Assembly: GCF_000711245.1 (NCBI RefSeq)
Contig: NZ_JOMH01000001.1
Span: forward strand, 2,040,830-2,104,829
Length of the DNA: 64,000 nt
Direction: 5' to 3'
DNA from: Polycyclovorans algicola TG408
Lineage (GTDB): Bacteria > Pseudomonadota > Gammaproteobacteria > Nevskiales > Nevskiaceae
Positions 1 to 64,000 of the stretch are shown here, one piece after another; within the stretch, counting starts at the first letter, position 1; every line of letters starts with the position of its first letter. The translations under genes were made by a program, and so were the position numbers. The notes beneath the pieces are model-generated. The model saw nothing but the letters and a program-made list of their open reading frames with translations, had not been told where the DNA came from and searched no databases.

Positions 1-521
<521 letters not shown>

Positions 522-573
522 ACCCGCTGGCGCTCCGGCGTTTGCGCGGGCGGATGTCACGAGTATCTGAATC

Positions 574-2943
574 ATGAAACTGAGTCTGAACTGGTTGCGG
601 GAATGGGTCGCGTTCGACGAGACGCCTGCCGAGCTGGCCACCCGGCTGACCCTGGCCGGCCTGGAGGGTGAGGCCCTGCCACAGCCCGGCCGGGATCTGG
701 CGGGCATTCTCGCCGGCAAGATCATCGCGGCAGTGCCACATCCGCAGGCGGATCGTCTGCAGGTTTGCACGGTCGAGGTGGGCCAAGCCCAGCCGCTGAC
801 CATCGTCTGTGGCGCCAGCAACGCGCGGGTCGGCATCGTTGTGCCCTGCGCCACGGTCGGTACGGTGCTGCCCAATGGCATCACCATCACCCAGGCCAAC
901 CTGCGCGGGGTCGACAGCGCCGGCATGCTGTGTTCGGCTGAAGAGCTTGGCCTGGTCGACAAGGCCGATGGCCTTCTGGAGCTTGACGACAACGTCCGGC
1001 CCGGCACGCCGGTGGCGGAACATCTGGCGCTCAACGACACCATTTTGGCGCTGGAACTCACCCCCAACCGTGGCGACTGTCTGTCGGTACTGGGCTTGGC
1101 GCGCGAGGTGTCGGCACTGACCGATATCCCGATGCGACGGCCGAGCCTGCCGCCCGCCGTGGTCGTCGGTGACAAGGTGCTCAAGGTAGAGGTCGCTGAC
1201 GGGGACGCTTGCCCGCTGTACGCCGGCCGCATGATCAAGCGGTTGAAGCCGGGCCGCCGCACGCCGGACTGGATGCGCGAACGTCTGCGCCGCAGTGGCA
1301 TCCGCTGCATTCACCCGATTGTCGACATCACCAACTTCGTGATGATTGAACTTGGGCAGCCCATGCACGCCTTCGACCTGGCCAAGTTGCAGGGCGGCGT
1401 GACGGTACGCCACGCCAAGCCCGGTGAGTCGCTGACGCTGCTCAACGACCAGCAGGTTGCGCTGGCCCATGGCGAACTGGTGATCGCCGATGACTCAGGG
1501 CCGATTGCCTTGGCCGGCGTCATGGGCGGCAAGCCGACGGGCGTCGTGCGCGAGACCGAGGCCATCTTTCTCGAATCGGCACTGTTTGCGCCGCCTGCGG
1601 TCGCTGGCACCGCGCGCCGCCACAAGCTTCATTCCGACTCATCGCATCGATTCGAGCGCGGAGTTGATCCCGGCCTGCAGCGCATTGCACTGGACCGGGC
1701 GAGCCAACTCATCGTGCAGATCTGTGGCGGCGAGGTGCACCCCATCACTCAGGCCGGTCGTCACCAGCCCGAGTTGGCGGGTCTCAACTTGCGCCACGCG
1801 CGTATCGAACAACTGCTGGGTGTGGCAGTGCCGCCCAAGGACGTCGAAGCTCTGCTGAGCCGGCTGGGCATGACCCTGCGCCACGAGCGCGGCGGCAGCT
1901 GGCAGGTCAAGGTGCCCAGCCACCGCACCGATCTGCAGCTTGAAGTCGACCTGATTGAAGAGATCGCCCGGCTTCTGGGTTATGACCGGATCGCCGCCCA
2001 GCCATATGCCGCCGCCCTGGCGCCGGCGCCGCTGCCAGAGCGCCTGCAGCCTTTAAACCGGGTTCGCGACGTGCTGGTGGCGCGCGGTTGGTTTGAGGTG
2101 GTCAACCTTGCCTTCACCGATGCTGGCACCCAGGCGGACCTGCTGCCCAACCTCGCACGTGTGGCGGTCGACAACCCGATTGCCGAGACGCTGGGCGAAC
2201 TTCGCGCCAGCCTCTGGCCTGGGCTGCTGCACACGTACCGTTTCAACCTTCAGCGTCAAGCGCTGCGCCAGCGGCTGTTCGAGATCGGCGTGTGTTTCGC
2301 CGCCACGGCCGACGGCTTTGAGGAACATGAAGTCATCGGCGGTCTCCTGAGCGGTTCGGCAGCGACCGAGCAATGGGACCAGTCCGACCGCGCGGTCGAT
2401 TTCTTCGATCTGAAGGCCGACCTCGAAGCGCTGTTTGGTCCGCTGGCGCCCGATCTGGTGTTTGTCGCAGCGGCACATCCGGCATTGCACCCCGGCCAGT
2501 CGGCGCAACTGCGGCTGGGGGACCGCCCGGTGGGTTGGGCGGGCCGCATCCATCCCGCCCGGCAACAGGCACTGGACCTGCCCGACCCGGTGCTGATGTT
2601 CGAAGTTAGCGCCGATGCGGTGCGCGAGCGCCGTGTGCCGCGCGCCCAGGCGCTGTCGGAGTACCCGTCCAGCCGCCGTGACCTGGCGTTGGTGGTGGCC
2701 GAGGCCCTGCCGGTGCAGCATTTGGTTGATTGCGCGCGCGCCCAGGCCGATATTCCGCTGGTCGAGGTCAAGGTCTTCGACCTTTACCGAGGCGAGTCGT
2801 TGGGTGAAGGCTTCAAAAGTGTTGCGATCGGCTTGATTTTCAACGACTATTCACGAACGCTGACAACTGAAGAAATTGATCGATGCGTGGCGACGCTGGT
2901 GGAGCAATGGAAAATCCAATGCCAAGCGTCGGTGCGAGCCTGA
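574..2943 (+). CDS. pheT: Phenylalanine-tRNA ligase beta subunit
   Basis: Partner of PheS; carries tRNA recognition and editing of mischarged Tyr-tRNA-Phe. The product is 789 residues, the usual bacterial length. An EMAP/OB-type tRNA-binding domain lies at about residues 40-150 (GCTVEVG- and [13 protein letters not shown]-like blocks), the B3/B4 editing region at about 210-370 ([22 protein letters not shown]), B5 at about 400-470, the catalytic-like core after that, and the ferredoxin-fold anticodon-binding domain in the last 95 residues ([12 protein letters not shown] ... [16 protein letters not shown]). The ATG at 574 gives the canonical [12 protein letters not shown] start. ihfA begins 16 bases after the stop, so the two are probably co-transcribed. 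Confidence 0.98.
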
Positions 2944-2959
2944 CCATACGGGGAACGCG

Positions 2960-3253
2960 GTGGCGCTGACCAAAGCTGAAATTGCCGAAGCGTTGTTCGA
3001 TGACCTGGGCTTGAACAAGCGGGAAGCCAAGGAGTTTGTCGACTTGTTCTTCGAGACCATTCGTAACTGCCTTGAGCAGGGCGACGAGGTCAAGGTGTCA
3101 GGGTTCGGCAATTTCGAACTGCGGACCAAGAACAGCCGTCCCGGGCGCAACCCCAAGACCGGCGAAGAGATTCCCATTTCCGCGCGACGGGTGGTGACGT
3201 TTCGTCCTGGACAAAAATTACGACTGAGGGTGGACGTAGATGCGCGCACTTGA
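2960..3253 (+). CDS. ihfA: Integration host factor subunit alpha
   Basis: Sequence-directed DNA-bending protein that pairs with IHF-beta and supports recombination, sigma-54 promoters and replication. A GTG start at 2960 gives a 97-residue product beginning [20 protein letters not shown], as in known IhfA proteins; GGGGAA lies a few bases upstream as ribosome binding site. The body has the HU/IHF fold with the [14 protein letters not shown] beta-arm, whose proline intercalates DNA, and the [13 protein letters not shown] helix. The ORF is open further upstream but that stretch overlaps pheT and lacks family similarity. Its stop overlaps the start of the MerR gene by 14 bases. Confidence 0.97.
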
Positions 3254-3641
3254 AACGCCCACCGAAGCACTGCCGCAGATTCCCGACAAGCGCTATTTTG
3301 CCATCGGCGAAGTCGCCACCTTGTGCGATGTGCGCCCGCACGTGCTGCGCTATTGGGAGCAGGAGTTTCCGCAGCTCAAGCCGCTGAAGCGGCGTGGCAA
3401 CCGGCGCTACTACCAGCAGGACGACGTGCAGATGGTGCGCATGATCCGCAGTCTGCTCTACGAAGAAGGGTTCACCATTACCGGGGCGCGCCAGCGCCTG
3501 CGTGACCTGCAGCGCTCCAGTCATGCTGAAAGCGGACAGTCCGCGCCCACTGCACGACAGGATCGCCAGAGCGAAATCGGTCACCTGCGCGACGAGTTGG
3601 AGTCGTTGCTACGTCTGTTGCCGGACAAGCCGCAGCGCTGA
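3240..3641 (+). CDS. MerR family transcriptional regulator
   Basis: Small winged-helix DNA-binding protein of 133 residues. The HTH and wing occupy about residues 17-85: [25 protein letters not shown] is the MerR recognition helix pair, followed by [15 protein letters not shown], the typical wing. The rest is a short coiled coil (residues 85-128), with no metal-binding cysteines, so it is not a metal sensor. The order pheST-ihfA-merR-tRNA(Pro) is common in gammaproteobacteria, where this regulator has no firmly assigned target. The start overlaps ihfA by 14 bases, implying translational coupling. The family is certain, its ligand and regulon are unknown. Confidence 0.93.
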
Positions 3642-3672
3642 AATAAAGCTGCGGCGCCCGCGCCAGGCGCGG

Positions 3673-3678
3673 TATAAT
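3673..3678 (+). promoter_or_regulatory. -10 element of the tRNA-Pro promoter
   Basis: A perfect TATAAT 25 bases before the mature tRNA-Pro 5' end, followed by a GGGTC-rich discriminator, typical of stable-RNA promoters under stringent control. The -35 position (about 3650-3655) is weak, so the element may work as a strong -10 with little -35 contribution. Confidence 0.6.
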
Positions 3679-3702
3679 CCTTGGGTCGGTTTTTGTGATC
3701 GT

Positions 3703-3779
3703 CGGGGCGTAGCGCAGCTTGGTAGCGCACCTGCCTGGGGGGCAGGGGGTCGTAGGTTCGAATCCTATCGCCCCGACCA
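3703..3779 (+). tRNA. tRNA-Pro (anticodon GGG)
   Basis: Folds as a full 77-base cloverleaf: acceptor CGGGGCG at 3703-3709 pairs with CGCCCCG at 3769-3775; anticodon stem CCTGC/GCAGG encloses loop CTGGGGG with anticodon GGG at 3737-3739; T arm GTAGG-TTCGAAT-CCTAT. The CCA end is encoded (3777-3779). It reads CCC and CCU proline codons. It follows the MerR gene as in many relatives, but has its own TATAAT and a terminator. Confidence 0.98.
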
Positions 3780-3805
3780 TTCGCAATATTGGCATGGTCA
3801 ATCAA

Positions 3806-3829
3806 GGCTCCTGTGTAGGGGTCTTTTTT
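3806..3829 (+). terminator. Rho-independent terminator after tRNA-Pro
   Basis: Stem GGCTCCT/AGGGGTC (7 pairs including two G-T wobbles) with loop GTGT, followed directly by six T. It sits 26 bases after the tRNA CCA end. Confidence 0.75.
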
Positions 3830-4072
3830 GTGTCTCAGGGCCGTGACACCCATCGCGCCTTTTGACGGGTCTGGCGGTGCTATGATCGCGCGCCTGCACG
3901 GACGCAAAGGCCGTATTTTGATCGTTGTCGTCAGTCTGCAAACCTCCTGATGAACGCCTGTGGCGCATCAGTGTCTGATCACAGGAACGCGCGCGGCACG
4001 ACCCTTGCAACGCTGCCGTTAGGTCGCTACAACTGACCGTGCCGTTGCCCACCCAAACCTGCCGAGGCCACG
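3830..4072. other. Intergenic region before grxD
   Basis: About 240 bases without a credible gene. It must hold the grxD promoter. A TATGAT hexamer at 3881-3886 is a reasonable -10, but the only TTGACG (3862-3867) is just 13 bases away, too close for a normal -35. I see no other structured feature. Confidence 0.5.
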
Positions 4073-4402
4073 ATGGACGCACTCGAACGCATCAAGCAGC
4101 AAGTCACCGAGAACCCGGTGATGCTTTACATGAAAGGTTCTCCCGATTTTCCGCAGTGTGGTTTTTCGGCCCGGACCGTTGGCGCGCTGAAGTCCTGCGG
4201 CGTCCCGTTCGGCTACGTTAATATTTACGAAGACGAAGAGATTTATCGCGCGCTCCCGAAGTTCGCCAACTGGCCGACGTTTCCGCAGTTGTACGTGAAG
4301 GGTGAGCTGATCGGTGGCTGCGACATCACCCTCGACCTGCACCAGTCGGGCGAGTTGCAGCAGATGCTTGAAGAGGCCTCTGCGCAGCGTCAATCGAGTT
4401 GA
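4073..4402 (+). CDS. grxD: Monothiol glutaredoxin, Grx4 family
   Basis: Cytosolic monothiol glutaredoxin of 109 residues that binds and delivers [2Fe-2S] clusters with glutathione and BolA partners. The active-site motif CGFS is at residues 29-32 within SPDFPQCGFSARTV. The cis-proline region (WPTFPQLYVKGELIGGCDI) and the glutathione-binding GGCDI are intact, and the length matches E. coli GrxD. A GAGG ribosome binding site lies just before the ATG. It is monocistronic, with its own terminator. Confidence 0.97.
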   Translation: MDALERIKQQVTENPVMLYMKGSPDFPQCGFSARTVGALKSCGVPFGYVNIYEDEEIYRALPKFANWPTFPQLYVKGELIGGCDITLDLHQSGELQQMLEEASAQRQSS

Positions 4403-4423
4403 CGCCGCGCGTTTTCACCACAT

Positions 4424-4457
4424 AAAAAAACCGCCCTGGTGAATGGGCGGTTTTTTT
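4424..4457. terminator. Bidirectional terminator between grxD and the DUF815 gene
   Basis: CCGCCC (4431-4436) pairs with GGGCGG (4445-4450) around an 8-base loop. Seven A precede the stem and seven T follow it, so it can serve grxD on the plus strand and the converging ATPase gene on the minus strand. Confidence 0.9.
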
Positions 4458-4469
4458 GTGGGCGCGCTG

Positions 4470-5270
4470 TTACGCGTGTTTCATCTGTGCCTTGCCCGCC
4501 ACGTCGCGGGCGAATTGCTGGGCCACGCGTCCGGATCGTGAACCGCGCATCAGTGCCCAGCGCTGGGCCAACACCGCCAACTCGTCATCCCATGCCGCAT
4601 GACCGAAGCTCTGCAGGTGATGACGTACGGCATCAAGGTACTGGGCCTGGCTGAAGGCATGAAACGACAGCCATAACCCGAAGCGCTCTGACAGGCTCAC
4701 CGTTGATTCGGTCGACTCACCGGGATGCAGTTCGTCGTTTTCCCAGCGGTATTCCTCGTTGTCGGATTTGAGGCTGGGCATCAGATAGCGGCGATTGCTG
4801 GTGGCGACGATCAGCACGTTCTCGACCGGCGCATCGAGGCCGCCGTCGAGTGCGGTCTTCAGTGCGGTCAGCGCCGGGTCGTGACGGCCGACGGTGAAGT
4901 CGTCGACATAGAGCAGGTAGCGTTCTTCTCGGTCGCGCAGCGGGGCGACAATGTCGGGCAGATCGGTCAGGTCATGCGGCGATACCTCGATGCCGCGCAG
5001 GCCGGCGTCGGCAAAGCGCGCGAGGCCGGCCTTAACCAGCGACGACTTGCCGGTGCCGCGCGCGCCGGTCAGCAGCGTGTGATTGGCCGGATGGCCCGCG
5101 ACAAACTGCGCAAGGTTGTCGAGAAACTGACTTTTGACCCGGTCGATGCCCAGCAAGCCATCGGCGTCGACCCGATGCAGGTGCGCAATCGCCTGAAAGT
5201 GGCCATCTCGCCATCGCCAGGCTCGCGCAGCGGGGTAATCGAGGCCCATTGTTTCGTCAGAATCGCTCAT
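4470..5270 (-). CDS. DUF815-type AAA ATPase
   Basis: Cytoplasmic P-loop protein of 266 residues of the widespread but uncharacterised DUF815 group of AAA proteins. Walker A is GARGTGKSS at residues 69-77, the Walker B-like strand is YLLYVDDF, and the sensor-like VLIVATSNRRYLMP follows, then SERFGLWLSF and a C-terminal lid (GSRSGRVAQQFARDV). Family members are fused to no other domain and their substrate is unknown. A hydrolase gene ends 13 bases upstream on the same strand, suggesting co-transcription. Confidence 0.9.
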   Translation of the reverse strand: MSDSDETMGLDYPAARAWRWRDGHFQAIAHLHRVDADGLLGIDRVKSQFLDNLAQFVAGHPANHTLLTGARGTGKSSLVKAGLARFADAGLRGIEVSPHDLTDLPDIVAPLRDREERYLLYVDDFTVGRHDPALTALKTALDGGLDAPVENVLIVATSNRRYLMPSLKSDNEEYRWENDELHPGESTESTVSLSERFGLWLSFHAFSQAQYLDAVRHHLQSFGHAAWDDELAVLAQRWALMRGSRSGRVAQQFARDVAGKAQMKHA

Positions 5271-5283
5271 GGCCGCGATTGTC

Positions 5284-6084
5284 TCAGGCTGTGGCGTCGA
5301 GTATCCACTGGGCCACGCCGCCCGGGTCGTCCCACATGGGCACGTGCCCCCAGCCTGCAGGGCGTGACCAGCGGGCGTGTGGCGGCAGACGGTCGCGGCG
5401 GCGCGCGCGGCGGGTCAGCAACAAGTCGAGTCGGCCAAAGGCCACTGACACCGGGACGCTGATCGACCGCGGATCGCTCAGCGGGCCAATGGCCTTGAGG
5501 GTTGGCATGAAGCCCTGCGCCTGGACCAGTTCGCGAACCTGACGGCGCGCCACGGCGGCCGGAATGCGATGGCCGCGCACACTGATCGGCACGCTCAGCA
5601 GCGCCGAACGCGCGGCTGCGAACCCCAGCAGCCATTCCGTCGCGGGGCGCGCACGGCCCAACGCAAAGTACAGACCTTTAAGGAACGGCTCGGTGTGCCA
5701 CGGCCCCTCATCGGGCCACAATCCGGCGGGCGACAGCGCCGCCACACTGCGCGCCATCCCCATTTCGGCGAGCGCCAGCGCCATGCCGCCCCCCATGGAG
5801 TTGCCGGCCACGTCCACCGGTGTGTGGATGCCAAGTGCGGCCAGCTCGTGAGCGAGTTGCGCCGCGAGGGCGTCGAGCGTTGGTGCAGCGCCGTCCGGCA
5901 GGCGCGGGCTGAGCCCGAAACCGGCTACGTCAAACGCCAGCACCCGGCGCTGCGCAGCCAGGGTATCGATCACCGGCGCCCACGCCGCATGGCTCATGCC
6001 GAGGCCGTGCAGCAACACCAGCGGGCGGCCCTTGCCCTGATCGTGGACAAACCAGCGTCGTGGATCGGACCGTGACGCGCTCAA
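5284..6084 (-). CDS. Alpha/beta fold hydrolase
   Basis: Probable soluble esterase-like enzyme of 266 residues. The oxyanion region LLHGLGMS is at about residues 24-31, the nucleophile elbow GNSMGG puts the catalytic serine at residue 96, a candidate acid is the Asp in AFGRLDLL, and the histidine is in GWGHVPMWDDP near the C-terminus. No signal peptide is visible. Its ATG overlaps the stop of the upstream lipoprotein hydrolase by four bases (ATGA), so translation is coupled to a second hydrolase. The substrate cannot be read from sequence. Confidence 0.85.
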   Translation of the reverse strand: MSASRSDPRRWFVHDQGKGRPLVLLHGLGMSHAAWAPVIDTLAAQRRVLAFDVAGFGLSPRLPDGAAPTLDALAAQLAHELAALGIHTPVDVAGNSMGGGMALALAEMGMARSVAALSPAGLWPDEGPWHTEPFLKGLYFALGRARPATEWLLGFAAARSALLSVPISVRGHRIPAAVARRQVRELVQAQGFMPTLKAIGPLSDPRSISVPVSVAFGRLDLLLTRRARRRDRLPPHARWSRPAGWGHVPMWDDPGGVAQWILDATA

Positions 6085-7862
6085 GGCTGTACCCCGAGCA
6101 GTGGCATGGCGGCGCTGCCGGTGATCGACACAGCGGCAATGACTGGGTCGGCAACATTCACGCCGCCGGTGATCAGGTATTGCTCGTGAAGCCCGAAGAG
6201 CAACAGGCCGACCTGGTCCCCGGCGGACAGGCGCTCACCGATGCCCGGCAGAGCGATCTGATGACGCCCGATGCCGCGCAGCGGCTGTACCTGATTGTCA
6301 GCCAACTCCCAAATGCCGTTGCGGCTGCGGCCGGTGCCGACAAAGACAATCACGTTGTCGGGGTCTTGCAGCAATTCTGGCGCGTCGGCCGTCAGCATGA
6401 GATCGACCGTTGGCACCCCGGCCAGCACTTCGCCATCTGCGGCGGCGGTGTACAGCGGTGCAATGGCACGGACCCGGTTCACCCCGGCCAGCGTGCCGGT
6501 TTCCGGCACGGTGAACCCGCTGCCGCCCACCGTCACGTCCTCGGCGCGCACCGCGTCGCCGGGCGACAGTGACAGGCACACCGGCTCGGCGCCGAGCACC
6601 GCGTTGGCGGCGCCGGGAATACCCTTCAGGTACTCGTCGAACCAGGCGATCGTCGCAACGTCGGCATTGATCGCGCCGCAGTCAAAATCCAACACCCCAT
6701 CGGGTTGCGTGACCAGCGCCACCGGGTCAGGCACCACCTGCAGCGAGTTGTGGCCTGCCTGATAACTGAGCAGGCGCACGTCGCCGCCAAGGTTGCGATA
6801 GCACTCGAAATTGCGCTGGGCCTCGGTGAAATTGAACAGCGTGTCGCGCATGCCCTGAAAGTAAAGCACGTGCACCGGACCCGGCAGGACCGGCTCGAAA
6901 CCCGGTGCGGTGTCGGCGCCGCCATTGGTGGCCACCGGCACGCCGTCACAGAAATAGCCGGGCCCGTGGTAGCGCAATAAATCCTGACCGAGCGGGGCAA
7001 TGCGGTTGGCAGCCAGACCGCCCACGAAGGTGTCGGTCACGAACGGATCGAAGTTGCCGCCGCCGCCCGCCGTATTGCCGATGCCGAACAGGATCGACGC
7101 CCACAGTGCCTTGATCACGCCACCGGGATTGAGGCTGTAGGTGAGGTCATGCCAAGTAATTTGCGGCACCAGCGCGTCGAGGCGCTGCTTGGCGTCGACG
7201 GCGTGCAGCACGTGCTGGTAGCCGCCGCCGTAACTGGGACCGATGGCGCCGAGCACCATGTTGTCGGAGCCCGCTGCAAGGTCGGGGCCGACCGCGTACC
7301 AGTCGAGGTTGACCTCCAGCCAGTCGAGAATGGCGACCAGCATCCGGCCTTCCTGGTCGGGGTCCATGATGCGAATCGTGCCGCCGGTTTCACCGTGACC
7401 CGCCTGGTCGATGCTGATGATGCCGTAGCCCGCATCGCGCAAGGCACCAATTGGCGACGACAGGCCCGGGACCCCGGCGCCCCCATCATCGGTCTGGCGA
7501 CTGGACGAGAAGCCGTGCCCTTCAAGCACCAGGGGATAGAACTCACCGCCGGTGAGCGTGACCGGTTCGAAGACCTGGAACACCACGTCATCTTGCGGAT
7601 TGACGGGCGACGGAATGCTGATGCGGCAGACCAGCCCGTCACGGCTTTCACCGACCGGTGGCGCCCCCGGCATCGAGCGGCCCGTGTCATCGCAACTCGC
7701 GTTGCGCACGCCGCCAAAATCGGGCCGGGTCGTCGGCGCTTCGGCGTCGCTCCCCCCGGTATCGACTGAGATCGAATCCCCGCAAGCACCCAGGCTGATC
7801 AGCACCGCGCCGGTCACGATCAGGCGCATCCCGACCGTCACCTCACGCAAAAATGGCATCAT
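6081..7862 (-). CDS. Lipoprotein serine hydrolase, X-Pro peptidase/CocE-like architecture
   Basis: Predicted outer-membrane lipoprotein of 593 residues: a lipobox LGAC places the lipidated cysteine at residue 27. The alpha/beta hydrolase core has a nucleophile elbow GPSYGGG at about residue 210 and an Asp/His-rich segment (ALVTQPDGVLDFDC, QAGHNSLQV). The last 150 residues resemble the jelly-roll that closes X-prolyl peptidase/cocaine-esterase type enzymes (LMLTADAPELLQDPDNVIVFVGTG). GGGAGG upstream supports the start at 7862; a second Met at residue 12 would give a shorter signal peptide. It could be a secreted esterase, lipase or peptidase. It overlaps the next hydrolase by four bases. Confidence 0.75.
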   Translation of the reverse strand: MMPFLREVTVGMRLIVTGAVLISLGACGDSISVDTGGSDAEAPTTRPDFGGVRNASCDDTGRSMPGAPPVGESRDGLVCRISIPSPVNPQDDVVFQVFEPVTLTGGEFYPLVLEGHGFSSSRQTDDGGAGVPGLSSPIGALRDAGYGIISIDQAGHGETGGTIRIMDPDQEGRMLVAILDWLEVNLDWYAVGPDLAAGSDNMVLGAIGPSYGGGYQHVLHAVDAKQRLDALVPQITWHDLTYSLNPGGVIKALWASILFGIGNTAGGGGNFDPFVTDTFVGGLAANRIAPLGQDLLRYHGPGYFCDGVPVATNGGADTAPGFEPVLPGPVHVLYFQGMRDTLFNFTEAQRNFECYRNLGGDVRLLSYQAGHNSLQVVPDPVALVTQPDGVLDFDCGAINADVATIAWFDEYLKGIPGAANAVLGAEPVCLSLSPGDAVRAEDVTVGGSGFTVPETGTLAGVNRVRAIAPLYTAAADGEVLAGVPTVDLMLTADAPELLQDPDNVIVFVGTGRSRNGIWELADNQVQPLRGIGRHQIALPGIGERLSAGDQVGLLLFGLHEQYLITGGVNVADPVIAAVSITGSAAMPLLGVQP

Positions 7863-7969
7863 CGGTAATCCTCCCAGAATTTTGGCAACCCTAACCCGGG
7901 CGCCCCGATTTGGTTATGACCCCGGGACCGGGCGGCTCTGCAGTTCAGGCCAACAGGCCAGCCGCCAGA

Positions 7970-9634
<1,665 letters not shown>

Positions 9635-9710
9635 GAGCGTCCGGCGGGTAATGAAACGGGGCGCGCATTATCCGGGTCTGCCCGTGGCTTGTCATGGCAG
9701 GCTGATTCGG

Positions 9711-9753
9711 TTGACGTCAAACGATTGATCTCATATCATTTGACATCAAATGA
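9711..9753 (+). promoter_or_regulatory. Promoter and twin palindromic operators of the MarR/NAGGN operon; predicts leaderless mRNA
   Basis: -35 TTGACG (9711-9716), exact 17-base spacer, -10 TATCAT (9734-9739). The expected transcription start (about 9745-9750) falls on or a few bases before the ATG at 9750, and no Shine-Dalgarno is present. Two palindromes cover the promoter: TTGA-CG-TCAA (9711-9720) over the -35, and TCATTTGA-CA-TCAAATGA (9736-9753, perfect 8-bp arms) over the -10, start site and start codon. Centres are 29 bp apart. This is the expected layout for MarR-type autorepression. Confidence 0.65.
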
Positions 9754-10214
9754 ATAAGCCCCTGCCGCCACCCGAGCTGCTGACCGTGACCCGCGCCCTG
9801 CGGCGTCTCACGCAGGCGCTGGATTCCCAGTCCAAGCAACTGGAAACCCTGTCAGGCATGACCGCCTCGCAATGGCTGTGTCTGCAGGCGCTAGCGCAGT
9901 CGGCGCGACCGTTGTCGGCCCGGGAACTCGCCGACTGGGTCAGTCTCACGCCCGGCACCATCAGTCCGGTGCTCGACCGGTTGGAGATCAAGGGTTGGGT
10001 GCAGCGCACCCGCTCGGTGGAGGACCGACGGCGCATTGATCTCGAAATCACCGACACGGGCCGCAGCCAGTGGCAGTCGGCCCCCGGCGTGCTGCCGACG
10101 CAAGGCGTCGCGCAATTTGCCGCGCTGGGGCGCGAGCGGCGCAAGGCCCTGGCCCAATCGCTTGAAGACTTGACGGCGCTGCTGGCGCCCATCAAGGAGA
10201 CCACGCGCACCTGA
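9750..10214 (+). CDS. MarR family transcriptional regulator of the NAGGN operon
   Basis: Winged-helix repressor of 154 residues. The dimerisation helices surround a central wHTH at about residues 45-100 (LSARELADWVSLTPGTISPVLDRLEIKGWVQRT followed by the wing SVEDRRRIDLEIT), where the DRR wing motif is typical of MarR. It is the first gene of the osmoprotectant operon; the amidotransferase starts 30 bases after its stop. The perfect palindrome over its own start codon suggests direct autorepression. The inducing ligand is not apparent. The DNA-binding family is certain, the control of osmoprotectant genes is inferred from position. Confidence 0.9.
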   Translation: MNKPLPPPELLTVTRALRRLTQALDSQSKQLETLSGMTASQWLCLQALAQSARPLSARELADWVSLTPGTISPVLDRLEIKGWVQRTRSVEDRRRIDLEITDTGRSQWQSAPGVLPTQGVAQFAALGRERRKALAQSLEDLTALLAPIKETTRT

Positions 10215-10244
10215 ATCTGGTCTGCGCAACCTAGAGGATTGTTT

Positions 10245-12041
10245 ATGTGCGGTTTTGCCGCCGAGATTCGTTTTGATGGCCAATCGGCCAATGTGGATGC
10301 CGTGTCGCGAATGGCTGAAGTGCTGGCGCCGCGCGGGCCTGATGGTGATGGCCTGTTCAGTCAGGGCCGTATTGCCGTCGGTCACCGCCGCCTGCGGGTG
10401 ATGGACCGCACTGAGCATTCGCAGCAGCCGATGCTCGACCCGCAACTCGGGCTGGGCATCGTTTTCAATGGCGCGATTTACAACCATCCGGAATTGCGCG
10501 CCGAGCTGAAGTCACAGGGCTACACCTTTTATTCGGAGGGCGACACCGAGGTCATTCTCAAGGCCTACGACCACTGGGGCGCCCACTGCGTCGATCACTT
10601 CCACGGCATGTTCGCCTTCGTCATCTGGGAACGTGACAGCGGCCGGGTGTTCATGGGCCGCGACCGGCTCGGCATCAAGCCGCTTTATACCGCCGAGATC
10701 AAGGGCGGTCTGCGTGTGGCCTCCACCCTGCCGGCACTCCTGGCCGGTGGCGGGTTGAGCCGCGAGATTGATCCGGTGGCGCTGCATCATTACCTGCACT
10801 TTCATGCCGTGGTGCCGGCGCCGCACACCATATTAAAAGCCGTGCGCAAGCTGTCGCCAGCCACCGTGCGTACCGTCGAGACCGATGGCAACAGCAAGGA
10901 TCACGTCTACTGGCAGCTGGACTTCAGCCCGCAGGCGGGTGATGCGCAGCGCAGCGAGGGCGAGTGGATCGACGCGGTGCTTGGCGCCACCCGCAAGGCC
11001 GTGCACCGCCGGCTGGTGGCCGACGAGCCGGTGGGGGCGCTGCTCTCGGGCGGAGTTGATTCCAGTCTCATCGTCGGGCTGATGGCCGAGCAGGGCGCCA
11101 ACCTCAAGACCTATTCCATCGGCTTTGAAGATGTCGGTGAAGAAAAGGGTAACGAGTTTGAGTACTCGGACTGCGTGGCACAGGCGTTTGCCACCGACCA
11201 TCACCAGATCCGTATCGACAGCAACAACCTGCTGGGCCGGCTGCCCGAAGCCATTACCGCCATGAGCGAGCCGATGGTATCGCACGACTGTGTGGCGTTT
11301 TTCCTGTTGTCGGAAGCGGTTTCCAGGCACAGCAAGGTGGTGCAGTCGGGGCAGGGCGCCGACGAGGTGTTTGGCGGCTATCACTGGTACCCGCCGATGC
11401 TCGCCAGCCGCAACGGCCCGGCGGATTACGCCAAGGGTTTCTGTGACCGATCCCATGAGGATTACCGTGCGCTGGTGCAGGCGCCGCACCTCAGCGCCGA
11501 AGACGTGAGTCGGGCGTTCATCGCCGAGCAGTTTGGATTGCCGGGGGCCACGCGGCCGGTCGATCAGGCGCTGCGGCTCGACACCACCATCATGCTGGTC
11601 GATGACCCGGTTAAGCGGGTCGACAACATGACCATGGCCTGGGGCCTGGAAGCCCGCGTGCCGTTCTTGGACCACGAATTGGTCGAGCTTGCGGCACGCA
11701 TTCCCGCCGAACTGAAGCTGGCACCGCATCTCGGCGAAGCCGGCGGCAAGTACGTGCTCAAAGAGGCGGCGCGCAAGGTGGTCCCCGCCAAGGTCATCGA
11801 CCGGCCCAAGGGCTACTTTCCGGTGCCGGCACTGAAGTATCTGCGCGGCGAGTTCCTGGAGCAGACCCGCGGCTGGCTGACCAATGCCGCCGCCCGCCAG
11901 CGTGGCCTGTTCAATGACGCGGCGGTGCAGACGCTGCTGGCCGATCCGGAAGCGCATCTCACACCGCTGCGCGGTTCCAAGGTCTGGCAATTGGCCTTGC
12001 TTGAAGCGTGGCTGCAAACCCATTTTGATGGGGCGGCCTGA
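10245..12041 (+). CDS. N-acetylglutaminylglutamine amidotransferase (asparagine synthetase-like)
   Basis: Third-step enzyme of NAGGN synthesis, converting N-acetylglutaminylglutamine to its amide with glutamine and ATP. The start at 10245, after AGAGGA, exposes Cys2 as the N-terminal nucleophile (MCGFAAEI) of a class II glutaminase domain (residues 2-215, with GRDRLGIKPLY). The synthetase half has the PP-loop SGGVDSS at about 268 and the GADEVFGGYHWYP and RVPFLDHELVELA motifs. The length of 598 residues matches this amidotransferase group rather than AsnB (about 554). It is followed after 3 bases by the GNAT/ATP-grasp gene, the arrangement known for NAGGN producers. Confidence 0.92.
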   Translation: MCGFAAEIRFDGQSANVDAVSRMAEVLAPRGPDGDGLFSQGRIAVGHRRLRVMDRTEHSQQPMLDPQLGLGIVFNGAIYNHPELRAELKSQGYTFYSEGDTEVILKAYDHWGAHCVDHFHGMFAFVIWERDSGRVFMGRDRLGIKPLYTAEIKGGLRVASTLPALLAGGGLSREIDPVALHHYLHFHAVVPAPHTILKAVRKLSPATVRTVETDGNSKDHVYWQLDFSPQAGDAQRSEGEWIDAVLGATRKAVHRRLVADEPVGALLSGGVDSSLIVGLMAEQGANLKTYSIGFEDVGEEKGNEFEYSDCVAQAFATDHHQIRIDSNNLLGRLPEAITAMSEPMVSHDCVAFFLLSEAVSRHSKVVQSGQGADEVFGGYHWYPPMLASRNGPADYAKGFCDRSHEDYRALVQAPHLSAEDVSRAFIAEQFGLPGATRPVDQALRLDTTIMLVDDPVKRVDNMTMAWGLEARVPFLDHELVELAARIPAELKLAPHLGEAGGKYVLKEAARKVVPAKVIDRPKGYFPVPALKYLRGEFLEQTRGWLTNAAARQRGLFNDAAVQTLLADPEAHLTPLRGSKVWQLALLEAWLQTHFDGAA

Positions 12042-12044
12042 GCC

Positions 12045-13850
12045 ATGTCGGTGCCCAAAGATCCCGGTGACCTGCGCGATCAGCGCCGCAAGAAGGCCAG
12101 CGGTCTGCGCCTGAACAAGCGCGGCGGCTCGCTGGAACATTGGGCGGCGCGTGCGCCCTCATCGCCGATGCACCCGAGCAACAGCGAGGTCGTTGTCGAA
12201 TGCGGCTGGGGCAACCTAGTGTTTGCCCACACCTACGACAGCGCCTCGGCGGTGGCGCGCGACCTCGAGGCCGAATCACGCGGCCGCCGCAACATCGCCA
12301 TTTATGTGCGCGATCCGCACGTGGTGCTGGCGCACAAGCCGCAGCATCTGTTTCTGGACCCGAGTCACACATTTCGGCTGTGGCTGGCCAACGCGGCCTT
12401 GGCGCGGCCATTGCGGCTGCTGCCGTTCACCGTGCGGCGCCTGCGCACCAAGGCCGATGCCGAGGCGATCCACCGCATCTATCTGGCGCGCGGCATGGTG
12501 CCGGCTGACCCGGCCTTCGTCTGGGCGCATCGCGCCAGTCGGGCGCTGACCTATTTTGTTGCCGAAGATGACGCCAGCGGCGCCATCGTCGGCACGGTGA
12601 TGGGCGTCGATCATGCCGAGGCTTTTGAAGACCCCGAGCAGGGGTCCAGCCTCTGGTGCCTGGCGGTCGATCCTGACGCCTACGCGCCGGGCGTTGGCCA
12701 GATGCTGGTCAAGACCCTGGCGGCGCATTACTCGGCGCGCGGTCGCGCCTTCATGGATTTGTCGGTGCTGCACGACAACAACGAGGCGATCTCGCTCTAT
12801 AAAAAGATGGGCTTCAAGCGCGTGCCGGTGTTCGCCGTCAAGTGCAAAAACGCCATCAACGAGCCGCTGTTCGTCAACGACGTGCCGGGACCGCAGCTCA
12901 ATCCTTATGCGCAGATCATTGTCGATGAGGCGGCGCGGCGCGGCATTCGCGTCGACGTGCTTGACGCCGGGCACGGCTATTTTCGCCTGACCCACGGCGC
13001 GCGCAGCATCACCTGTCGCGAGTCGCTGTCTGAACTGACCAGCGCCATCGCCATGAGCCGCTGCCAGGACAAGCGTGTGACCTCGAAGCTGCTCGCCGAG
13101 GCGGGCCTGCGGGTGCCAGAGCAGCGCGAAGCCGACGGCTCAGATGCCGACCGCGCATTTTTGAAACGGCACAAGGCGGTGGTGGTGAAGCCGGCAGATG
13201 GCGAGCAGGGCGCCGGCATCAGTGTTGACGTGCGCCGCCTGCGGGACTTGCGCGCCGCCATCAAGCGCGCCCGTGCCGAAGATGAAACGGTCCTGATTGA
13301 AGAATATTGTCCCGGCGAAGACCTGCGCATCGTGGTCATTGGCTTCAAGGTGGTCGCCGCTGCGCTACGCCGCCCGCCGGAAATCGTCGGCGACGGCAAC
13401 GCGACCATCAGGGCGCTGATCGAGAAGTTTTCACGGCGCCGCTCGGCGGCGACCCAGGGCGAATCGCGCGTGCCGCTCGACGGCGAAACCGAACGATGCG
13501 TCGCCCAGGCCGGTCACAAGCTGGATGACGTACTGCCCGCCGGCCAGCGCCTACAGGTGCGCAAAACCGCCAACCTGCACACCGGTGGGCACTTGAAGGA
13601 CGTCACCGCAACGCTGCATCCGGCGCTGCGCACAGCCGCAGAACGTGCCGCGCGGGTGCTTGACATCCCGGTGACCGGCCTCGATTTCTTGGTGCCCGAC
13701 GTCACCGCGTCGGCGTACGTCATCGTCGAGGCCAACGAACGACCCGGCCTCGCCAACCACGAACCGCAGCCGACCGCCGCAAGCTTTGTCGACCTGCTGT
13801 TTCCGCTCTCACATTCGCCGGAGGACCCGCATGCGCAAGCTGCAGATTGA
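12045..13850 (+). CDS. ngg: N-acetylglutaminylglutamine synthetase (GNAT + ATP-grasp fusion)
   Basis: Two-domain cytosolic enzyme of 601 residues that makes the acetylated glutamine dipeptide. The GNAT acetyltransferase half covers about residues 100-300, with the acetyl-CoA segment LWCLAVDPDAYAPGVGQMLVKT near 202 and YKKMGFKR. An ATP-grasp ligase like that of cyanophycin synthetase fills about 330-595 (KRHKAVVVKPADGEQGAGISVD, VLIEEYCPGEDLRIVVI, VTGLDFLV ... YVIVEANERPGL). It starts 3 bases after the amidotransferase and overlaps the M42 peptidase gene by 20 bases, so the trio is translated as a unit. Together they yield a compatible solute under hyperosmotic stress. Confidence 0.92.
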   Translation: MSVPKDPGDLRDQRRKKASGLRLNKRGGSLEHWAARAPSSPMHPSNSEVVVECGWGNLVFAHTYDSASAVARDLEAESRGRRNIAIYVRDPHVVLAHKPQHLFLDPSHTFRLWLANAALARPLRLLPFTVRRLRTKADAEAIHRIYLARGMVPADPAFVWAHRASRALTYFVAEDDASGAIVGTVMGVDHAEAFEDPEQGSSLWCLAVDPDAYAPGVGQMLVKTLAAHYSARGRAFMDLSVLHDNNEAISLYKKMGFKRVPVFAVKCKNAINEPLFVNDVPGPQLNPYAQIIVDEAARRGIRVDVLDAGHGYFRLTHGARSITCRESLSELTSAIAMSRCQDKRVTSKLLAEAGLRVPEQREADGSDADRAFLKRHKAVVVKPADGEQGAGISVDVRRLRDLRAAIKRARAEDETVLIEEYCPGEDLRIVVIGFKVVAAALRRPPEIVGDGNATIRALIEKFSRRRSAATQGESRVPLDGETERCVAQAGHKLDDVLPAGQRLQVRKTANLHTGGHLKDVTATLHPALRTAAERAARVLDIPVTGLDFLVPDVTASAYVIVEANERPGLANHEPQPTAASFVDLLFPLSHSPEDPHAQAAD

Positions 13851-14997
13851 CGCCGACTACATCCAGAAGACCCTGCTCGAACTGCTGGCCATTCCCAGCC
13901 CGGTGGGGCTCACCGACGAGGTCGTGCACTACACCGGCAACAAGCTCAAGGAGCTGGGCATTCCCTTCGAGCTGACCCGGCGCGGCGCTATTCGCGCGAC
14001 CTTGAAGGGTGAGACCGACCGTCCGGCTTGTGCCGTGGTGGCGCACCTCGACACGCTGGGGGCCAATGTCCGCGCGCTCAAACCCAACGGCCGGCTCAGT
14101 CTGCTGCCCATCGGAACCTGGTCCAGCCGTTTCGCCGAGGGTGCCCGGGTCACGCTGTTTACCGACCACGGCGCACTGCGCGGCACGGTGTTGCCGCTGA
14201 TGGCCTCGGGCCACGCCTTCAACGAGGGTGTCGACACCCAGCCGGTGAGCTGGGAGCAGGTCGAGTTGCGCATCGACGCGTTCTCGGAAAGTGTTGAAGA
14301 CCTGACCCGGTTGGGTGTCAACGTTGGCGACTTCATTGCCGTTGATCCGCAACCCGAAATCACCCCGTCGGGCTACATCTCGTCACGTCACCTGGACGAC
14401 AAGGCCGGCGTTGCCGCGTTGTTGGCGGCGTGCAAGGCCCTCAAGGAGAGTGGCATCTCGCTGCCGGTGCACTTCCATCCGATGTTCACTGTCACCGAAG
14501 AAGTGGGGTTTGGGGCGTCGGCGATTCTTGATGAGCGCATCAGCGAGATGATCGGCATCGACATTGCCATTCCCGCATCGGGGCAGAACTCGCGCGAGCG
14601 CGGCGTCACCATCGCCATTGCCGACTCGTCCGGGCCGTTCGATTATCACCTGACGCGCAAGCTGATCAACCTGTGCAAAGAACACGCGATTGACCACCAG
14701 CGCGATGTGTTTCCGTTTTATTTTTCCGACTCGGCTGCCGCGCTGCGGGCAGGCTTCGACATCCGTCACGCGCTGATTGGCTTTGGTGCCGATGCTTCAC
14801 ACGGCTGGGAACGTACCCACCTGTCGTCACTGACCTCGGTGGCCGAGTTGCTGACGCTGTACGCGCAGAACGGCCCGGTGATCACCCGCGACCAGCACGC
14901 CATCGGTCCCATCGAAGGCTTCCCGCATCAGGTGGGTATCGAGCAAATTGACCATTCCCCGACCTCGTTGCCGCGACCGAAGGAGTTTCTTGAATAG
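13831..14997 (+). CDS. NAGGN-system M42 family metallopeptidase
   Basis: Dinuclear-metal aminopeptidase-fold protein of 388 residues that travels with NAGGN synthesis genes and is thought to turn over or salvage the dipeptide. Metal ligands are visible: H72 and D74 in VVAHLDTLGANV, Asp near 186 in SRHLDDKAGVA, the Glu pair near 221 in TEEVGFGAS, and His in DASHGWERTH. The ATG at 13831 has GGAGG 7 bases before it and gives MRKLQIDADYIQKTLLELLAIPSP-type start; the frame is open further 5' but lies within ngg. The overlap with ngg is 20 bases. The precise substrate is inferred from context. Confidence 0.9.
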   Translation: MRKLQIDADYIQKTLLELLAIPSPVGLTDEVVHYTGNKLKELGIPFELTRRGAIRATLKGETDRPACAVVAHLDTLGANVRALKPNGRLSLLPIGTWSSRFAEGARVTLFTDHGALRGTVLPLMASGHAFNEGVDTQPVSWEQVELRIDAFSESVEDLTRLGVNVGDFIAVDPQPEITPSGYISSRHLDDKAGVAALLAACKALKESGISLPVHFHPMFTVTEEVGFGASAILDERISEMIGIDIAIPASGQNSRERGVTIAIADSSGPFDYHLTRKLINLCKEHAIDHQRDVFPFYFSDSAAALRAGFDIRHALIGFGADASHGWERTHLSSLTSVAELLTLYAQNGPVITRDQHAIGPIEGFPHQVGIEQIDHSPTSLPRPKEFLE

Positions 14998-15057
14998 TGC
15001 GATGCGCGGTCGGGGCGCATAATAAGGGCATGAGTTCCTGGCGCCAGAAACGCAAAA

Positions 15058-15077
15058 GCCCGCATCAGCGGGCCTTT
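15058..15077 (+). terminator. Weak terminator after the NAGGN operon
   Basis: GCCCGC (15058-15063) and GCGGGC (15068-15073) around an ATCA loop, preceded by AAAA and followed by CTTT. The stem is short but well placed about 60 bases after the peptidase stop. Confidence 0.55.
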
Positions 15078-15130
15078 GACTTCGTAAAACCTGAATCAGT
15101 GTCAATTTGGATTGAAACTGCTCAGTGACT

Positions 15131-15215
<85 letters not shown>

Positions 15216-15254
15216 CAAGTCAGTCCGGTACGACCACATGTCGACCGGGCGCGA

Positions 15255-15283
15255 ATAGTGCCCATCACCCCAGTAAAAGTCAA
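15255..15283 (-). promoter_or_regulatory. Predicted tRNA-Leu promoter overlapping the rnr start codon
   Basis: On the minus strand TTGACT (complement of 15278-15283) is followed by a 17-base spacer and CACTAT (complement of 15255-15260), then a GC-rich discriminator. The -35 is good and the -10 is poor (3 of 6). The -35 includes the A of the rnr ATG, so polymerase binding here and rnr expression may interfere. Confidence 0.4.
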
Positions 15284-17679
15284 TGAACAAAACACCACCC
15301 CAATCCAGTGGCGCCAATCACGCCAAACGGCCCCCCAAATCATCGGGTCGTGGCCGCAAGCAGCCCGCCTGGCAGTCGCAAGATCATGCCTATGCCGACG
15401 AGCAGACACGCTACGAAGACCCGATACCCAGCCGTGAGCTGATCCTCTCGGTGCTCAAGGCGGCCAGCGGTCCGATGACGGTCGATCAACTGATCGGCCA
15501 CTTTGACCTGAGCAAGCTGAGCCAGCAGGAAGCGCTGGGCAAGCGCCTCGGGGCCATGTGCCGCGACGGCCAACTGGTGCAGAACCGCCGCGGCGCGTTC
15601 GGCCCGGTCGAGGCCATGCATCTGATTGCCGGGCGGGTGCAGGCGCACCGCGACGGTTTCGGCTTTCTGCTGCCCGATGCCGGCGGTGATGACCTGTTTC
15701 TGCCGCCCCGGCAGATGCGTGAATTGATGAATGGTGACCGGGTGCTGGTGCGCCCGGTGCGGGTCGACGAGCGTGGTCGCACCGAAGGTTCGGTGGTCGA
15801 GGTGCTGGAGCGCGCCAGCCGCAACATGGTCGGCCGCCTGCACGTCAATCAAGGCGTGGCTTACGTGATTCCCGATGCGCCCCGCGCGCAGCACGACATC
15901 CTGATTCCCGAGGATTCGCTGGGCAAAGCCAAGCACGGCCAGATGGTGGTGTGCGAAATCATCGAACCCCCCGGCCGCCGCACCTTGCCGATTGGCAAGA
16001 TCACCGAGATTCTCGGTGAGCACCTGGCGCCGGGCATGGAGATTGAAGTCGCCCTGCGCGCCCACAACCTGCCGCACGAATGGCCCGCCGCGGTGCTGGC
16101 CGAAGTGAAGAAGATTCCTGACGAAGTGCGGCCCGAAGACATTGGCAATCGCAAGGACCTGCGCGACCTGCCGTTGGTGACCATTGACGGCGCCGACGCA
16201 CGCGACTTTGACGATGCCATTTTTGCCAAGCGCCGACTCATGGGCTGGACGCTGTGGGTGGCCATTGCCGATGTCAGCGCCTACGTGAAATCCGGCACCG
16301 CACTCGACGCCGAAGGCTACGCGCGCGGTAACTCGGTGTACTTCCCGCGGCAGGTGATTCCGATGCTGCCCGAGAAGTTGTCGAACGGGCTGTGCTCTCT
16401 CAACCCCAACGTCGACCGTCTGTGCATGGTCTGCGAGATGAAGGTGTCCAACGGCGGGGAAGTGTCTGGCGCCAAGTTCTACTCAGCGGTGATGCGCTCG
16501 CACGCACGCCTCATTTACGAGCAGGTGGCCGACGGGCTGGCCGATCCCAAGGGCGAGGCGGGCAAGGTGTTGGGCGACCGGCTAAAAGACCTGCAGTCGC
16601 TCAGCAACTGCTTTGAGGCCTTGTTCACCGCGCGCAGCCGCCGCGGTGCCATCGACTTTGAGGGCAGCGAAACGCGCATTATTTTCTCGGACGAGCGCAA
16701 GATTGAAGCCATCGTGCCGGTGCAGCGCACCCGTGCGCACCGCATGGTCGAGGAATGCATGATTGCCGCGAATGTCGAGGCGGCGAAGTTTGTCGAGGCC
16801 AAGAAATCGCCGGCGCTGTACCGCATTCACCAGCGCCCCGACCCGATGAAGATCACCGCGGTGCGCGAGATTCTCGCTGCGCGCGGCGTGGCCCTGGGCG
16901 GCGGCTCCGAGCCCAACGCCACCGATTACGCCGAAATGCTGGCCCGGACCCGCGAGCGTGAAGACGCCCCGGTGCTGCAGATGCTGATGCTGCGCTCGTT
17001 GATGCAGGCCAAGTACGACCCAACCAACAGCGGCCACTTCGGTCTGGCACTGACGCATTACGCGCACTTCACCAGCCCCATCCGCCGCTACCCCGACCTG
17101 GTGCTGCACCGCGCGATCAAGCACGCCCTGCTGCCGAAAAAGCAGGCCGGCGAACCGCCGTACAACGAAGGCACGCTGGCTGCCGCGGGCACCCATTGCT
17201 CGATGACCGAGCGCCGCGCCGACGAGGCCACGCGCGACGTCGCCAACTGGCTGAAGTGCGAGTTCATGCAGAACCGCGTTGGCGAAGTCTTCGCAGGGCG
17301 GGTGGCCAGCGTCGCCAGCTTTGGTCTGTTCGTCTCGCTCGATGGCCTGTTCATTGACGGCCTGGTGCATGTCTCGGGCCTGAAGAACGACTACTACGAG
17401 TTCGACGCCACCCGTCAGCGACTGGTGGGCAGCCGCAGCAACCAGGTGTACTCGCTGGGCCAGCCGGTGCAGGTCAAGGTGGTGCGCGTCGGTCTCGACG
17501 AGCGCAAAATCGACCTTGAACTTGTGGGTGGGGGTAGTTCAGAGTCGGTTAACAGGGGTGACTCACAATCGCGCGGGTCGGGCGGTCGCGGGCAACCTGA
17601 AAAGTCTTCAAAGTCGTCGCGCGGACCCAGGTCCAACAAGTCGTCGTCATCCAAATCAGGGAAAAGGACACAAAAATGA
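15283..17679 (+). CDS. rnr: Ribonuclease R
   Basis: Processive 3'-5' exoribonuclease of the RNB family, 798 residues, that degrades structured RNA and helps in ribosome and tmRNA quality control. The order is: winged-helix region (about 45-105, SRELILSVLKAASGPMTVDQL), two cold-shock domains, the RNB catalytic core with DARDFDDA at about 305, HYAHFTSPIRRYPDLVLHR, an S1 domain (VGEVFAGRVASVASFGLFVSLDGLFIDGLVHVS), and a Ser/Lys/Gly-rich basic tail. It ends within the start of a lipoprotein gene (four-base ATGA overlap). rlmB lies further down, as rnr-rlmB does in enterics. Confidence 0.97.
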   Translation: MNKTPPQSSGANHAKRPPKSSGRGRKQPAWQSQDHAYADEQTRYEDPIPSRELILSVLKAASGPMTVDQLIGHFDLSKLSQQEALGKRLGAMCRDGQLVQNRRGAFGPVEAMHLIAGRVQAHRDGFGFLLPDAGGDDLFLPPRQMRELMNGDRVLVRPVRVDERGRTEGSVVEVLERASRNMVGRLHVNQGVAYVIPDAPRAQHDILIPEDSLGKAKHGQMVVCEIIEPPGRRTLPIGKITEILGEHLAPGMEIEVALRAHNLPHEWPAAVLAEVKKIPDEVRPEDIGNRKDLRDLPLVTIDGADARDFDDAIFAKRRLMGWTLWVAIADVSAYVKSGTALDAEGYARGNSVYFPRQVIPMLPEKLSNGLCSLNPNVDRLCMVCEMKVSNGGEVSGAKFYSAVMRSHARLIYEQVADGLADPKGEAGKVLGDRLKDLQSLSNCFEALFTARSRRGAIDFEGSETRIIFSDERKIEAIVPVQRTRAHRMVEECMIAANVEAAKFVEAKKSPALYRIHQRPDPMKITAVREILAARGVALGGGSEPNATDYAEMLARTREREDAPVLQMLMLRSLMQAKYDPTNSGHFGLALTHYAHFTSPIRRYPDLVLHRAIKHALLPKKQAGEPPYNEGTLAAAGTHCSMTERRADEATRDVANWLKCEFMQNRVGEVFAGRVASVASFGLFVSLDGLFIDGLVHVSGLKNDYYEFDATRQRLVGSRSNQVYSLGQPVQVKVVRVGLDERKIDLELVGGGSSESVNRGDSQSRGSGGRGQPEKSSKSSRGPRSNKSSSSKSGKRTQK

Positions 17680-18362
17680 AAATCCTCTCAATCATTGCGC
17701 TTGCATCAGCGGTCACGATTGCCGGCTGCGCCAACGACCCCAACCGCAACACCAAGCGTGGTGCCGTGATCGGCGCAGTGGCCGGTGGTGTACTGGGTCA
17801 TCAGGTCGACGGCGACAAGGGGCGCTACATCGGCGCGGCAGTCGGGGCGATTGCCGGCGGTGCCGCCGGCAACTACATGGACCGTCAGCGTCGCGAGCTC
17901 GAGAAGCAGTTGGCTGAAGAAGCCAAGCGCAACGAGCTGCAGATCACCACGCTGTCGGACGGTTCGATCAAAATCGGCATCGCCAGCGACGTCAGCTTTG
18001 ACACCGGCAGCGCGACCCTCAAGCCCGAGGCACTGACCACTTTCAACAAGATCGCCACCGTGCTGCAGGACTACGAAAGCACCGTGGTCCACCTGGTGGG
18101 CCACACCGACTCAACCGGTAGTGCGCAGACCAACCAGGGGCTGTCAGAGCGACGCGCGGCCAGCGTGGGTTCGGTGTTGACCGGGCAAGGCGTTTTGCCG
18201 GCCCGTGTTCGCCAAGAGGGTCGTGGCGAGCGCGAGCTGTTGGTCCCCACCGCCGATAATGTGAAAGAAGCGCGCAATCGCCGCGTCGACATCGTGCTCA
18301 AGCCGATCATCGAGGGTGAAGAAAACGCAGCCTACACGCCGCCGCCCAACCTCGGCGGCTAA
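17676..18362 (+). CDS. OmpA-family lipoprotein with glycine-zipper segment (YiaD-like)
   Basis: Outer-membrane lipoprotein of 228 residues that anchors the envelope to peptidoglycan. A signal peptide ends at the lipobox IAGC with Cys18. A glycine zipper follows (RGAVIGAVAGGVLGHQVDG ... GRYIGAAVGAIAGGAAGNYMDRQ, about 29-68), then the OmpA C-terminal peptidoglycan-binding domain (about 90-210) with VHLVGHTDSTGSAQTNQGLSERRA and NRRVDIVL. Its ATG overlaps the rnr stop by four bases, an odd pairing that implies translational coupling between RNA decay and an envelope protein. Confidence 0.92.
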   Translation: MKILSIIALASAVTIAGCANDPNRNTKRGAVIGAVAGGVLGHQVDGDKGRYIGAAVGAIAGGAAGNYMDRQRRELEKQLAEEAKRNELQITTLSDGSIKIGIASDVSFDTGSATLKPEALTTFNKIATVLQDYESTVVHLVGHTDSTGSAQTNQGLSERRAASVGSVLTGQGVLPARVRQEGRGERELLVPTADNVKEARNRRVDIVLKPIIEGEENAAYTPPPNLGG

Positions 18363-18372
18363 GCGCCCAAGC

Positions 18373-18413
18373 GACACCAAAAAGCCGACGCAAGCCGTCG
18401 GCTTTTTGGTGTC
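18373..18413 (+). terminator. Strong 18-bp hairpin terminator
   Basis: A perfect 18-bp stem (18373-18390 with 18396-18413), loop CAAGC. Five A precede and five T follow the GC-rich core GCCGACG/CGTCGGC, so it can terminate in either direction. It closes the rnr-lipoprotein unit. Confidence 0.88.
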
Positions 18414-18465
18414 CGGCCGCCGATTGCGACGATGCCCCACGAGGGCATTTCGTACACTCCGCGCC

Positions 18466-19203
18466 ATGAGTGATGACCTTTTGATTGGCGGCTTTCATGC
18501 CGTACAGGCCGCGCTGGATGACGGCGCCGAAAAACCCCGGCAAATCTGGTTGCTCGACAGCCGCCAGGACGACCGCGCGCGGCGCATTCTGGCGTCAGCG
18601 CAAACCCATCAGGTGCCGGTGGCGCGCCTCGGGCGCGGCGAGCTGGACCTGAAATGCCCTGGCTTGCGCCATCAGGGCGTGGTCGCCGAGTTGGCACCGC
18701 AGCCTTTCGTCGGCGAAGACGCGCTGTATCGCCCGGCGACGCCTGAGCGCCTGCTGCTGGCACTGGACGGCGTACAAGACCCGCACAACCTCGGCGCCTG
18801 CCTGCGCACCGCCGAGGCAGCGGGCGTCGATGCGGTGATCATTCCCCGTGATCGCAGCGCCTCGCTGACCGCCGTGGCGCGCAAGTCTGCAGCGGGCAGC
18901 GCCGAGCGCGTGCCGGTCATTGCGGTGACCAACCTGTCGCGCACCCTGGAGCGCCTGCAGGGGCTGGGTTACTGGATTACCGGTCTGGCTGGGGACGCCA
19001 CCGTGGGCGTGTTCGAAGCCGACTTTCGTGGGCCCACCGTCTTGGTCATGGGGGCCGAGGGCGAGGGCATGCGTCGCCTGACCCGCGAACATTGCGACCA
19101 CCTGGTCAAGATCCCCATGGCCGGCAAGGTTGAAAGTCTCAATGTGTCGGTGGCCACCGCCGTTTGCCTGTTCGAAGTGGTGCGTCAGCGCAGCCGGCGT
19201 TGA
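18466..19203 (+). CDS. rlmB: 23S rRNA (guanosine-2'-O-)-methyltransferase RlmB
   Basis: SpoU-family enzyme of 245 residues that uses SAM to 2'-O-methylate G2251 (E. coli numbering) in the ribosomal P-loop. The N-terminal substrate-binding domain (residues 1-80) starts DLLIGGFHAVQAAL. The SPOUT knot motifs are LALDGVQDPHNLGACLRTAEAAG (motif 1), VLVMGAEGEGMRRL (motif 2) and IPMAGKVESLNVSVA (motif 3). The ATG at 18466 gives the normal length; the open frame upstream passes through the terminator hairpin and is not coding. Confidence 0.95.
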   Translation: MSDDLLIGGFHAVQAALDDGAEKPRQIWLLDSRQDDRARRILASAQTHQVPVARLGRGELDLKCPGLRHQGVVAELAPQPFVGEDALYRPATPERLLLALDGVQDPHNLGACLRTAEAAGVDAVIIPRDRSASLTAVARKSAAGSAERVPVIAVTNLSRTLERLQGLGYWITGLAGDATVGVFEADFRGPTVLVMGAEGEGMRRLTREHCDHLVKIPMAGKVESLNVSVATAVCLFEVVRQRSRR

Positions 19204-19296
19204 TGCCGAGCAATTTATGCCGGACTGCCGTACAAAGAGCGTCGAGCGGTGCAAGGGTTTGACTAGACGCCGCGTTTCTAACCTAAGGAGAGTTCG

Positions 19297-19620
19297 ATGA
19301 TCCATTTCAAGCCCTTTTCCGTGGCGGCGTTACTGGTGCTGGCTGCTGGCGGCAACAGCGCGTTTGCAAACAACTGTGATCAGGTCAAGGCCGATATCGC
19401 CGCCAAGATCGACGCCAACGGCGTGCCGGCGTACTCGTTGACGGTGGTCGACCCCGGCGCCACGCACGACGGCAAGGTCGTGGGCCACTGCGGCGGCAAC
19501 ACGAAGCACATCGTTTATGTGCGCGGGGCCTCTGGTGATGCTAAGCCCGCCGCGTCGCCCGCACCCGCGCCAGCCGCTGAACCGGCGCAGACCGAAGCCG
19601 GCGCGTCCGCGTCCGAGTAG
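19297..19620 (+). CDS. DUF1161 family periplasmic protein
   Basis: Small exported protein of 107 residues. A signal peptide (about residues 1-25, ending SAFAN) is followed by the DUF1161 core CDQVKADIAAKIDANGVPAYSLTVVD ... GKVVGHCGGNTKHIVYVRG, whose two cysteines probably form a disulphide. The tail is rich in Ala/Pro. AAGGAG sits before the ATG. The family is common in Proteobacteria and without assigned role. It converges with the next lipoprotein gene. Confidence 0.85.
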   Translation: MIHFKPFSVAALLVLAAGGNSAFANNCDQVKADIAAKIDANGVPAYSLTVVDPGATHDGKVVGHCGGNTKHIVYVRGASGDAKPAASPAPAPAAEPAQTEAGASASE

Positions 19621-19663
19621 CCGGCCGAGGTCTTTCTCTTTTCCATCGTCAGCGGTGCCAACC

Positions 19664-20308
19664 TCAGGTGCCAGGTGCCCTCACGCCCTGGATGAACGCC
19701 TCCGACTCGGTTCTCAACGCCGGGTAGGGCGCCGGACCCAGGTGCGAGAAGATCACCGAGAAACCGGCCTCACGCTGCACCGGGTGCCTGCAATAGAGGG
19801 CGTCCAGTTCCAGCAGTAGCGGTGCCGCGCCTGCCCGTGACGCCTTGTCTTTGGCAATCGACTGGTAGCGAACGCAGGGATAGGGGCGCTCATCGCTTGA
19901 TCTGAACTGCTCCGACAGCACCTCAAATCGCGTTGGATCAAGGTCTTCGGTGGCCAGCGACTGCACCCGCATCCGCAAGGCTTCGGGCGATTCGGTCAGC
20001 GGCAGCGCAAAGTGCGTCACCTTGGCGACAAAGCGGTCACTGGCCGCCTGCGTGCCTTTGGCAAACAGGATGCCGGAGCTTGATTCTTCAACCAGCGCCC
20101 AGCCATTTGACGCCGGTGCGCTCAGGGTGATGCCGCCACTGACGAACGTCTTTGGCGCAGTCAGGCCCGCATCTGCAGGCTGCGCTGGCGCGGCACACGC
20201 GCCAATCAGACCTGTGAGCAGCCCTGCCAGCAGCAGTCGCAGTCGGGCCGCTGTGCGGGCCCTCAAGGGCCTCACGGGTACCGAACTGCATCGATTGGTC
20301 ACTGCCAT
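19664..20308 (-). CDS. Hypothetical lipoprotein
   Basis: 214 residues, with an Arg-rich n-region, a hydrophobic stretch and lipobox IGAC giving Cys38. The mature part (TFVSGGITLSAPASNGWALVEESSSGILFAKG) looks like a globular periplasmic domain, and holds two further cysteines (YPCVRY, LYCRHP) that may pair. I do not recognise a named family. It lies downstream of acnA on the same strand but behind the acnA terminator, so it probably has its own promoter. The start is uncertain because the n-region is long for a lipoprotein. Confidence 0.7.
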   Translation of the reverse strand: MAVTNRCSSVPVRPLRARTAARLRLLLAGLLTGLIGACAAPAQPADAGLTAPKTFVSGGITLSAPASNGWALVEESSSGILFAKGTQAASDRFVAKVTHFALPLTESPEALRMRVQSLATEDLDPTRFEVLSEQFRSSDERPYPCVRYQSIAKDKASRAGAAPLLLELDALYCRHPVQREAGFSVIFSHLGPAPYPALRTESEAFIQGVRAPGT

Positions 20309-20442
20309 CAGTCTGCCCTGCGGGTGAAAGGGGAATATCGAGGTGTGGCGTGCCTGCGGCGGGTTTCAGAATCGTGCATTGACGCGACCGGGGCGACATC
20401 ATCGCCCACCGACTGATCACGCGTGCGAAGCCAAGAGGGCAA

Positions 20443-20476
20443 AACAAAGAAGGCGCCGAAAGGCGCCTTCTTTGTT
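20443..20476 (-). terminator. Terminator of acnA
   Basis: A perfect 15-bp stem (20443-20457 with 20462-20476) closed by a GAAA tetraloop. The core is GGCGCC, with A/T tracts on both sides. It starts 14 bases past the acnA stop. Confidence 0.9.
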
Positions 20477-20489
20477 ACTGCAACAGCGT

Positions 20490-23150
20490 TTAGCTGGCCA
20501 TCTGCCGAAGCATGTAGTTCAGCACGCCGCCATGCTTGTAGTAATCCCACTCCTTCGGCGTGTTGATGCGCACCTTGGCCTTGAAGGTGACGGTTTTGCC
20601 GTCTTCTTTCTTGGCGTTGATGGTGACTTCGCCGGCGCCATTGGTCAGCCCTTCGATGTCGAAGGTCTCGGTGCCGTCGAGGCCCAGTAGCTGGGCGTTT
20701 TGGCCGTCCTGGAAGTTGAGCGGCAGCACGCCCATGCCCACGAGGTTGGCGCGGTGGATGCGCTCGAAGCTCTCGCTGATGACCGCTTTCACGCCCAACA
20801 GGATGGTGCCTTTGGCCGCCCAGTCGCGTGACGAGCCGGTCCCGTATTCCTTGCCGGCGAGCACGACGGTGGGGATGCCTTTGGCCTGATACTTCATGGC
20901 CACGTCGTAGATGGGTTCGACCGGACCGGCCGCACCGTTGACGTACTTGGACACGCCGCCTTCAACGCCAGGGGTCATCTGATTCTTGATGCGGGTGTTG
21001 GCAAAGGTGCCGCGCATCATGATTTCGTGGTTGCCGCGGCGTGAGCCGAAGCTGTTGAAGTCGGCTTTCTGCACGCCGCGCGCTTCAAGGTAAGCACCGG
21101 CAGGGCCGTCTTTCTTGATGTCACCGGCCGGCGAGATGTGGTCGGTGGTGATCGAGTCGCCCAGCAGCGCCAGGCAGCGCGCGCCCTTGATGGTCGGGAT
21201 GCCCGGCGGGGTCATCGTCATGCCTTCAAAGTACGGCGGGTTCTGGATGTAGGTGCTCTTGTCGTCCCACGGGTAGGTGGCCGAGCGGGTGACCTTGATC
21301 GACTGCCAACGGGCGTCGCCCTTGAGCACGTTGGCGTAGCTGGCCTTGAACAGGTCAGACGTGACGCTCTTGGTGACTTCGGCCTGGATTTCGGCATTGG
21401 TCGGCCAGACGTCCTTGAGGAACACGTCTTTGCCGTCTTTGCTCTTGCCGATGGGCTCGGTGGTCAGGTCGAGATCGGTGGAACCGGCCAGCGCGTAAGC
21501 CACGACCAGCGGCGGGCTGGCGAGATAGTTCATACGCACGTCTTGATGCACGCGGCCTTCGAAGTTGCGATTGCCCGACAGCACCGCGCTGACGCTCAGC
21601 GTGTTGTCCTGAATGGCCTTGCCGATGGACTCGCCCAGCGGGCCCGAGTTGCCGATGCAGGTGGTGCAGCCGTAGGCGGCGACGTGGAAACCGAGGTATT
21701 CCAAGTCGTCGATCAGGTTGGCTTTTTTCAGGTATTCAGTGACCGCCAGTGAGCCGGGGGCCAGTGAGGTTTTCACCCAGGGCTTCGTCTTCAGGCCCAG
21801 TGCGCGCGCCTTGCGGGCCAGCAGACCGGCGCCGATGAGCACGCTGGGGTTGGAGGTGTTGGTGCAGCTGGTGATGGCGGCAATGACCACGGCGCCATCT
21901 TTGAGCTGGAAGGTTTCACCTTTGTAGGTGACCTCGGCAGCGCCCTTGGACGGGCGCAATTTCTGCTCGTCCTGGAAGGCCTTGCGGTAGTTCGCTTTGA
22001 CGTCGGTGAGCAGCACGCGGTCTTGCGGGCGCTTGGGGCCGGCGAGGCTGGGCAGGATGCTGGTGAGGTCGAGGTGCAGCACGTCGCTGTACTCGGCTTC
22101 GGCGGCATCGGGCGTCCACCACATGCCTTGAGCCTTGGCGTAGGCCTTGACCTTGGCGATGTCGGCATCGTCGCGGCCGGTCAGGCGCAGATAATTCAGG
22201 GTCTCGTCGTCGATCGGAAAGATGCCGCAAGTGGCGCCGTATTCCGGGGCCATGTTGGCGATGGTGTTGCGGTCGCTGGCGGACAGATTGCCGACGCCCG
22301 GGCCGAAGAACTCGACGAACTTCTCCACCACGCCGCGCTTGCGCAGCATTTCGGTGACGGTGAGCACCAGGTCGGTGGCGGTGGCACCTTCGGCAAGTTT
22401 GCCGACCACGCGCACACCAATGACTTCGGGCATCAACATCGAAGACGGCTGGCCGAGCATGGCGGCCTCGGCCTCAATGCCGCCGACGCCCCAGCCGAGC
22501 ACACCGATGCCGTTGACCATGGTGGTGTGGCTGTCGGTGCCGAAGCAGGAGTCGGGGTAGAGCACGCCGTCATCATTTTCGAACACGACGCGCGCGAGGT
22601 ATTCGATGTTCACCTGGTGCACGATGCCGGTGTCGGGCGGGACCGCCTTGAAATTTTTCAGCGCGTCCTGGCCCCAGCGCAAGAAGGTGTAACGCTCCTC
22701 GTTACGCTGGAATTCGATCTTGGCGTTGAGGTCCAGCGAGTCTTTGCTGCCGTAATGGTCAATCATCACCGAGTGGTCGATGACCAGTTCCACCGGGCAC
22801 AGCGGGTTCACCTTGGCTGCGTCGCCGCCGAGCTTGGTGATGGCGTCACGCATGGCGGCCAGATCGACCACGCAGGGGACACCGGTAAAGTCCTGAAGAA
22901 TCACGCGCGCCGGGGTGAAGTCGATGTCCTTCGTCGGCAGATCGCGCATGTTGGCGCCCGCAAGCGCGGCCACGGTGGCCTTGGTGATGTTCACGCCATC
23001 TTCGTGCCGCAACAGGTTTTCGAGCAGTACCTTGTAGGAATAGGGCAGTCGCGACACCTTGTGTTCCGCTTCGAGCTTGGTCAGGTCGAAGTAGGTATAG
23101 GTCTTGTCGCCGACTTGCAGCGTGGACTTGGCTTGGAAGCTGTCCGTCAT
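20490..23150 (-). CDS. acnA: Aconitate hydratase A
   Basis: TCA-cycle enzyme of 886 residues that interconverts citrate and isocitrate through a [4Fe-4S] cluster. Cluster ligands are in ITSCTNTSNPSV and YGCTTCIGNSGPLGES. The active-site SRDW-type sequence is GTGSSRDWAAKGTILLGVKAVISESFERIHRANLVGMGVLP, and GDSITTDHISPAG opens the swivel domain. The ATG at 23150 has AGGAG about 10 bases upstream; the frame extends 23 codons further without similarity. The family also acts as an apo-enzyme mRNA binder under iron or oxidative stress. It stands alone, with its own terminator. Confidence 0.97.
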   Translation of the reverse strand: MTDSFQAKSTLQVGDKTYTYFDLTKLEAEHKVSRLPYSYKVLLENLLRHEDGVNITKATVAALAGANMRDLPTKDIDFTPARVILQDFTGVPCVVDLAAMRDAITKLGGDAAKVNPLCPVELVIDHSVMIDHYGSKDSLDLNAKIEFQRNEERYTFLRWGQDALKNFKAVPPDTGIVHQVNIEYLARVVFENDDGVLYPDSCFGTDSHTTMVNGIGVLGWGVGGIEAEAAMLGQPSSMLMPEVIGVRVVGKLAEGATATDLVLTVTEMLRKRGVVEKFVEFFGPGVGNLSASDRNTIANMAPEYGATCGIFPIDDETLNYLRLTGRDDADIAKVKAYAKAQGMWWTPDAAEAEYSDVLHLDLTSILPSLAGPKRPQDRVLLTDVKANYRKAFQDEQKLRPSKGAAEVTYKGETFQLKDGAVVIAAITSCTNTSNPSVLIGAGLLARKARALGLKTKPWVKTSLAPGSLAVTEYLKKANLIDDLEYLGFHVAAYGCTTCIGNSGPLGESIGKAIQDNTLSVSAVLSGNRNFEGRVHQDVRMNYLASPPLVVAYALAGSTDLDLTTEPIGKSKDGKDVFLKDVWPTNAEIQAEVTKSVTSDLFKASYANVLKGDARWQSIKVTRSATYPWDDKSTYIQNPPYFEGMTMTPPGIPTIKGARCLALLGDSITTDHISPAGDIKKDGPAGAYLEARGVQKADFNSFGSRRGNHEIMMRGTFANTRIKNQMTPGVEGGVSKYVNGAAGPVEPIYDVAMKYQAKGIPTVVLAGKEYGTGSSRDWAAKGTILLGVKAVISESFERIHRANLVGMGVLPLNFQDGQNAQLLGLDGTETFDIEGLTNGAGEVTINAKKEDGKTVTFKAKVRINTPKEWDYYKHGGVLNYMLRQMAS

Positions 23151-23336
23151 GGCGGTTGATACTCCTGGCTTGTGGGGGAATCGGGATGGCTGAGACAGCC
23201 GCCCCGGAAAACGGCGCACAGTATAAACGCCGTCTGAACCTCACTTTTGCGCAGAATCCGCCGCAAAACCGCCGCAGCCCTCATTTTTGACGCAGTGGCG
23301 CCCGGTTGGCGTCGCGAAGGCAGCTTTCAGGCCGCG

Positions 23337-23501
23337 CTATTCCGCAACGTTGCAACGGGCTCGGCAGGCGTTTTGCGCCTCACGGCACGGAAGATCGGGG
23401 TTGTTGTCGTCGATGCAGGCGCGCGCCGACAGGTCGCAGGCCAGTTGGCAACTGCCGATTGCTGACCGGTCGTCGCCGCGCGCCCCGTCAGGGCAACCCA
23501 T
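23337..23501 (-). CDS. Putative six-cysteine mini-protein downstream of mnmA
   Basis: A 54-codon frame whose ATG overlaps the last 14 bases of mnmA. After Cys3 it has six cysteines with mirror-symmetric spacing, C-x3-C-x6-C-x9-C-x6-C-x3-C (residues 18, 22, 29, 39, 46, 50). All cysteines are TGC, and third positions are GC-rich like the neighbours. The twin CxxxC pairs resemble helical-hairpin disulphide or metal-binding folds. No signal peptide is visible, which argues for metal binding in the cytoplasm, or for a start upstream. It could be a chance frame; conservation in relatives would decide. Confidence 0.4.
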   Translation of the reverse strand: MGCPDGARGDDRSAIGSCQLACDLSARACIDDNNPDLPCREAQNACRARCNVAE

Positions 23502-24606
23502 GGCCGGCGAGTTCGCCGCTGCCCAGGCACTCCATGCCGTCATAAAGCACCAGATACTGACCGGGCGCGGCGGCACGTTGCGGTTGCTCAAACTGCACCG
23601 TCAGGCGGCCCTCGGTATCGACCGACTCAACTTGGCAGGCTTGCAAGGTCTGGCGGTGACGGATGCGCGCCAGTAGCGGGCGCTGTAGCGTCGCCGGTCG
23701 GTTGATCCAGTGAAACGGTTCGGTGTGCAGGCATCGGTGCATGATCAGCGGATCTTGCGGGTTCTGCGACGCGATCAGCCGGCGCCGCGCCGCGTCCTTG
23801 CCGACGACATACCACGGTGCCTCGGCGGCGCCGCGCCGGCCGCCGACATGTAAGCCCTTTCGCTGACCCAAGGTGAAATGGTGCAGGCCGGCGTGCTGAC
23901 CGATCACGGTGCCGGCAGTGTCGACGATTTCGCCCGGCGCGTCAGCGAGATACCGCGCCAGAAATTCGCGGAAGGCGCGTTCACCGATAAAGCAGATGCC
24001 GGTGGAGTCCTTCTTGCGGTGCACGTCCAGCCCGATGTCACGCGCCACCGCCCTGACCGCGGGTTTGTCGTACCCCCCCAGCGGGAAGTAGACCTTCCGC
24101 AACTGCTCGGGACGCACTGCTGACAAAAAGTAGGTCTGGTCCTTGTCCTCGGTGACCGAGCGCATCAGGTGCGGGCCGTCGTCGGCGTGTTCGATGCGCG
24201 CGTAGTGGCCGGTCGCAATACCGTCGGCCCCCAGGCGCAGCGCGTACTCGCGAAACGGCTGAAATTTGACCTCGCGGTTGCACAGCACGTCCGGGTTGGG
24301 CGTTTTGCCCGCCCGGTAGTCGTCCAGAAACTGCTGGAACACCCGCGCCCGGTAATCGGCAGCGAAGTCGACGCGCAGCAGTGGAATGTCCAGTTGCTCG
24401 GCGACGCGGCGGGCGTCCTGAAAGTCTTCGGCGGCCGAGCAATAGCCTTCTTCGTCTTCGGTCCAGTTGACCATGAACAGGCCGGTGACCTGGCAGCCCT
24501 GCTGCTTGAGCAGGTGGGCGGTGACCGACGAGTCGACCCCGCCGGACATGCCCACCACGACGTGCTGACCGGGCTGCGGCAGGGTGTTGCCGACGGCCGC
24601 GCTCAC
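23488..24606 (-). CDS. mnmA: tRNA-specific 2-thiouridylase MnmA
   Basis: Thiolates U34 of tRNA-Glu, -Gln and -Lys with sulfur relayed from IscS. The PP-loop GMSGGVDSSV lies at about residues 18-27, the catalytic Cys is in NPDVLCNREVKF, and the second Cys in STGICFIGERAF. The C-terminal barrel has LGQRKGLHVGG. The GTG at 24606 overlaps the nudJ stop as GTGA and gives 372 residues, close to E. coli MnmA (368). A GTG at 24639 would add 11 residues but overlap nudJ by 37 bases. It is the last recognised gene of a long overlapping chain that begins with gspG. Confidence 0.95.
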   Translation of the reverse strand: MSAAVGNTLPQPGQHVVVGMSGGVDSSVTAHLLKQQGCQVTGLFMVNWTEDEEGYCSAAEDFQDARRVAEQLDIPLLRVDFAADYRARVFQQFLDDYRAGKTPNPDVLCNREVKFQPFREYALRLGADGIATGHYARIEHADDGPHLMRSVTEDKDQTYFLSAVRPEQLRKVYFPLGGYDKPAVRAVARDIGLDVHRKKDSTGICFIGERAFREFLARYLADAPGEIVDTAGTVIGQHAGLHHFTLGQRKGLHVGGRRGAAEAPWYVVGKDAARRRLIASQNPQDPLIMHRCLHTEPFHWINRPATLQRPLLARIRHRQTLQACQVESVDTEGRLTVQFEQPQRAAAPGQYLVLYDGMECLGSGELAGHGLP

Positions 24607-25052
24607 AGGTGGGCGAGGGCGCTCAATGGCAGGCGGCACCCGGCGCGGTAGTCGTCGATGCAGCGCTGCACCATCGGGCTGCGGTGGCGCACGGCCTGCT
24701 CGCGCAGTTCGGCGTCGGTCATCCAGCAGGAGCGCAAAATGCCGGTGTCGAGCTTGCGGTCTTTGTCAAAGGTGTCGGGCGTGCCGATGAAGGCGATCCG
24801 CACAAACGGATAGTCCAGCCCCTCGGGGTGATGCACATACACACCCAGCAGTGCGTCGATGCGAACCTGCCACGCGGTTTCTTCCAGGGTTTCGCGAATG
24901 GCGCCCTCGACGAAGGTTTCACCCGGTTCCCAGTGCCCGGCGGGCTGGTTGAGCACCTGCTCCCCGTCGGCGAGTTCTTCGACCATCAGGAACTGCCCAC
25001 CGCGCTCGATGACCGTGGCCAGCACGATATGCGGCGATTCAGTCCAGCTCAT
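24603..25052 (-). CDS. nudJ: NUDIX hydrolase NudJ (phosphatase NudJ family)
   Basis: Small hydrolase of 149 residues acting on nucleoside di/triphosphates and hydroxymethylpyrimidine pyrophosphate in E. coli. The Nudix box GHWEPGETFVEGAIRETLEETAW starts at about residue 39; the usual glycine near its end is alanine here. It is flanked by mnmA downstream (four-base overlap) and gspN upstream (four-base overlap). nudJ-mnmA pairing is common in gammaproteobacteria; the coupling to type II secretion genes is not obviously functional. Confidence 0.93.
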   Translation of the reverse strand: MSWTESPHIVLATVIERGGQFLMVEELADGEQVLNQPAGHWEPGETFVEGAIRETLEETAWQVRIDALLGVYVHHPEGLDYPFVRIAFIGTPDTFDKDRKLDTGILRSCWMTDAELREQAVRHRSPMVQRCIDDYRAGCRLPLSALAHL

Positions 25053-25825
25053 GGCATGCGGCCCTCGCGCTGCAGGCGATACCAGCCTTGGGCATCCGGC
25101 TGGCCCAGGCCACCCAGCAGATTCCGGATGATGGGCGGCGCGTCATCGCGGGGGCGCAGGCGCAGGTCGACGTTTTGGCGGCGGTCGAAAAACTGGCGGG
25201 CCGTGCCCTCGACTTCCAGCGGGCCCTCAAGACTTTTCAGGGTGGCGACCAGCACGGCGTGGCCGTCGTCGCCGGGTTCATCACTCAGCACCGCCTCAAT
25301 GTCGCCCAGGACAATGGGGTTGCGCCCCAGCGCCCAGGTCAGCCCGCTGAGCGTCACCGTGCCGTCGACGGCGGTGGGCCACTGACCGCGCGCGGCGGCG
25401 TGGTCCAGGTCCAGACGCCAGCGGCCGTTGACCGGCAAAAAGTCTTGGCCGATGGCCTGCAGCAGTGTGCGCACGTCGCCGCCGGCGCGCAGGTCATCCA
25501 CGCTGAGCGTGCCCCACGGTGTGGCCTTGACCTGGCCGAGCGCGCTGCCGCCCAGCACCTGGCCCTCAATCACATAACCCCAACCGGCGCCGAACAACGC
25601 GGTGGGGCGCCAGCGCCAGGAAATTTGTTCGGCCAGCCTGCGTTGCTGTTGCATCAGGCCCTGAAGCCGGCCGTTGATCATGGTGCCGCTGAGCCTTTCG
25701 ACCTGTATCGGCAACGGTTGCGGCGCCCATTGCCAAAGCGTTGCGGCGGGGGCCATGGCGACCACGCCAATCAGAAATGCAATGACGCCCAGTAGCGGCG
25801 CCAGCCAGATCAGCCGGCGGCTCAC
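25049..25825 (-). CDS. gspN: Type II secretion system protein N
   Basis: Inner-membrane-anchored accessory subunit of the type II secretion assembly platform, 258 residues. One TM helix (about residues 5-27, LIWLAPLLGVIAFLIGVVAM) is followed by a periplasmic beta-rich domain typical of GspN (PLPIQVERLSGTMINGRLQGL ... FGAGWGYVIEGQVLGG). The GspN family is absent from some systems and dispensable in others. It overlaps gspM and nudJ by four bases each. Confidence 0.85.
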   Translation of the reverse strand: MSRRLIWLAPLLGVIAFLIGVVAMAPAATLWQWAPQPLPIQVERLSGTMINGRLQGLMQQQRRLAEQISWRWRPTALFGAGWGYVIEGQVLGGSALGQVKATPWGTLSVDDLRAGGDVRTLLQAIGQDFLPVNGRWRLDLDHAAARGQWPTAVDGTVTLSGLTWALGRNPIVLGDIEAVLSDEPGDDGHAVLVATLKSLEGPLEVEGTARQFFDRRQNVDLRLRPRDDAPPIIRNLLGGLGQPDAQGWYRLQREGRMP

Positions 25826-26313
25826 GATGCGCGCACCAGGGTCAGTCGAGCGTTGACGCGGCCCGGCTGTTCGCTGCGTTCAAGGTCGATGGTCTGGGCG
25901 CGTACGCCCTGCTTTCGCTCAAGGTCATCGACCCATCGCAGCAGGTTCTCAAAGGCGATTTCGTCGATCCAGACCCGTACTTCACGGTCCTGCTCGGGTT
26001 GGATGCGGCTCGGCGGCGTGTCGGTGAGGCCGGCGCGTGCGGCGCGGTCGACGGTCGCCAGCAGTGCGCCGCTGGCCACGCTGGGCCGCGCCTGCTGGGT
26101 GCCGTCGCCCACTTCGGCACCGATTTCTTCAAGACGAACCGCCACAGCGCGTGCCGCGTCCAGCGCCGCCGCCTGTTGTTGACGGTGCTGCACCAGCGGT
26201 TCCCAGACCAGCAGAAAGAGCAGGGTCAGGGTCAGTGCGCCGCCGGCAACCAGCACCATGATCCGCTCGCGCGGCGCCAGTCGTGCCCAGTGACCAATGA
26301 GTTGATCGCGCAT
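25822..26313 (-). CDS. gspM: Type II secretion system protein M
   Basis: Bitopic inner-membrane platform protein of 163 residues. A short cytoplasmic segment is followed by a TM helix (about 20-38, IMVLVAGGALTLTLLFLLVW), a coiled stretch and a ferredoxin-like periplasmic domain (VRVWIDEIAFENLLRWVDDLERKQGVRAQTIDLE). It pairs with GspL and steadies GspE. Its ATG shares one base with the gspL stop (TGATG). Confidence 0.88.
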   Translation of the reverse strand: MRDQLIGHWARLAPRERIMVLVAGGALTLTLLFLLVWEPLVQHRQQQAAALDAARAVAVRLEEIGAEVGDGTQQARPSVASGALLATVDRAARAGLTDTPPSRIQPEQDREVRVWIDEIAFENLLRWVDDLERKQGVRAQTIDLERSEQPGRVNARLTLVRAS

Positions 26314-27554
26314 CAGGAGGCGCTCCGGCGTTGCAGGCGCAGCCGAATCTGCGCGCCGTCGGCCCCGGCATTGGCCGACTGCACGTCAAGCTCAACGGCC
26401 GTGTCGTCGGCGAAGCGGGCACGCAGGGCCTCAAGCGGCTGCAGGCTGCTGCCAGTGAGGCTCGCCACCAGCGCGCCCTCACGGAACTGCAGACTTTGTA
26501 GTTGCAGGCCTTCGACCGATTCCAGCGCCGTCGACAACGGTGCCAGCAAGCCCAGGAATGCCTGGCCGCCGTTGCCGCTGCGCAGCTCGGCGAGCTGTTG
26601 TTCGGCCTGGGCGCTGAGGTCGACGATGCGCGTCTGACCGGGGAACAGTTGCTGGAAGCGGGCGATGTTGGCGCCTTCCTGCTCAGCCACTTGGGCGGCG
26701 AGACGCTGCCCGGCGACGATGTGCTCGACCCCGATCAGCACCATCAGACTCGCGGCCAGCGCCAGCGGCCAGCGCCACGGTTTGAAGACGGCGGCGAAAT
26801 CACCGCTGGGGGCGTAAGCGCCCTGCAGGAGGTTCAGCGCGCTCAGCCGCAGCAGTTGCGGGTGCAATTGCGGCAGCAGCACCGCCAATCCAGAGCCAAA
26901 GCCAGGCCGCAGGCTGGGCGCGTGCGGCAATGCCGTCAGATCGGGGGCGGTCTGGCCGACCAGAAACAGCGTCAACCCCTTCGGATTTTCGGCAGTGCCA
27001 AGCGCCATGGCCAGCGCGGTGGGCAGATCGTCGACGTCGCACTGAAAGCTGGCCCACGGCCGGTGGCGGACGGTGACCAGGTCGTTTTCCAGCCACGCGT
27101 AAAGCTGGGTGTCGTCGGGCTCGGGCAGCCCCAGCACGTCGGGAATGATCAGGTCGGGGTGCAGATTTACCGAGCGTAACAACGCCAGCCCGGCTTCAAA
27201 GCGCTGGCGGCGCAGGCTCAGCAGCGGGAAGCCTTCGGGCTGGCGCGGTGCGGCAATCAGATGCAGGTCGTCAGGCTCGTCGGCGACGGCATCTTCAAGG
27301 CTGAAACGCGCTGCCTGGACCGCCCGGCTGGTTTGTTTGACCGGCAGGTCGATCTGGTCAAGGCGGACGTCGCCCGCGGGCCACAGCACCACCAGGCGCT
27401 TGCCGAAGGCCAGCGCGGCAAGCGCGTTCAGCGGGGCCTGTTCCACCGGCCATGACTGCAGGGCCTCCGCCGGCGCCACGCAGTATTCGCAGGGCGTCGT
27501 GTCGGGTGCGTCATCGCCGGCCGGTGGTAATCGGAGGTAGAGGGTTTCGCGCAA
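26313..27554 (-). CDS. gspL: Type II secretion system protein L
   Basis: Inner-membrane protein of 413 residues linking the GspE ATPase to the platform. The first 250 residues are the cytoplasmic actin-like domain that binds GspE. A TM helix follows at about 265-280 (WPLALAASLMVLIGVEHIV), then a periplasmic ferredoxin-like domain (ESVEGLQLQSLQFREGALVASL). The start appears to be TTG at 27554; no ATG fits better. It lies 35 bases after gspK, the only real gap in this part of the operon. Confidence 0.9.
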   Translation of the reverse strand: MRETLYLRLPPAGDDAPDTTPCEYCVAPAEALQSWPVEQAPLNALAALAFGKRLVVLWPAGDVRLDQIDLPVKQTSRAVQAARFSLEDAVADEPDDLHLIAAPRQPEGFPLLSLRRQRFEAGLALLRSVNLHPDLIIPDVLGLPEPDDTQLYAWLENDLVTVRHRPWASFQCDVDDLPTALAMALGTAENPKGLTLFLVGQTAPDLTALPHAPSLRPGFGSGLAVLLPQLHPQLLRLSALNLLQGAYAPSGDFAAVFKPWRWPLALAASLMVLIGVEHIVAGQRLAAQVAEQEGANIARFQQLFPGQTRIVDLSAQAEQQLAELRSGNGGQAFLGLLAPLSTALESVEGLQLQSLQFREGALVASLTGSSLQPLEALRARFADDTAVELDVQSANAGADGAQIRLRLQRRSAS

Positions 27555-27589
27555 GGTCAGGGTCGGCTGTTCTGGGCGTTATCGCCGCT

Positions 27590-28525
27590 TCAATCGGGGT
27601 GGGCCCCGCGCGCCAGCACCGTGGGCGGCGCGCCTGTGGGTCGATAAATCAGATGATACAAGCCCACCCGGCTACTGCCTATGAGCGCTTCGCTTTCCAA
27701 CCCGAAGAACTGGCTGTTGACGTCAATGGGCGGCGCGTCGACGTTGAGGCCGGCTTCGATGGCCGAGACGTCCTGCAGCGGCAGCTCGCCCCGCGATTCG
27801 AGAAAGTCGGTCAGCTCAGGGCCGGGCGTTTCCACCAGGCTGAGCAGCACCGGTTCGGTGGCCGTGTTGACGTTGATGTGGCTGCCCACCACCGGCAGTG
27901 CGGTGACGTGCGGCCGCAGCAGCTCGTAGATTTCGCGGGTCATGCCCTTGACCGCCATCAGCTCGCCAACGTCGACCATGGGGCGGTCGGCCGTGCGGTA
28001 TGGCGGTGAAAAGCCCAGGTATTCGGTTTCTTCGGCGCCGTCGAAGCCGGTGGGTTCCTGGTCCTTGTCGACCCAGTCGCGAATCACCGAGGTGACGGCG
28101 ACCGCCTCAAAGTCGGTGCCGGCGCCGAGCAACACGAACAGTCGCTGGAAGTGGCCCGCGTATCGCGCCTGGGCTTCGGCGTCGACGCTGGCCAGATTGT
28201 TGAGGTTGAAGCGGCCCTGCAGGTCTTCGAGGCGACCGCGCAGTACGCCTTCGTCAACCGGCAGGTAGTCGACCGGCTGCGCCCAGGGTTCGTCAAGGCT
28301 GTCGTACTCGGCGGTTTCGGCGTCGCGCTGCAGGATGGTCATCACCCACTGCTCGACCCCCTCGATGTACCACCAGCCCATTTCGCTTTCCTGCAGGGTC
28401 TGCGCACGATGCAGGGCGATCTGATGGCTGACCGCCATCGCGGTGGCGGCGATGGTGGCGATCGTCACCACCAGAATGGCGGTGATCAACGCCACGCCGC
28501 GCTGTTGTCCACGGGCGGCGCGCAT
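27590..28525 (-). CDS. gspK: Type II secretion minor pseudopilin K
   Basis: Large pseudopilin of 311 residues that caps the pseudopilus tip. The prepilin leader ends RG, followed by VALITAILVVTIATIAATAMAV; position +5 of the mature protein is Thr, not Glu, as is usual for GspK. The globular part has the GspK signature GRFNLNNL and a helix-hairpin-helix-like segment (ELMAVKGMTREIYELLRPHVTALP ... INVNTATEPVLLSLV). It overlaps gspJ by one base. Confidence 0.93.
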   Translation of the reverse strand: MRAARGQQRGVALITAILVVTIATIAATAMAVSHQIALHRAQTLQESEMGWWYIEGVEQWVMTILQRDAETAEYDSLDEPWAQPVDYLPVDEGVLRGRLEDLQGRFNLNNLASVDAEAQARYAGHFQRLFVLLGAGTDFEAVAVTSVIRDWVDKDQEPTGFDGAEETEYLGFSPPYRTADRPMVDVGELMAVKGMTREIYELLRPHVTALPVVGSHINVNTATEPVLLSLVETPGPELTDFLESRGELPLQDVSAIEAGLNVDAPPIDVNSQFFGLESEALIGSSRVGLYHLIYRPTGAPPTVLARGAHPD

Positions 28526-29274
28526 CAGCTGAAGGGGTCGCCGGGCGGCGGTGTTGCTGCGGGCGGCGGGGTGACGTCTGGTGTGGCGTCGCCATCGTCA
28601 TCGGCATCGCTATCGGGCAGGGCATCGGGGTCAGTGACCGGCACCTGTCCCGCGCCCTGGATGATCTGGCTGGCGGTGGGCGGAATGCCGGCCTTGAAGC
28701 GCCATTGCAGCTCGCCCCAGTCCTCGGTCTCGAGGGTGATCTCGACCATCAGCGGCAGCTCGTTGGTCTCGCCCAGCCACTCGTCGGTCCATTCCTGGTT
28801 CTCGCCGAGGAAGCGCCACGTCACGGCCTCAACGTTTTCGAGCAAGCCCAGTTCGACCGGCTCGCTGTCTTGCGCCATGTCAAGCACCCGCCAGCTGTCG
28901 CGGAACAGGGTGCCTTCGGTGAGCCGATAACGGACGCGCTGAAAGCTGGTGCGGGGCTGGCGCAGCGGGTTTTGCCAGCCGGCGCGGGTGAACGTGACAT
29001 CGGCCTCAGGCTGTGCCAGGAACGGCGGCTGGGCATCACCAAACGGGTCGCGGATACCGCGCGCGCTGAGTTGTCGAATGTCGTCGCGCATGCGCCGGTA
29101 ACTGCGCTGGAATTCGGCGGTGCGGTCCATCGCGGCCTCAACCCCGACACGGGTGTCGAGCACGCTGCGCAGACCGCCGTAGGCCAGGACCGACATGATC
29201 GAGAAGATCAGCAGCACGACGATGAGTTCGAGCAGCGTGAAGCCGGTCTGCGGTAGTCGGGACGTCTTGGTCAT
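28525..29274 (-). CDS. gspJ: Type II secretion minor pseudopilin J
   Basis: Minor pseudopilin of 249 residues. The type IV leader cleaves after TG, before FTLLELIVVLLIFSIMSVLAYGGL with Glu5 present. The globular domain includes RSYRRMRDDIRQL and QRVRYRLTEGTLFRD. The C-terminal 40 residues are a Pro/Ala/Asp-rich low-complexity tail (DPDALPDSDADDDGDATPD), longer than typical and possibly disordered. It overlaps gspI by four bases. Confidence 0.93.
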   Translation of the reverse strand: MTKTSRLPQTGFTLLELIVVLLIFSIMSVLAYGGLRSVLDTRVGVEAAMDRTAEFQRSYRRMRDDIRQLSARGIRDPFGDAQPPFLAQPEADVTFTRAGWQNPLRQPRTSFQRVRYRLTEGTLFRDSWRVLDMAQDSEPVELGLLENVEAVTWRFLGENQEWTDEWLGETNELPLMVEITLETEDWGELQWRFKAGIPPTASQIIQGAGQVPVTDPDALPDSDADDDGDATPDVTPPPAATPPPGDPFS

Positions 29275-29660
29275 GGCGGCGCCGTGCCGCCACTGCCGCT
29301 GGGGTTGCGCATGAAGGTGGAAAGCTGGGCGTAGCGATTTTCACCGTCTGCATCGCGGACAACGATGTCGATGCGTCGCAGCGCAGGGTCTTGGGTGGCT
29401 TGCACGGTGGTTTCCCATTCCCACTCGAAGCCGCCCATGTCGGCGGTGTCGTCCTGGTCGCCCTCTTCGGGCCACTGCGGCTGGCTCATCACCTCGCTGA
29501 GCTGGTTTTGCGCCACCCACATGGCAAGCGTGCGCAGACGCAGGTGGTGGGCGGTGTCGGCGTAGCGCGCCATGCCGGACAGCACCGCCGCCATGGCGAT
29601 GGCCAGCACCACCAGCGCGGCGAGCACCTCGATCAGCGTAAAGCCGCGCGCGCGACTCAC
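29271..29660 (-). CDS. gspI: Type II secretion minor pseudopilin I
   Basis: Minor pseudopilin of 129 residues that initiates the tip complex with GspJ and GspK. The leader MSRARG is followed by FTLIEVLAALVVLAIAMAAVLSGM with Glu5. The WVAQNQLSEVM segment is the typical GspI signature. It overlaps gspH and gspJ by four bases each. Confidence 0.94.
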   Translation of the reverse strand: MSRARGFTLIEVLAALVVLAIAMAAVLSGMARYADTAHHLRLRTLAMWVAQNQLSEVMSQPQWPEEGDQDDTADMGGFEWEWETTVQATQDPALRRIDIVVRDADGENRYAQLSTFMRNPSGSGGTAPP

Positions 29661-30193
29661 TCGCCGACCTCGTCGCGGGGGATCTGCTCACGTTTGATGC
29701 GACCGAGCACGTCGACCTCGACGCGGTAGGCAAGGTCAAGATCACCGGCGAACAGATCGATGACCATGGGTGTGACTTCGCCGCTGGACAGAAACAACCC
29801 CAGCGGCTCCATCGAGGCCGCGGCGTCTTCGAGCTGCACGGCCGGCGGCATTGGACGTCCCTCGATGCGCAGACGCATCTCGATGGGCTCGGGAATGACC
29901 TGGGCGCGAAACACACCGTTCTCGGCATAGGGCATCCAGCGACCGTCGCCGCCAATGGCGACCCATTGCCATTGGGTCTCGGTGGGGCGAAAACCGATGA
30001 ACAGGCCCTGCAATTCGGCTTCTTCCTGCGCCAGCGCCAGCATGCGGTGCAGCTTCTGAGCTTCGTTGTCGAGGCGGTCGGCGACGTTGCGGCCGCTCAC
30101 CGAAAACATGGCGAAGGTGATCATCACGCCGATGATCAGCACCACCACCATGATTTCGAGCAGCGTGAAACCCAGGGTGCGACGCCGCTGCAC
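29657..30193 (-). CDS. gspH: Type II secretion minor pseudopilin H
   Basis: Minor pseudopilin of 178 residues linking tip complex and major pseudopilin. The leader MQRRRTLG is followed by FTLLEIMVVVLIIGVMITFAMFSV with Glu5, then a GspH/FimT-type globular domain (EAQKLHRMLALAQEEAELQG, GFRPTETQWQWVAIG). It starts 8 bases after gspG. Confidence 0.92.
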   Translation of the reverse strand: MQRRRTLGFTLLEIMVVVLIIGVMITFAMFSVSGRNVADRLDNEAQKLHRMLALAQEEAELQGLFIGFRPTETQWQWVAIGGDGRWMPYAENGVFRAQVIPEPIEMRLRIEGRPMPPAVQLEDAAASMEPLGLFLSSGEVTPMVIDLFAGDLDLAYRVEVDVLGRIKREQIPRDEVGE

Positions 30194-30201
30194 GGGCCTG
30201 C

Positions 30202-30642
30202 TCAGTTCAGATTCCAGTTCCCGATATCGGCGGCGACGCCTTCACCGCCACTGCGACCGTCAGCGCCGAAGGAGAAGATGTCGAACTCGGCGCGCGTGCC
30301 GGGATACAAATACTGGTAGGGCGTGCCCCAGGGGTCGTTGGGCAGGCTCTGGATGTAGCCGCCCGACTTCCAGTTGCGGGGTTCGGGCTCGCCGCTGGGC
30401 TTTTCGACCAGTGCTTCGAGACCCTGCTGGGTGCTCGGGTAATTGAAGTTGTCGAGGCGGTACAGGTTGAGTGAAGCCTCGAGCATGCGGATGTCCTGGC
30501 GTGCCTTGGTCATGCGGGCATCGTCCGGTCGATCCATGATGCGCGGCACCACCACCGCCGCGAGAATGCCGAGGATGACCACCACGACCATGATTTCGAT
30601 CAGGGTGAAGCCGCGGGCGCGGCGGGAGAGGGCAGTGCGCAT
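30202..30642 (-). CDS. gspG: Type II secretion major pseudopilin G
   Basis: Main subunit of the pseudopilus, 146 residues. The leader ends at Gly11, before FTLIEIMVVVVILGILAAVVVPRI, with Glu16 as the mature +5 residue. The globular part has the conserved calcium-site and GspG signature: LYRLDNFNYPSTQQGLEALVEKP and NDPWGTPYQYLYPG ... FDIFSFGADGRSGGEG. The ATG at 30642 is chosen because the longer frame adds 20 residues unlike any leader. It heads the chain; gspC, D, E and F are not in the window. Confidence 0.96.
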   Translation of the reverse strand: MRTALSRRARGFTLIEIMVVVVILGILAAVVVPRIMDRPDDARMTKARQDIRMLEASLNLYRLDNFNYPSTQQGLEALVEKPSGEPEPRNWKSGGYIQSLPNDPWGTPYQYLYPGTRAEFDIFSFGADGRSGGEGVAADIGNWNLN

Positions 30643-30744
30643 GGAATCCGTTCTGGGTGATGGAGGAGCGTCATCGGTGGCGGCGGGCAACCGCAAGGCC
30701 ACGTTGAAGTTTTTGGATCATAACAAAGGGCCTGGGTTCCTCTG

Positions 30745-31311
30745 ATGAAAGGGGCCGCCCTCCTGCTGGCAATATTTGCCGCGCTCGAAGCCGCCCGGCC
30801 GTGGTGTTTCGAGGCCCTGCGCTATGACCGCGACGGCCTGCTGCAGGGTGAGCTTTGGCGATTGCTGAGCGCCCACTTCGTGCACCTGGGCCCGGTCCAC
30901 GCGCTGATGAACGGCATCGGTGTGGTGTTGCTGGTTCTGCTGTGCCAGCCGCGCTGGAGCATTGCCGGCTGGTGCTGGCGCAGCGCCGCGCTGGCGCTGC
31001 CGATCAGCCTAGGCTTGCTGGCCGCACTGCCCGGCCTTTCCAGCTATGTCGGGTTTTCCGGCGTCGCCCACGGCCTGTTCGTGCTCGGCTTGTGGCCGTT
31101 GGCGCGCCAGGGCGACTGGATTGCGCGCGGCTGCCTGGTGTATCTGGTGGGCAAGCTTGGCTGGGAGATGATCTTCGGTGCGGCGGTGATCGACAGCCAG
31201 TGGATTGGCGGCGCCGTGATTGTCGAAGCCCACAGTTTCGGCGCCCTGGCGGCGGCGGCAGGGCTTGCGGCACGGGCATGGCTTGACGCGCGGGGGGCGT
31301 CTCGCCGCTAA
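30745..31311 (+). CDS. rrtA: Rhombosortase (rhomboid-type intramembrane protease)
   Basis: Six-helix membrane protease of 188 residues of the rhomboid branch that cleaves GlyGly-CTERM tails on proteins moving through type II secretion. The early motif GELWRLLSAHFVHLGPVHALMNGIG, the serine motif YVGFSGVAHGLF (Ser105) and the catalytic histidine in EAHSFGALAA (His163) are all present. It is divergent from gspG with about 100 bases between them, which matches the functional link to type II secretion. Its substrates must lie outside the window. fabD begins 34 bases after its stop. Confidence 0.88.
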   Translation: MKGAALLLAIFAALEAARPWCFEALRYDRDGLLQGELWRLLSAHFVHLGPVHALMNGIGVVLLVLLCQPRWSIAGWCWRSAALALPISLGLLAALPGLSSYVGFSGVAHGLFVLGLWPLARQGDWIARGCLVYLVGKLGWEMIFGAAVIDSQWIGGAVIVEAHSFGALAAAAGLAARAWLDARGASRR

Positions 31312-31345
31312 TGTCGCCCCTCGAAGCCTTGGGTCAAATTTACCT

Positions 31346-32278
31346 ATGACATTTGCGATGCTGTTTCCGGGACAGGGCTCCCAAGCCGTGGGCATGTTGG
31401 GCGACTGGACGCACCCTCGGGTGGTCGAAACCTTTGCCGAGGCCGGCGACGCCCTCGGTTACGACCTGGCAACGCTGGTGCGCTCAGGTCCCGAAGCCGA
31501 GCTGAACCGCACGGATCGCACCCAGCCGGCGCTGCTCGCCGCCAGCATCGCGCTGTGGCGCGTCTGGCAGGCCGAGGGCGGTGCCACGCCGGTGGCCATG
31601 GCCGGCCACAGCCTCGGTGAGTATTCGGCGCTGGTCGCTGCCGGCGCGCTCGACTTCGCCGCCGGCCTGAGGCTGGTCGAACGGCGTGGCCAGTTGATGC
31701 AGACCGCCGTGCCCGAAGGTGAAGGCGGCATGGTCGCGGTCATTGGCCTTGAAGATGAGGCGGTCGAGGCCCTGTGCGCCCGCTGCCCACTCGACGCCGT
31801 GCTGTCGCCGGTCAATTACAACGCACCGGGCCAGGTGGTGGTGGCCGGTGCGCGCGCCGCGCTCGATTGGCTGGAAGCCGAAGGCAAGGCCGCCGGTGCC
31901 CGCATGCTGGTGCGCCTGCCGGTGTCGGTGCCGTCGCACTGTGCGCTGATGAAGCCTGCGGCCCTCGAATTTGCCCGAGATCTGGATGCCGTCACGCTGC
32001 AGATGCCCGAGGTGCCGGTCTTGCACAACGTCGACGCCAGCCCGCGCGTTGATCTCGGCGGCGTGCGTGCCGCGCTCGCCAGCCAGATGCACCAACCGGT
32101 GCGCTGGTCGCAGACCCTGCTGGTGCTGCAGGGACAGGGCATTACAGCGCTGGCCGAATGCGGCCCCGGCAAGGTTCTGGCCGGCCTGGCCAAGCGCACG
32201 CTCAAGGGTGTGCCGTGTCACGCGCTCGAGTCGCCAGCAGGGCTGGCGAGTGCACAAACCGCGATTGCGGCAAAATAA
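31346..32278 (+). CDS. fabD: Malonyl CoA-acyl carrier protein transacylase
   Basis: Loads malonyl groups onto ACP for fatty acid elongation; 310 residues. FPGQGSQ opens the protein, the nucleophile is in AGHSLGEYSAL, the Arg in LVERRGQLMQ binds the malonate carboxylate and the histidine is in VPSHCALMKPA. The ATG at 31346 starts MTFAMLFPGQGSQ; the 42 upstream codons in frame overlap the rhombosortase gene and are not similar to FabD. It begins the fabD-fabG-acpP-fabF block. Confidence 0.97.
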   Translation: MTFAMLFPGQGSQAVGMLGDWTHPRVVETFAEAGDALGYDLATLVRSGPEAELNRTDRTQPALLAASIALWRVWQAEGGATPVAMAGHSLGEYSALVAAGALDFAAGLRLVERRGQLMQTAVPEGEGGMVAVIGLEDEAVEALCARCPLDAVLSPVNYNAPGQVVVAGARAALDWLEAEGKAAGARMLVRLPVSVPSHCALMKPAALEFARDLDAVTLQMPEVPVLHNVDASPRVDLGGVRAALASQMHQPVRWSQTLLVLQGQGITALAECGPGKVLAGLAKRTLKGVPCHALESPAGLASAQTAIAAK

Positions 32279-32324
32279 CCCCCATTAGAAGCGCTCGACG
32301 ACTGATTGGGCGCGTGAGAAAACG

Positions 32325-33053
32325 ATGAAGAAACTGGAAGGACAAACCGCCTGGGTGACTGGCGCGAGTCGTGGTATCGGGCGGGCCATCGCCCGGCGCT
32401 TGGCCGAGGATGGCGCCAAAGTGATCGGCACCGCCACGAGTCAGGCGGGGGCCGATGGCATTACCGCGGCGCTGGCCGAGTTCGGCGGGCAGGGCGCAGT
32501 GCTGGACGTGCGCGAGCCCGAGGCCGCCGAGGCACTGCTCAAAGCGGCAGGCGCGCCGACTATTCTGGTCAACAATGCCGGAGTCACCCGTGACCAATTG
32601 CTGATGCGCATGAAGGATGAGGATTGGGACGCGGTGATTGCCACCGACCTGACCAGCGTCTTTCGGCTGACGCGTGCGGTTCTCAAAAGCATGATGAAGG
32701 CGCGCCACGGCCGTATCATCAGCATCGGCTCGGTGGTCGGCACGCGCGGCAATCCCGGGCAAACCAACTATTGCGCGGCCAAGGCCGGACTGGTCGGCTT
32801 TTCTAAATCGCTGGCGCAGGAAATCGGCTCCAGAGGTATCACGGTCAATGTGGTGGCACCGGGTTTCATCGCCACCGACATGACCGACGCGCTTGCCGAA
32901 GCAACGCGCGAGAGTTTGTTGTCTGCAGTTCCGCTGGGTCGTCTGGGGGCACCGGAAGACATCGCCAATGCGGTGGCCTTCCTTGCCTCGACGGAGGCCG
33001 GGTACATTACCGGCGAAACCTTGCACATCAATGGTGGTTTGCACATGGCCTGA
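32325..33053 (+). CDS. fabG: 3-oxoacyl-[acyl-carrier-protein] reductase
   Basis: NADPH-dependent SDR of 242 residues that reduces 3-ketoacyl-ACP. It has the cofactor motif TGASRGIGRA near the N-terminus, NNAGVTRDQLLMRM, the catalytic Ser in IGSVVGTRGNPGQ, the YxxxK pair in NYCAAKAG and the C-terminal TGETLHINGGLHM. It lies 46 bases after fabD and 100 bases before acpP. Confidence 0.97.
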   Translation: MKKLEGQTAWVTGASRGIGRAIARRLAEDGAKVIGTATSQAGADGITAALAEFGGQGAVLDVREPEAAEALLKAAGAPTILVNNAGVTRDQLLMRMKDEDWDAVIATDLTSVFRLTRAVLKSMMKARHGRIISIGSVVGTRGNPGQTNYCAAKAGLVGFSKSLAQEIGSRGITVNVVAPGFIATDMTDALAEATRESLLSAVPLGRLGAPEDIANAVAFLASTEAGYITGETLHINGGLHMA

Positions 33054-33114
33054 GCGGGCTTCCCCCGCCTCCAAGGCCAAACGGGGAACGCTGTTTCCCT
33101 TCCTTTTATCCCTT

Positions 33115-33120
33115 TACAAT
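33115..33120 (+). promoter_or_regulatory. Possible -10 element for acpP
   Basis: TACAAT 36 bases before the acpP ATG, followed by an AGGGCGG/CCGCCC-like purine-rich leader. The -35 position holds only TGTTTC. A separate acpP promoter is common because ACP is needed in excess over the enzymes. Confidence 0.35.
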
Positions 33121-33155
33121 AGGGCGGCTTTCGCCCAATCAGTCAGGAGTGACGC

Positions 33156-33401
33156 ATGAGCAGTCTCGAAGAGAAAGTTAAGAAAATCATCGCTGAGCAG
33201 TTGTCAGTTGCCGAAGACCAGATCACCCCTGACGCTTCGTTTGTCGAAGACCTCGGTGCTGACTCGCTCGACACCGTTGAACTGGTGATGGCGCTGGAAG
33301 AAGAGTTCGAGATCGATATTCCTGACGAAGAAGCCGAAAAGATCGTGACCTTCAACGACGTGCTCAAGTACATCAAGAATCACGCCAAGCTCGAAGGCTG
33401 A
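33156..33401 (+). CDS. acpP: Acyl carrier protein
   Basis: Acidic carrier of 81 residues for growing acyl chains. Ser37 in [19 protein letters not shown] is the 4'-phosphopantetheine site. AGGAG lies before the ATG. The protein is about four residues longer at the C-terminus (KLEG) than E. coli ACP. A strong terminator follows within 13 bases. Confidence 0.98.
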
Positions 33402-33413
33402 TTCGCGTCACCG

Positions 33414-33445
33414 ATGGGGCCGCCCGGTGCGGCCCCATTTTGTTT
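33414..33445 (+). terminator. Terminator between acpP and fabF
   Basis: A perfect 10-bp stem (33414-33423 with 33429-33438), loop CCGGT, followed by TTTTGTTTT. It would give an abundant short acpP message with partial read-through to fabF. Confidence 0.85.
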
Positions 33446-33497
33446 TCTGCCCTCGCGCGCGGAGGGCAATTTGAAAAGTGTCACTTAAGGAATTCTC

Positions 33498-34736
33498 ATG
33501 TCCCGTCGCGTTGTTGTGACCGGCCTCGGCACCATTTCGCCGGTCGGCAATACCGTTGCCGAAGCGTGGTCTGCAGTTTGTGAAGGGCGTTCGGGCATCC
33601 GCCCGGTGACCGCTTACGACATCAGCGCCTACACCACGCGCATCGCTGGGACCATCATCGACTTCGATCCTTCGCAGTGGATGAGCGTCAAGGACGTCAA
33701 GCGCACTGATGAATTTATCCAGTTCGGCGTCGCCGCCGCCAAGCAGGCGATGCAGGACTCCGGAATCGAAATTACTGACGAAAATCGCGAGCGCATCGGC
33801 GTTTGCGTGGGGTCTGGCATCGGCGGTATTGGCACCATCGAGGCCGAATGCCGGGTCTTGCACGCCAGTGGCCCGCGGCGTTTGTCGCCGTTTTTCGTGC
33901 CGTCGTCGATCATCAACATGATTTCGGGCTACATCTCCATTGACCTCGGCATCACCGGGCCCAACCTCGCCACGGTCAGCGCCTGCACCACCGGCGCCCA
34001 TGCCATCGGCGTGGCCTACCGCATGATCCAGTACGGCGATGCCGACATCTTCATCGCCGGCGGCGCGGAATACGGTTCGGCACCGGCCGGCATGGCGGGC
34101 TTCTGCCAGGCGCGTGCCATGTCGACCCGCAATGATGACCCCACCGTTGCCAGTCGCCCGTTTGATGCCGGCCGCGATGGTTTCGTGCTCGGCGACGGTG
34201 CCGGGGTGCTGGTGCTGGAGTCGCTGGAAAGCGCGCAGGCGCGTGGCGCCAAGATTTACGCCGAAATCGTCGGCTTCGGCATGTCGGGGGATGCATCGCA
34301 CATCACGCTGCCGCCCGACGACGGCAACGGTGCGCGACGTGCCATGGTCAACGCCATGAAGGATGCCAAGGTCAATCCTGACGAGGTTGACTACATCAAC
34401 GCGCATGGCACCTCGACGCCGGCGGGTGACGTGGCCGAAACCGTGGCCATCAAGGCCGCTTTCGGTGAGCGCGCCTACAAGTTGCCGGTGTCGTCGACCA
34501 AGTCGGTGACCGGGCATCTGTTGGGTGCGGCCGGTGGGATCGAAGCCGTGTTCTCGGTGCTGGCGCTGCAGGACCAGGTGATTCCGCCGACCATGAACCT
34601 CACCGACCCTGACCCCAAATGTGACCTGGACTACGTGCCCCACACCGCGCGTCAGGCCAAGCTCAACCTGGTGCTGTCCAACTCCTTCGGGTTTGGTGGG
34701 ACCAACGGCACTCTGGCGTTCAAGCGCTACGCTTGA
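33498..34736 (+). CDS. fabF: 3-oxoacyl-[acyl-carrier-protein] synthase II
   Basis: Elongating condensing enzyme of 412 residues. The catalytic Cys163 is in VSACTTGAHAIG, with histidines in NAHGTSTPAGD and KSVTGHLLGAAGG, and GFGGTNGTLAFKR closes the fold. AAGGAATT precedes the ATG. It is preceded by the acpP terminator and followed by pabB after 58 bases, as in many gammaproteobacteria. Confidence 0.97.
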   Translation: MSRRVVVTGLGTISPVGNTVAEAWSAVCEGRSGIRPVTAYDISAYTTRIAGTIIDFDPSQWMSVKDVKRTDEFIQFGVAAAKQAMQDSGIEITDENRERIGVCVGSGIGGIGTIEAECRVLHASGPRRLSPFFVPSSIINMISGYISIDLGITGPNLATVSACTTGAHAIGVAYRMIQYGDADIFIAGGAEYGSAPAGMAGFCQARAMSTRNDDPTVASRPFDAGRDGFVLGDGAGVLVLESLESAQARGAKIYAEIVGFGMSGDASHITLPPDDGNGARRAMVNAMKDAKVNPDEVDYINAHGTSTPAGDVAETVAIKAAFGERAYKLPVSSTKSVTGHLLGAAGGIEAVFSVLALQDQVIPPTMNLTDPDPKCDLDYVPHTARQAKLNLVLSNSFGFGGTNGTLAFKRYA

Positions 34737-34794
34737 CAATGGGTTACGCCGCCGCGGCATGCCGGCGGCCGTGACCTGACGTGACGGCCGCCCG

Positions 34795-36117
34795 ATGATG
34801 CACGTCGTAGAAGGCTCACCGGCATTCGGCGACCTGTTGTGTTTGCAGGCGGCCGATCCGGCGCGGTTCCCCTGCCTGCTCGAAAGCGCCGCTGCGCACC
34901 CACGCTCTGGCCGCTTCGATGTGTTGATGATGGTCGACCCGTCAGCCGCCGTTGAAACCGTGGACGATGTTGATCCATTTGCCTTGCTCGACGCCCGCTT
35001 GGCCGCCTTGCCGCCCTGCGCGCCGCATCCGCTGCTGCCCTTCGTCGGTGGTTATGCGCTGTTTCTGGCGTACGAAGCCGGGCGGTGGGTGGAGCCGCGC
35101 TGGCAGCCTCATGCCCGACCCAGTGGCCTGCCCGAGGCGCAGTTGCTGCGTGTGCCGGCCGCGCTGATGCGGGATCGCACCGACGGCCGGATTTATGCCG
35201 TCAGCGAACGCAGTCAAGCCGAGGCGCAGGGGCTGCTCGATGCACTTGCCGCCGCGCCGCCACGGTCACCGCCGGGCAACCCGGTGCTGGCCTCGCTGGC
35301 CGCGGAGCCTGCCGACGATTTTCTGGCCGGCGTGGCGCGCATTCACGACTGGCTGCGCGCTGGGGACGTGTTTCAGGTCAACCTGTCGCGGCGTTGGTCC
35401 GGCACCCTGGCCGACGGCGTCGACCCCGCACACCTGCATCTGGCGCTGCGCGCGGCCAACCCGGCACCGTTTGCCGCCAGTTGGCGGGGCGCAGGCTGGT
35501 CGGTGGTCAGTTCATCGCCAGAGCGGCTGATCAGCATTCGCAGTGATCGCGTCGACACCCGGCCCATTGCCGGCACCACTGCGCGTGGCATGGATGCCAC
35601 CGCCGACACCCAGGCCATCGTCAACCTGCGCGCCAGTGCCAAGGAGCGCGCCGAACACATCATGCTGATCGACCTCGAACGCAACGATCTTGGCCGGGTC
35701 TGTACACCCGGCAGCGTTGTGGTCGACGAGTTGATGACGGTCGAAACTTACCCGCATGTGCATCATCTGGTGTCCAACGTCAGTGGCCGTTTGCGGCGCG
35801 GTGTCGGCGCGGGCACTGCGCTGCGCGCGGTGTTTCCCGGCGGCACGATCACTGGGTGCCCCAAGGTGCGCTGCATGGAAATCATCACCGAGCTTGAGTC
35901 GGGCCAGCGCGGTGCCTACACCGGCGCGATTGCTTACGCGTCGCGCTGCGGGCAGTTCGACAGCAACATACTGATTCGCAGCCTCACCGTGGTCGGCCGG
36001 CAGTTGAGCCTGCGGGCCGGGGCCGGCATCGTCGCCGACTCGCGTGCCGACACCGAACTGGCCGAAACCGAGGCCAAGGCGCGCGGCATGCTCCGGGCGT
36101 TGGGGTTGGCCGGGTGA
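34795..36117 (+). CDS. pabB: Aminodeoxychorismate synthase component I
   Basis: Chorismate-using enzyme of 440 residues for 4-aminobenzoate and folate synthesis. The C-terminal chorismate-binding domain has DVFQVNLSRRWSG, PIAGTTARG, DLERNDLGRVC and GGTITGCPKVRCMEIITELE; PIAGT at this position marks PabB. The N-terminal domain (LLPFVGGYALFLAYEAGRWVEP) is the TrpE-like lid. No PabA glutaminase domain is fused, so a separate amidotransferase or free ammonia must serve it. It overlaps pabC by four bases. Confidence 0.94.
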   Translation: MMHVVEGSPAFGDLLCLQAADPARFPCLLESAAAHPRSGRFDVLMMVDPSAAVETVDDVDPFALLDARLAALPPCAPHPLLPFVGGYALFLAYEAGRWVEPRWQPHARPSGLPEAQLLRVPAALMRDRTDGRIYAVSERSQAEAQGLLDALAAAPPRSPPGNPVLASLAAEPADDFLAGVARIHDWLRAGDVFQVNLSRRWSGTLADGVDPAHLHLALRAANPAPFAASWRGAGWSVVSSSPERLISIRSDRVDTRPIAGTTARGMDATADTQAIVNLRASAKERAEHIMLIDLERNDLGRVCTPGSVVVDELMTVETYPHVHHLVSNVSGRLRRGVGAGTALRAVFPGGTITGCPKVRCMEIITELESGQRGAYTGAIAYASRCGQFDSNILIRSLTVVGRQLSLRAGAGIVADSRADTELAETEAKARGMLRALGLAG

Positions 36118-36938
36118 GGGCCCTTGTCGATGGGGGGGTGGTTGATCAGACCCGTGCGGTCGATGCCAATACCGACGGCGTGTTCCGCACCTTGCTGGTG
36201 TGGGGCGGGGTCATTGTCGACGCGGCTGCGCAGCATGCCGTCCTGCAGGACGATGCGCGGCGACTGGGGCTGAGCGCCGCGCCGCTGGCCATCTGGCAGG
36301 CGGACAGCCTCACCGCGCTGGATGGCGAACCGCGCGCCGCCTTGCGCTGGTCGGTGGTTCGGGCTGCGGATGGCAGTCACCCCGTCACATCGCGGCGTCG
36401 GGTCGCGGCCAGGCCGTTGCCACCCGACCGACCGCCGCAGAACTGGACGCACGGTGTCCACGCCGATGTCAGCCCGGTGCGGCTCATGGGGCCGCCGACG
36501 CGGGCCGGCATCAAGCATCTGGACCGTTCGCAGCAGCGCGAGGGCGCGCGCGGGTGGTCGCCTGACCAGGCTGAAGCACTGATGTGCGATGACGCCGGCC
36601 ATCTGGTGTGTGGCACACGCAGCAACCTGTTCTGGGTGTCGCAAGGCGAGTTGTTCACGCCGCCCTTGGACCGCGTCGGTGTGCGTGGTCTGATGCATCG
36701 TAAAATCGAGGCGCTGGCGGATGCGCTGGGCTTGCGGCTCAGCCCTCGGCGGGTCCGTCCGGAACAATTGAATGATGCCGAGGAGCTTTTCGTGACCAAC
36801 AGCCTGATCGGACTCTGGCCCGTGCGCAGCGTGGGAGCGCAGCAATGGCGGGCGCCCGGTCCGGTCACCCGGAAATTGCTGCCAGCGCTGCAGCATCCCT
36901 TGGCCGATCACATGCGGGAGACGCCATGCGTCGGTTGA
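36114..36938 (+). CDS. pabC: Aminodeoxychorismate lyase (class IV PLP enzyme)
   Basis: Releases pyruvate from aminodeoxychorismate to give 4-aminobenzoate; 274 residues. The PLP lysine is in TRAGIKHLDRSQQ, and CGTRSNLFWV and ELFVTNSLIGLWPV are the class IV signatures. The start appears to be GTG at 36114, overlapping pabB. It overlaps mltG by 13 bases. The pabC-mltG-tmk-holB-pilZ order is standard in gammaproteobacteria. Confidence 0.94.
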   Translation: MRALVDGGVVDQTRAVDANTDGVFRTLLVWGGVIVDAAAQHAVLQDDARRLGLSAAPLAIWQADSLTALDGEPRAALRWSVVRAADGSHPVTSRRRVAARPLPPDRPPQNWTHGVHADVSPVRLMGPPTRAGIKHLDRSQQREGARGWSPDQAEALMCDDAGHLVCGTRSNLFWVSQGELFTPPLDRVGVRGLMHRKIEALADALGLRLSPRRVRPEQLNDAEELFVTNSLIGLWPVRSVGAQQWRAPGPVTRKLLPALQHPLADHMRETPCVG

Positions 36939-38065
36939 TCATGGGGCTGTGGGCGGTGTTCGTGTTGAGTCTGGTCGGCGCGCTGGCGCTGGGCCTGTGG
37001 GCGCGCTTCGAGCTGCTCACCCCCGACACCGTGAGTGAAGAATCCCGCCTCGAAATCGCCCCGGGCACGTCTTATCAGGGGGCCCTGGGGCAGCTCATCG
37101 ACGCAGGTCGGCTGAGCCGCCGCGAAGCGCTCTGGCTGCGCATTGAGGCCCGCCTGGTCGGCGCCCCGGAGGTCAAGGCCGGCGAATACCGGCTGGCGCC
37201 GGAGCAGAGCCCGTACCAGCTCCGCGACCTGCTGGTCGGCGGCGACGTGCTGTTGCACCGCATTCAAATCGTCGAAGGCTGGACCACCCAACAGGCGGTG
37301 GCGGCGGTGCGTCGCGATCCGGCCATCGTCCAAGAGCTGACCGAAGAAGACTTGGCGCTGAACCGTCTGATGGCGGCGCTGGGCCTTGAGGGTGAATCGG
37401 CCGAAGGGCGTTTCAAGCCCGACACTTACGCGTTTCCCAAAGGCACCACCGACCGCGCGTTTCTGCGCCGTGCGGCGCTTGCGCAGACCGCCGAGCTTGA
37501 ACGCTGGTGGTCACAGCGGGCCGATGACCTGCCGCTGGACAATCCCGACGAGCTGCTGATTCTCGCCTCAATCATCGAAAAGGAGACCGGTCTGTCGGAA
37601 GAGCGCTTTGAGGTTGCCGGGGTGTTCATCAACCGGCTGCGGCGCGGTATGCGGCTGCAGACCGACCCGACCGTGGCTTATGGCGTGGCCGCCGATTTTT
37701 CCGGTCGTCTGTTGCGCAAGCATCTCGACACCGACACCCCGTTCAACACCTACACCCGTGACGGGCTGCCGCCCACAGCCATCTGTCTGCCGGGCAGCGC
37801 CTCGTTGCAGGCGGCGGTCGAACCGGCCGTCACCGACAAGCTGTTTTTTGTCGCGCGCGGTGACGGCAGTGGCGGCCACGTGTTCTCGAAGACGCTGGCC
37901 GAGCACAATGCCGCCGTGCAGCGCTATCGCGAGGCAATACGCGCCCAGCGGCTGCCGCCGCCAACGCCGGCGGCCGAGCCCGCGGTCACGCCAATCCCTG
38001 ACGATGCGCCGGTGGCGGCTCCTGCCGACCTGCCGGCCGACACACCCGAAGCAGACCTCGAATGA
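36926..38065 (+). CDS. mltG: Endolytic murein transglycosylase MltG
   Basis: Inner-membrane enzyme of 379 residues that cuts nascent glycan strands and sets chain length. A TM helix lies at about residues 5-25 (MGLWAVFVLSLVGALALGLW), then a LysM-like segment and the YceG catalytic core with SIIEKETGLSEERFEVAGVFINRL (catalytic Glu) and QTDPTVAYG. The last 45 residues are a Pro/Ala-rich tail. The ATG at 36926 fits the signal-anchor; the longer frame reads inside pabC. It overlaps tmk by four bases. Confidence 0.94.
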   Translation: MRRLIMGLWAVFVLSLVGALALGLWARFELLTPDTVSEESRLEIAPGTSYQGALGQLIDAGRLSRREALWLRIEARLVGAPEVKAGEYRLAPEQSPYQLRDLLVGGDVLLHRIQIVEGWTTQQAVAAVRRDPAIVQELTEEDLALNRLMAALGLEGESAEGRFKPDTYAFPKGTTDRAFLRRAALAQTAELERWWSQRADDLPLDNPDELLILASIIEKETGLSEERFEVAGVFINRLRRGMRLQTDPTVAYGVAADFSGRLLRKHLDTDTPFNTYTRDGLPPTAICLPGSASLQAAVEPAVTDKLFFVARGDGSGGHVFSKTLAEHNAAVQRYREAIRAQRLPPPTPAAEPAVTPIPDDAPVAAPADLPADTPEADLE

Positions 38066-38697
38066 CCACTCGCGGTCGGCTGATCACCCTCGAAGGCGGC
38101 GAAGGCGCGGGCAAGAGCACGCTCGCCAGCGGACTGGTCGCGGCGCTTGCCGGCCAGGGGCGCAGCGTGGTGCAAACCCGTGAACCCGGCGGCTCACCGC
38201 TGGCCGAAGCGCTGCGTGGCCTGGTGTTGCAGTCCTGGGACGAGGGTATGACCCCGCAGACCGAGGCGCTGATCATGTCGGCGGCGCGCGCCGCACATTG
38301 GCGGGCCAAGATTGCTCCGGCACTGGCGGCCGGGCAGTGGGTGATCTGTGATCGCTTCATCGACTCCACTGCGGCCTATCAGGGCAGTGCTGGCGTCACA
38401 CCGGCCCAGTTGACTGCGCTGGCCGAGTTGGCCGTCGACGGGCATCGGCCGGACCTGACGCTGCTGGTCGATCTCGACCCCGAAGTCGGTCTGTCGCGTG
38501 CCCGCCAGCGCGGTGACGGCAACCGGTTTGAAGCCGCCGAAATGGCGCGCCATCAGCGCATTCGCACCGCGTTTCTGGCTGCCGCTGCGGCCGAGCCGCA
38601 ACGCTTTCGGGTGCTCGACGGCATGTTGTCGGCCGAGGCGCTGTTGGCGGCGGCCATCGCCGCGGTGGTCGACGCGCAACAGGGCGGGTCCGCATGA
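38062..38697 (+). CDS. tmk: Thymidylate kinase
   Basis: Phosphorylates dTMP to dTDP; 211 residues. The P-loop GGEGAGKST is near residue 12, REPGGSPLAEALR follows, and the DR motif is in ICDRFIDSTAAYQG. The LID region RARQRGDGNRFE carries arginines, so it is the E. coli-like class. It overlaps mltG and holB by four bases each. Confidence 0.96.
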   Translation: MTTRGRLITLEGGEGAGKSTLASGLVAALAGQGRSVVQTREPGGSPLAEALRGLVLQSWDEGMTPQTEALIMSAARAAHWRAKIAPALAAGQWVICDRFIDSTAAYQGSAGVTPAQLTALAELAVDGHRPDLTLLVDLDPEVGLSRARQRGDGNRFEAAEMARHQRIRTAFLAAAAAEPQRFRVLDGMLSAEALLAAAIAAVVDAQQGGSA

Positions 38698-39662
38698 CCG
38701 ACGCGCGGGCCCCCTTCGCCTTCAAACCCCTGCCGTGGCACACGCCGCTGGTGTTGCGTTGGCGCGAGGCGGCGCAGCACGATGTTCGCCCCCAGGCGAC
38801 CCTGCTCGCCGGCCCACCCGGCAGCGGCAAGGCCTGGCTGGCCCAGGTGCTGGTCGCCGAAACCCTGTGCGAGCAACCGGTCGACGGCCCCTGCGGCCAG
38901 TGCAGCAGTTGCCACAAGTTGGCGCATGGCCTGCACCCCGACCTGATCTGGCTGCAGCGGGAGGTCGACGAAAAAACTGGCCGGCGGCGACGTGATATTC
39001 AGGTTGTGCAGGTGCGGCGGCTGATCGAGCGTCTGCACCTGAGCACGCATTACGCGCGCGGCCGGGTCGCGGTCATCGAGCCGGTGGAAGCGCTCAACGC
39101 AACCTCGACCAACGCCCTGCTGAAGACGTTGGAAGAGCCGCCCGCCGGCACCCATCTGATTCTCATCAGTGATCGGCCGCAGGCGCTGCTGGCGACCCTG
39201 CGCTCGCGTTGTGCGATCTGGCGCTGCCCGACGCCGACGCCGGATGAGGGGCGGGCGTGGCTGCGCGGGCAGGGTATCGACCCGGCCCCGGTGCCGTGGG
39301 CGCTGACCGCGCCACTGCAGGTCAAGCAATGGGCCGATGCCGAGCAACTGAGCGTGTTCGCCCGCTGGGATGACAACTGGCGCGCCGTGGCTGCGGGCCG
39401 CATGGCCCCGCTGGCGGCAGCGGCTGAGGTGGGCAAGGACGACGCGGCATCGTTTGTCGTCTGGCTGACCCGCTGGTGTCATCGCGGCATGACCCTGGCC
39501 GCCGAAGAAAACCAGCCCGCGCGGCTGCGGGCACTCGACGCGTTACTCGACGAGGTCATGGCCGCACCGGCGCAGCTGGCGGGCAATGTGCAGCCGGCGT
39601 TGCTGCTCGAATCGCTGGCCATCGGCTGGTGGCGTGCCACCGCCGCGCTGCGCCGTGTGTAA
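38694..39662 (+). CDS. holB: DNA polymerase III subunit delta'
   Basis: Clamp-loader subunit of 322 residues. The AAA+ module has GPPGSGKAWLAQVL, a Walker A ending in Ala-Trp rather than Lys-Ser/Thr, matching delta' as a non-ATPase. The zinc site is CGQCSSCHKLAHGLHPD, and sensor-1 SRC is in LRSRCAIWRCP. It overlaps tmk by four bases and precedes pilZ by 36 bases. Confidence 0.94.
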   Translation: MTDARAPFAFKPLPWHTPLVLRWREAAQHDVRPQATLLAGPPGSGKAWLAQVLVAETLCEQPVDGPCGQCSSCHKLAHGLHPDLIWLQREVDEKTGRRRRDIQVVQVRRLIERLHLSTHYARGRVAVIEPVEALNATSTNALLKTLEEPPAGTHLILISDRPQALLATLRSRCAIWRCPTPTPDEGRAWLRGQGIDPAPVPWALTAPLQVKQWADAEQLSVFARWDDNWRAVAAGRMAPLAAAAEVGKDDAASFVVWLTRWCHRGMTLAAEENQPARLRALDALLDEVMAAPAQLAGNVQPALLLESLAIGWWRATAALRRV

Positions 39663-39698
39663 ACTCGGGCCCATATTAAAACCCGTCGTCACACGCTC

Positions 39699-40061
39699 AT
39701 GAACCAGTCGCCGCGCAACGGTCCCACCCAACCCGGCATCCTGACGCTTAGCATCAAGGACAAAGCCTCGCTGTCGGCGGCGTACATGCCGTTCGTCAAG
39801 AACGGGGGGTTGTTCGTGCCCACGACCAAGGAATACCGACTGGGCGACGAGGTGTTCATGCTGCTCACGCTGATGGAAGACCCTGAGCGCATTCCGGTCG
39901 CCGGCAAGGTGGTCTGGGTGACGCCGCGTGGCGCCCAGAACAAGCGGCCGCAGGGCATCGGCGTGCAGTTCAGCGGGTCTGACAACGGTGCCACGCAGCG
40001 CAAGGTCGAAGGTCTGCTGGCCGGCGCGCTGGGACACGACCGCGCGTCGCATACCCTGTAG
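39699..40061 (+). CDS. pilZ: PilZ domain protein (type IV pilus assembly PilZ type)
   Basis: Small cytoplasmic protein of 120 residues needed for type IV pilus extension in pseudomonads and xanthomonads. The PilZ barrel includes KNGGLFVPTTKEYRLGDEVFMLLTLMEDPERIPVAGKVVWVTPRGAQ and GIGVQFSG. The RxxxR and D/NxSxxG c-di-GMP motifs are incomplete, as expected for founding PilZ. Downstream, the usual tatD is replaced by an alcohol dehydrogenase gene. Confidence 0.93.
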   Translation: MNQSPRNGPTQPGILTLSIKDKASLSAAYMPFVKNGGLFVPTTKEYRLGDEVFMLLTLMEDPERIPVAGKVVWVTPRGAQNKRPQGIGVQFSGSDNGATQRKVEGLLAGALGHDRASHTL

Positions 40062-40074
40062 CTTGACCACGGGC

Positions 40075-40100
40075 CAAGGCCTCTCAAGGCCTCTCAAGGC
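40075..40100. repeat. Short tandem repeat upstream of the alcohol dehydrogenase gene
   Basis: Two complete CTCTCAAGGC units (40081-40100) preceded by a partial CAAGGC (40075-40080). It is spaced one helical turn, in the 67-base gap between pilZ and the dehydrogenase. Confidence 0.7.
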
Positions 40101-40128
40101 CATTTTTCCAGTTTCCGGAGGTTCCCCG

Positions 40129-41184
40129 ATGACGATGACGCACGCCTATGCCGCCCCTGACGCCACCCAACCGCTAGCGCCCTGGACCTTGCAGCGCCGC
40201 GCGCCCCAGGCGCACGACGTCGATATTGAAATTCTTTACTGCGGCGTTTGCCATTCCGATGTCCACACCGCGCGCAGCGAATGGGGCGTCACGGTGTATC
40301 CCTGCGTGCCGGGTCACGAAATTATCGGCCGCGTCACGGCGGTGGGTGGCGCAGTGACGCGCTTCAAGGCCGGGCAAACGGTTGGCGTCGGCTGTCTGGT
40401 CGATGCCTGCCGACAATGCGGCGCCTGCGATGACGGGCTGGAACAGTACTGCGAGCGCGGCTTTACCGGCACCTATAACGGCAAGGACAAACACCTTGGC
40501 GGGGTCACCTTTGGCGGCTATTCAACGCGCATCGTGGTCGATGAAAATTTCGTGCTGCGGGTGCCGGACAACCTCGATCCGGCGGCTGCCGCGCCGCTGC
40601 TGTGTGCCGGGATCACCCTCTATTCACCGCTGCGGCACTGGAAGGTGGTGCCCGGCATGTCGGTGGGCATCGTCGGGCTGGGGGGCCTCGGCCACATGGG
40701 CGTCAAGCTGGCCCATGCGATGGGTGCCAAGGTCACCCTGTTCACCACCACCCCGGCCAAGGGCGCCGATGCGCAGCGACTGGGCGCCGACGAAGTGGTG
40801 GTGTCCACCGACGCCGCGCAGATGAAGGCCCAGGCCAAGCGCTTTGACCTGATCATCAATACGGTGGCCGTGGCCCATGATTTGAATCCGTATCTCGCTG
40901 CGCTCAAGCGTGACGGCACGCTGGTGTTGATCGGCGTGCCAGAAAAGCCGCACCCGACGCCGGCTGCGAGCAATCTGATCTTTCAACGTCGCAGCATTGG
41001 CGGGTCATTGATCGGCGGCATTGCCGAAACCCAGGAGATGCTCAATTTCTGCGGCGAGCACGGCATCGTCTCGGACATCGAACTGATCAAGATGCAGGAC
41101 ATCAACTATGCTTATGACCGCATGGTGCGCAGCGATGTGCGCTATCGCTTCGTGATTGATCTGGCGTCGTTGAAGCAGGCTTAA
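40129..41184 (+). CDS. NAD(P)-dependent zinc alcohol dehydrogenase (YahK/CAD type)
   Basis: Medium-chain dehydrogenase of 351 residues that probably reduces aldehydes. The catalytic zinc site is in CGVCHSDVHTARSEWG and PGHE. The structural zinc site is CRQCGACDDGLEQYC with four cysteines. The Rossmann motif is GLGGLGHMGVKLAHAMG. EWG and GTYNGKDKHLGGVTFGGYS place it in the cinnamyl-alcohol/YahK branch, usually NADPH-dependent. GGAGG precedes the ATG at 40129. It is a single gene; substrate unknown. Confidence 0.92.
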   Translation: MTMTHAYAAPDATQPLAPWTLQRRAPQAHDVDIEILYCGVCHSDVHTARSEWGVTVYPCVPGHEIIGRVTAVGGAVTRFKAGQTVGVGCLVDACRQCGACDDGLEQYCERGFTGTYNGKDKHLGGVTFGGYSTRIVVDENFVLRVPDNLDPAAAAPLLCAGITLYSPLRHWKVVPGMSVGIVGLGGLGHMGVKLAHAMGAKVTLFTTTPAKGADAQRLGADEVVVSTDAAQMKAQAKRFDLIINTVAVAHDLNPYLAALKRDGTLVLIGVPEKPHPTPAASNLIFQRRSIGGSLIGGIAETQEMLNFCGEHGIVSDIELIKMQDINYAYDRMVRSDVRYRFVIDLASLKQA

Positions 41185-41197
41185 GACCTCAAGAAAC

Positions 41198-41218
41198 CCC
41201 CGGCCGGTTTGGCCGGGG
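41198..41218. terminator. Hairpin between convergent genes
   Basis: CCCCGGCC/GGCCGGGG 8-bp stem with loop GGTTT. AAA precedes it, but no T tract follows on the plus strand, so it fits the minus-strand gene poorly and the dehydrogenase only as a pause or mRNA 3' end. Confidence 0.4.
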
Positions 41219-41242
41219 CTGTACTGCGCCAAGCGGCGACTT

Positions 41243-42388
41243 TCAGGGCACGTAGAGGGTGCCGCGCACCGTGTGCGGCCAGAGCCGCCCTTTGCGGTCT
41301 TGCAGGCCGGCGCCGACGGTGATGTCGTATTCGCCGGACTGCTCCAGTTTGAAGATCAGCAGGTGGTCATTGGCCGGCGAGATGGTCCATTCGCCGTCGA
41401 GCACGATGCCGCCGCGGATCACTTCGACGTTGCGGGACACGCTGCGCACGCTGTCGAAGCCGCCGTCGGTCATCAGCACGATGGCACGGTTGAACGACGC
41501 CGTACCGACATGAACGACGCCGAGCTGCTCTGGCGTGGTTGGGCGAAGCCACCAGGCCTCGGGATCATCCGAGGCAACCTGTGGGGCAGGCGCTGCTGTG
41601 GAGGCGGCGCGGCGGGTGGCTTGTGGCGCAGCGGTCGGGGCGGGCGTCCGCGGCTTTGAGCGGGCGTCGATGTCATGCGACGACGGTGCGATGGCGTTGT
41701 CGGCCAGCGGCGTGCCGGTGGACAGGGTTGACCCGCCGCCGGGTGCCTCGGTTGTTGCCGCTGCGGCACGATCAGGCGTGGGCGTGGGCGTGGGCGTGGG
41801 CGTGGGGCTGGGCGCTGCGGTGGCCGACGGCGACGGTTTTGGCTTTGCGGTGGCCGTGGGGGCCGGGGTTTTGCTGGGTGTCGGTGCCGCAGTGGGGCTC
41901 GCCGAGGGCGTCGGCGTCTGGCTGGGCGTCGGTGTGGCGTCACCGGCATCGCCATCGTCATTGCCCGCCATGTCGGCTTCGCCTTCAGCGCCCGCCTCCG
42001 CTTGCGACTCGGTGTCGGCGTCGGTCTGGGGTGAGGTGTCGCCCGTGTCCTCTTCGGACAACTCGGCCAGGCGTTCGGCGTCATCGGTCAGGGTGTCGGA
42101 CTCGTCGCTTGGCGTGCTCTCTTCGGTTGGGGCCGGGGCGTCCATGTCTTCCGAAAGCTGATCCGGTTCGGGCGGCGTGACATCAACCACCGTCTCGTCG
42201 ACGCCCATCAGCAAGCGTCCTGAAGGCAATGGCGCAGGGTCGAGCGGGCGATCAAGAATCTGCTCTGCCGTGACCCGCTTATCGGTGGCGGCCTGGTTCG
42301 AAGTCTCGATGGGGTTCAGCCTCTGCAGGCCAAAATAGGTCCCCAGCGCCGCAGCCACCGCTGCGAGGGTGATCATGAGAAAACGCAT
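41243..42388 (-). CDS. Membrane-anchored protein with long Pro/Thr/Ser-rich linker
   Basis: 381 residues of unknown family. An N-terminal hydrophobic anchor (about residues 4-20, [19 protein letters not shown]) is followed by an acidic stretch (about 75-145), a linker of Pro-Thr/Ser/Ala repeats (about 150-215) and a C-terminal folded domain of about 110 residues ([33 protein letters not shown] ... [28 protein letters not shown]). The linker would span periplasm or cell surface, holding the end domain away from the membrane. A five-unit 6-bp repeat encodes part of it. Partners cannot be deduced from its neighbours. Confidence 0.75.
41776..41805. repeat. Hexanucleotide tandem repeat, GCGTGG x5
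   Basis: Five exact units within the Pro/Thr linker of the anchored protein, read on the minus strand as Pro-Thr repeats. Changes in copy number would keep frame and alter linker length. Confidence 0.9.
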
Positions 42389-42568
42389 CGTGGGTCTATC
42401 TCCTCAAGCTGAATCGGGTGCCGACTGTGGTCTCGGCTCATCTTGAGGTTAGCAGGAAGCCCGCCCGCCAACTGGCCCATTTGGCCGCCGCGCCAAGCGG
42501 CGAGGTCAATGCGCTGCGATAATGCGCGGCTTACTGTCGCGGCCCTATTTTGTGTTGAGGTTTTTCCC

Positions 42569-43990
42569 ATGACCGACCGCTATTTCGAGTTCACGCACTC
42601 GCCGTTTGGCAAGTCGATTTCCAATCTGCTGGGCTTGCCGCAGCCACCAAAGCTCGAACGGGCCGAAAGCCCCTGGGCGGTCGCGCCGCTTGACGGTCAA
42701 TCGGTGCTGCTCGCGGCCGCCCCTGGGTCAACGGCAGTGGCCGCGCTCCTCAAGTCGCTGAGTGCGATGGGCGCCAGCATTCGCATCGCGCCGGACCACG
42801 GTGGTCTCGCGGTCATCAAGTCCGCTGCACAGAAAGCGAAGATTGCCCTGGCCAGCGAGCCCGCCGCCGACAGTGGCGAGTCAGCGAGCCCCTGCATCGT
42901 GTTCGATGCCACCGGGTGCGAACAACCCGAAGACCTGCGCGCGCTGTACGACCTGTTTCACGCTCATATTGCCCGCCTGTCGGCGCGCGGTAGGGTGCTG
43001 GTGATTGGTCGTATCGCTGATGCCCAGACCGACGTTGGCGCGCGGACCTGTGCGGCGGCGCTGCGCGGCTTCGTCAAGTCGCTGGCCAAGGAGGTCGGCA
43101 AGAAAGGTTCGACCGTCAATCACATCGAGCTTGAAAGCGGCGCCGAAGCGCAGTTGGATGCCGCCCTGCGGTTTCTGTTGACGCCGCATGCTGCCTACGT
43201 GACCGGGCAGACGCTGACCGTCAGTGTGGGCACTGGCAAGACACCGACGCTACCGGGCTCGCTGCACGGCAAGGTGGCTGTGGTGACCGGCGCAGCGCGC
43301 GGCATCGGCGCGTCCATCGCCGAGACCCTGGTGCGTGAAGGCGCGCAGGTCGTCGGCATCGATCACCCGTCGCAGGAAGGCGCGTTGGGCGAGACCCTGA
43401 GCCGTTTGGGTGGCCACGGCATGGCACTGGACGTGACGGCGGCTGACGCCGGCGAGCGCATCGCGACCGAGGTGGCCGAGAAGTTTGGCGGTATCGACAT
43501 CATCGTCCACAACGCCGGCGTCACCCGCGACAAGATGATTCGCAACATGCCGCCGCATTTCTGGGACTTGGTGCTTGACATCAACCTCGGCTCGATTCTG
43601 CGTATCAATGAACGCCTGCTCAAAAGTGGCCTCAATGAAGGCGCGCGGGTGGTGTGCATTTCGTCGATTGGCGGCATCGCCGGCAACCCGGGGCAGACCA
43701 ATTACGCGGCGACCAAGGCCGGCATCATTGGTTACGTGGCTGGCTTGGCACCGACCCTGGCTGAGCAGGGCGGCGCCATCAACGCCATCGCGCCGGGCTA
43801 TATCGAAACGCAGATGACGGCGCAGATGCCGGTTGCCCCGCGTGAGGTCGGCCGACGACTCAGTTCGTTGTCCCAGGGCGGGCTGCCGCAGGACATCGCC
43901 GAAGCCGTGGTGTTCTTCGCCTCGCCGGCGGCGGCCGGGATCAACGGCAGCACGCTGCGTGTCTGTGGGCAGAATTTTGTCGGTGCCTGA
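42569..43990 (+). CDS. High-molecular-weight 3-oxoacyl-ACP reductase (FabG4-like)
   Basis: Two-domain SDR of 473 residues. The first 215 residues form a degenerate flavodoxin-like or SDR-like domain without a cofactor motif; the C-terminal domain is a complete ketoreductase: VVTGAARGIGASI, HNAGVTRDKMIRNM, ISSIGGIAGNPGQTNYAATKAG (Ser, Tyr, Lys) and INAIAPGYIETQM. The layout matches HMwFabG proteins such as mycobacterial FabG4. The likely role is reducing 3-ketoacyl chains longer than those handled by FabG. TTGAGG lies before the ATG at 42569. ribA follows closely. Confidence 0.88.
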   Translation: MTDRYFEFTHSPFGKSISNLLGLPQPPKLERAESPWAVAPLDGQSVLLAAAPGSTAVAALLKSLSAMGASIRIAPDHGGLAVIKSAAQKAKIALASEPAADSGESASPCIVFDATGCEQPEDLRALYDLFHAHIARLSARGRVLVIGRIADAQTDVGARTCAAALRGFVKSLAKEVGKKGSTVNHIELESGAEAQLDAALRFLLTPHAAYVTGQTLTVSVGTGKTPTLPGSLHGKVAVVTGAARGIGASIAETLVREGAQVVGIDHPSQEGALGETLSRLGGHGMALDVTAADAGERIATEVAEKFGGIDIIVHNAGVTRDKMIRNMPPHFWDLVLDINLGSILRINERLLKSGLNEGARVVCISSIGGIAGNPGQTNYAATKAGIIGYVAGLAPTLAEQGGAINAIAPGYIETQMTAQMPVAPREVGRRLSSLSQGGLPQDIAEAVVFFASPAAAGINGSTLRVCGQNFVGA

Positions 43991-44009
43991 AACCGCCGCA
44001 GTTCGTCCC

Positions 44010-44603
44010 ATGGTGCCGTTGCGGCGCCTGGCGACCTCGCGTCTGCCCACGCCGCACGGCCTGTTCCATATGGCGGTGTTTGCCGCCGATGATGACAAGG
44101 AGCACGTCGCGCTGTGGATGGGTGCACTCGAGGAAGGTCTGCCGCTGGTACGGATTCATTCCGAATGCCTGACCGGCGATGCCTTCATGTCGCTGCGCTG
44201 CGACTGTGGCCCCCAGTTGCAGTCGGCGCTGGCGCATATTGCCGCCGAAGGTCGCGGTGCGGTGATCTATTTGCGTCAAGAAGGACGCGGCATTGGTCTG
44301 GCCAACAAGATTCGCGCCTATGCCTTGCAGGACAGCGGCGCTGACACCGTCGAGGCCAATCACCAGCTGGGGCTGCCGGTCGATGCGCGTGATTTCAGCA
44401 TTGCCGTGGCCATGCTGGAAACCCTGAACGTACGACGTCTGCGGCTGATGACCAACAACCCGCGCAAGCTCGACGAGTTGCAGCGTGCCGGTTTCGAGGT
44501 GGTCGAGCGGGTGCCGATTCAGATCGTCGCCAACCCCTACAACGCGGCTTATCTTGAAACCAAGGCGCGCAAGATGGGGCACCTGCTGGACCCGGACGCG
44601 TGA
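44010..44603 (+). CDS. ribA: GTP cyclohydrolase II
   Basis: First committed enzyme of riboflavin synthesis, 197 residues. Zinc cysteines are in HSECLTGDAFMSLRCDCG, and the catalytic Tyr/Arg region is YLRQEGRGIGLANKIRAYALQD. GADTVEANHQLGLPVDARDF and MTNNPRKL are family signatures. The ATG at 44010 gives E. coli-like length; a GTG at 43983 overlapping the preceding stop is an alternative. No FMN riboswitch is visible ahead of it. It overlaps the UbiB-like gene by four bases (GTGA). Confidence 0.95.
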   Translation: MVPLRRLATSRLPTPHGLFHMAVFAADDDKEHVALWMGALEEGLPLVRIHSECLTGDAFMSLRCDCGPQLQSALAHIAAEGRGAVIYLRQEGRGIGLANKIRAYALQDSGADTVEANHQLGLPVDARDFSIAVAMLETLNVRRLRLMTNNPRKLDELQRAGFEVVERVPIQIVANPYNAAYLETKARKMGHLLDPDA

Positions 44604-46585
44604 AAGCGCCGCGCCCGCCTGAGCCGGTCAAGCGCGCCAGCCTGCTGGGCAGCCTCGGCCAGTTTTCGCTCTCCACGGTGCGCGCCACTCGCGGCTTTTC
44701 GCCGCTGATCAAGCTGTTGGGCAGTGAGGCCGACGCCACCCGCAGCGACCTGTCGGCGGCCGTCGACAGCGCGTTTGCCGGGCTTTATCAGCACCCGTTG
44801 TTGCAGCAGAGTGGCCGGCTCACCGGTTATCTGCGCCAGCGCGGCATGATTCCCAACGAGGCGTCCACCGAAGAGCTGATCCGCTTCTTGGTCGACCAGG
44901 CGATGGCGCGCAGCCCCATGCCGGTGCCGCAGGCGCTGGTCGATGAGTTCTGGCATTTCTTCAACGAGCTGTTTGCCAGCCCCGAACTGAAAGGCCTGGG
45001 CGAACTCGGGCTCGACATGGTGCGGCTGGTGCTCAAGACCTATGAGCCGATGCTGGTCGAGATCGTCAACTTGCTCAAGGCCGGGCGGCGCTTTAACCAG
45101 TGGCAGCTCGATGAAGTGATGCGTCGCGTCGCATTGATTCGCAGTGACCTGGTGATCATGCGTCGTCAGATCAAGGCGCTGCGTCATATTCGGCCGTTCT
45201 TCGCCGCCGACCCGGCCGACTTTGCCGCACAGGCGAAAATCGTCGCGCAGATGGTCCGCGAGTTTGGCCCGTTCTTCGTCAAGATGGCGCAGGTCGCCGC
45301 CGCCAATGCCGACCTGCTGCCGGACGAGATCGCCCGCGAACTGGCGGTGTTTCACGAAGACGTCCCGGCCATGACCGAGGCCGAGGTTAACGCCGCATTC
45401 CTGGAGTGCTACGGCGAGATGCCGCATAAGCGCTACCTCGACTTTGACCCGGCGAGACCGGTCAAGTCGGGTTCGATCGGCAGCGTTTACTTCGCCAAGA
45501 AGCCGTTCATCGAAGACGGCCTTGAAGTGCTGCGCCCGGTGGTGATCAAGGTCGGACGCCATAACATCGACCGCGAATTCGTGATCGGCAAGATGGTCAT
45601 GGGGCTGGCCATCATGTCGTCGCAGTATTGGGCGCCGCACTCGCGGCTGGCGCCGTTTCTGCGCGCCATGCAGGAGCAGGTTGACGAGTTCGTGGCCGGC
45701 TTCGTTGACGAACTCGACTTCGATGCCGAGGCCGCGCATCACCAGCGTTTCTTCGAGCGTGCCCGCCACTCGCAGATCTGGCACGTGCCCGAAATTTACG
45801 GTCACAGCCGCCGCATCATCGAGATGGAATACCTCGCCGATGCCGTCAGCCTGCCGCGGGCCCTGGCCAAGCGCTCGCCGCGTGAGCAGCGACGTTTTCA
45901 GCGACAGATCGTGCAGCGGCTCAGCTTCACCGTGGTGCGCCACATGCTGCGCCACCAGGAGATGCACGGTGACCTGCACCCCGGCAACATCATGGTCGGT
46001 GATGATGGCCGCCTGCACCTGATCGACTGGGGCAATGTCGTGTCGCTGGAGGGCAAGTGGAATGCGGTCTGGGACTATCTTGCGGCGGCCATTCTGGCCG
46101 ATACCGGTTTGTTGGCCGACGCGTTGATTCGCATGAGCACGGCGCCTGATCCGGGTTCGGCGCGTCGCCAGGACATCATCGCCGCGCTCGACGACACGCT
46201 GCGCCGTAAGGGCATCACGCCGCTGACGCGTCGCAACCTGCTGACCGAACTGCGTCGCGACGGCTGGGCCGGTCTGCATCGCCGCGGCCATGCGGTCCTG
46301 CAACTGATGAGCAATACCCAGCAACTGGGCGTGGTGATTCGCAAGGACTACCTGCACCTGTCGCGGGCGCTGTTCGCCGCCGCCGGCAGCGTCGGCGCGC
46401 TTTACGAGGGCGCCCCCAAGCGGCGCCTGTTGCAGGACCTGCTGATGGGCGGCGCCCAATTTCCGCTGATGCTGGCGCGCGAGTCCTTGGCCGAGCGGCT
46501 TGGCCGCAGCCGCACACGGTCGCCGCGCCCGGTCCCGGCGCTAATGAACGGTGGTGCCGAGCGCCTGGCGCTGGGCAACCGATAA
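44600..46585 (+). CDS. AarF/UbiB-family atypical kinase with altered motifs
   Basis: 661-residue protein-kinase-like ATPase; UbiB relatives assist quinone or lipid pathways. The catalytic loop [11 protein letters not shown] is at about 455 and the metal-binding LIDWGNV at about 474. Two family hallmarks differ: the N-terminal KxGQ motif reads FFVKMAQ at about 226, with Gly to Ala, and the Ala-rich nucleotide loop reads [10 protein letters not shown] at about 289. There are about 200 extra N-terminal residues, and the C-terminal TM helices of UbiB are not evident. It starts with GTG, coupled to ribA. It is likely a separate subfamily rather than UbiB itself. Confidence 0.85.
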
Positions 46586-46602
46586 AAGTTCGAGAACCGC
46601 GC

Positions 46603-47637
46603 ATGCTTTACGCCGCCGCCCGCAGTGCACTTTTCAGGCTGGATGCCGAGACGGCGCATGAGCTGACCCTTGCCAGCTTTCAGCACCTGCCGCGTTTGGC
46701 GACGCTGCCGTTTCAGCAAACCCCGGTCGATGACCCGGTGGACTGTCTCGGGCTGCGGTTTCGCAACCGGGTCGGTTTGGCCGCAGGGCTCGACAAGAAC
46801 GGCGCCTGCCTGGAGGCCTGGGCGCGGCTCGGCTTCGGCTTTGTCGAGGTCGGCACGGTGACGCCGCGGCCGCAGCCCGGCAACCCGCGTCCTCGCATGT
46901 TTCGCTTGCCCGAGCATGGGGCGCTGATCAATCGTCTCGGCTTCAACAATGATGGCGTCGATGCGCTGGTGCGCAATGTTCAGCGTGCGCGCTATGACGG
47001 CGTTCTGGGCATCAACATCGGCAAAAACGCGGTCACCGCCATCGACGATGCGGCCGACGACTACTGTCTGTGCCTTGAGAAGGTTTACCCGCACGCCGAC
47101 TACGTGACGGTGAACATTTCCAGCCCCAACACCGCCAACCTGCGGTCGCTGCAAACCGAAGGGCCGCTGGCAGCGTTGTTGGGCCGGGTAACCGATGCGC
47201 GCGCCCGGCTGGCCGATCGCCACGGTCGCCGTGTGCCGCTGCTGATCAAGATTGCGCCCGACATGGATACCGAGTCCATCAAGCGCGTCGCCGAGACCGT
47301 GCAGGCCAGCGGCATGGACGGCCTGATCGCCACCAACACCACGCTAAGCCGCGACGCCGTCAAGGGCGCACGGCACGCAGGGGAGGCTGGCGGCTTGTCG
47401 GGGCGGCCGCTCAGCCTCATGAGCTGCCAGGCCTTGCGGCAGGCGAGGGCGGCCGTTGGGCCCGATTTCCCCATTATCGGCGTCGGCGGTATCTACGATG
47501 CTACGGGTGCGCGGGAGCGCATCGCTGCGGGGGCGACGCTGTTGCAGATCTACACCGGTTTCATCTACGAAGGCCCGGCCCTGGTGTCGTCACTGGCAAA
47601 GGCCGTCGCGGCACCGCAACATGCCGCATCGCGTTAA
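46603..47637 (+). CDS. pyrD: Dihydroorotate dehydrogenase (quinone), class 2
   Basis: Membrane-associated FMN enzyme of 344 residues in pyrimidine synthesis, passing electrons to quinone. The N-terminal amphipathic helices ([22 protein letters not shown]) form the quinone tunnel. [14 protein letters not shown] and [19 protein letters not shown] are class 2 signatures, with the catalytic serine in [12 protein letters not shown], and [20 protein letters not shown] binds FMN phosphate. It starts 17 bases after the kinase gene, likely in the same unit. Confidence 0.97.
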
Positions 47638-47711
47638 ACGGCGGCCCCGATTTCTGCACGCGGTTGTCGCAGACGGATATTTCTAAAACGTACAATTTTT
47701 CGGGGGCAATA

Positions 47712-48848
47712 ATGACATTCAAAACCTCTTGGGCCTTGGCTGGCCTGGCACTGATCGCGACCGGCGCGGTGACGGCGAGCGAGCAGGGCCTCGGCTATCC
47801 GTATGTGGGCGGCAACTTTGTCTACGAACTGAGCGACGGTGATCGCAATTCTGACGACGGGATCGGCTTTCACCTGACCTTTGGCCTGCCGGTGCGCGTG
47901 TTCGACGACGTTGATGTCGAATTTGGCTACTCGGCGCTACAGCGTGACCGCGATATTGACGGGCGCACCGACTACACGCGCACCATCCACGCCGATTTTC
48001 TTTACCGTTTCGCCCAGCAGCGATTCCTGGGCGACGGATCGCCCGGCTTTGGCAGCCCGGTGCTGTATCCCTTCGGTTTGGCCGGTCTGGGTCTGGTTGA
48101 AGAAGACGCCGCGGGCAGCAGCGGCTACCACCTCGGCGCCAGCCTTGGCGGTGGTGCGCTCATTGACGTCGGCCTGCCCTACGACAGCCTGGTGCGCACC
48201 GAGCTGCGCGCGCTCTACCAGCGCAACGATGACACCGTGCCGGGCAACAGCTCGATTCTCGATTTTCGCGTAATGGTGGGTTTGCAGTTGCCGATTCCGG
48301 GCTTCGGTGACGCGCCTGCCGCCATGCCGCCGCCTGCGCCCCCGCGTCCGTCCTGCGAGGTCGCCGTGGTTGACCCCGTCACCGGGCGCACCGACTGCGA
48401 CACCGACTCTGACGGCGATGGCGTGTTCGACAGCCTCGACCAATGCCCCGGCAGCCTGCCTGGCGCGGTCGTCGATGCCACCGGCTGCCCGGTCGAGCTG
48501 GCGCCGCAGGTCATTCGCGGCGTCAATTTCGAGTTCGACTCGGCGGTGCTCACGGCCGAGTCCAAAGAGATCCTCAAGGACACCGCCACCGCGCTCAAGA
48601 GCATGAGCGACCCCAATCTGCTGGTTGAGATTGGTGGCCACACCGACGGGCAAGGCAGCGAGTCTTACAACCGGCGCCTGTCACAAGCGCGTGCCGAGTC
48701 GGTGCGTCAGTACCTGATCGTTCGCGGCGTGCCGCCAGACCAACTCACCGCCAAGGGCTACGGCGCCAGCCAGCCGCTCACCGACAATGACTCCGAAGAA
48801 GGGCGCGCCGAGAACCGCCGCGTCGAGTTCCGCATCGTGCTGCGCTGA
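47712..48848 (+). CDS. OmpA-family outer membrane protein with calcium-binding linker
   Basis: 378 residues: signal peptide (about 1-22), an N-terminal eight-strand-like barrel of about 190 residues, a linker with the thrombospondin type 3-like repeat DTDSDGDGVFDSLDQCPG (about 230-250), and the C-terminal OmpA peptidoglycan-binding domain (INFEFDSAVLT, VEIGGHTDGQGSESYNRRLSQARAESVRQYL, NRRVEFRIVLR). The ATG at 47712 follows GGGGGC. TACAAT (47691-47696) is a possible -10 close to the start. A damaged copy of its 3' end and terminator lies 6.3 kb downstream. Confidence 0.9.
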   Translation: MTFKTSWALAGLALIATGAVTASEQGLGYPYVGGNFVYELSDGDRNSDDGIGFHLTFGLPVRVFDDVDVEFGYSALQRDRDIDGRTDYTRTIHADFLYRFAQQRFLGDGSPGFGSPVLYPFGLAGLGLVEEDAAGSSGYHLGASLGGGALIDVGLPYDSLVRTELRALYQRNDDTVPGNSSILDFRVMVGLQLPIPGFGDAPAAMPPPAPPRPSCEVAVVDPVTGRTDCDTDSDGDGVFDSLDQCPGSLPGAVVDATGCPVELAPQVIRGVNFEFDSAVLTAESKEILKDTATALKSMSDPNLLVEIGGHTDGQGSESYNRRLSQARAESVRQYLIVRGVPPDQLTAKGYGASQPLTDNDSEEGRAENRRVEFRIVLR

Positions 48849-48864
48849 ACCCTGCGGCTTGATC

Positions 48865-48928
48865 AAAACCCCCGCCATGCGGGGGTTTTTTGTTGCGTAA
48901 CGCAAAAGCCCCGCAGGGCGCGGGGCTT
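48865..48928 (+). terminator. Double hairpin terminator after the OmpA-family gene
   Basis: First stem is an 11-bp pair (48865-48875 with 48879-48889) of A4C5GC type followed by a T run. A second 9-bp stem, AAGCCCCGC/GCGGGGCTT (48906-48914 with 48920-48928), follows. The whole arrangement reappears at 55234-55299. Confidence 0.85.
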
Positions 48929-49003
48929 GACCGGGGGTCTGGTGCGCGTCATTGGATGTGCCGTAAGTCGATCCTGCGACCCTGGCCCCTTTTCCCTCGA
49001 GAA

Positions 49004-49780
49004 TCAGTGCAGTTGGATGACCTGGCCCGCATCAACGCTCAGCACCGCGCCGTTGATGAACGACGAGGCGTCGCTGGCCAGCAACAGCAGTGCGCCGTCG
49101 AGTTCTTCGACCCGGCCCAGCCGTTTCATGGGGTGGCGCTCGATGTCGGCCTTGCCGGCGTCGGTTTCGAAGTAGGCCTCCACCATGTCGGTCAAGAAAT
49201 AGCCGGGCGCGATGGCATTGCAGCGAATGCCCTTGTCGAACATGTCGCGTGCCATCGACCGGGTGAAATGGTTGGCCGCCGCCTTGAGGCTGCCGTAGAC
49301 CGGCACGCCCAGCATTACCTGCTCGGCGATGATCGAGGTGACGTTGACGATGGTGCCGGGTTTTTCGGCGGCGATCAGGCGACGTGAAAAACTGCGCGAG
49401 GTGCGCATGATTCCTGAGAAATTGACATTGATCAGGTTCTGCCAGCGCTCGTCCTCAACGTCCGGGAACAGGCCGAAGTCGACCTGGGCTGCGGCATTGA
49501 CCAGGACGTTGACCGGGCCGACGGCCGTCTCGGCGTCATCGAACAGGCGCTCGACGCTTGTCGAGTCGCCCACGTCGACGCTCAGCGCGATGGCCTTGCC
49601 GCCCGCTGCGGTGATTTTGCTGACCGTCGCCTCCAGTTTGTCCTTGCGGCGCGCCGCGCAGATCACCGTGGCCCCCGCGTCGGCCAGCACCTGAGCGAAG
49701 CGCGCGCCCATGCCGCTCCCCGCGCCGGTGACCAGCGCGACCTTGCCCTGCATTGAGAACAGCTTTTCGATATTCGACAT
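49004..49780 (-). CDS. Short-chain dehydrogenase/reductase
   Basis: Classical SDR of 258 residues. Cofactor motif TGAGSGMG at 18-25, the basic CAARRKDK suggests NADP(H), NAAAQ replaces NNAG, catalytic Ser149, Tyr162 and Lys166 (VYGSLKAAAN), and a C-terminal FINGAVLSVDAGQVI. It is the third gene of a unit with the sulfotransferase and DUF1214 genes, 34 bases after the latter. A role in oxidising or reducing a hydroxy or keto group on the same hydrophobic substrate is likely but unproven. Confidence 0.9.
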   Translation of the reverse strand: MSNIEKLFSMQGKVALVTGAGSGMGARFAQVLADAGATVICAARRKDKLEATVSKITAAGGKAIALSVDVGDSTSVERLFDDAETAVGPVNVLVNAAAQVDFGLFPDVEDERWQNLINVNFSGIMRTSRSFSRRLIAAEKPGTIVNVTSIIAEQVMLGVPVYGSLKAAANHFTRSMARDMFDKGIRCNAIAPGYFLTDMVEAYFETDAGKADIERHPMKRLGRVEELDGALLLLASDASSFINGAVLSVDAGQVIQLH

Positions 49781-49814
49781 GGTTTCTCCGTGTTCAGCGA
49801 TGTGAGGGATGTGG

Positions 49815-51002
49815 TTACTCGCGGCCGACGCGGGCGACCGACCAGGCGCGGTTGCGCAGGGCTTTCTGGCGGGCCTCTGGCGTCAGGCGCGGCGTCGAGC
49901 TGGGCAGTACCGTTTCCAGCTCGGACAGCTTCACGCGACGCACGGTGGGAATCGGCGTTGAATCCGGCTCGTAGTAGCGGATTGCGAGCAGGCCGCGTTG
50001 ATGTCCCCCGGCGTCCAGCCAGTTGGCAATGCCGGGGTCGCCGTGGGCGATGACGGCGCGAAACATGCCGTCTTCGTCGATGTGCGCCTGATGCCCGTTC
50101 AGCGAGGTTTGTCGCAGGTGATAGTCGCGGGCTTCCCAGAAGTGGCTGCAGAGCTGGATGCTCCAGTAATACGACTGGGGCAGCTTCACTTCGAGCACCA
50201 GCGCTTCGTCGGGCGCGCATTGGTAGATGCCCTTGCCGTATTTCAGCGATTTCCAGCCGAAGTCGATGGCGTCGAACACCATCGAATTGGCTGGTGCGGC
50301 GTAGTAAGAGTTCACCACCTGCTGGAAGCGTGCCGGGACCTGTCGCAGCCAGTCGCAGAACAGCTCCAACCCGTTGGCGATGGCGTCGGTGGTCAGTGCG
50401 GGCGGTGGGTAGGTCGCGTTCTCGTTGACGATGCTCAGTCGCGCCGGCTGCTCGGTGTTCCAGTCGTAGTAGTACTGGCGGAAGATGATTTCGCCCTGGC
50501 CGGGCGCCAGTTCGATCCAGTTGCGGACGCCTTCGGGGCGCTCGCGGCTGAGGACGATGTCGACGTGATTGCCGGGGCCCACGTCGAACTGCGTCAATCG
50601 GCTGTGCAGCTTCCAGTCGTTGATGTGTGCAAATCGGTCATGCCGGGTTTCGATGTCGAACACCCGGGCGGTGCCGCGATCACCGCTGATGCGGTACACG
50701 TTGTCACCGTGCACCGACGCCCATTGATAGTGGCAATCGGTGGCCGGCAGACCCCAGTGGATGCGCGTGCTGAGCAGGTGGAAGAACTGGGGGTAGTTGG
50801 CATCGGCCAGCTCCATGGTCATCGGCAGCGCGCCGGCGATCAGCCGCGTCAGGTAACGCACGCCTTCGGCGCGGGTCAGGTCGTCGGTGACCAGCGGGTC
50901 GTTCCAGACCAGCTGGTCGAGTTCGCCCATGACCTTGACGACCTCGGCCCAGATGGCGGGCTCGGTGAATTGCAGGTGGGCCAGTTGCGTGGTGTTAGCC
51001 AT
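49815..51002 (-). CDS. DUF1214 domain protein
   Basis: 395 residues, no signal peptide. The C-terminal DUF1214 region includes LPQSYYWSIQLCSHFWEARDYHLRQTSLNG and ANWLDAGGHQRGLLAIRYYEP. The middle part (FHLLSTRIHWGLPATDCHYQWASVHGDNVYRISGDRG) belongs to the same group, often found next to sulfotransferase-like and SDR genes in sterol- or hydrocarbon-using bacteria. No catalytic function is established. The ATG at 51002 overlaps the sulfotransferase gene by 8 bases, and the longer frame lies within that gene. Confidence 0.82.
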   Translation of the reverse strand: MANTTQLAHLQFTEPAIWAEVVKVMGELDQLVWNDPLVTDDLTRAEGVRYLTRLIAGALPMTMELADANYPQFFHLLSTRIHWGLPATDCHYQWASVHGDNVYRISGDRGTARVFDIETRHDRFAHINDWKLHSRLTQFDVGPGNHVDIVLSRERPEGVRNWIELAPGQGEIIFRQYYYDWNTEQPARLSIVNENATYPPPALTTDAIANGLELFCDWLRQVPARFQQVVNSYYAAPANSMVFDAIDFGWKSLKYGKGIYQCAPDEALVLEVKLPQSYYWSIQLCSHFWEARDYHLRQTSLNGHQAHIDEDGMFRAVIAHGDPGIANWLDAGGHQRGLLAIRYYEPDSTPIPTVRRVKLSELETVLPSSTPRLTPEARQKALRNRAWSVARVGRE

Positions 51003-52203
51003 GCGCCTTCTCCGTGGTGGACGTGGGTGGGGTGATGAATCGCGCCTGGTAGGCCGAGAAGCGCTGTTCAATGCGTTCGGCTGTGAAGCCGAACTCGGCG
51101 GCGGAATAGGTGTAACTGCCGAAGTGGTGGTCGGGCCGGCGCGCCTCGTAGGCCTCGAAAGCGGCAACCGCCTCAGTGGTGAGGGTACGACCTGCCAAGG
51201 CGTAGATGCGGCGGATGGTCTCGATCACGTCGCCAACGACTTCTTCGAACTGCAGGTCGAGAATGCGACCGGCGGGCAGTTGGTCGCGAACCTCCAGATA
51301 ACGGTCCATCGACCGGCCCCAGTAGTCGAGCATTTCGGTGCCCAGCACCTTGGGGTCGCCGTGATCACTGCCGATATTCCGCGCCTCCTGGATCAGCGCG
51401 GTGATCGACGGCAGGATTTTCTGGATGTCGCGATGACAGTGCACCAGCACCGCATCGGGAAAGGTTTCCAGCAACACGTCCACCGCGCCGGTGTGACAGG
51501 GCGACTTCATGATCCACGGCCGTCCTCGACCGCCGCCGTCCTGCCACTGCAGGTACTGCATCTGCGCGTGCAGATGGCGGTACATGGGGCGCGGGTCGCA
51601 GGTCATGATGTGGTCGTAATAATTGGGCGTGCGCGCGAACAGCCAAGCAATGACGCACTCGAACGAGCCGTGCATCAGGTGCAGTTCTTCGTCGGGCTCC
51701 AAAGCTTCGGTGGGGTGCCGGGCCATCCACCCGGGAAACTGGGTGGCGAGCATCTGCTCCACCGCCTGCGCAGCTTCGATGCGGGCCGTCGGCTTGCCGG
51801 GGGTCTCGTCAGGAAACGGTGCGGGGTTGATCTGACGCCAGTAATCGAGGCGCTGGGTCTCGGGGTCGGCCGACATCACGCGCTGCAACTTGGTGGTCCC
51901 GGTGCGTGGTAGCCCCAGAATCACGATGGGCGCGACGATCTGCTCGGCCAGAATCTCCGGATGCTGCTTCACGTCCCGAACGTAGCGCAGCCGGTTGACC
52001 AACATGTTGACGATGCCGCCATAGATCATCTGCTGGCCTGTGGCGTTGAGACGAGCGTGGGCGGCGAGGTCGTCGACATACGTCCCGAGGCCGACCAGGA
52101 AGTGCTGATCGCCAAAATCATCGAGGTCGGTCGCTGCGCGTGCGGCCGCCAGCAATCCGGGAACGGTGGTCGGAAGCGGTGCCGCTGCGGTTGTTTCAGT
52201 CAT
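50995..52203 (-). CDS. Sulfotransferase family protein
   Basis: PAPS-type sulfotransferase fold, 402 residues. The 5'-phosphosulfate loop is ILGLPRTGTTKLQR (PRTGTT at 99-104). The 3'-phosphate region is DAVLVHCHRDIQKILPSI and the WIMKSPCHTGAVDVLL strand is typical of bacterial members. The substrate may be a hydroxylated lipid or sterol-like compound, or the fold may serve a non-sulfation role. GGAGA before the ATG at 52203 sets the start. It is first in the operon, divergent from the AraC gene across 195 bases that carry a motif repeated upstream of the EthD-like gene. Confidence 0.85.
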   Translation of the reverse strand: MTETTAAAPLPTTVPGLLAAARAATDLDDFGDQHFLVGLGTYVDDLAAHARLNATGQQMIYGGIVNMLVNRLRYVRDVKQHPEILAEQIVAPIVILGLPRTGTTKLQRVMSADPETQRLDYWRQINPAPFPDETPGKPTARIEAAQAVEQMLATQFPGWMARHPTEALEPDEELHLMHGSFECVIAWLFARTPNYYDHIMTCDPRPMYRHLHAQMQYLQWQDGGGRGRPWIMKSPCHTGAVDVLLETFPDAVLVHCHRDIQKILPSITALIQEARNIGSDHGDPKVLGTEMLDYWGRSMDRYLEVRDQLPAGRILDLQFEEVVGDVIETIRRIYALAGRTLTTEAVAAFEAYEARRPDHHFGSYTYSAAEFGFTAERIEQRFSAYQARFITPPTSTTEKAHG

Positions 52204-52272
52204 GGGGTCTCCTGCAAGGGGGCACTCGCGAAAACGCGATGCCGGGCCAGTGTCAATCGCCGACCGACGGCC

Positions 52273-52315
52273 GGCTATCACTTGCGTTCGCGGGTGCGCT
52301 GTTCAGAATCGTTCG
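52273..52315. promoter_or_regulatory. Shared operator/promoter motif, copy A
   Basis: 43 bases between the sulfotransferase and AraC genes that match 53834-53875 closely. Conserved blocks include GGCTA, CACTT, CGTTCGCG and TGTTCAGAATC. On the minus strand GAAC half-sites recur at roughly 10 and 15 bases, a direct-repeat layout typical of AraC-family binding. Confidence 0.6.
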
Positions 52316-52398
52316 GAACACGGCATGATCTGCGGATGACAACGAGACCGGCGCTTCTAAACGGGCGCGGCATTTGAGGGTGGTGGAGGAGCATCGCG

Positions 52399-53313
52399 AT
52401 GACCAACAAATCAGGACTGCGCGGCGTAGAGGCCTATGCTCGGGCGTGTCACAGCCGCCCACAATTGGTGCGGCGGGGGCAATCTCGAGACGGCATTGGG
52501 CTGTACGGCTGGCAAATGCCGACGACGCGCGAAGTGCACATTCCCCAGACCCAAGAGCTGACCCTGTCGGTCCATCTGGGCGGCGCACGCCGGGTTCGCG
52601 TGTACACCGAAGCGGGCTGGAGCCAGACTTTTTCGCGGCCCGGCGACATCACGCTGATCCCCCGCGGGCAATCCATCCACTACCGCACCGACGGTTGGGT
52701 CGATTTCGCGACGGTGCATTTCCCCGCGCGGTCGGGGTGCGTGGCGAGCGATCGCGTGGGCAAGGGCCTGCTGAACCTGCCGCATTGCGTGTTCGCGCTG
52801 CGCGACGCCTACGCGGTGGCCACCGTGCAAACCCTGATGCGCGCAACGTCGGCGGCGTCCCCCGACGACCGGCGTTACTTCGCCAAGCTGCTGGATGCGC
52901 TGGCTTGGCACCTTGCGCGCGTGGTCGATGCCGGCAACGCCGAAACCGTGCAACTGCCGGCCGCGCGATCGACGCCCGAGGCGACTCAGACCCTCGCCAA
53001 TCTTGATGCGGTAGTGGAATGGATCGATGCCAACCTCGCCGAAAAACTCAGCCTCGACGCGCTGGCCGCCCGCGCTGGCCTTGGTCGCACAGGCTTCACG
53101 CAACAGTTCACACGCCGCTTTGGCTGCTCGCCGCACCGCTTCATCATGCAGCGACGCATCGAGCGGGCGCGTGCCCTGCTGGAGGCGGGGCAGCAGCGCG
53201 TCACCGACATCGCCTACGAACTGGGCTTCAGCAGCCAGTCGCACTTCTCCACTGCCTACAAGGCGTTCACCGGCCAACTGCCGCGCGAGGTTTTCGCCCG
53301 CGCGATCCGCTGA
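52399..53313 (+). CDS. AraC family transcriptional regulator
   Basis: 304 residues: N-terminal cupin-like sensing domain (about 30-140, GDITLIPRGQSIHYRTDGWVDFATVHFP) and C-terminal double helix-turn-helix (about 205-300, LSLDALAARAGLGRTGFTQQFTRRFGCSPHRFIMQRRIERARALL and VTDIAYELGFSSQSHFSTAYKAFTGQLP). It faces the sulfotransferase operon divergently and converges with the EthD-like gene, both of which share an upstream motif, so it is the likely local activator. The inducer is unknown. Confidence 0.92.
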   Translation: MTNKSGLRGVEAYARACHSRPQLVRRGQSRDGIGLYGWQMPTTREVHIPQTQELTLSVHLGGARRVRVYTEAGWSQTFSRPGDITLIPRGQSIHYRTDGWVDFATVHFPARSGCVASDRVGKGLLNLPHCVFALRDAYAVATVQTLMRATSAASPDDRRYFAKLLDALAWHLARVVDAGNAETVQLPAARSTPEATQTLANLDAVVEWIDANLAEKLSLDALAARAGLGRTGFTQQFTRRFGCSPHRFIMQRRIERARALLEAGQQRVTDIAYELGFSSQSHFSTAYKAFTGQLPREVFARAIR

Positions 53314-53334
53314 GCCATCACGCGACTGCGGCCT

Positions 53335-53700
53335 TCATCCTTCCTTGGTGACGCGCGGCGTGATCGGCACGCACAGGCTACCGGTCACACCCTGAAAATC
53401 GAGCGTCGGGCTGATGTCCACTGCACCCGAGTCGATGCCCTTTCGTAGCGCCGCAGCAAAGGTTTCCAGCTCTTCGGTGGTCTTGGCTTCAATCTCGTAG
53501 ATGGCGACGTAAGCGTGGCGGTCGGCGTTGACGCCCGGCAGCACGGTCACGCCTTTTTCGATGCGGTAACGCGTTGCAGAAATCACGCCAGGCACTTTCG
53601 AGACGTCCTGAAGATGCTGTTCGGAATACCAGCGATTGAATTCGCCGTCGGTCTCCGGGGAGGTGGAATCGGACAGCACCAGAAAGAGGGATCGGACCAC
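53335..53700 (-). CDS. EthD/DUF4286-like small protein
   Basis: 121 residues of ferredoxin-like dimeric barrel type. The features RSLFLVLSDSTSPETDGEFNRWYSEQHLQDVSKVPGVISATRYRI and the AYVAIYEIEAKTTEELETFAAAL strand are typical of this group, which occurs beside catabolic genes and can act as a monooxygenase-like or substrate-binding helper. No signal peptide. Its upstream region has copy B of the motif found at the sulfotransferase promoter, 134-175 bases before the ATG. Confidence 0.8.
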   Translation of the reverse strand: MVRSLFLVLSDSTSPETDGEFNRWYSEQHLQDVSKVPGVISATRYRIEKGVTVLPGVNADRHAYVAIYEIEAKTTEELETFAAALRKGIDSGAVDISPTLDFQGVTGSLCVPITPRVTKEG

Positions 53701-53833
53701 GGAGCTTCTCCTGTTGGGCGAGTGCGGGGTGTCCGTACACGCAGAGTCGATACAGCAGGCGTTGGTGAGCGCGCGTGAAATGTCGCGTCAGGCAACCCGT
53801 ACTACCCCCAGTCTCATCCGGGTGTTGAAGCCG

Positions 53834-53875
53834 GGCTACCACTTTCGTTCGCGCCAGGGTGTTCAGAATCATTCG
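53834..53875. promoter_or_regulatory. Shared operator/promoter motif, copy B
   Basis: 42 bases upstream of the EthD-like gene with the same blocks as 52273-52315 (GGCTA, CACTT, CGTTCGCG, TGTTCAGAATC, TTCG), one base shorter in the middle. Being non-coding and repeated before two differently arranged genes, it is best read as a regulator site plus core promoter. Confidence 0.6.
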
Positions 53876-54306
53876 CCCGAGTCCAATCCCCGGCTGAGGG
53901 TCCGCAACATGCGGCACGCGACATATTTTTTCGACCCTGGTCCTTTTCTTGAGGTGTCTTGAGGGCCGCCTGCCTTGGGCTCGGATCGGTACCCGGTGGC
54001 CACAAGCACTGCCGAGGGCGCCTTAAGGTCCCGCACAAACGCTGAAGGCCCACAGCGATTGACGCAAATTCCCCGCAGCGTCGTTGATGCTGAGTGGCCA
54101 TGCTGGTGTTTCAAGGAAGCACTGATGACGACCAATGCCATGGACAGAAGGTAAGTTTTTGTTAAATCGTATAAATCAATAGTAAAAATTGCCCAATTTT
54201 TCTTGAGTAATCGGGATTGTTTGTGTAGGGTCAGGTCGTCCATGAAGCAAGCCTGAACGCACGTGGACAACCAGTAAATTCCTACAAACCGAGGATGAGT
54301 TTTGTT
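53876..54306. other. Intergenic region with AT-rich promoter segment
   Basis: No gene is evident. At 54150-54230 the composition falls sharply towards A+T for this genome (TTGTTAAATCG, TATAAATCAATAG), suggesting the promoter of the following secreted-protein gene. The remainder shows nothing recognisable. Confidence 0.5.
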
Positions 54307-54819
54307 ATGAACATTAAAAAGATGAGAACTGCGGGGACCTTGAAATCGGTTCTGGTTGCGGGGTTGGTCATGTTTGGGGCATCCGGCGCTGTCAATGCCG
54401 GCTTGTTGTCAAACCTTGTTGAGGGCACGGTGACGCTGCTGGATAGCCTAACCGGAGGGATTCCTTCTTCCAGCATCAACGAGTCGGTATCGCTCAGTGC
54501 GGGTCCGGTTCCGATTCCTGACGTGCCCGTGACGGTTTGCGTTGGTGGGCAGTGCGTGAGCACCCCCGCTCTTTCATCGGTCGCGCTGGAACTGGTCGCC
54601 AGCGTTCAAGCTGATGCGGCGCTTCCGGTCATCGTTGCGGGAAGCTGCCCGCAGGGGCAGACCGGTGTCGCGTTGAGCGTAGTGACTTCTTCTGCATCAA
54701 CCGTGCTTGAAACCAACCTCAGTGGGCAGCTCGGCATGATGCAGCTTGAACGCATGATCGGCCCGTTCGATCTCGGCGCCGAAGGTCGCACGGTAACGGT
54801 CACCGCCTGCGCCGACTAA
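54307..54819 (+). CDS. Exported protein of unknown function
   Basis: 170 residues with a signal peptide (basic MNIKKMRTAGTLK, hydrophobic core, cleavage near VNAG at about 29). The mature protein is short, non-charged and Ser/Val/Leu-rich, with three pairs of cysteines at most (TVCVGGQC, GSCPQG, TACAD), consistent with disulphides in an extracellular domain. An AGGATGAG ribosome site suits the ATG at 54307 better than that at 54295. Upstream DNA is AT-rich. No family recognised; it follows the sulfotransferase/AraC module. Confidence 0.65.
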   Translation: MNIKKMRTAGTLKSVLVAGLVMFGASGAVNAGLLSNLVEGTVTLLDSLTGGIPSSSINESVSLSAGPVPIPDVPVTVCVGGQCVSTPALSSVALELVASVQADAALPVIVAGSCPQGQTGVALSVVTSSASTVLETNLSGQLGMMQLERMIGPFDLGAEGRTVTVTACAD

Positions 54820-54917
54820 GGCGGTACCCGTACCACCTGCCCGTTGCAGTTGCACGTGAAGGGCCGGTGTTGATGAATGGCCCGGGTCACCGAGTTCGAT
54901 TGGGTGCCCGGGCCTTT

Positions 54918-55097
54918 TCAGTTGCCAGAACCGGGACGCCTGGGCAGATAGCCGAACCGCGCACCGCGTACCCCGCCGACCACGCCGCCTGCCCCGGCCG
55001 AGCGCCCGATATCACCGCTGTTGCCGAAGATGGCGACCAGCGCTGCGCCGATGGCGGCACCCTTGGCCGCCTGACCGCGAGTGGAGACCTGAAGCTT
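54918..55097 (-). pseudogene. Fragment of a glycine-zipper protein
   Basis: The minus strand reads about 58 codons to a stop with the pattern QAAKGAAIGAALVAIFGNSG, GAGGVVGGVRGARFGY, as in the C-terminal end of glycine-zipper envelope proteins. No start codon or N-terminal half is found. It is probably a remnant and lies beside the decayed ompA fragment. Confidence 0.35.
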
Positions 55098-55141
55098 CGG
55101 GAGAAGCCCCCCGGATAACAGCCTACTGAGAGATCACAGCT

Positions 55142-55330
55142 GGCCAGCCGCCGACCGACAACGACTCCGAAGAAGGGCGCCGAGTACCAACGCGTCGAAT
55201 TCCGCATCGTACTGCGCCGAGACCTGCGGCTTGATCAAGATCCCCGCCATGCGCGGGTTTTTATTGCGCAACGCAAAAGCCCCGCCGGAGGCGGGGCTTG
55301 AACGGGGTCTCGTGCGCATCATTGGATGCA
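55142..55330 (+). pseudogene. Decayed second copy of the OmpA-family gene 3' end and its terminators
   Basis: About 190 bases that align with 48766-48958. The coding part has a two-base loss inside AGGGCGC-CGAG and the stop codon has become CGA, so it cannot be translated as the original. Both downstream hairpins are kept (second one 10 bp, 55277-55286 with 55290-55299), and similarity stops after ATTGGATG. It marks a duplication or insertion boundary. Confidence 0.75.
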
Positions 55331-55715
55331 AGAACCATGGTGGGGTCCCTATCACATCAGGACCGCAAAGCCTTATGGCGCCGCTTTTTGGCGGATTCGT
55401 TGAAAGGTGTTACCCCCTCAGTTACCCCCAACGCTAATTTGGCCAGGTTAGGGCCTGTGCAGTCGCCAAGAATTGGTGTCGAGGTGCGGCGTGAGGATGG
55501 GGGCTTTCTCCGGGTGATTAGGCCTTCATCGTCCGCCCCGATTGACGTTTTTGTTTAACCATTCGGCCAACTCTGTGACGACTCCGCAACATCTACACCT
55601 CGACCCGCGCACCTTACTCCGTGTTGATGATGCGGAAACACTCGGACGGCCACGGACACAAGTTATTCCTTGTGAGCTACCCAGAAACGGATGCGCTGGA
55701 ATAGATCAAAAGATA
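55331..55715. other. Non-coding junction region
   Basis: No supported gene. Frames in both strands are short or lack starts. The minus strand has a 60-codon open stretch ending at 55357 without a start codon; it might be a recombinase-gene tail but I cannot show that. This region may contain the left attachment site of the following element. Confidence 0.4.
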
Positions 55716-55745
55716 TTGGCTTGTAGTTATGAGCTAGCACATAAT
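55716..55745 (+). promoter_or_regulatory. Predicted promoter of the recombinase gene
   Basis: TTGGCT (55716-55721), 18-base spacer, CATAAT (55740-55745), in locally AT-rich DNA, 45 bases before the recombinase ATG. Confidence 0.45.
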
Positions 55746-55789
55746 TGCATCTTACCTTCTGAACCATGCAGCAGCCCGGAGAAACCACC

Positions 55790-56377
55790 ATGAGCCGAAT
55801 CGCCTACTACCGCGTCTCAACAGTTGGCCAAAGCATCGAAGCGCAGCGTGCCGCGCTGGGTGGCGGTGCCGCCATCACCAAGGAATTCTTCGATGAAGGC
55901 GTGAGCGGCACCACCAAGGCCGCTGAACGTACGGGCTTCAAGGCGATGCTCGGCTACGTGCGCGAGGGCGACACCTTGGCGGTGTACGCAGTTGACCGGC
56001 TGGGTCGCGATGCGCTGGACGTTCAGGCCAACGTGCGCGCCCTACTTGATCGCGGTGTGACCGTGGACGTGCACGGCTTGGGCGTCATCGGGCGCGGGGT
56101 GGGCGAACTCATCCTTGCGGTGTTGGCCCAGGTGGCCGACATGGAGCGCCACAGGATTGTTGAGCGTTGCGAGTCTGGCCGCCAGGCGGCGCGCGCTTCA
56201 CTTGAAGCCACCGGCCGCACGCATCGCGGCAAGGTCAGCATGGGGCGCCCGGCCGCTGCCGACGCTCAAGCGGTCATCGCATGGAAGCGCGAGCACGCCG
56301 CCAGCATCGCCGTCACGGCGCAGCAGTTCGGCATCAGCAACGCCACTGTGAAGCGGTACGCACGCGCCGCCGCGTAA
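55790..56377 (+). CDS. Serine recombinase (resolvase/invertase family)
   Basis: 195-residue small serine recombinase. YYRVST puts the nucleophile at Ser10. The second-site arginines are in VYAVDRLGRDALDVQANVRALLDRGV, and ADMERHRIVERCESGRQAA is the long E helix leading to DNA. The C-terminal helix-turn-helix is AVTAQQFGISNATVKRYARA. GGAG lies before the ATG at 55790. It probably resolves or inverts DNA in the neighbouring element. It converges with the primase gene. Confidence 0.93.
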   Translation: MSRIAYYRVSTVGQSIEAQRAALGGGAAITKEFFDEGVSGTTKAAERTGFKAMLGYVREGDTLAVYAVDRLGRDALDVQANVRALLDRGVTVDVHGLGVIGRGVGELILAVLAQVADMERHRIVERCESGRQAARASLEATGRTHRGKVSMGRPAAADAQAVIAWKREHAASIAVTAQQFGISNATVKRYARAAA

Positions 56378-56399
56378 CCCCTCAGCTTTCACAGCCGAA

Positions 56400-56430
56400 G
56401 GCGTGCCGATCTTGATCGGTGCGCCTTTTT
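56400..56430 (+). terminator. Terminator after the recombinase gene
   Basis: A 12-base arm (56400-56411) and its partner (56414-56425) pair fully with two G-T wobbles; the centre opens as a small loop. Five T follow. Confidence 0.75.
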
Positions 56431-56499
56431 CGCTGGCCGCCTTTGGGGGTGGGGTGCGGCGTTATTTTTTGCGGCATTTTTCCAAGCTCGTCCGCAAGC

Positions 56500-56528
56500 C
56501 GCCAAGAGGAAATGGGCGGTTCTTGGCG
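56500..56528. repeat. Inverted repeat downstream of the recombinase gene
   Basis: CGCCAAGA (56500-56507) and TCTTGGCG (56521-56528) separated by 13 bases. It is a candidate recombinase crossover or accessory site, or a structured RNA. Confidence 0.5.
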
Positions 56529-56750
56529 TGATGCGAGTCTGCCGACCCTTCACGGCCTAACGGCTTCAACACAGGTTGGCTGTTAACTCATCCCTGCGCA
56601 AAGGCAAAGAGTGAAATTCCGAGCATCGCAAGCACCCGCGAGGCCTAGACCTGGGTAAGGACCCAAATGCTCCTAGCGACAACTCGCGCCCATCAGCACC
56701 GGTGTACGAAATGCAACGAAAGGACCCAAAGAGTTGCGTCGTAAAACCCA

Positions 56751-56861
56751 ACGGGGACAACGGGGACGACGGGGAACTAAACATATACTATTGATTTATA
56801 TAATTATTATTTATAGACCATCAGTCAGAACAGCGGGGAACCTACGGGGACGGGACGGGGA
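56751..56861. other. Putative replication origin: iteron-like repeats around an AT-rich core
   Basis: ACGGGGA begins at 56751, 56760 and 56769 (exact 9-bp period), and (A/G)CGGGGA begins at 56833, 56844 and 56855 (exact 11-bp period). Between them 56776-56819 is about 84% A+T, in a genome well above 60% G+C. Tandem binding sites around an easily melted core are the hallmark of iteron origins, and the neighbour gene encodes a primase-helicase-like protein. Confidence 0.55.
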
Positions 56862-57041
56862 GCACTGGCGAATCGTTGCAAAGTTGCGGCTGGACAACGC
56901 GCCGAAAAGAAAACGGGCGCCCCCGTGCCCCACGGCCGCACGCGCTGCGCTGGCCAGGCGAACGCGGCGCCTCAAGCACTCGCAGTCATGGGGTCGGTGT
57001 GGTGGCGCAGATCAGCGCCAGGCGCGCGTCAGCCCGCGCCG

Positions 57042-59933
57042 CTACGGCAGTCGATCAGCGGGCGAAGAATCCAGCAGCCGGTCGCCGTCCAAGGCGTAGA
57101 AAGGCAGCTTCTTGGATGACTGCGGCGTGATGTGACGCGAGATAAAGCGGTCAGCTTCTTGCGTGTGCAGGATGCCTTTATCCGCCAGCGCCTTGCAGAC
57201 GGTCGTTATCTCGAAGCCCTCGCACACCTCACGTTTGAAGACTTCAGGGAACACCAGGTACAGCGTGCGGCCGCTGCGGTCTTGCTTGCGGTAGCCCGCT
57301 CGCTTCATCACCCGGCCTTCGCTCACATGCGGCATGGCGGCATCCACCAGAGATGCGCGATACCCAGGGTCATCCTTTCGTGAGTAGTCGCCCACGTCGG
57401 CCCCGGTCGTGATGTCCTGAAACCGTGCGCCGCCATGTTCTTCGATGAAGGCGCGAACCTGCGCCCTCATGGCTGCCGGTTCCATCGCGCCCGCTGTGCC
57501 GCGCTTTGTGAGCCATGCCTGAAACGCATCCACGCACGCTGACCGCACGGCCTCGAAGTCCCAGCCGGTAAGCCCCCACTCGGTAGCCAGCTCGCCTGCG
57601 TAGCAGACCAGCCCGAAGCGCGAGGCCACGCGCAGCACCTGCCCGTCAGCACCGGCAGGGCACACGTCCCTGACGAACGTCTGCACCACCTCGCGCCCTT
57701 CACGAATTACCTCATCCCGGGCTTGGGTGAGTCGTTCCACGAACAGCGGCCCGGCGTGGCCATAGTTGACGCTGGCAGCTTCCACCAGGTGCAGCGACAG
57801 CGCCCGCGCGCTGGTCTCGCCTGCGCGGCCTTCGTCGCCGCCTGCAGAGTCGAACAGGCCGAACCCGCGCCCGGCATCGGCGGGCACTTCCACCAGGCGC
57901 ACGTCATGGCCTGCGCGTGTCTTCTGCCCGGCTGCATTCATCAGTGCGGCTGTGCCGACTTCACCCGTGGACAACAGCAACACGCGCCATGACTTGATGG
58001 CTCGCGCTCCGCCTTCCTTCCGTGCACGTTGCTTGCCGCGCCCGTTGGCCAGCATGTAAGCCACCTCCCCGATGATGCGTGGGTCTGCCTGCCCGATCTC
58101 ATCCAGCGCCAGCAGCGTGTCGTTGAACTCTTCGGCGATGGCTTCCAGGCCATTGTCAGTAGATCGCCACTGGCGCCAATAGGATTCAGGCGAGCCCCAC
58201 ACCGAACCCGCCAGGCGCAGCGCCGTGGTCTTGCCCGACGACGAACCGCCCACCAGGTGGAAGCCGCCCGATTCGCCACCAATCAGCGACAGCAGCGGCC
58301 CCGCAAAGCCACAGCTCAAGGCGAAGATGGCTCGGCGATGCTCACCACACGGCGCACTCACCAGGGCGCGCCAGTCGTTGAAGGTGCCGCAGCGCTCATA
58401 GCTGGACGTCTCCGCCACTTCATCGGCCAGGTGGTAGCGTTCGCCGCCCGCGTTGCCGAAGGTCTGCGAGGGCAGCACGAACGCGGTGCCGTGCCAGCCG
58501 GTACGCGTCACGGTGCGAGCCCGCGCGGCCGGGACTTCGCGCATCAGGTAGCGGGTGAGCTGGCGCTGTGCTTCCGGTCCATCACCAATGATCGGCAACC
58601 CGCGTTCCAACAGGGCGCCGCGCAGCTCATCCCCGCGACTACTGCCCAAGCTGCGGGCCGCAATGACGCAGGTCTTTTGCACCTGGTCCGCATCAGCGAA
58701 CGACACCAGGCGGCCGAAGCTGCCGCCGCGCGCGTCGCGCGTCACCGCCTCGATGACCAACGGCGAGCATACGAACAGCGGCGGCTTTGCCGTCACCTTC
58801 TCGCCCTTCACGTCTACGCCACACCAGTAAAGCCCGAACTCTCTCAGCTCGAAGTGTGGCGTTACCTGGTCGGGCTTGTCCGCTGCCTTGCCCGTGCCCG
58901 TGGCCTTCGCCTTGCCATCGCGCTTGCTCAGTGGCAGCGGCGGCAGTGGGGCGGCGGGCGCGGGTCGCCCTATCTGTGCGGGCGCCTGTTGTGCCGCCGC
59001 TTCAAGCCCGGTCAGCAGGGCCGCGCGAGTGGCGTCCTTGCCGTGCTGTGAGGCGTAGTCGTTCCAATCGGTGCCAGCGTCACCCGCCGCGAACTCAGGC
59101 GCCGCCACCACGCCACTCACGGCCGCCGCTGCGGTGTTGGCTTTGCTGATGCCGGGGTTGCCTTCGGTGTTGTGGTCATTGTCAGCGGCGACCACCACCC
59201 GCGCGCCCGGCCGGGCCTTGCGCATGGCCCGCGCCACGGGTTCCAGATTGCCCGCATCAAAGGCCACGGCAACCGGCCAGCCGGTAGCCTCATGCACGCT
59301 GGCGGCCGTGGCGTAGCCCTCTGCCAGCGCCACCAGCGGCGCATCAGTGGGCAGTAGTCCCACCAGGTGAAAGGCGCCACGCTTGGGCGTGCCGGTAAGG
59401 AACTTCTTTGCGCCATCAGCCTGAATAAATTGCAGCCCCACCAGCCGCGCGCCCGCCTTCACCGGCACCACCAGGGCGTCACGAAGTTGGCCAATGCCGT
59501 GGGGCTTGACCCCCTTGGCCACCAGGTAAGCATGGGCAGGGTCCGCACCGCGTTCAGATGCTTGCTTCCAGGTCTGCGCCGCGCGGCCTGCCGTGACCTC
59601 GCGTTGCTTGGTGGCTTCCTTTGCCGCTTCCTCCCGCATGGCTTGCACACGCGCACGGTGGGCGGCGTCTTCCTCAGGCGTCAGCGTGCGGCCAATGTCC
59701 GCGCGCCAGGTCTCGCTTTGCCCCGTCTTCCAGCTCCCGAACGCACCGGCCGGAATGCCGTCCGTGTGCAGCCGGTACCACCCGTTCTTCGAGGCGGGCT
59801 TATCGCCTTCTACGCGGTAGCGGTGGCGCTCGCCATCGGCCTTGATCGGCTGCGGGCATTCCAGCCCGGCCGCGCTTAATGCGCGGCCGAACTGGTCGAC
59901 AATCTCCGCCAGTGACAGGGTGATGGGCTTCAT
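57042..59933 (-). CDS. TOPRIM/DUF927 primase-helicase-like replication protein
   Basis: 963 residues. The N-terminal part recalls zinc-less P4/phage primases. A TOPRIM fold has the acidic strand VALAEGYATAASV near 201 and VVVAADND near 246. A DUF927 ATPase follows, with Walker A GGSSSGKTTALRL near 560 and Walker B LLALDEIGQAD near 606, then EVAYMLANGRGKQRA. The C-terminal 250 residues have a helical and probably DNA-binding tail. Proteins of this plan drive replication of satellites and integrative elements. It is the last gene of a minus-strand unit, 180 bases from the repeats of the putative origin. Confidence 0.88.
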   Translation of the reverse strand: MKPITLSLAEIVDQFGRALSAAGLECPQPIKADGERHRYRVEGDKPASKNGWYRLHTDGIPAGAFGSWKTGQSETWRADIGRTLTPEEDAAHRARVQAMREEAAKEATKQREVTAGRAAQTWKQASERGADPAHAYLVAKGVKPHGIGQLRDALVVPVKAGARLVGLQFIQADGAKKFLTGTPKRGAFHLVGLLPTDAPLVALAEGYATAASVHEATGWPVAVAFDAGNLEPVARAMRKARPGARVVVAADNDHNTEGNPGISKANTAAAAVSGVVAAPEFAAGDAGTDWNDYASQHGKDATRAALLTGLEAAAQQAPAQIGRPAPAAPLPPLPLSKRDGKAKATGTGKAADKPDQVTPHFELREFGLYWCGVDVKGEKVTAKPPLFVCSPLVIEAVTRDARGGSFGRLVSFADADQVQKTCVIAARSLGSSRGDELRGALLERGLPIIGDGPEAQRQLTRYLMREVPAARARTVTRTGWHGTAFVLPSQTFGNAGGERYHLADEVAETSSYERCGTFNDWRALVSAPCGEHRRAIFALSCGFAGPLLSLIGGESGGFHLVGGSSSGKTTALRLAGSVWGSPESYWRQWRSTDNGLEAIAEEFNDTLLALDEIGQADPRIIGEVAYMLANGRGKQRARKEGGARAIKSWRVLLLSTGEVGTAALMNAAGQKTRAGHDVRLVEVPADAGRGFGLFDSAGGDEGRAGETSARALSLHLVEAASVNYGHAGPLFVERLTQARDEVIREGREVVQTFVRDVCPAGADGQVLRVASRFGLVCYAGELATEWGLTGWDFEAVRSACVDAFQAWLTKRGTAGAMEPAAMRAQVRAFIEEHGGARFQDITTGADVGDYSRKDDPGYRASLVDAAMPHVSEGRVMKRAGYRKQDRSGRTLYLVFPEVFKREVCEGFEITTVCKALADKGILHTQEADRFISRHITPQSSKKLPFYALDGDRLLDSSPADRLP

Positions 59934-60247
59934 GATGCTGGCGCGCTCCCAGCGCGTGCCGCGCGCAGCTCTTCTTCTAGAAGGTGGTGGGCTTGGCAGT
60001 TGGCCAGCTTTGCAATGTCCACGGCGTGCGCTGCCAGTGCCGTGATCGACTCTGCTGTTGACAGCAGATCAGCGTCATCCAGGCTTCCCAAGGATTGACG
60101 GTTTGCGAGCTGCTTGGAGAGCGCCGTAAGCCCTTCGGCGGCGTGGGCAAATAGAACGTCCGCGAACTCGGCAATCTCCGCCGCATTGGATCCCTCCACA
60201 AAATGGAGTCCAACTGGTGAGGCGGCGCGCGGGTAGGTGGCGTTCAT
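59930..60247 (-). CDS. Hypothetical element protein, 105 residues
   Basis: Helical, Ala/Leu/Glu-rich, no signal peptide or TM helix (EIAEFADVLFAHAAEGLTALSKQL, ESITALAAHAVDIAKLANCQAHHLLEEEL). It overlaps the primase gene by four bases and the upstream gene by four bases, so is translated with them. No family recognised. Confidence 0.7.
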   Translation of the reverse strand: MNATYPRAASPVGLHFVEGSNAAEIAEFADVLFAHAAEGLTALSKQLANRQSLGSLDDADLLSTAESITALAAHAVDIAKLANCQAHHLLEEELRAARAGSAPAS

Positions 60248-60624
60248 TGGCCACCGCCTTGGCTCACACCAATCAAGCCACGGCGGCGCAGCTCGTCCAG
60301 CAACTCATCATTTGAGGCCGTGGCCAAATCACTGCGTGAATGCGCCGCGTTCGTCGCTCCGCCTGCCATCTTGATGAGGTAACCAACGCCGAACAGCATC
60401 GAAGCCGTTGATGCGGAGTTAACGGCAATGTCGCCAGCGCTATCGGTGAGGCCGTGAGCAAGGGTATTGACCGTCTCATAGGCGCAATCCAGGAAGCACC
60501 CAGCGTCGTTCAAAAGATCGTCAAGGCGGGCGCTGTCTGCGACCTCATAGCGCGCCGCCATCGACAAAAAGGCAGCACGCGCCGGGGCGGACACCACGGC
60601 ACCGTCAGCGTTGTTGGCACTCAT
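60244..60624 (-). CDS. Hypothetical element protein, 126 residues
   Basis: Small helical protein with one weakly hydrophobic segment (SASTASMLFGVGYLIKMAGGA, about residues 70-90) and a C-terminal DELLDELRRRGLI helix. It overlaps genes on both sides by four bases. No family recognised. Confidence 0.7.
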   Translation of the reverse strand: MSANNADGAVVSAPARAAFLSMAARYEVADSARLDDLLNDAGCFLDCAYETVNTLAHGLTDSAGDIAVNSASTASMLFGVGYLIKMAGGATNAAHSRSDLATASNDELLDELRRRGLIGVSQGGGQ

Positions 60625-60917
60625 GCCGCACCGCCTTTAGCAGCCGCAGCCATCGCCTTGGCGTGGACCTGTAGTCCGCGCGCGAAGCTCAAGAGCGCCT
60701 CGATCCCAATCAGAGCATCGTCGTGGAAGTCGGGGTGGTCATCATGGTCATCAGGCGGCAAGCCTTTGCGAACAGCGCGCGTCAGTGCACCTGCGGCAGC
60801 CGTGAGTGTGGCCGCGTGCCCCGCCAGGTCACTGGGGTGGGTTGTGTCGTCCAGCCAAAAGGGAAAGGCGCGGTCGCCAAAGCTCGCCATCAAGGCGGTA
60901 TCTTGTTGCAGTTTCAT
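60621..60917 (-). CDS. Hypothetical element protein, 98 residues
   Basis: The start at 60917 (MKLQQDTALMASF) has GGAG upstream; the frame is open 41 codons further but that part lacks a ribosome site and lies in the leader. Acidic/His-rich middle (PPDDHDDHPDFHDDALIGIEALL) might bind metal. First gene of the four-gene primase unit. Confidence 0.68.
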   Translation of the reverse strand: MKLQQDTALMASFGDRAFPFWLDDTTHPSDLAGHAATLTAAAGALTRAVRKGLPPDDHDDHPDFHDDALIGIEALLSFARGLQVHAKAMAAAAKGGAA

Positions 60918-61388
60918 GGGTTCTAGCTCCGATTCAATGAAGGAATCAGCGCCCGAAGGCGCCGGGAGTCTAGAAAACCGCTCAAAGACGGCTGACGGAT
61001 TTTCCCTTGCGGGTCTTGTATGGCCGTCAACTCCCGGCATAGAACCGGATTGCCAGCATTCACCAAAAGGCGAACGCCAGACACAACAAAGCCGCAGGTT
61101 TTCGGATGCGGCAGACCGCTTTGAGAGGAGTTTTCTAGGCTCCGAGTGCGAAGGTACACACGCGCTCGGTTGGCGTCCAGCTTTCGCTGGTGAAAAGCTT
61201 GATTAAGCGGTGTTAGTTTTCGCCGGCGAAAGTGATCGCCAGGCGGTGATAGATCCCGACATGTCGCCGTCGCAGTGGCGGCGTCCGGAGTCGGGTTCAG
61301 CGCGGCGCAAGACCAAAACGCTGCCGGTGTGCTTGCCCGCGAGCCATGAGAACCGAGCATGCACATTTTTGGTGGCTGGCAGTGCCGG
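60918..61388 (-). other. Long leader before the primase unit
   Basis: 470 bases with no supported gene between two co-directional sets. In minus-strand order it holds the palindrome pair at 61231-61182, then a hairpin GCCGCA/TGCGGC (61112-61091) with TTTGTTGT after it that could terminate early transcripts. The arrangement resembles a regulated leader more than a plain spacer. Confidence 0.5.
61182..61231. promoter_or_regulatory. Pair of related palindromes (operator-like or RNA switch)
   Basis: TTTCGCCGGCGAAA at 61218-61231 is a perfect 14-base palindrome. TTTCGCTGGTGAAA at 61182-61195 matches it at 12 of 14 positions. Centres are 36 bp apart. On the minus-strand RNA the second region can also fold as CCAGC-GAAA-GCTGG, a stem with a GNRA loop. 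Confidence 0.55.
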
Positions 61389-61901
61389 TTAGAGCGACTG
61401 CCAGACCTCTATCAGTATCTCGCCACTGGGCTCTTCGCGGCGCATGACAAAGGTGTTGTCATCCAGCGCTTCCAGTCGGCAGGCCTCGCGCTCCTCTGCC
61501 AGTTCAAGGTCTTTGAGCTTTGCCGTCAGCTCGGTGTGTTTGGCGCGACGATCAGGCTGAGTAATGCCATCACCGACGTTCATCCCTTCCCAAGTGGCTT
61601 TTGCCCGCGCCACGATGGCTTCGACACCCAGGCCCCAGATGATCAGCGATTGCGCACTTATCCGATCATCGCCGCTATTCGAAAAATTAGGCCCCGCGCC
61701 GGGTTGGCGTGCGCTTCGAATTTTTCGCTCAACATATTCGGGCCACTCACGCTGTAACGCGCCACGCAGACGCCCGGCCGCCTCGTCTACAGTCATTGGC
61801 TGTTGTTCAAGCGCTTCCAGCGCAGCCAGCGCGTTGGCGATATTGCCTTGGATTTTGTCGAGCGCCTTGCGCTCAGGATGACCGGCAAAAAGTGCTTTCA
61901 T
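61389..61901 (-). CDS. Hypothetical element protein, 170 residues
   Basis: Charged helical protein, with a long coiled-coil-prone C-terminal half (RAKHTELTAKLKDLELAEEREACRLEAL). The central segment LIIWGLGVEAIVARAKATWEG might be structural. It starts 9 bases after the upstream gene. No family recognised. Confidence 0.7.
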   Translation of the reverse strand: MKALFAGHPERKALDKIQGNIANALAALEALEQQPMTVDEAAGRLRGALQREWPEYVERKIRSARQPGAGPNFSNSGDDRISAQSLIIWGLGVEAIVARAKATWEGMNVGDGITQPDRRAKHTELTAKLKDLELAEEREACRLEALDDNTFVMRREEPSGEILIEVWQSL

Positions 61902-61910
61902 AGCAGGGCC

Positions 61911-62315
61911 TCAGCGTGAATAAGCGGTGGTTTTAAGGTCGTCAACATCGACACCCTGGTGTTTACAAGCGGCGCGCAGCGCGCGGTAGGCATTGCCACC
62001 GATTTTGGTCATTTCTGACCCGCCCTCTTCGCTGGGCATCAGGCGCGCGAACTCCTTATGCAGCGACTCGCGCTTTAAAGTCAGCAGTTGGTGCCGGGCA
62101 ACGGCGCGTTGCTGAACCTGTTCGCTGAACTGAGGGAACATGCGGTCTTCAATTTGTTCACGTACGCCCTTCAGTTCGTGATCGATCTTGTAAATGTCAG
62201 ATTTAAGCTCTTGCGCCGCCTGCACTAACGCATGCTCGGCGGCAAAGTGGCTGCGCCGCACTGACTGCAGAAATCGCAGCTTGTCGTCTACCTTGATTCG
62301 TTGTTGCGGGGTCAT
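61911..62315 (-). CDS. Hypothetical coiled-coil element protein, 134 residues
   Basis: Mostly helical (residues 10-95) with QELKSDIYKIDHELKGVREQIEDRMF heptads. The C-terminal 35 residues (KIGGNAYRALRAACKHQGVDVDDLKTT) look like a small helical DNA- or protein-binding unit. Part of the alpA-headed minus-strand unit. Confidence 0.68.
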   Translation of the reverse strand: MTPQQRIKVDDKLRFLQSVRRSHFAAEHALVQAAQELKSDIYKIDHELKGVREQIEDRMFPQFSEQVQQRAVARHQLLTLKRESLHKEFARLMPSEEGGSEMTKIGGNAYRALRAACKHQGVDVDDLKTTAYSR

Positions 62316-62355
62316 GTCTTGTTACTCCTTGGCTTCAGATGGGTGCTACTCGGGG

Positions 62356-62655
62356 TCAGTTGCTGAGCAGTCCTTCCATGTCGGAAATGCTGTTGGCGAT
62401 TTCTTTGGCCGCTGCCAAGATGCAGCCGCCATGTTCTTCGATGGCTTCGCCCAGACACCCCAATTGCGCGTCAATCGCGTCGGCTAGATACAGCTTCGAG
62501 GTCGCAATGATCATCGCGGCCATCAGGGCTGTGCGGTCTTGTGGCTGAAGGGTGTTGAATATCGCCGCTGCATCGTTGTGCGCGGCGATGGCAATAGCGA
62601 TGGCGCTTGCCTGAGCACTGGCGCGCTGAATGCGTCCTTCATCATCGTGGCTCAC
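62356..62655 (-). CDS. Hypothetical element protein, 99 residues
   Basis: Ala/Ile-rich helical protein with two cysteines (GCLGEAIEEHGGC). Its ATG overlaps the alpA stop by four bases. No family recognised. Confidence 0.68.
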   Translation of the reverse strand: MSHDDEGRIQRASAQASAIAIAIAAHNDAAAIFNTLQPQDRTALMAAMIIATSKLYLADAIDAQLGCLGEAIEEHGGCILAAAKEIANSISDMEGLLSN

Positions 62656-62900
62656 AGCAGGCCCCGGCCCATGGCCAGACGCGCTTCAATCCACGCATTG
62701 ACCTCGCGCGCGTCCCAGGCCACTGACTTGCCTAGTAGAGGCACACTGCGAGGAAAGTCGCCCCGCGCCATTTGTGCGTAAACGCTGGATCGGCTGAGGC
62801 CGGTGCGCTGGCAAACCTGATGAATGCGCCACAGCGCAGTCGGCTGTGACGACGGCCCAGAAAATGACTCTGAGGCAACCGTTTGGGTGGTGCTTTGCAT
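62652..62900 (-). CDS. AlpA-type helix-turn-helix regulator
   Basis: 82-residue DNA-binding protein. WRIHQVCQRTGLSRSSVYAQMARGDFPRSVPLLGKSVAWDAREVNAWIEARL (about 24-76) is the AlpA/MerR-like winged helix found in P4-type and other integrative elements, where it controls excision and integrase genes. AGGA precedes the start. It heads the small-gene unit and lies about 100 bases from an 18-base palindrome. Confidence 0.88.
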   Translation of the reverse strand: MQSTTQTVASESFSGPSSQPTALWRIHQVCQRTGLSRSSVYAQMARGDFPRSVPLLGKSVAWDAREVNAWIEARLAMGRGLL

Positions 62901-63002
62901 CTCGTGTCCTCATCAATGCCCATGAGTGCAGCGGGGCGATGGGGACACGTTAGAGAGTGGGTAAAGCGAAAAAACCTCTCAAAAGTTCAAAGTTTTGACG
63001 AG

Positions 63003-63020
63003 TTGTGCGCGTGCGCACAA
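63003..63020. promoter_or_regulatory. 18-base palindrome between alpA and the 275-residue gene
   Basis: TTGTGCGC-GT-GCGCACAA with perfect 8-bp arms, about 105 bases before the alpA start. It is a typical dimeric repressor site and probably controls alpA. Confidence 0.6.
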
Positions 63021-63052
63021 ATAAGCGAATTGCTTGGTTTGTTCGCGTGTGG

Positions 63053-63880
63053 TCACCTTTTTAACCTCGCGCTTCTGAGCTGACGCACTCGCTGAGCACC
63101 CCAATTCTCATTTTCACCAAACACCGCGCGCACCAGAACGGCTACTTCTTCGTCATGGAACTTTTCGAAGCGCGCTTTCATGCGAAGACTAAGCCGCCGC
63201 GAGAACAGCGCACTGTGGGGGTCAGCACCCTTGGCCTGAATTTTGTTGGCTTGCACCTCTGCGCCCTTTTCGCTCATTTCGCGGAGCGACTTTGCGACTG
63301 ACCGCATCAAGTCATGCAGCGTTACCGAAGGCCCATTCGGGCTGGCATCTGAGACCGAACGAAAGAGAGTTTGATCGATAATAATGGCGTCAACGGGCAT
63401 CCCAAGGTCATGACGAAGCTGTGCCGCCTTAGCGGGTTCGGAGGCCTCAAGGTCACGTCCGATGTGGCCAAGCGCGAGCGCCACGCCATAGCCAATTACT
63501 GGCTCCATTCGATCAGACACCCGTTCGAGCGCCTTAGCGACCTCACCCAGTGCCTTCGCGTCAGCCGGATTGCAGTCCCACGGTTGAGGTGTGTCCACGC
63601 TGCAATAAACGTCCCTGATGAACTCTTCAGACCAGTGGGTGTGAACGGGGCTTTCGGATAGGCCTGCGCCCACCGCATCCTTTGCTAGGCACTGCCACAC
63701 ACGATCCATCTCAGATGGATTGACCAGCTCACCACCCGTTGCCAGCGCAGCGCGCACGCGCGCGTACCAATTCACTTCCTCGCCTTGTTTCGCAACTTTG
63801 GCGTCATTGAACTCCGCAACATGAGCTTTCAGCTCGGAAGGGCAGTGCACTAGCGCTGTTTGGCGTCGACCTGATGTCAT
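63053..63880 (-). CDS. Unknown protein coupled to a HigA antitoxin gene
   Basis: 275 residues, soluble, with no recognised domain. The N-terminal part (ELKAHVAEFNDAKVAKQGEEVNWYARVRAALATGG) and a helical middle (DAKALGEVAKALERVSDRM) are followed by a basic C-terminal region rich in Arg (FSRRLSLRMKARFEKF, RQLRSARLKR) that could bind nucleic acid. Its ATG overlaps the higA stop by four bases (ATGA), so it is the third gene of a probable higBA unit. Confidence 0.72.
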   Translation of the reverse strand: MTSGRRQTALVHCPSELKAHVAEFNDAKVAKQGEEVNWYARVRAALATGGELVNPSEMDRVWQCLAKDAVGAGLSESPVHTHWSEEFIRDVYCSVDTPQPWDCNPADAKALGEVAKALERVSDRMEPVIGYGVALALGHIGRDLEASEPAKAAQLRHDLGMPVDAIIIDQTLFRSVSDASPNGPSVTLHDLMRSVAKSLREMSEKGAEVQANKIQAKGADPHSALFSRRLSLRMKARFEKFHDEEVAVLVRAVFGENENWGAQRVRQLRSARLKR

Positions 63881-64000
63881 GCTGCTCGCCGCTGCACGTG
63901 GCGCACGATCTCGGGCCGCGTTGGCAGTGTTTTAAGGTCGTATGCAGCCTGCAAGGCCAGCCACGATTCTGCATCTCCGCCAAAATAGCGTGCCAGGCGT
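63877..64000 (-). CDS. higA: HigA-family antitoxin, C-terminal 40 residues (truncated by window)
   Basis: The minus strand enters the window in an open frame ending with RLARYFGGDAESWLALQAAYDL, the standard C-terminal part of XRE-type HigA antitoxins. The N-terminal helix-turn-helix and the HigB toxin gene should lie just beyond the window. HigA represses its own operon and neutralises a ribosome-dependent RNase. It is translationally coupled to the downstream 275-residue protein. Confidence 0.85.
   Translation of the reverse strand, partial: RLARYFGGDAESWLALQAAYDLKTLPTRPEIVRHVQRRAA

Follow-up and report, generated by a model that had tools for sequence, protein, structure and literature searches.

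Two short, near-identical sequences stand in front of two separate transcription units in the Polycyclovorans algicola TG408 genome, one before a sulfotransferase operon and one before a gene for an EthD-like small protein, and flank the gene of an AraC/XylS-family regulator. The question raised by this locus is whether the two copies are operators of that regulator, and which genes it would then control. The analysis started from a window of 64,000 nucleotides (contig NZ_JOMH01000001.1, positions 2,040,830 to 2,104,829) and was extended to the whole genome and to 58 genomes of the family Nevskiaceae.

Gene content of the AraC locus

The AraC gene is transcribed divergently from the sulfotransferase operon, and the EthD-like gene lies convergent to it (Table 1). 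The HTH_18 match spans residues 222-300 of its product and AraC-type domains with solved structures match at about residues 198-302, in agreement with the two HTH motifs in a C-terminal domain some 100 residues long that characterize AraC/XylS proteins. The N-terminus, with about 190 residues conserved among orthologs, gave no convincing Pfam family. The label EthD-like, taken from the preliminary description, did not hold as a family assignment, as the protein scored under the cut-offs of both NCBIfam (TIGR02118, 20 bits versus 30.5) and Pfam (PF07110, 14.4 versus 22); the name is therefore used here for likeness only.

Beyond the EthD-like promoter, a locally AT-richer stretch at 54295-54819 encodes a protein of 174 aa whose start resembles a signal peptide and which has no match in Pfam. 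It is followed at 55766-60247 by genes for a serine resolvase (PF00239) and a 963-aa DUF927/Toprim primase-like protein, whose predicted functions suggest a mobile element starting about 2 kb from the operators.

Table 1. Genes and predicted control elements of the AraC locus (positions in the window)
Feature	Position	Strand	Remarks
AraC/XylS-family regulator, 304 aa	52399..53313	+	HTH_18, E 7.4e-23; HTH_AraC, E 4.4e-15
Sulfotransferase (Sulfotransfer_3), divergent operon gene 1	50995..52203	-	PF13469, E 6.8e-37
DUF1214 protein, operon gene 2	49815..51005	-	PF06742, E 1.3e-8
Short-chain dehydrogenase/reductase (SDR), operon gene 3	49004..49780	-	PF13561, E 1.1e-55
EthD-like small protein, 121 aa, predicted second target	53335..53700	-	EthD matches below cut-off
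Motif copies	52272-52315 and 53833-53875		same orientation, one per promoter
Sulfotransferase-operon operator, distal half-site (box 1), GAACGATTCTGAACAGCG	52297..52314	-	score 11.9, matrix without this genome; conserved at orthologous loci
Sulfotransferase-operon operator, proximal half-site (box 2), GAACGCAAGTGATAGCCG	52272..52289	-	score 9.5; spacing 25 bp
TGATAG in sulfotransferase-side box 2, replacing the -35 hexamer	52275-52280	-	
Sulfotransferase-side -10-like hexamer GACACT	52249..52254	-	26 bp downstream of first base of TGATAG
EthD-like gene operator, distal half-site (box 1), GAATGATTCTGAACACCC	53857..53874	-	score 4.2
EthD-like gene operator, proximal half-site (box 2), GAACGAAAGTGGTAGCCC	53833..53850	-	score 14.4; spacing 24 bp
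TGGTAG in EthD-side box 2, at the -35 position	53836-53841	-	
EthD-side -10-like hexamer GAGACT	53810..53815	-	26 bp downstream of first base of TGGTAG

Two copies of the motif in the genome

The elements GGCTA, CACTT, CGTTCGCG and TGTTCAGAATC follow each other in the same order at 52273-52315 and 53834-53875, as had been claimed. The length of 43 bp given for the motif was correct for the first copy; the second has 42 bp, owing to an interval between CGTTCGCG and TGTTCAGAATC of 7 bases in the first copy versus 6 in the second. Aligned locally, the two promoter regions scored 28, which none of 2000 dinucleotide-shuffled pairs reached (maximum 22), and only 13 in the opposite orientation. In this alignment, the similarity continued to CCAGTGTCA/CCAGTCTCA, about 20 bases past the motif, which is conserved and resembles a -10 element on the - strand; the preliminary description had missed it. 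TGTTCAGAATC alone, with 2 mismatches allowed, occurred at chance level in the window, the significance being that of the composite.

The genome is closed in one contig of 3,653,213 bases (3.65 Mb). The pattern written for each copy matched that copy alone, and a genome-wide profile built without the EthD-side copy returned only the two promoters, the sulfotransferase site with an E value of 6.1e-7 and the EthD-side site with 0.012. The motif is thus not a dispersed repeat, a possibility ruled out by the presence of only two copies in the closed genome, and the scan outlined in the preliminary description yielded the proposed regulon of two transcription units.

Other candidate sites were rejected. 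When up to 3 mismatches were allowed, the half-motif TGTTCAGAATCRTTCG was found at 23 places, of which the three best additional ones lacked the upstream half, and weak extra profile matches outside both promoters were chance-like on reading and mostly intragenic. A single half-site pattern was uninformative, its reversed control matching more often.

Probable direct-repeat operators and the -35 region

On the - strand, in the direction of the target genes, the first copy reads GAACGATTCTGAACAGCGCACCCGCGAACGCAAGTGATAGCCG and the second GAATGATTCTGAACACCCTGGCGCGAACGAAAGTGGTAGCCC. Each consists of two direct-repeat half-sites beginning GAAYG, with a consensus of roughly GNACGAWTCTGANA and GNACGAANNTGRTAGYCC at 24-25 bp, followed by the -10-like hexamer. 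The repeat noted earlier is real, but what had been taken for a single motif is a pair of half-sites read on the - strand. With a matrix trained on other genomes only, the two copies ranked first and second in the 64 kb (21.3 on the sulfotransferase side, 18.6 on the EthD side), and the next match scored 7.3. The direct repeat is present in both copies and at homologous loci, as in the class II operators of AraC/XylS dimers, whose two direct half-sites are separated by about two turns of the helix and lie upstream of the target.

Across 17 aligned sites, the sigma-70 -10 score peaked 26 bp past the first base of TGRTAG, with a mean of -0.9 compared to -7.3 over all offsets, a peak reached by none of 2000 shuffles (best -2.9). 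It persisted without the window copies, and in each of these the peak offset was the best of 48 positions. The distance of the -10-like hexamer from TGRTAG was 25-26 bp throughout the 17 sites. A consensus promoter scan detected no promoter at these places, including no recognizable -35 hexamer of their own, which is expected for activator-dependent promoters. Given the fixed 26 bp to the -10-like hexamer, the proximal half-site lies over the -35 region of the predicted promoter, the layout of XylS/CphR-type activation.

Comparison with known regulators

In Escherichia coli, the ligand-bound AraC dimer activates from araI1-I2, a direct repeat beside the -35 region. The predicted operators of the window likewise are direct repeats next to -35. 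In E. coli, however, the half-sites are spaced at 21 bp and the DNA is looped to a distant site; no distant third site was seen here. The araI1-I2 half-sites are quoted in PMC4514859.

Each monomer of an AraC/XylS dimer binds one of two consecutive direct half-sites that adjoin or overlap -35, and inducer binding leads to activation (PMC4514859, PMC6205950). CphR of Rhodococcus sp. YH-5B activates the cphA2A1 promoter from two imperfect direct repeats that extend from -35 to -69, with a 2-base overlap between the proximal repeat and the -35 hexamer (PMC6205950). The locus resembles CphR in the divergent orientation of an AraC-type regulator and its target operon and in the proximal direct repeat over -35, and differs in the target genes and in the half-site, TGCA-N6-GGNTA at 20-bp spacing in CphR (PMC6205950) compared to a CGAWTCTGRTAG-like sequence at 22-25 bp here. 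XylS at Pm and MtlR at PmtlE, both with known inducers, also have two consecutive direct half-sites just upstream of the -35 region, though the MtlR half-sites AGTGC-N5-AGTAT, 22 bp apart, are unlike those found here (PMC4514859). At 24-25 bp, the window half-sites are spaced more widely than XylS-type sites, with 20-22 bp, a point against the assignment.

Autorepression is known in the AraC family. An AraC protein covering the -35 region through the proximal half-site might accordingly act as a repressor, blocking transcription until induction; this is unlikely, as the promoters have no recognizable -35 hexamer of their own, their -10 element lies at the distance expected of activator-dependent class II promoters, and the close analogs CphR (PMC6205950) and MtlR (PMC4514859) activate. 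By analogy with CphR, MtlR and XylS, the AraC protein of the window is most likely an activator, acting jointly on the sulfotransferase operon and the EthD-like gene.

Orthologous loci in other Nevskiaceae

An AraC ortholog was present in 5 of the 58 family genomes. The orthologs, with 50-58% identity, are in G004, G017, G065 (twice) and G072, divergent from the same three-gene operon, and the sulfotransferase-DUF1214-SDR operon is syntenic with AraC in L046, L047, L058, L060 and L061. The named ortholog records come from metagenome assemblies of Nevskia and Panacagrimonas; a contig scan with the single AraC protein was empty, and an alignment-based scan gave these loci.

In G004, G072 and both locus copies of G065, the region separating AraC from the sulfotransferase operon contains the same direct repeat. 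It reads GGACGATTCTG...GTACGAATCTGACAG in this intergenic region of G004, G065 and G072 and GGACGATTCCG...GGACGAATTCGATAT in the second G065 copy, each with a spacing of 24 bp. The corresponding region of G017 has a strong proximal half-site, GTACGAATTTGATAG, and a degenerate distal half, which was not recognizable at either the sulfotransferase or the EthD-ortholog promoter of this genome. When long flanks were aligned with MAFFT, the operator sites fell out of register.

Close orthologs of the EthD-like protein (84%) were found among the 58 genomes only in G065 and G017 besides this genome, both with the AraC ortholog. In G017, the gene is on a separate contig and is preceded by GGACGATTTTGGTAGTCC, with a proximal half-site score of 21.3, the next in 14 kb being 10.6. 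In G065, it lies downstream of a pyrophosphatase-like gene near a contig end, and no site was found in the 364 bp available upstream. Since G004 and G072 are without a close EthD ortholog, the second target is not a fixed member of the regulon.

In G004 and G065, a palindrome-ended, MITE-like insert, TAGGGCCTGTCA...TGACAGGCCCTA, separates the operator from the AraC start; it is longer in G065 (L046, about 7431-7540; L061/L114, upstream of AraC). It is absent from L060/L115, and G072 represents the empty site. The insert leaves the operator and the sulfotransferase promoter intact.

Related repeats upstream of AraC paralogs

A related repeat occurs immediately upstream of AraC paralogs with 31-39% identity, at the same position and on the strand leading away from AraC. 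It is typically AGCCGATTCTGACATG-N6-8-CCGAATCTGGTAGATC with a spacing of 22-23 bp, the range in paralogs being 21-23 bp versus 24-25 bp in the orthologs. With leave-one-out matrices, the two-box repeat was found in 23 of the 29 upstream regions of the subfamily, each matched by at most 3 of 300 shuffles and many belonging to AraC genes with 31-39% identity; for L075, L077, L090, L078, L072 and L074, never used in training, no shuffle of 300 did so. No clear site was seen in five regions (L081, L087, L088, L091 and L092), and in the sixth, L066, an insertion had moved the site outside the scanned stretch. A profile built from 11 sites gave 18 matches in the 58 genomes at E ≤ 0.013, all directly upstream of subfamily AraC genes, a count that is partly circular because the training sites had mostly been picked upstream of AraC genes. 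Only the untrained matches are independent (G064:C4, G066:C15, G065:C226 and two near-copies in G004), and all of them adjoin an AraC gene.

The upstream repeat of some paralogs is a variant (AGCACNTTTT... with CGAAAGA; L071, L072, L085, L087, L091 and L092), and such paralogs probably form a second specificity class within the same subfamily. Repeat-bearing paralogous AraC genes in L074, L076, L080 and L084 are divergent from a conserved membrane protein, e.g., MNPTQPNPTDYGMWKLMAWTGPVFF....

The distribution of the repeat bears on which protein recognizes it. The same genome encodes a paralog with 37% identity (2611137-2611991), and AraC-family proteins of one subfamily can share similar operators, so that this or another regulator might bind the sites and the AraC gene be a mere neighbor; this is quite improbable, as upstream of that paralog there is only a weak, differing variant, AGCACGTTTTGAACA...GGAATCGAAAGACG, and in five genomes the strong repeat accompanies orthologs of the AraC gene in the window. 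A mobile repeat or a local duplication of recent origin, without regulatory meaning, to which the near-identity of copies only 1.6 kb apart and the mobile-element-like region starting nearby might point, can be dismissed, the flanks having no similarity past the promoter element, the genome no further copies, and the repeat being conserved in other genera, both at orthologous loci and in paralogs.

Predicted regulon and its meaning

The two copies are thus very probably operators of the neighboring AraC/XylS-type activator, with a predicted regulon of two promoters. The proposal that they are putative sites of the flanking AraC, at first a guess based on position, gained support from the repeat that accompanies the AraC gene in orthologs and 31-39% paralogs and from the matrix without window sequences, which picked out exactly these copies. 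The two-operon extent would follow from the genome scan, which returned the sulfotransferase-operon and EthD-like promoters only.

In the proposed mechanism, an AraC dimer would occupy the half-site pair with one subunit per half-site, its binding to DNA probably being triggered by a small inducer. The proximal half-site would stand for the -35 hexamer and the bound AraC would recruit RNA polymerase, and the sulfotransferase-DUF1214-SDR operon and the EthD-like gene would be switched on together. The first operator, located in the AraC/sulfotransferase intergenic region, may autoregulate AraC too.

The mode of control is of an ordinary, well-known kind; the operator and the small regulon are new. 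A literature search for the gene set found nothing relevant, and the DNA code of the operator does not seem to have been described so far. For a so far uncharacterized regulator, the operator, the promoter and the regulon can now be predicted, and a separately transcribed EthD-like gene is linked to the sulfotransferase-DUF1214-SDR operon. It is also reasonably probable that Nevskiaceae have an undescribed AraC subfamily with one operator code, AGCCGATTCTGACA-N8-10-CCGAWTCTGRTAGAYC (GNACGA variant in the window's clade), and several different target-gene sets. The code is searchable for a regulator subfamily that adjoins other uncharacterized Nevskiaceae genes and is a more useful by-product than the single regulon; if it is true, regulons would be predictable from sequence across the family.
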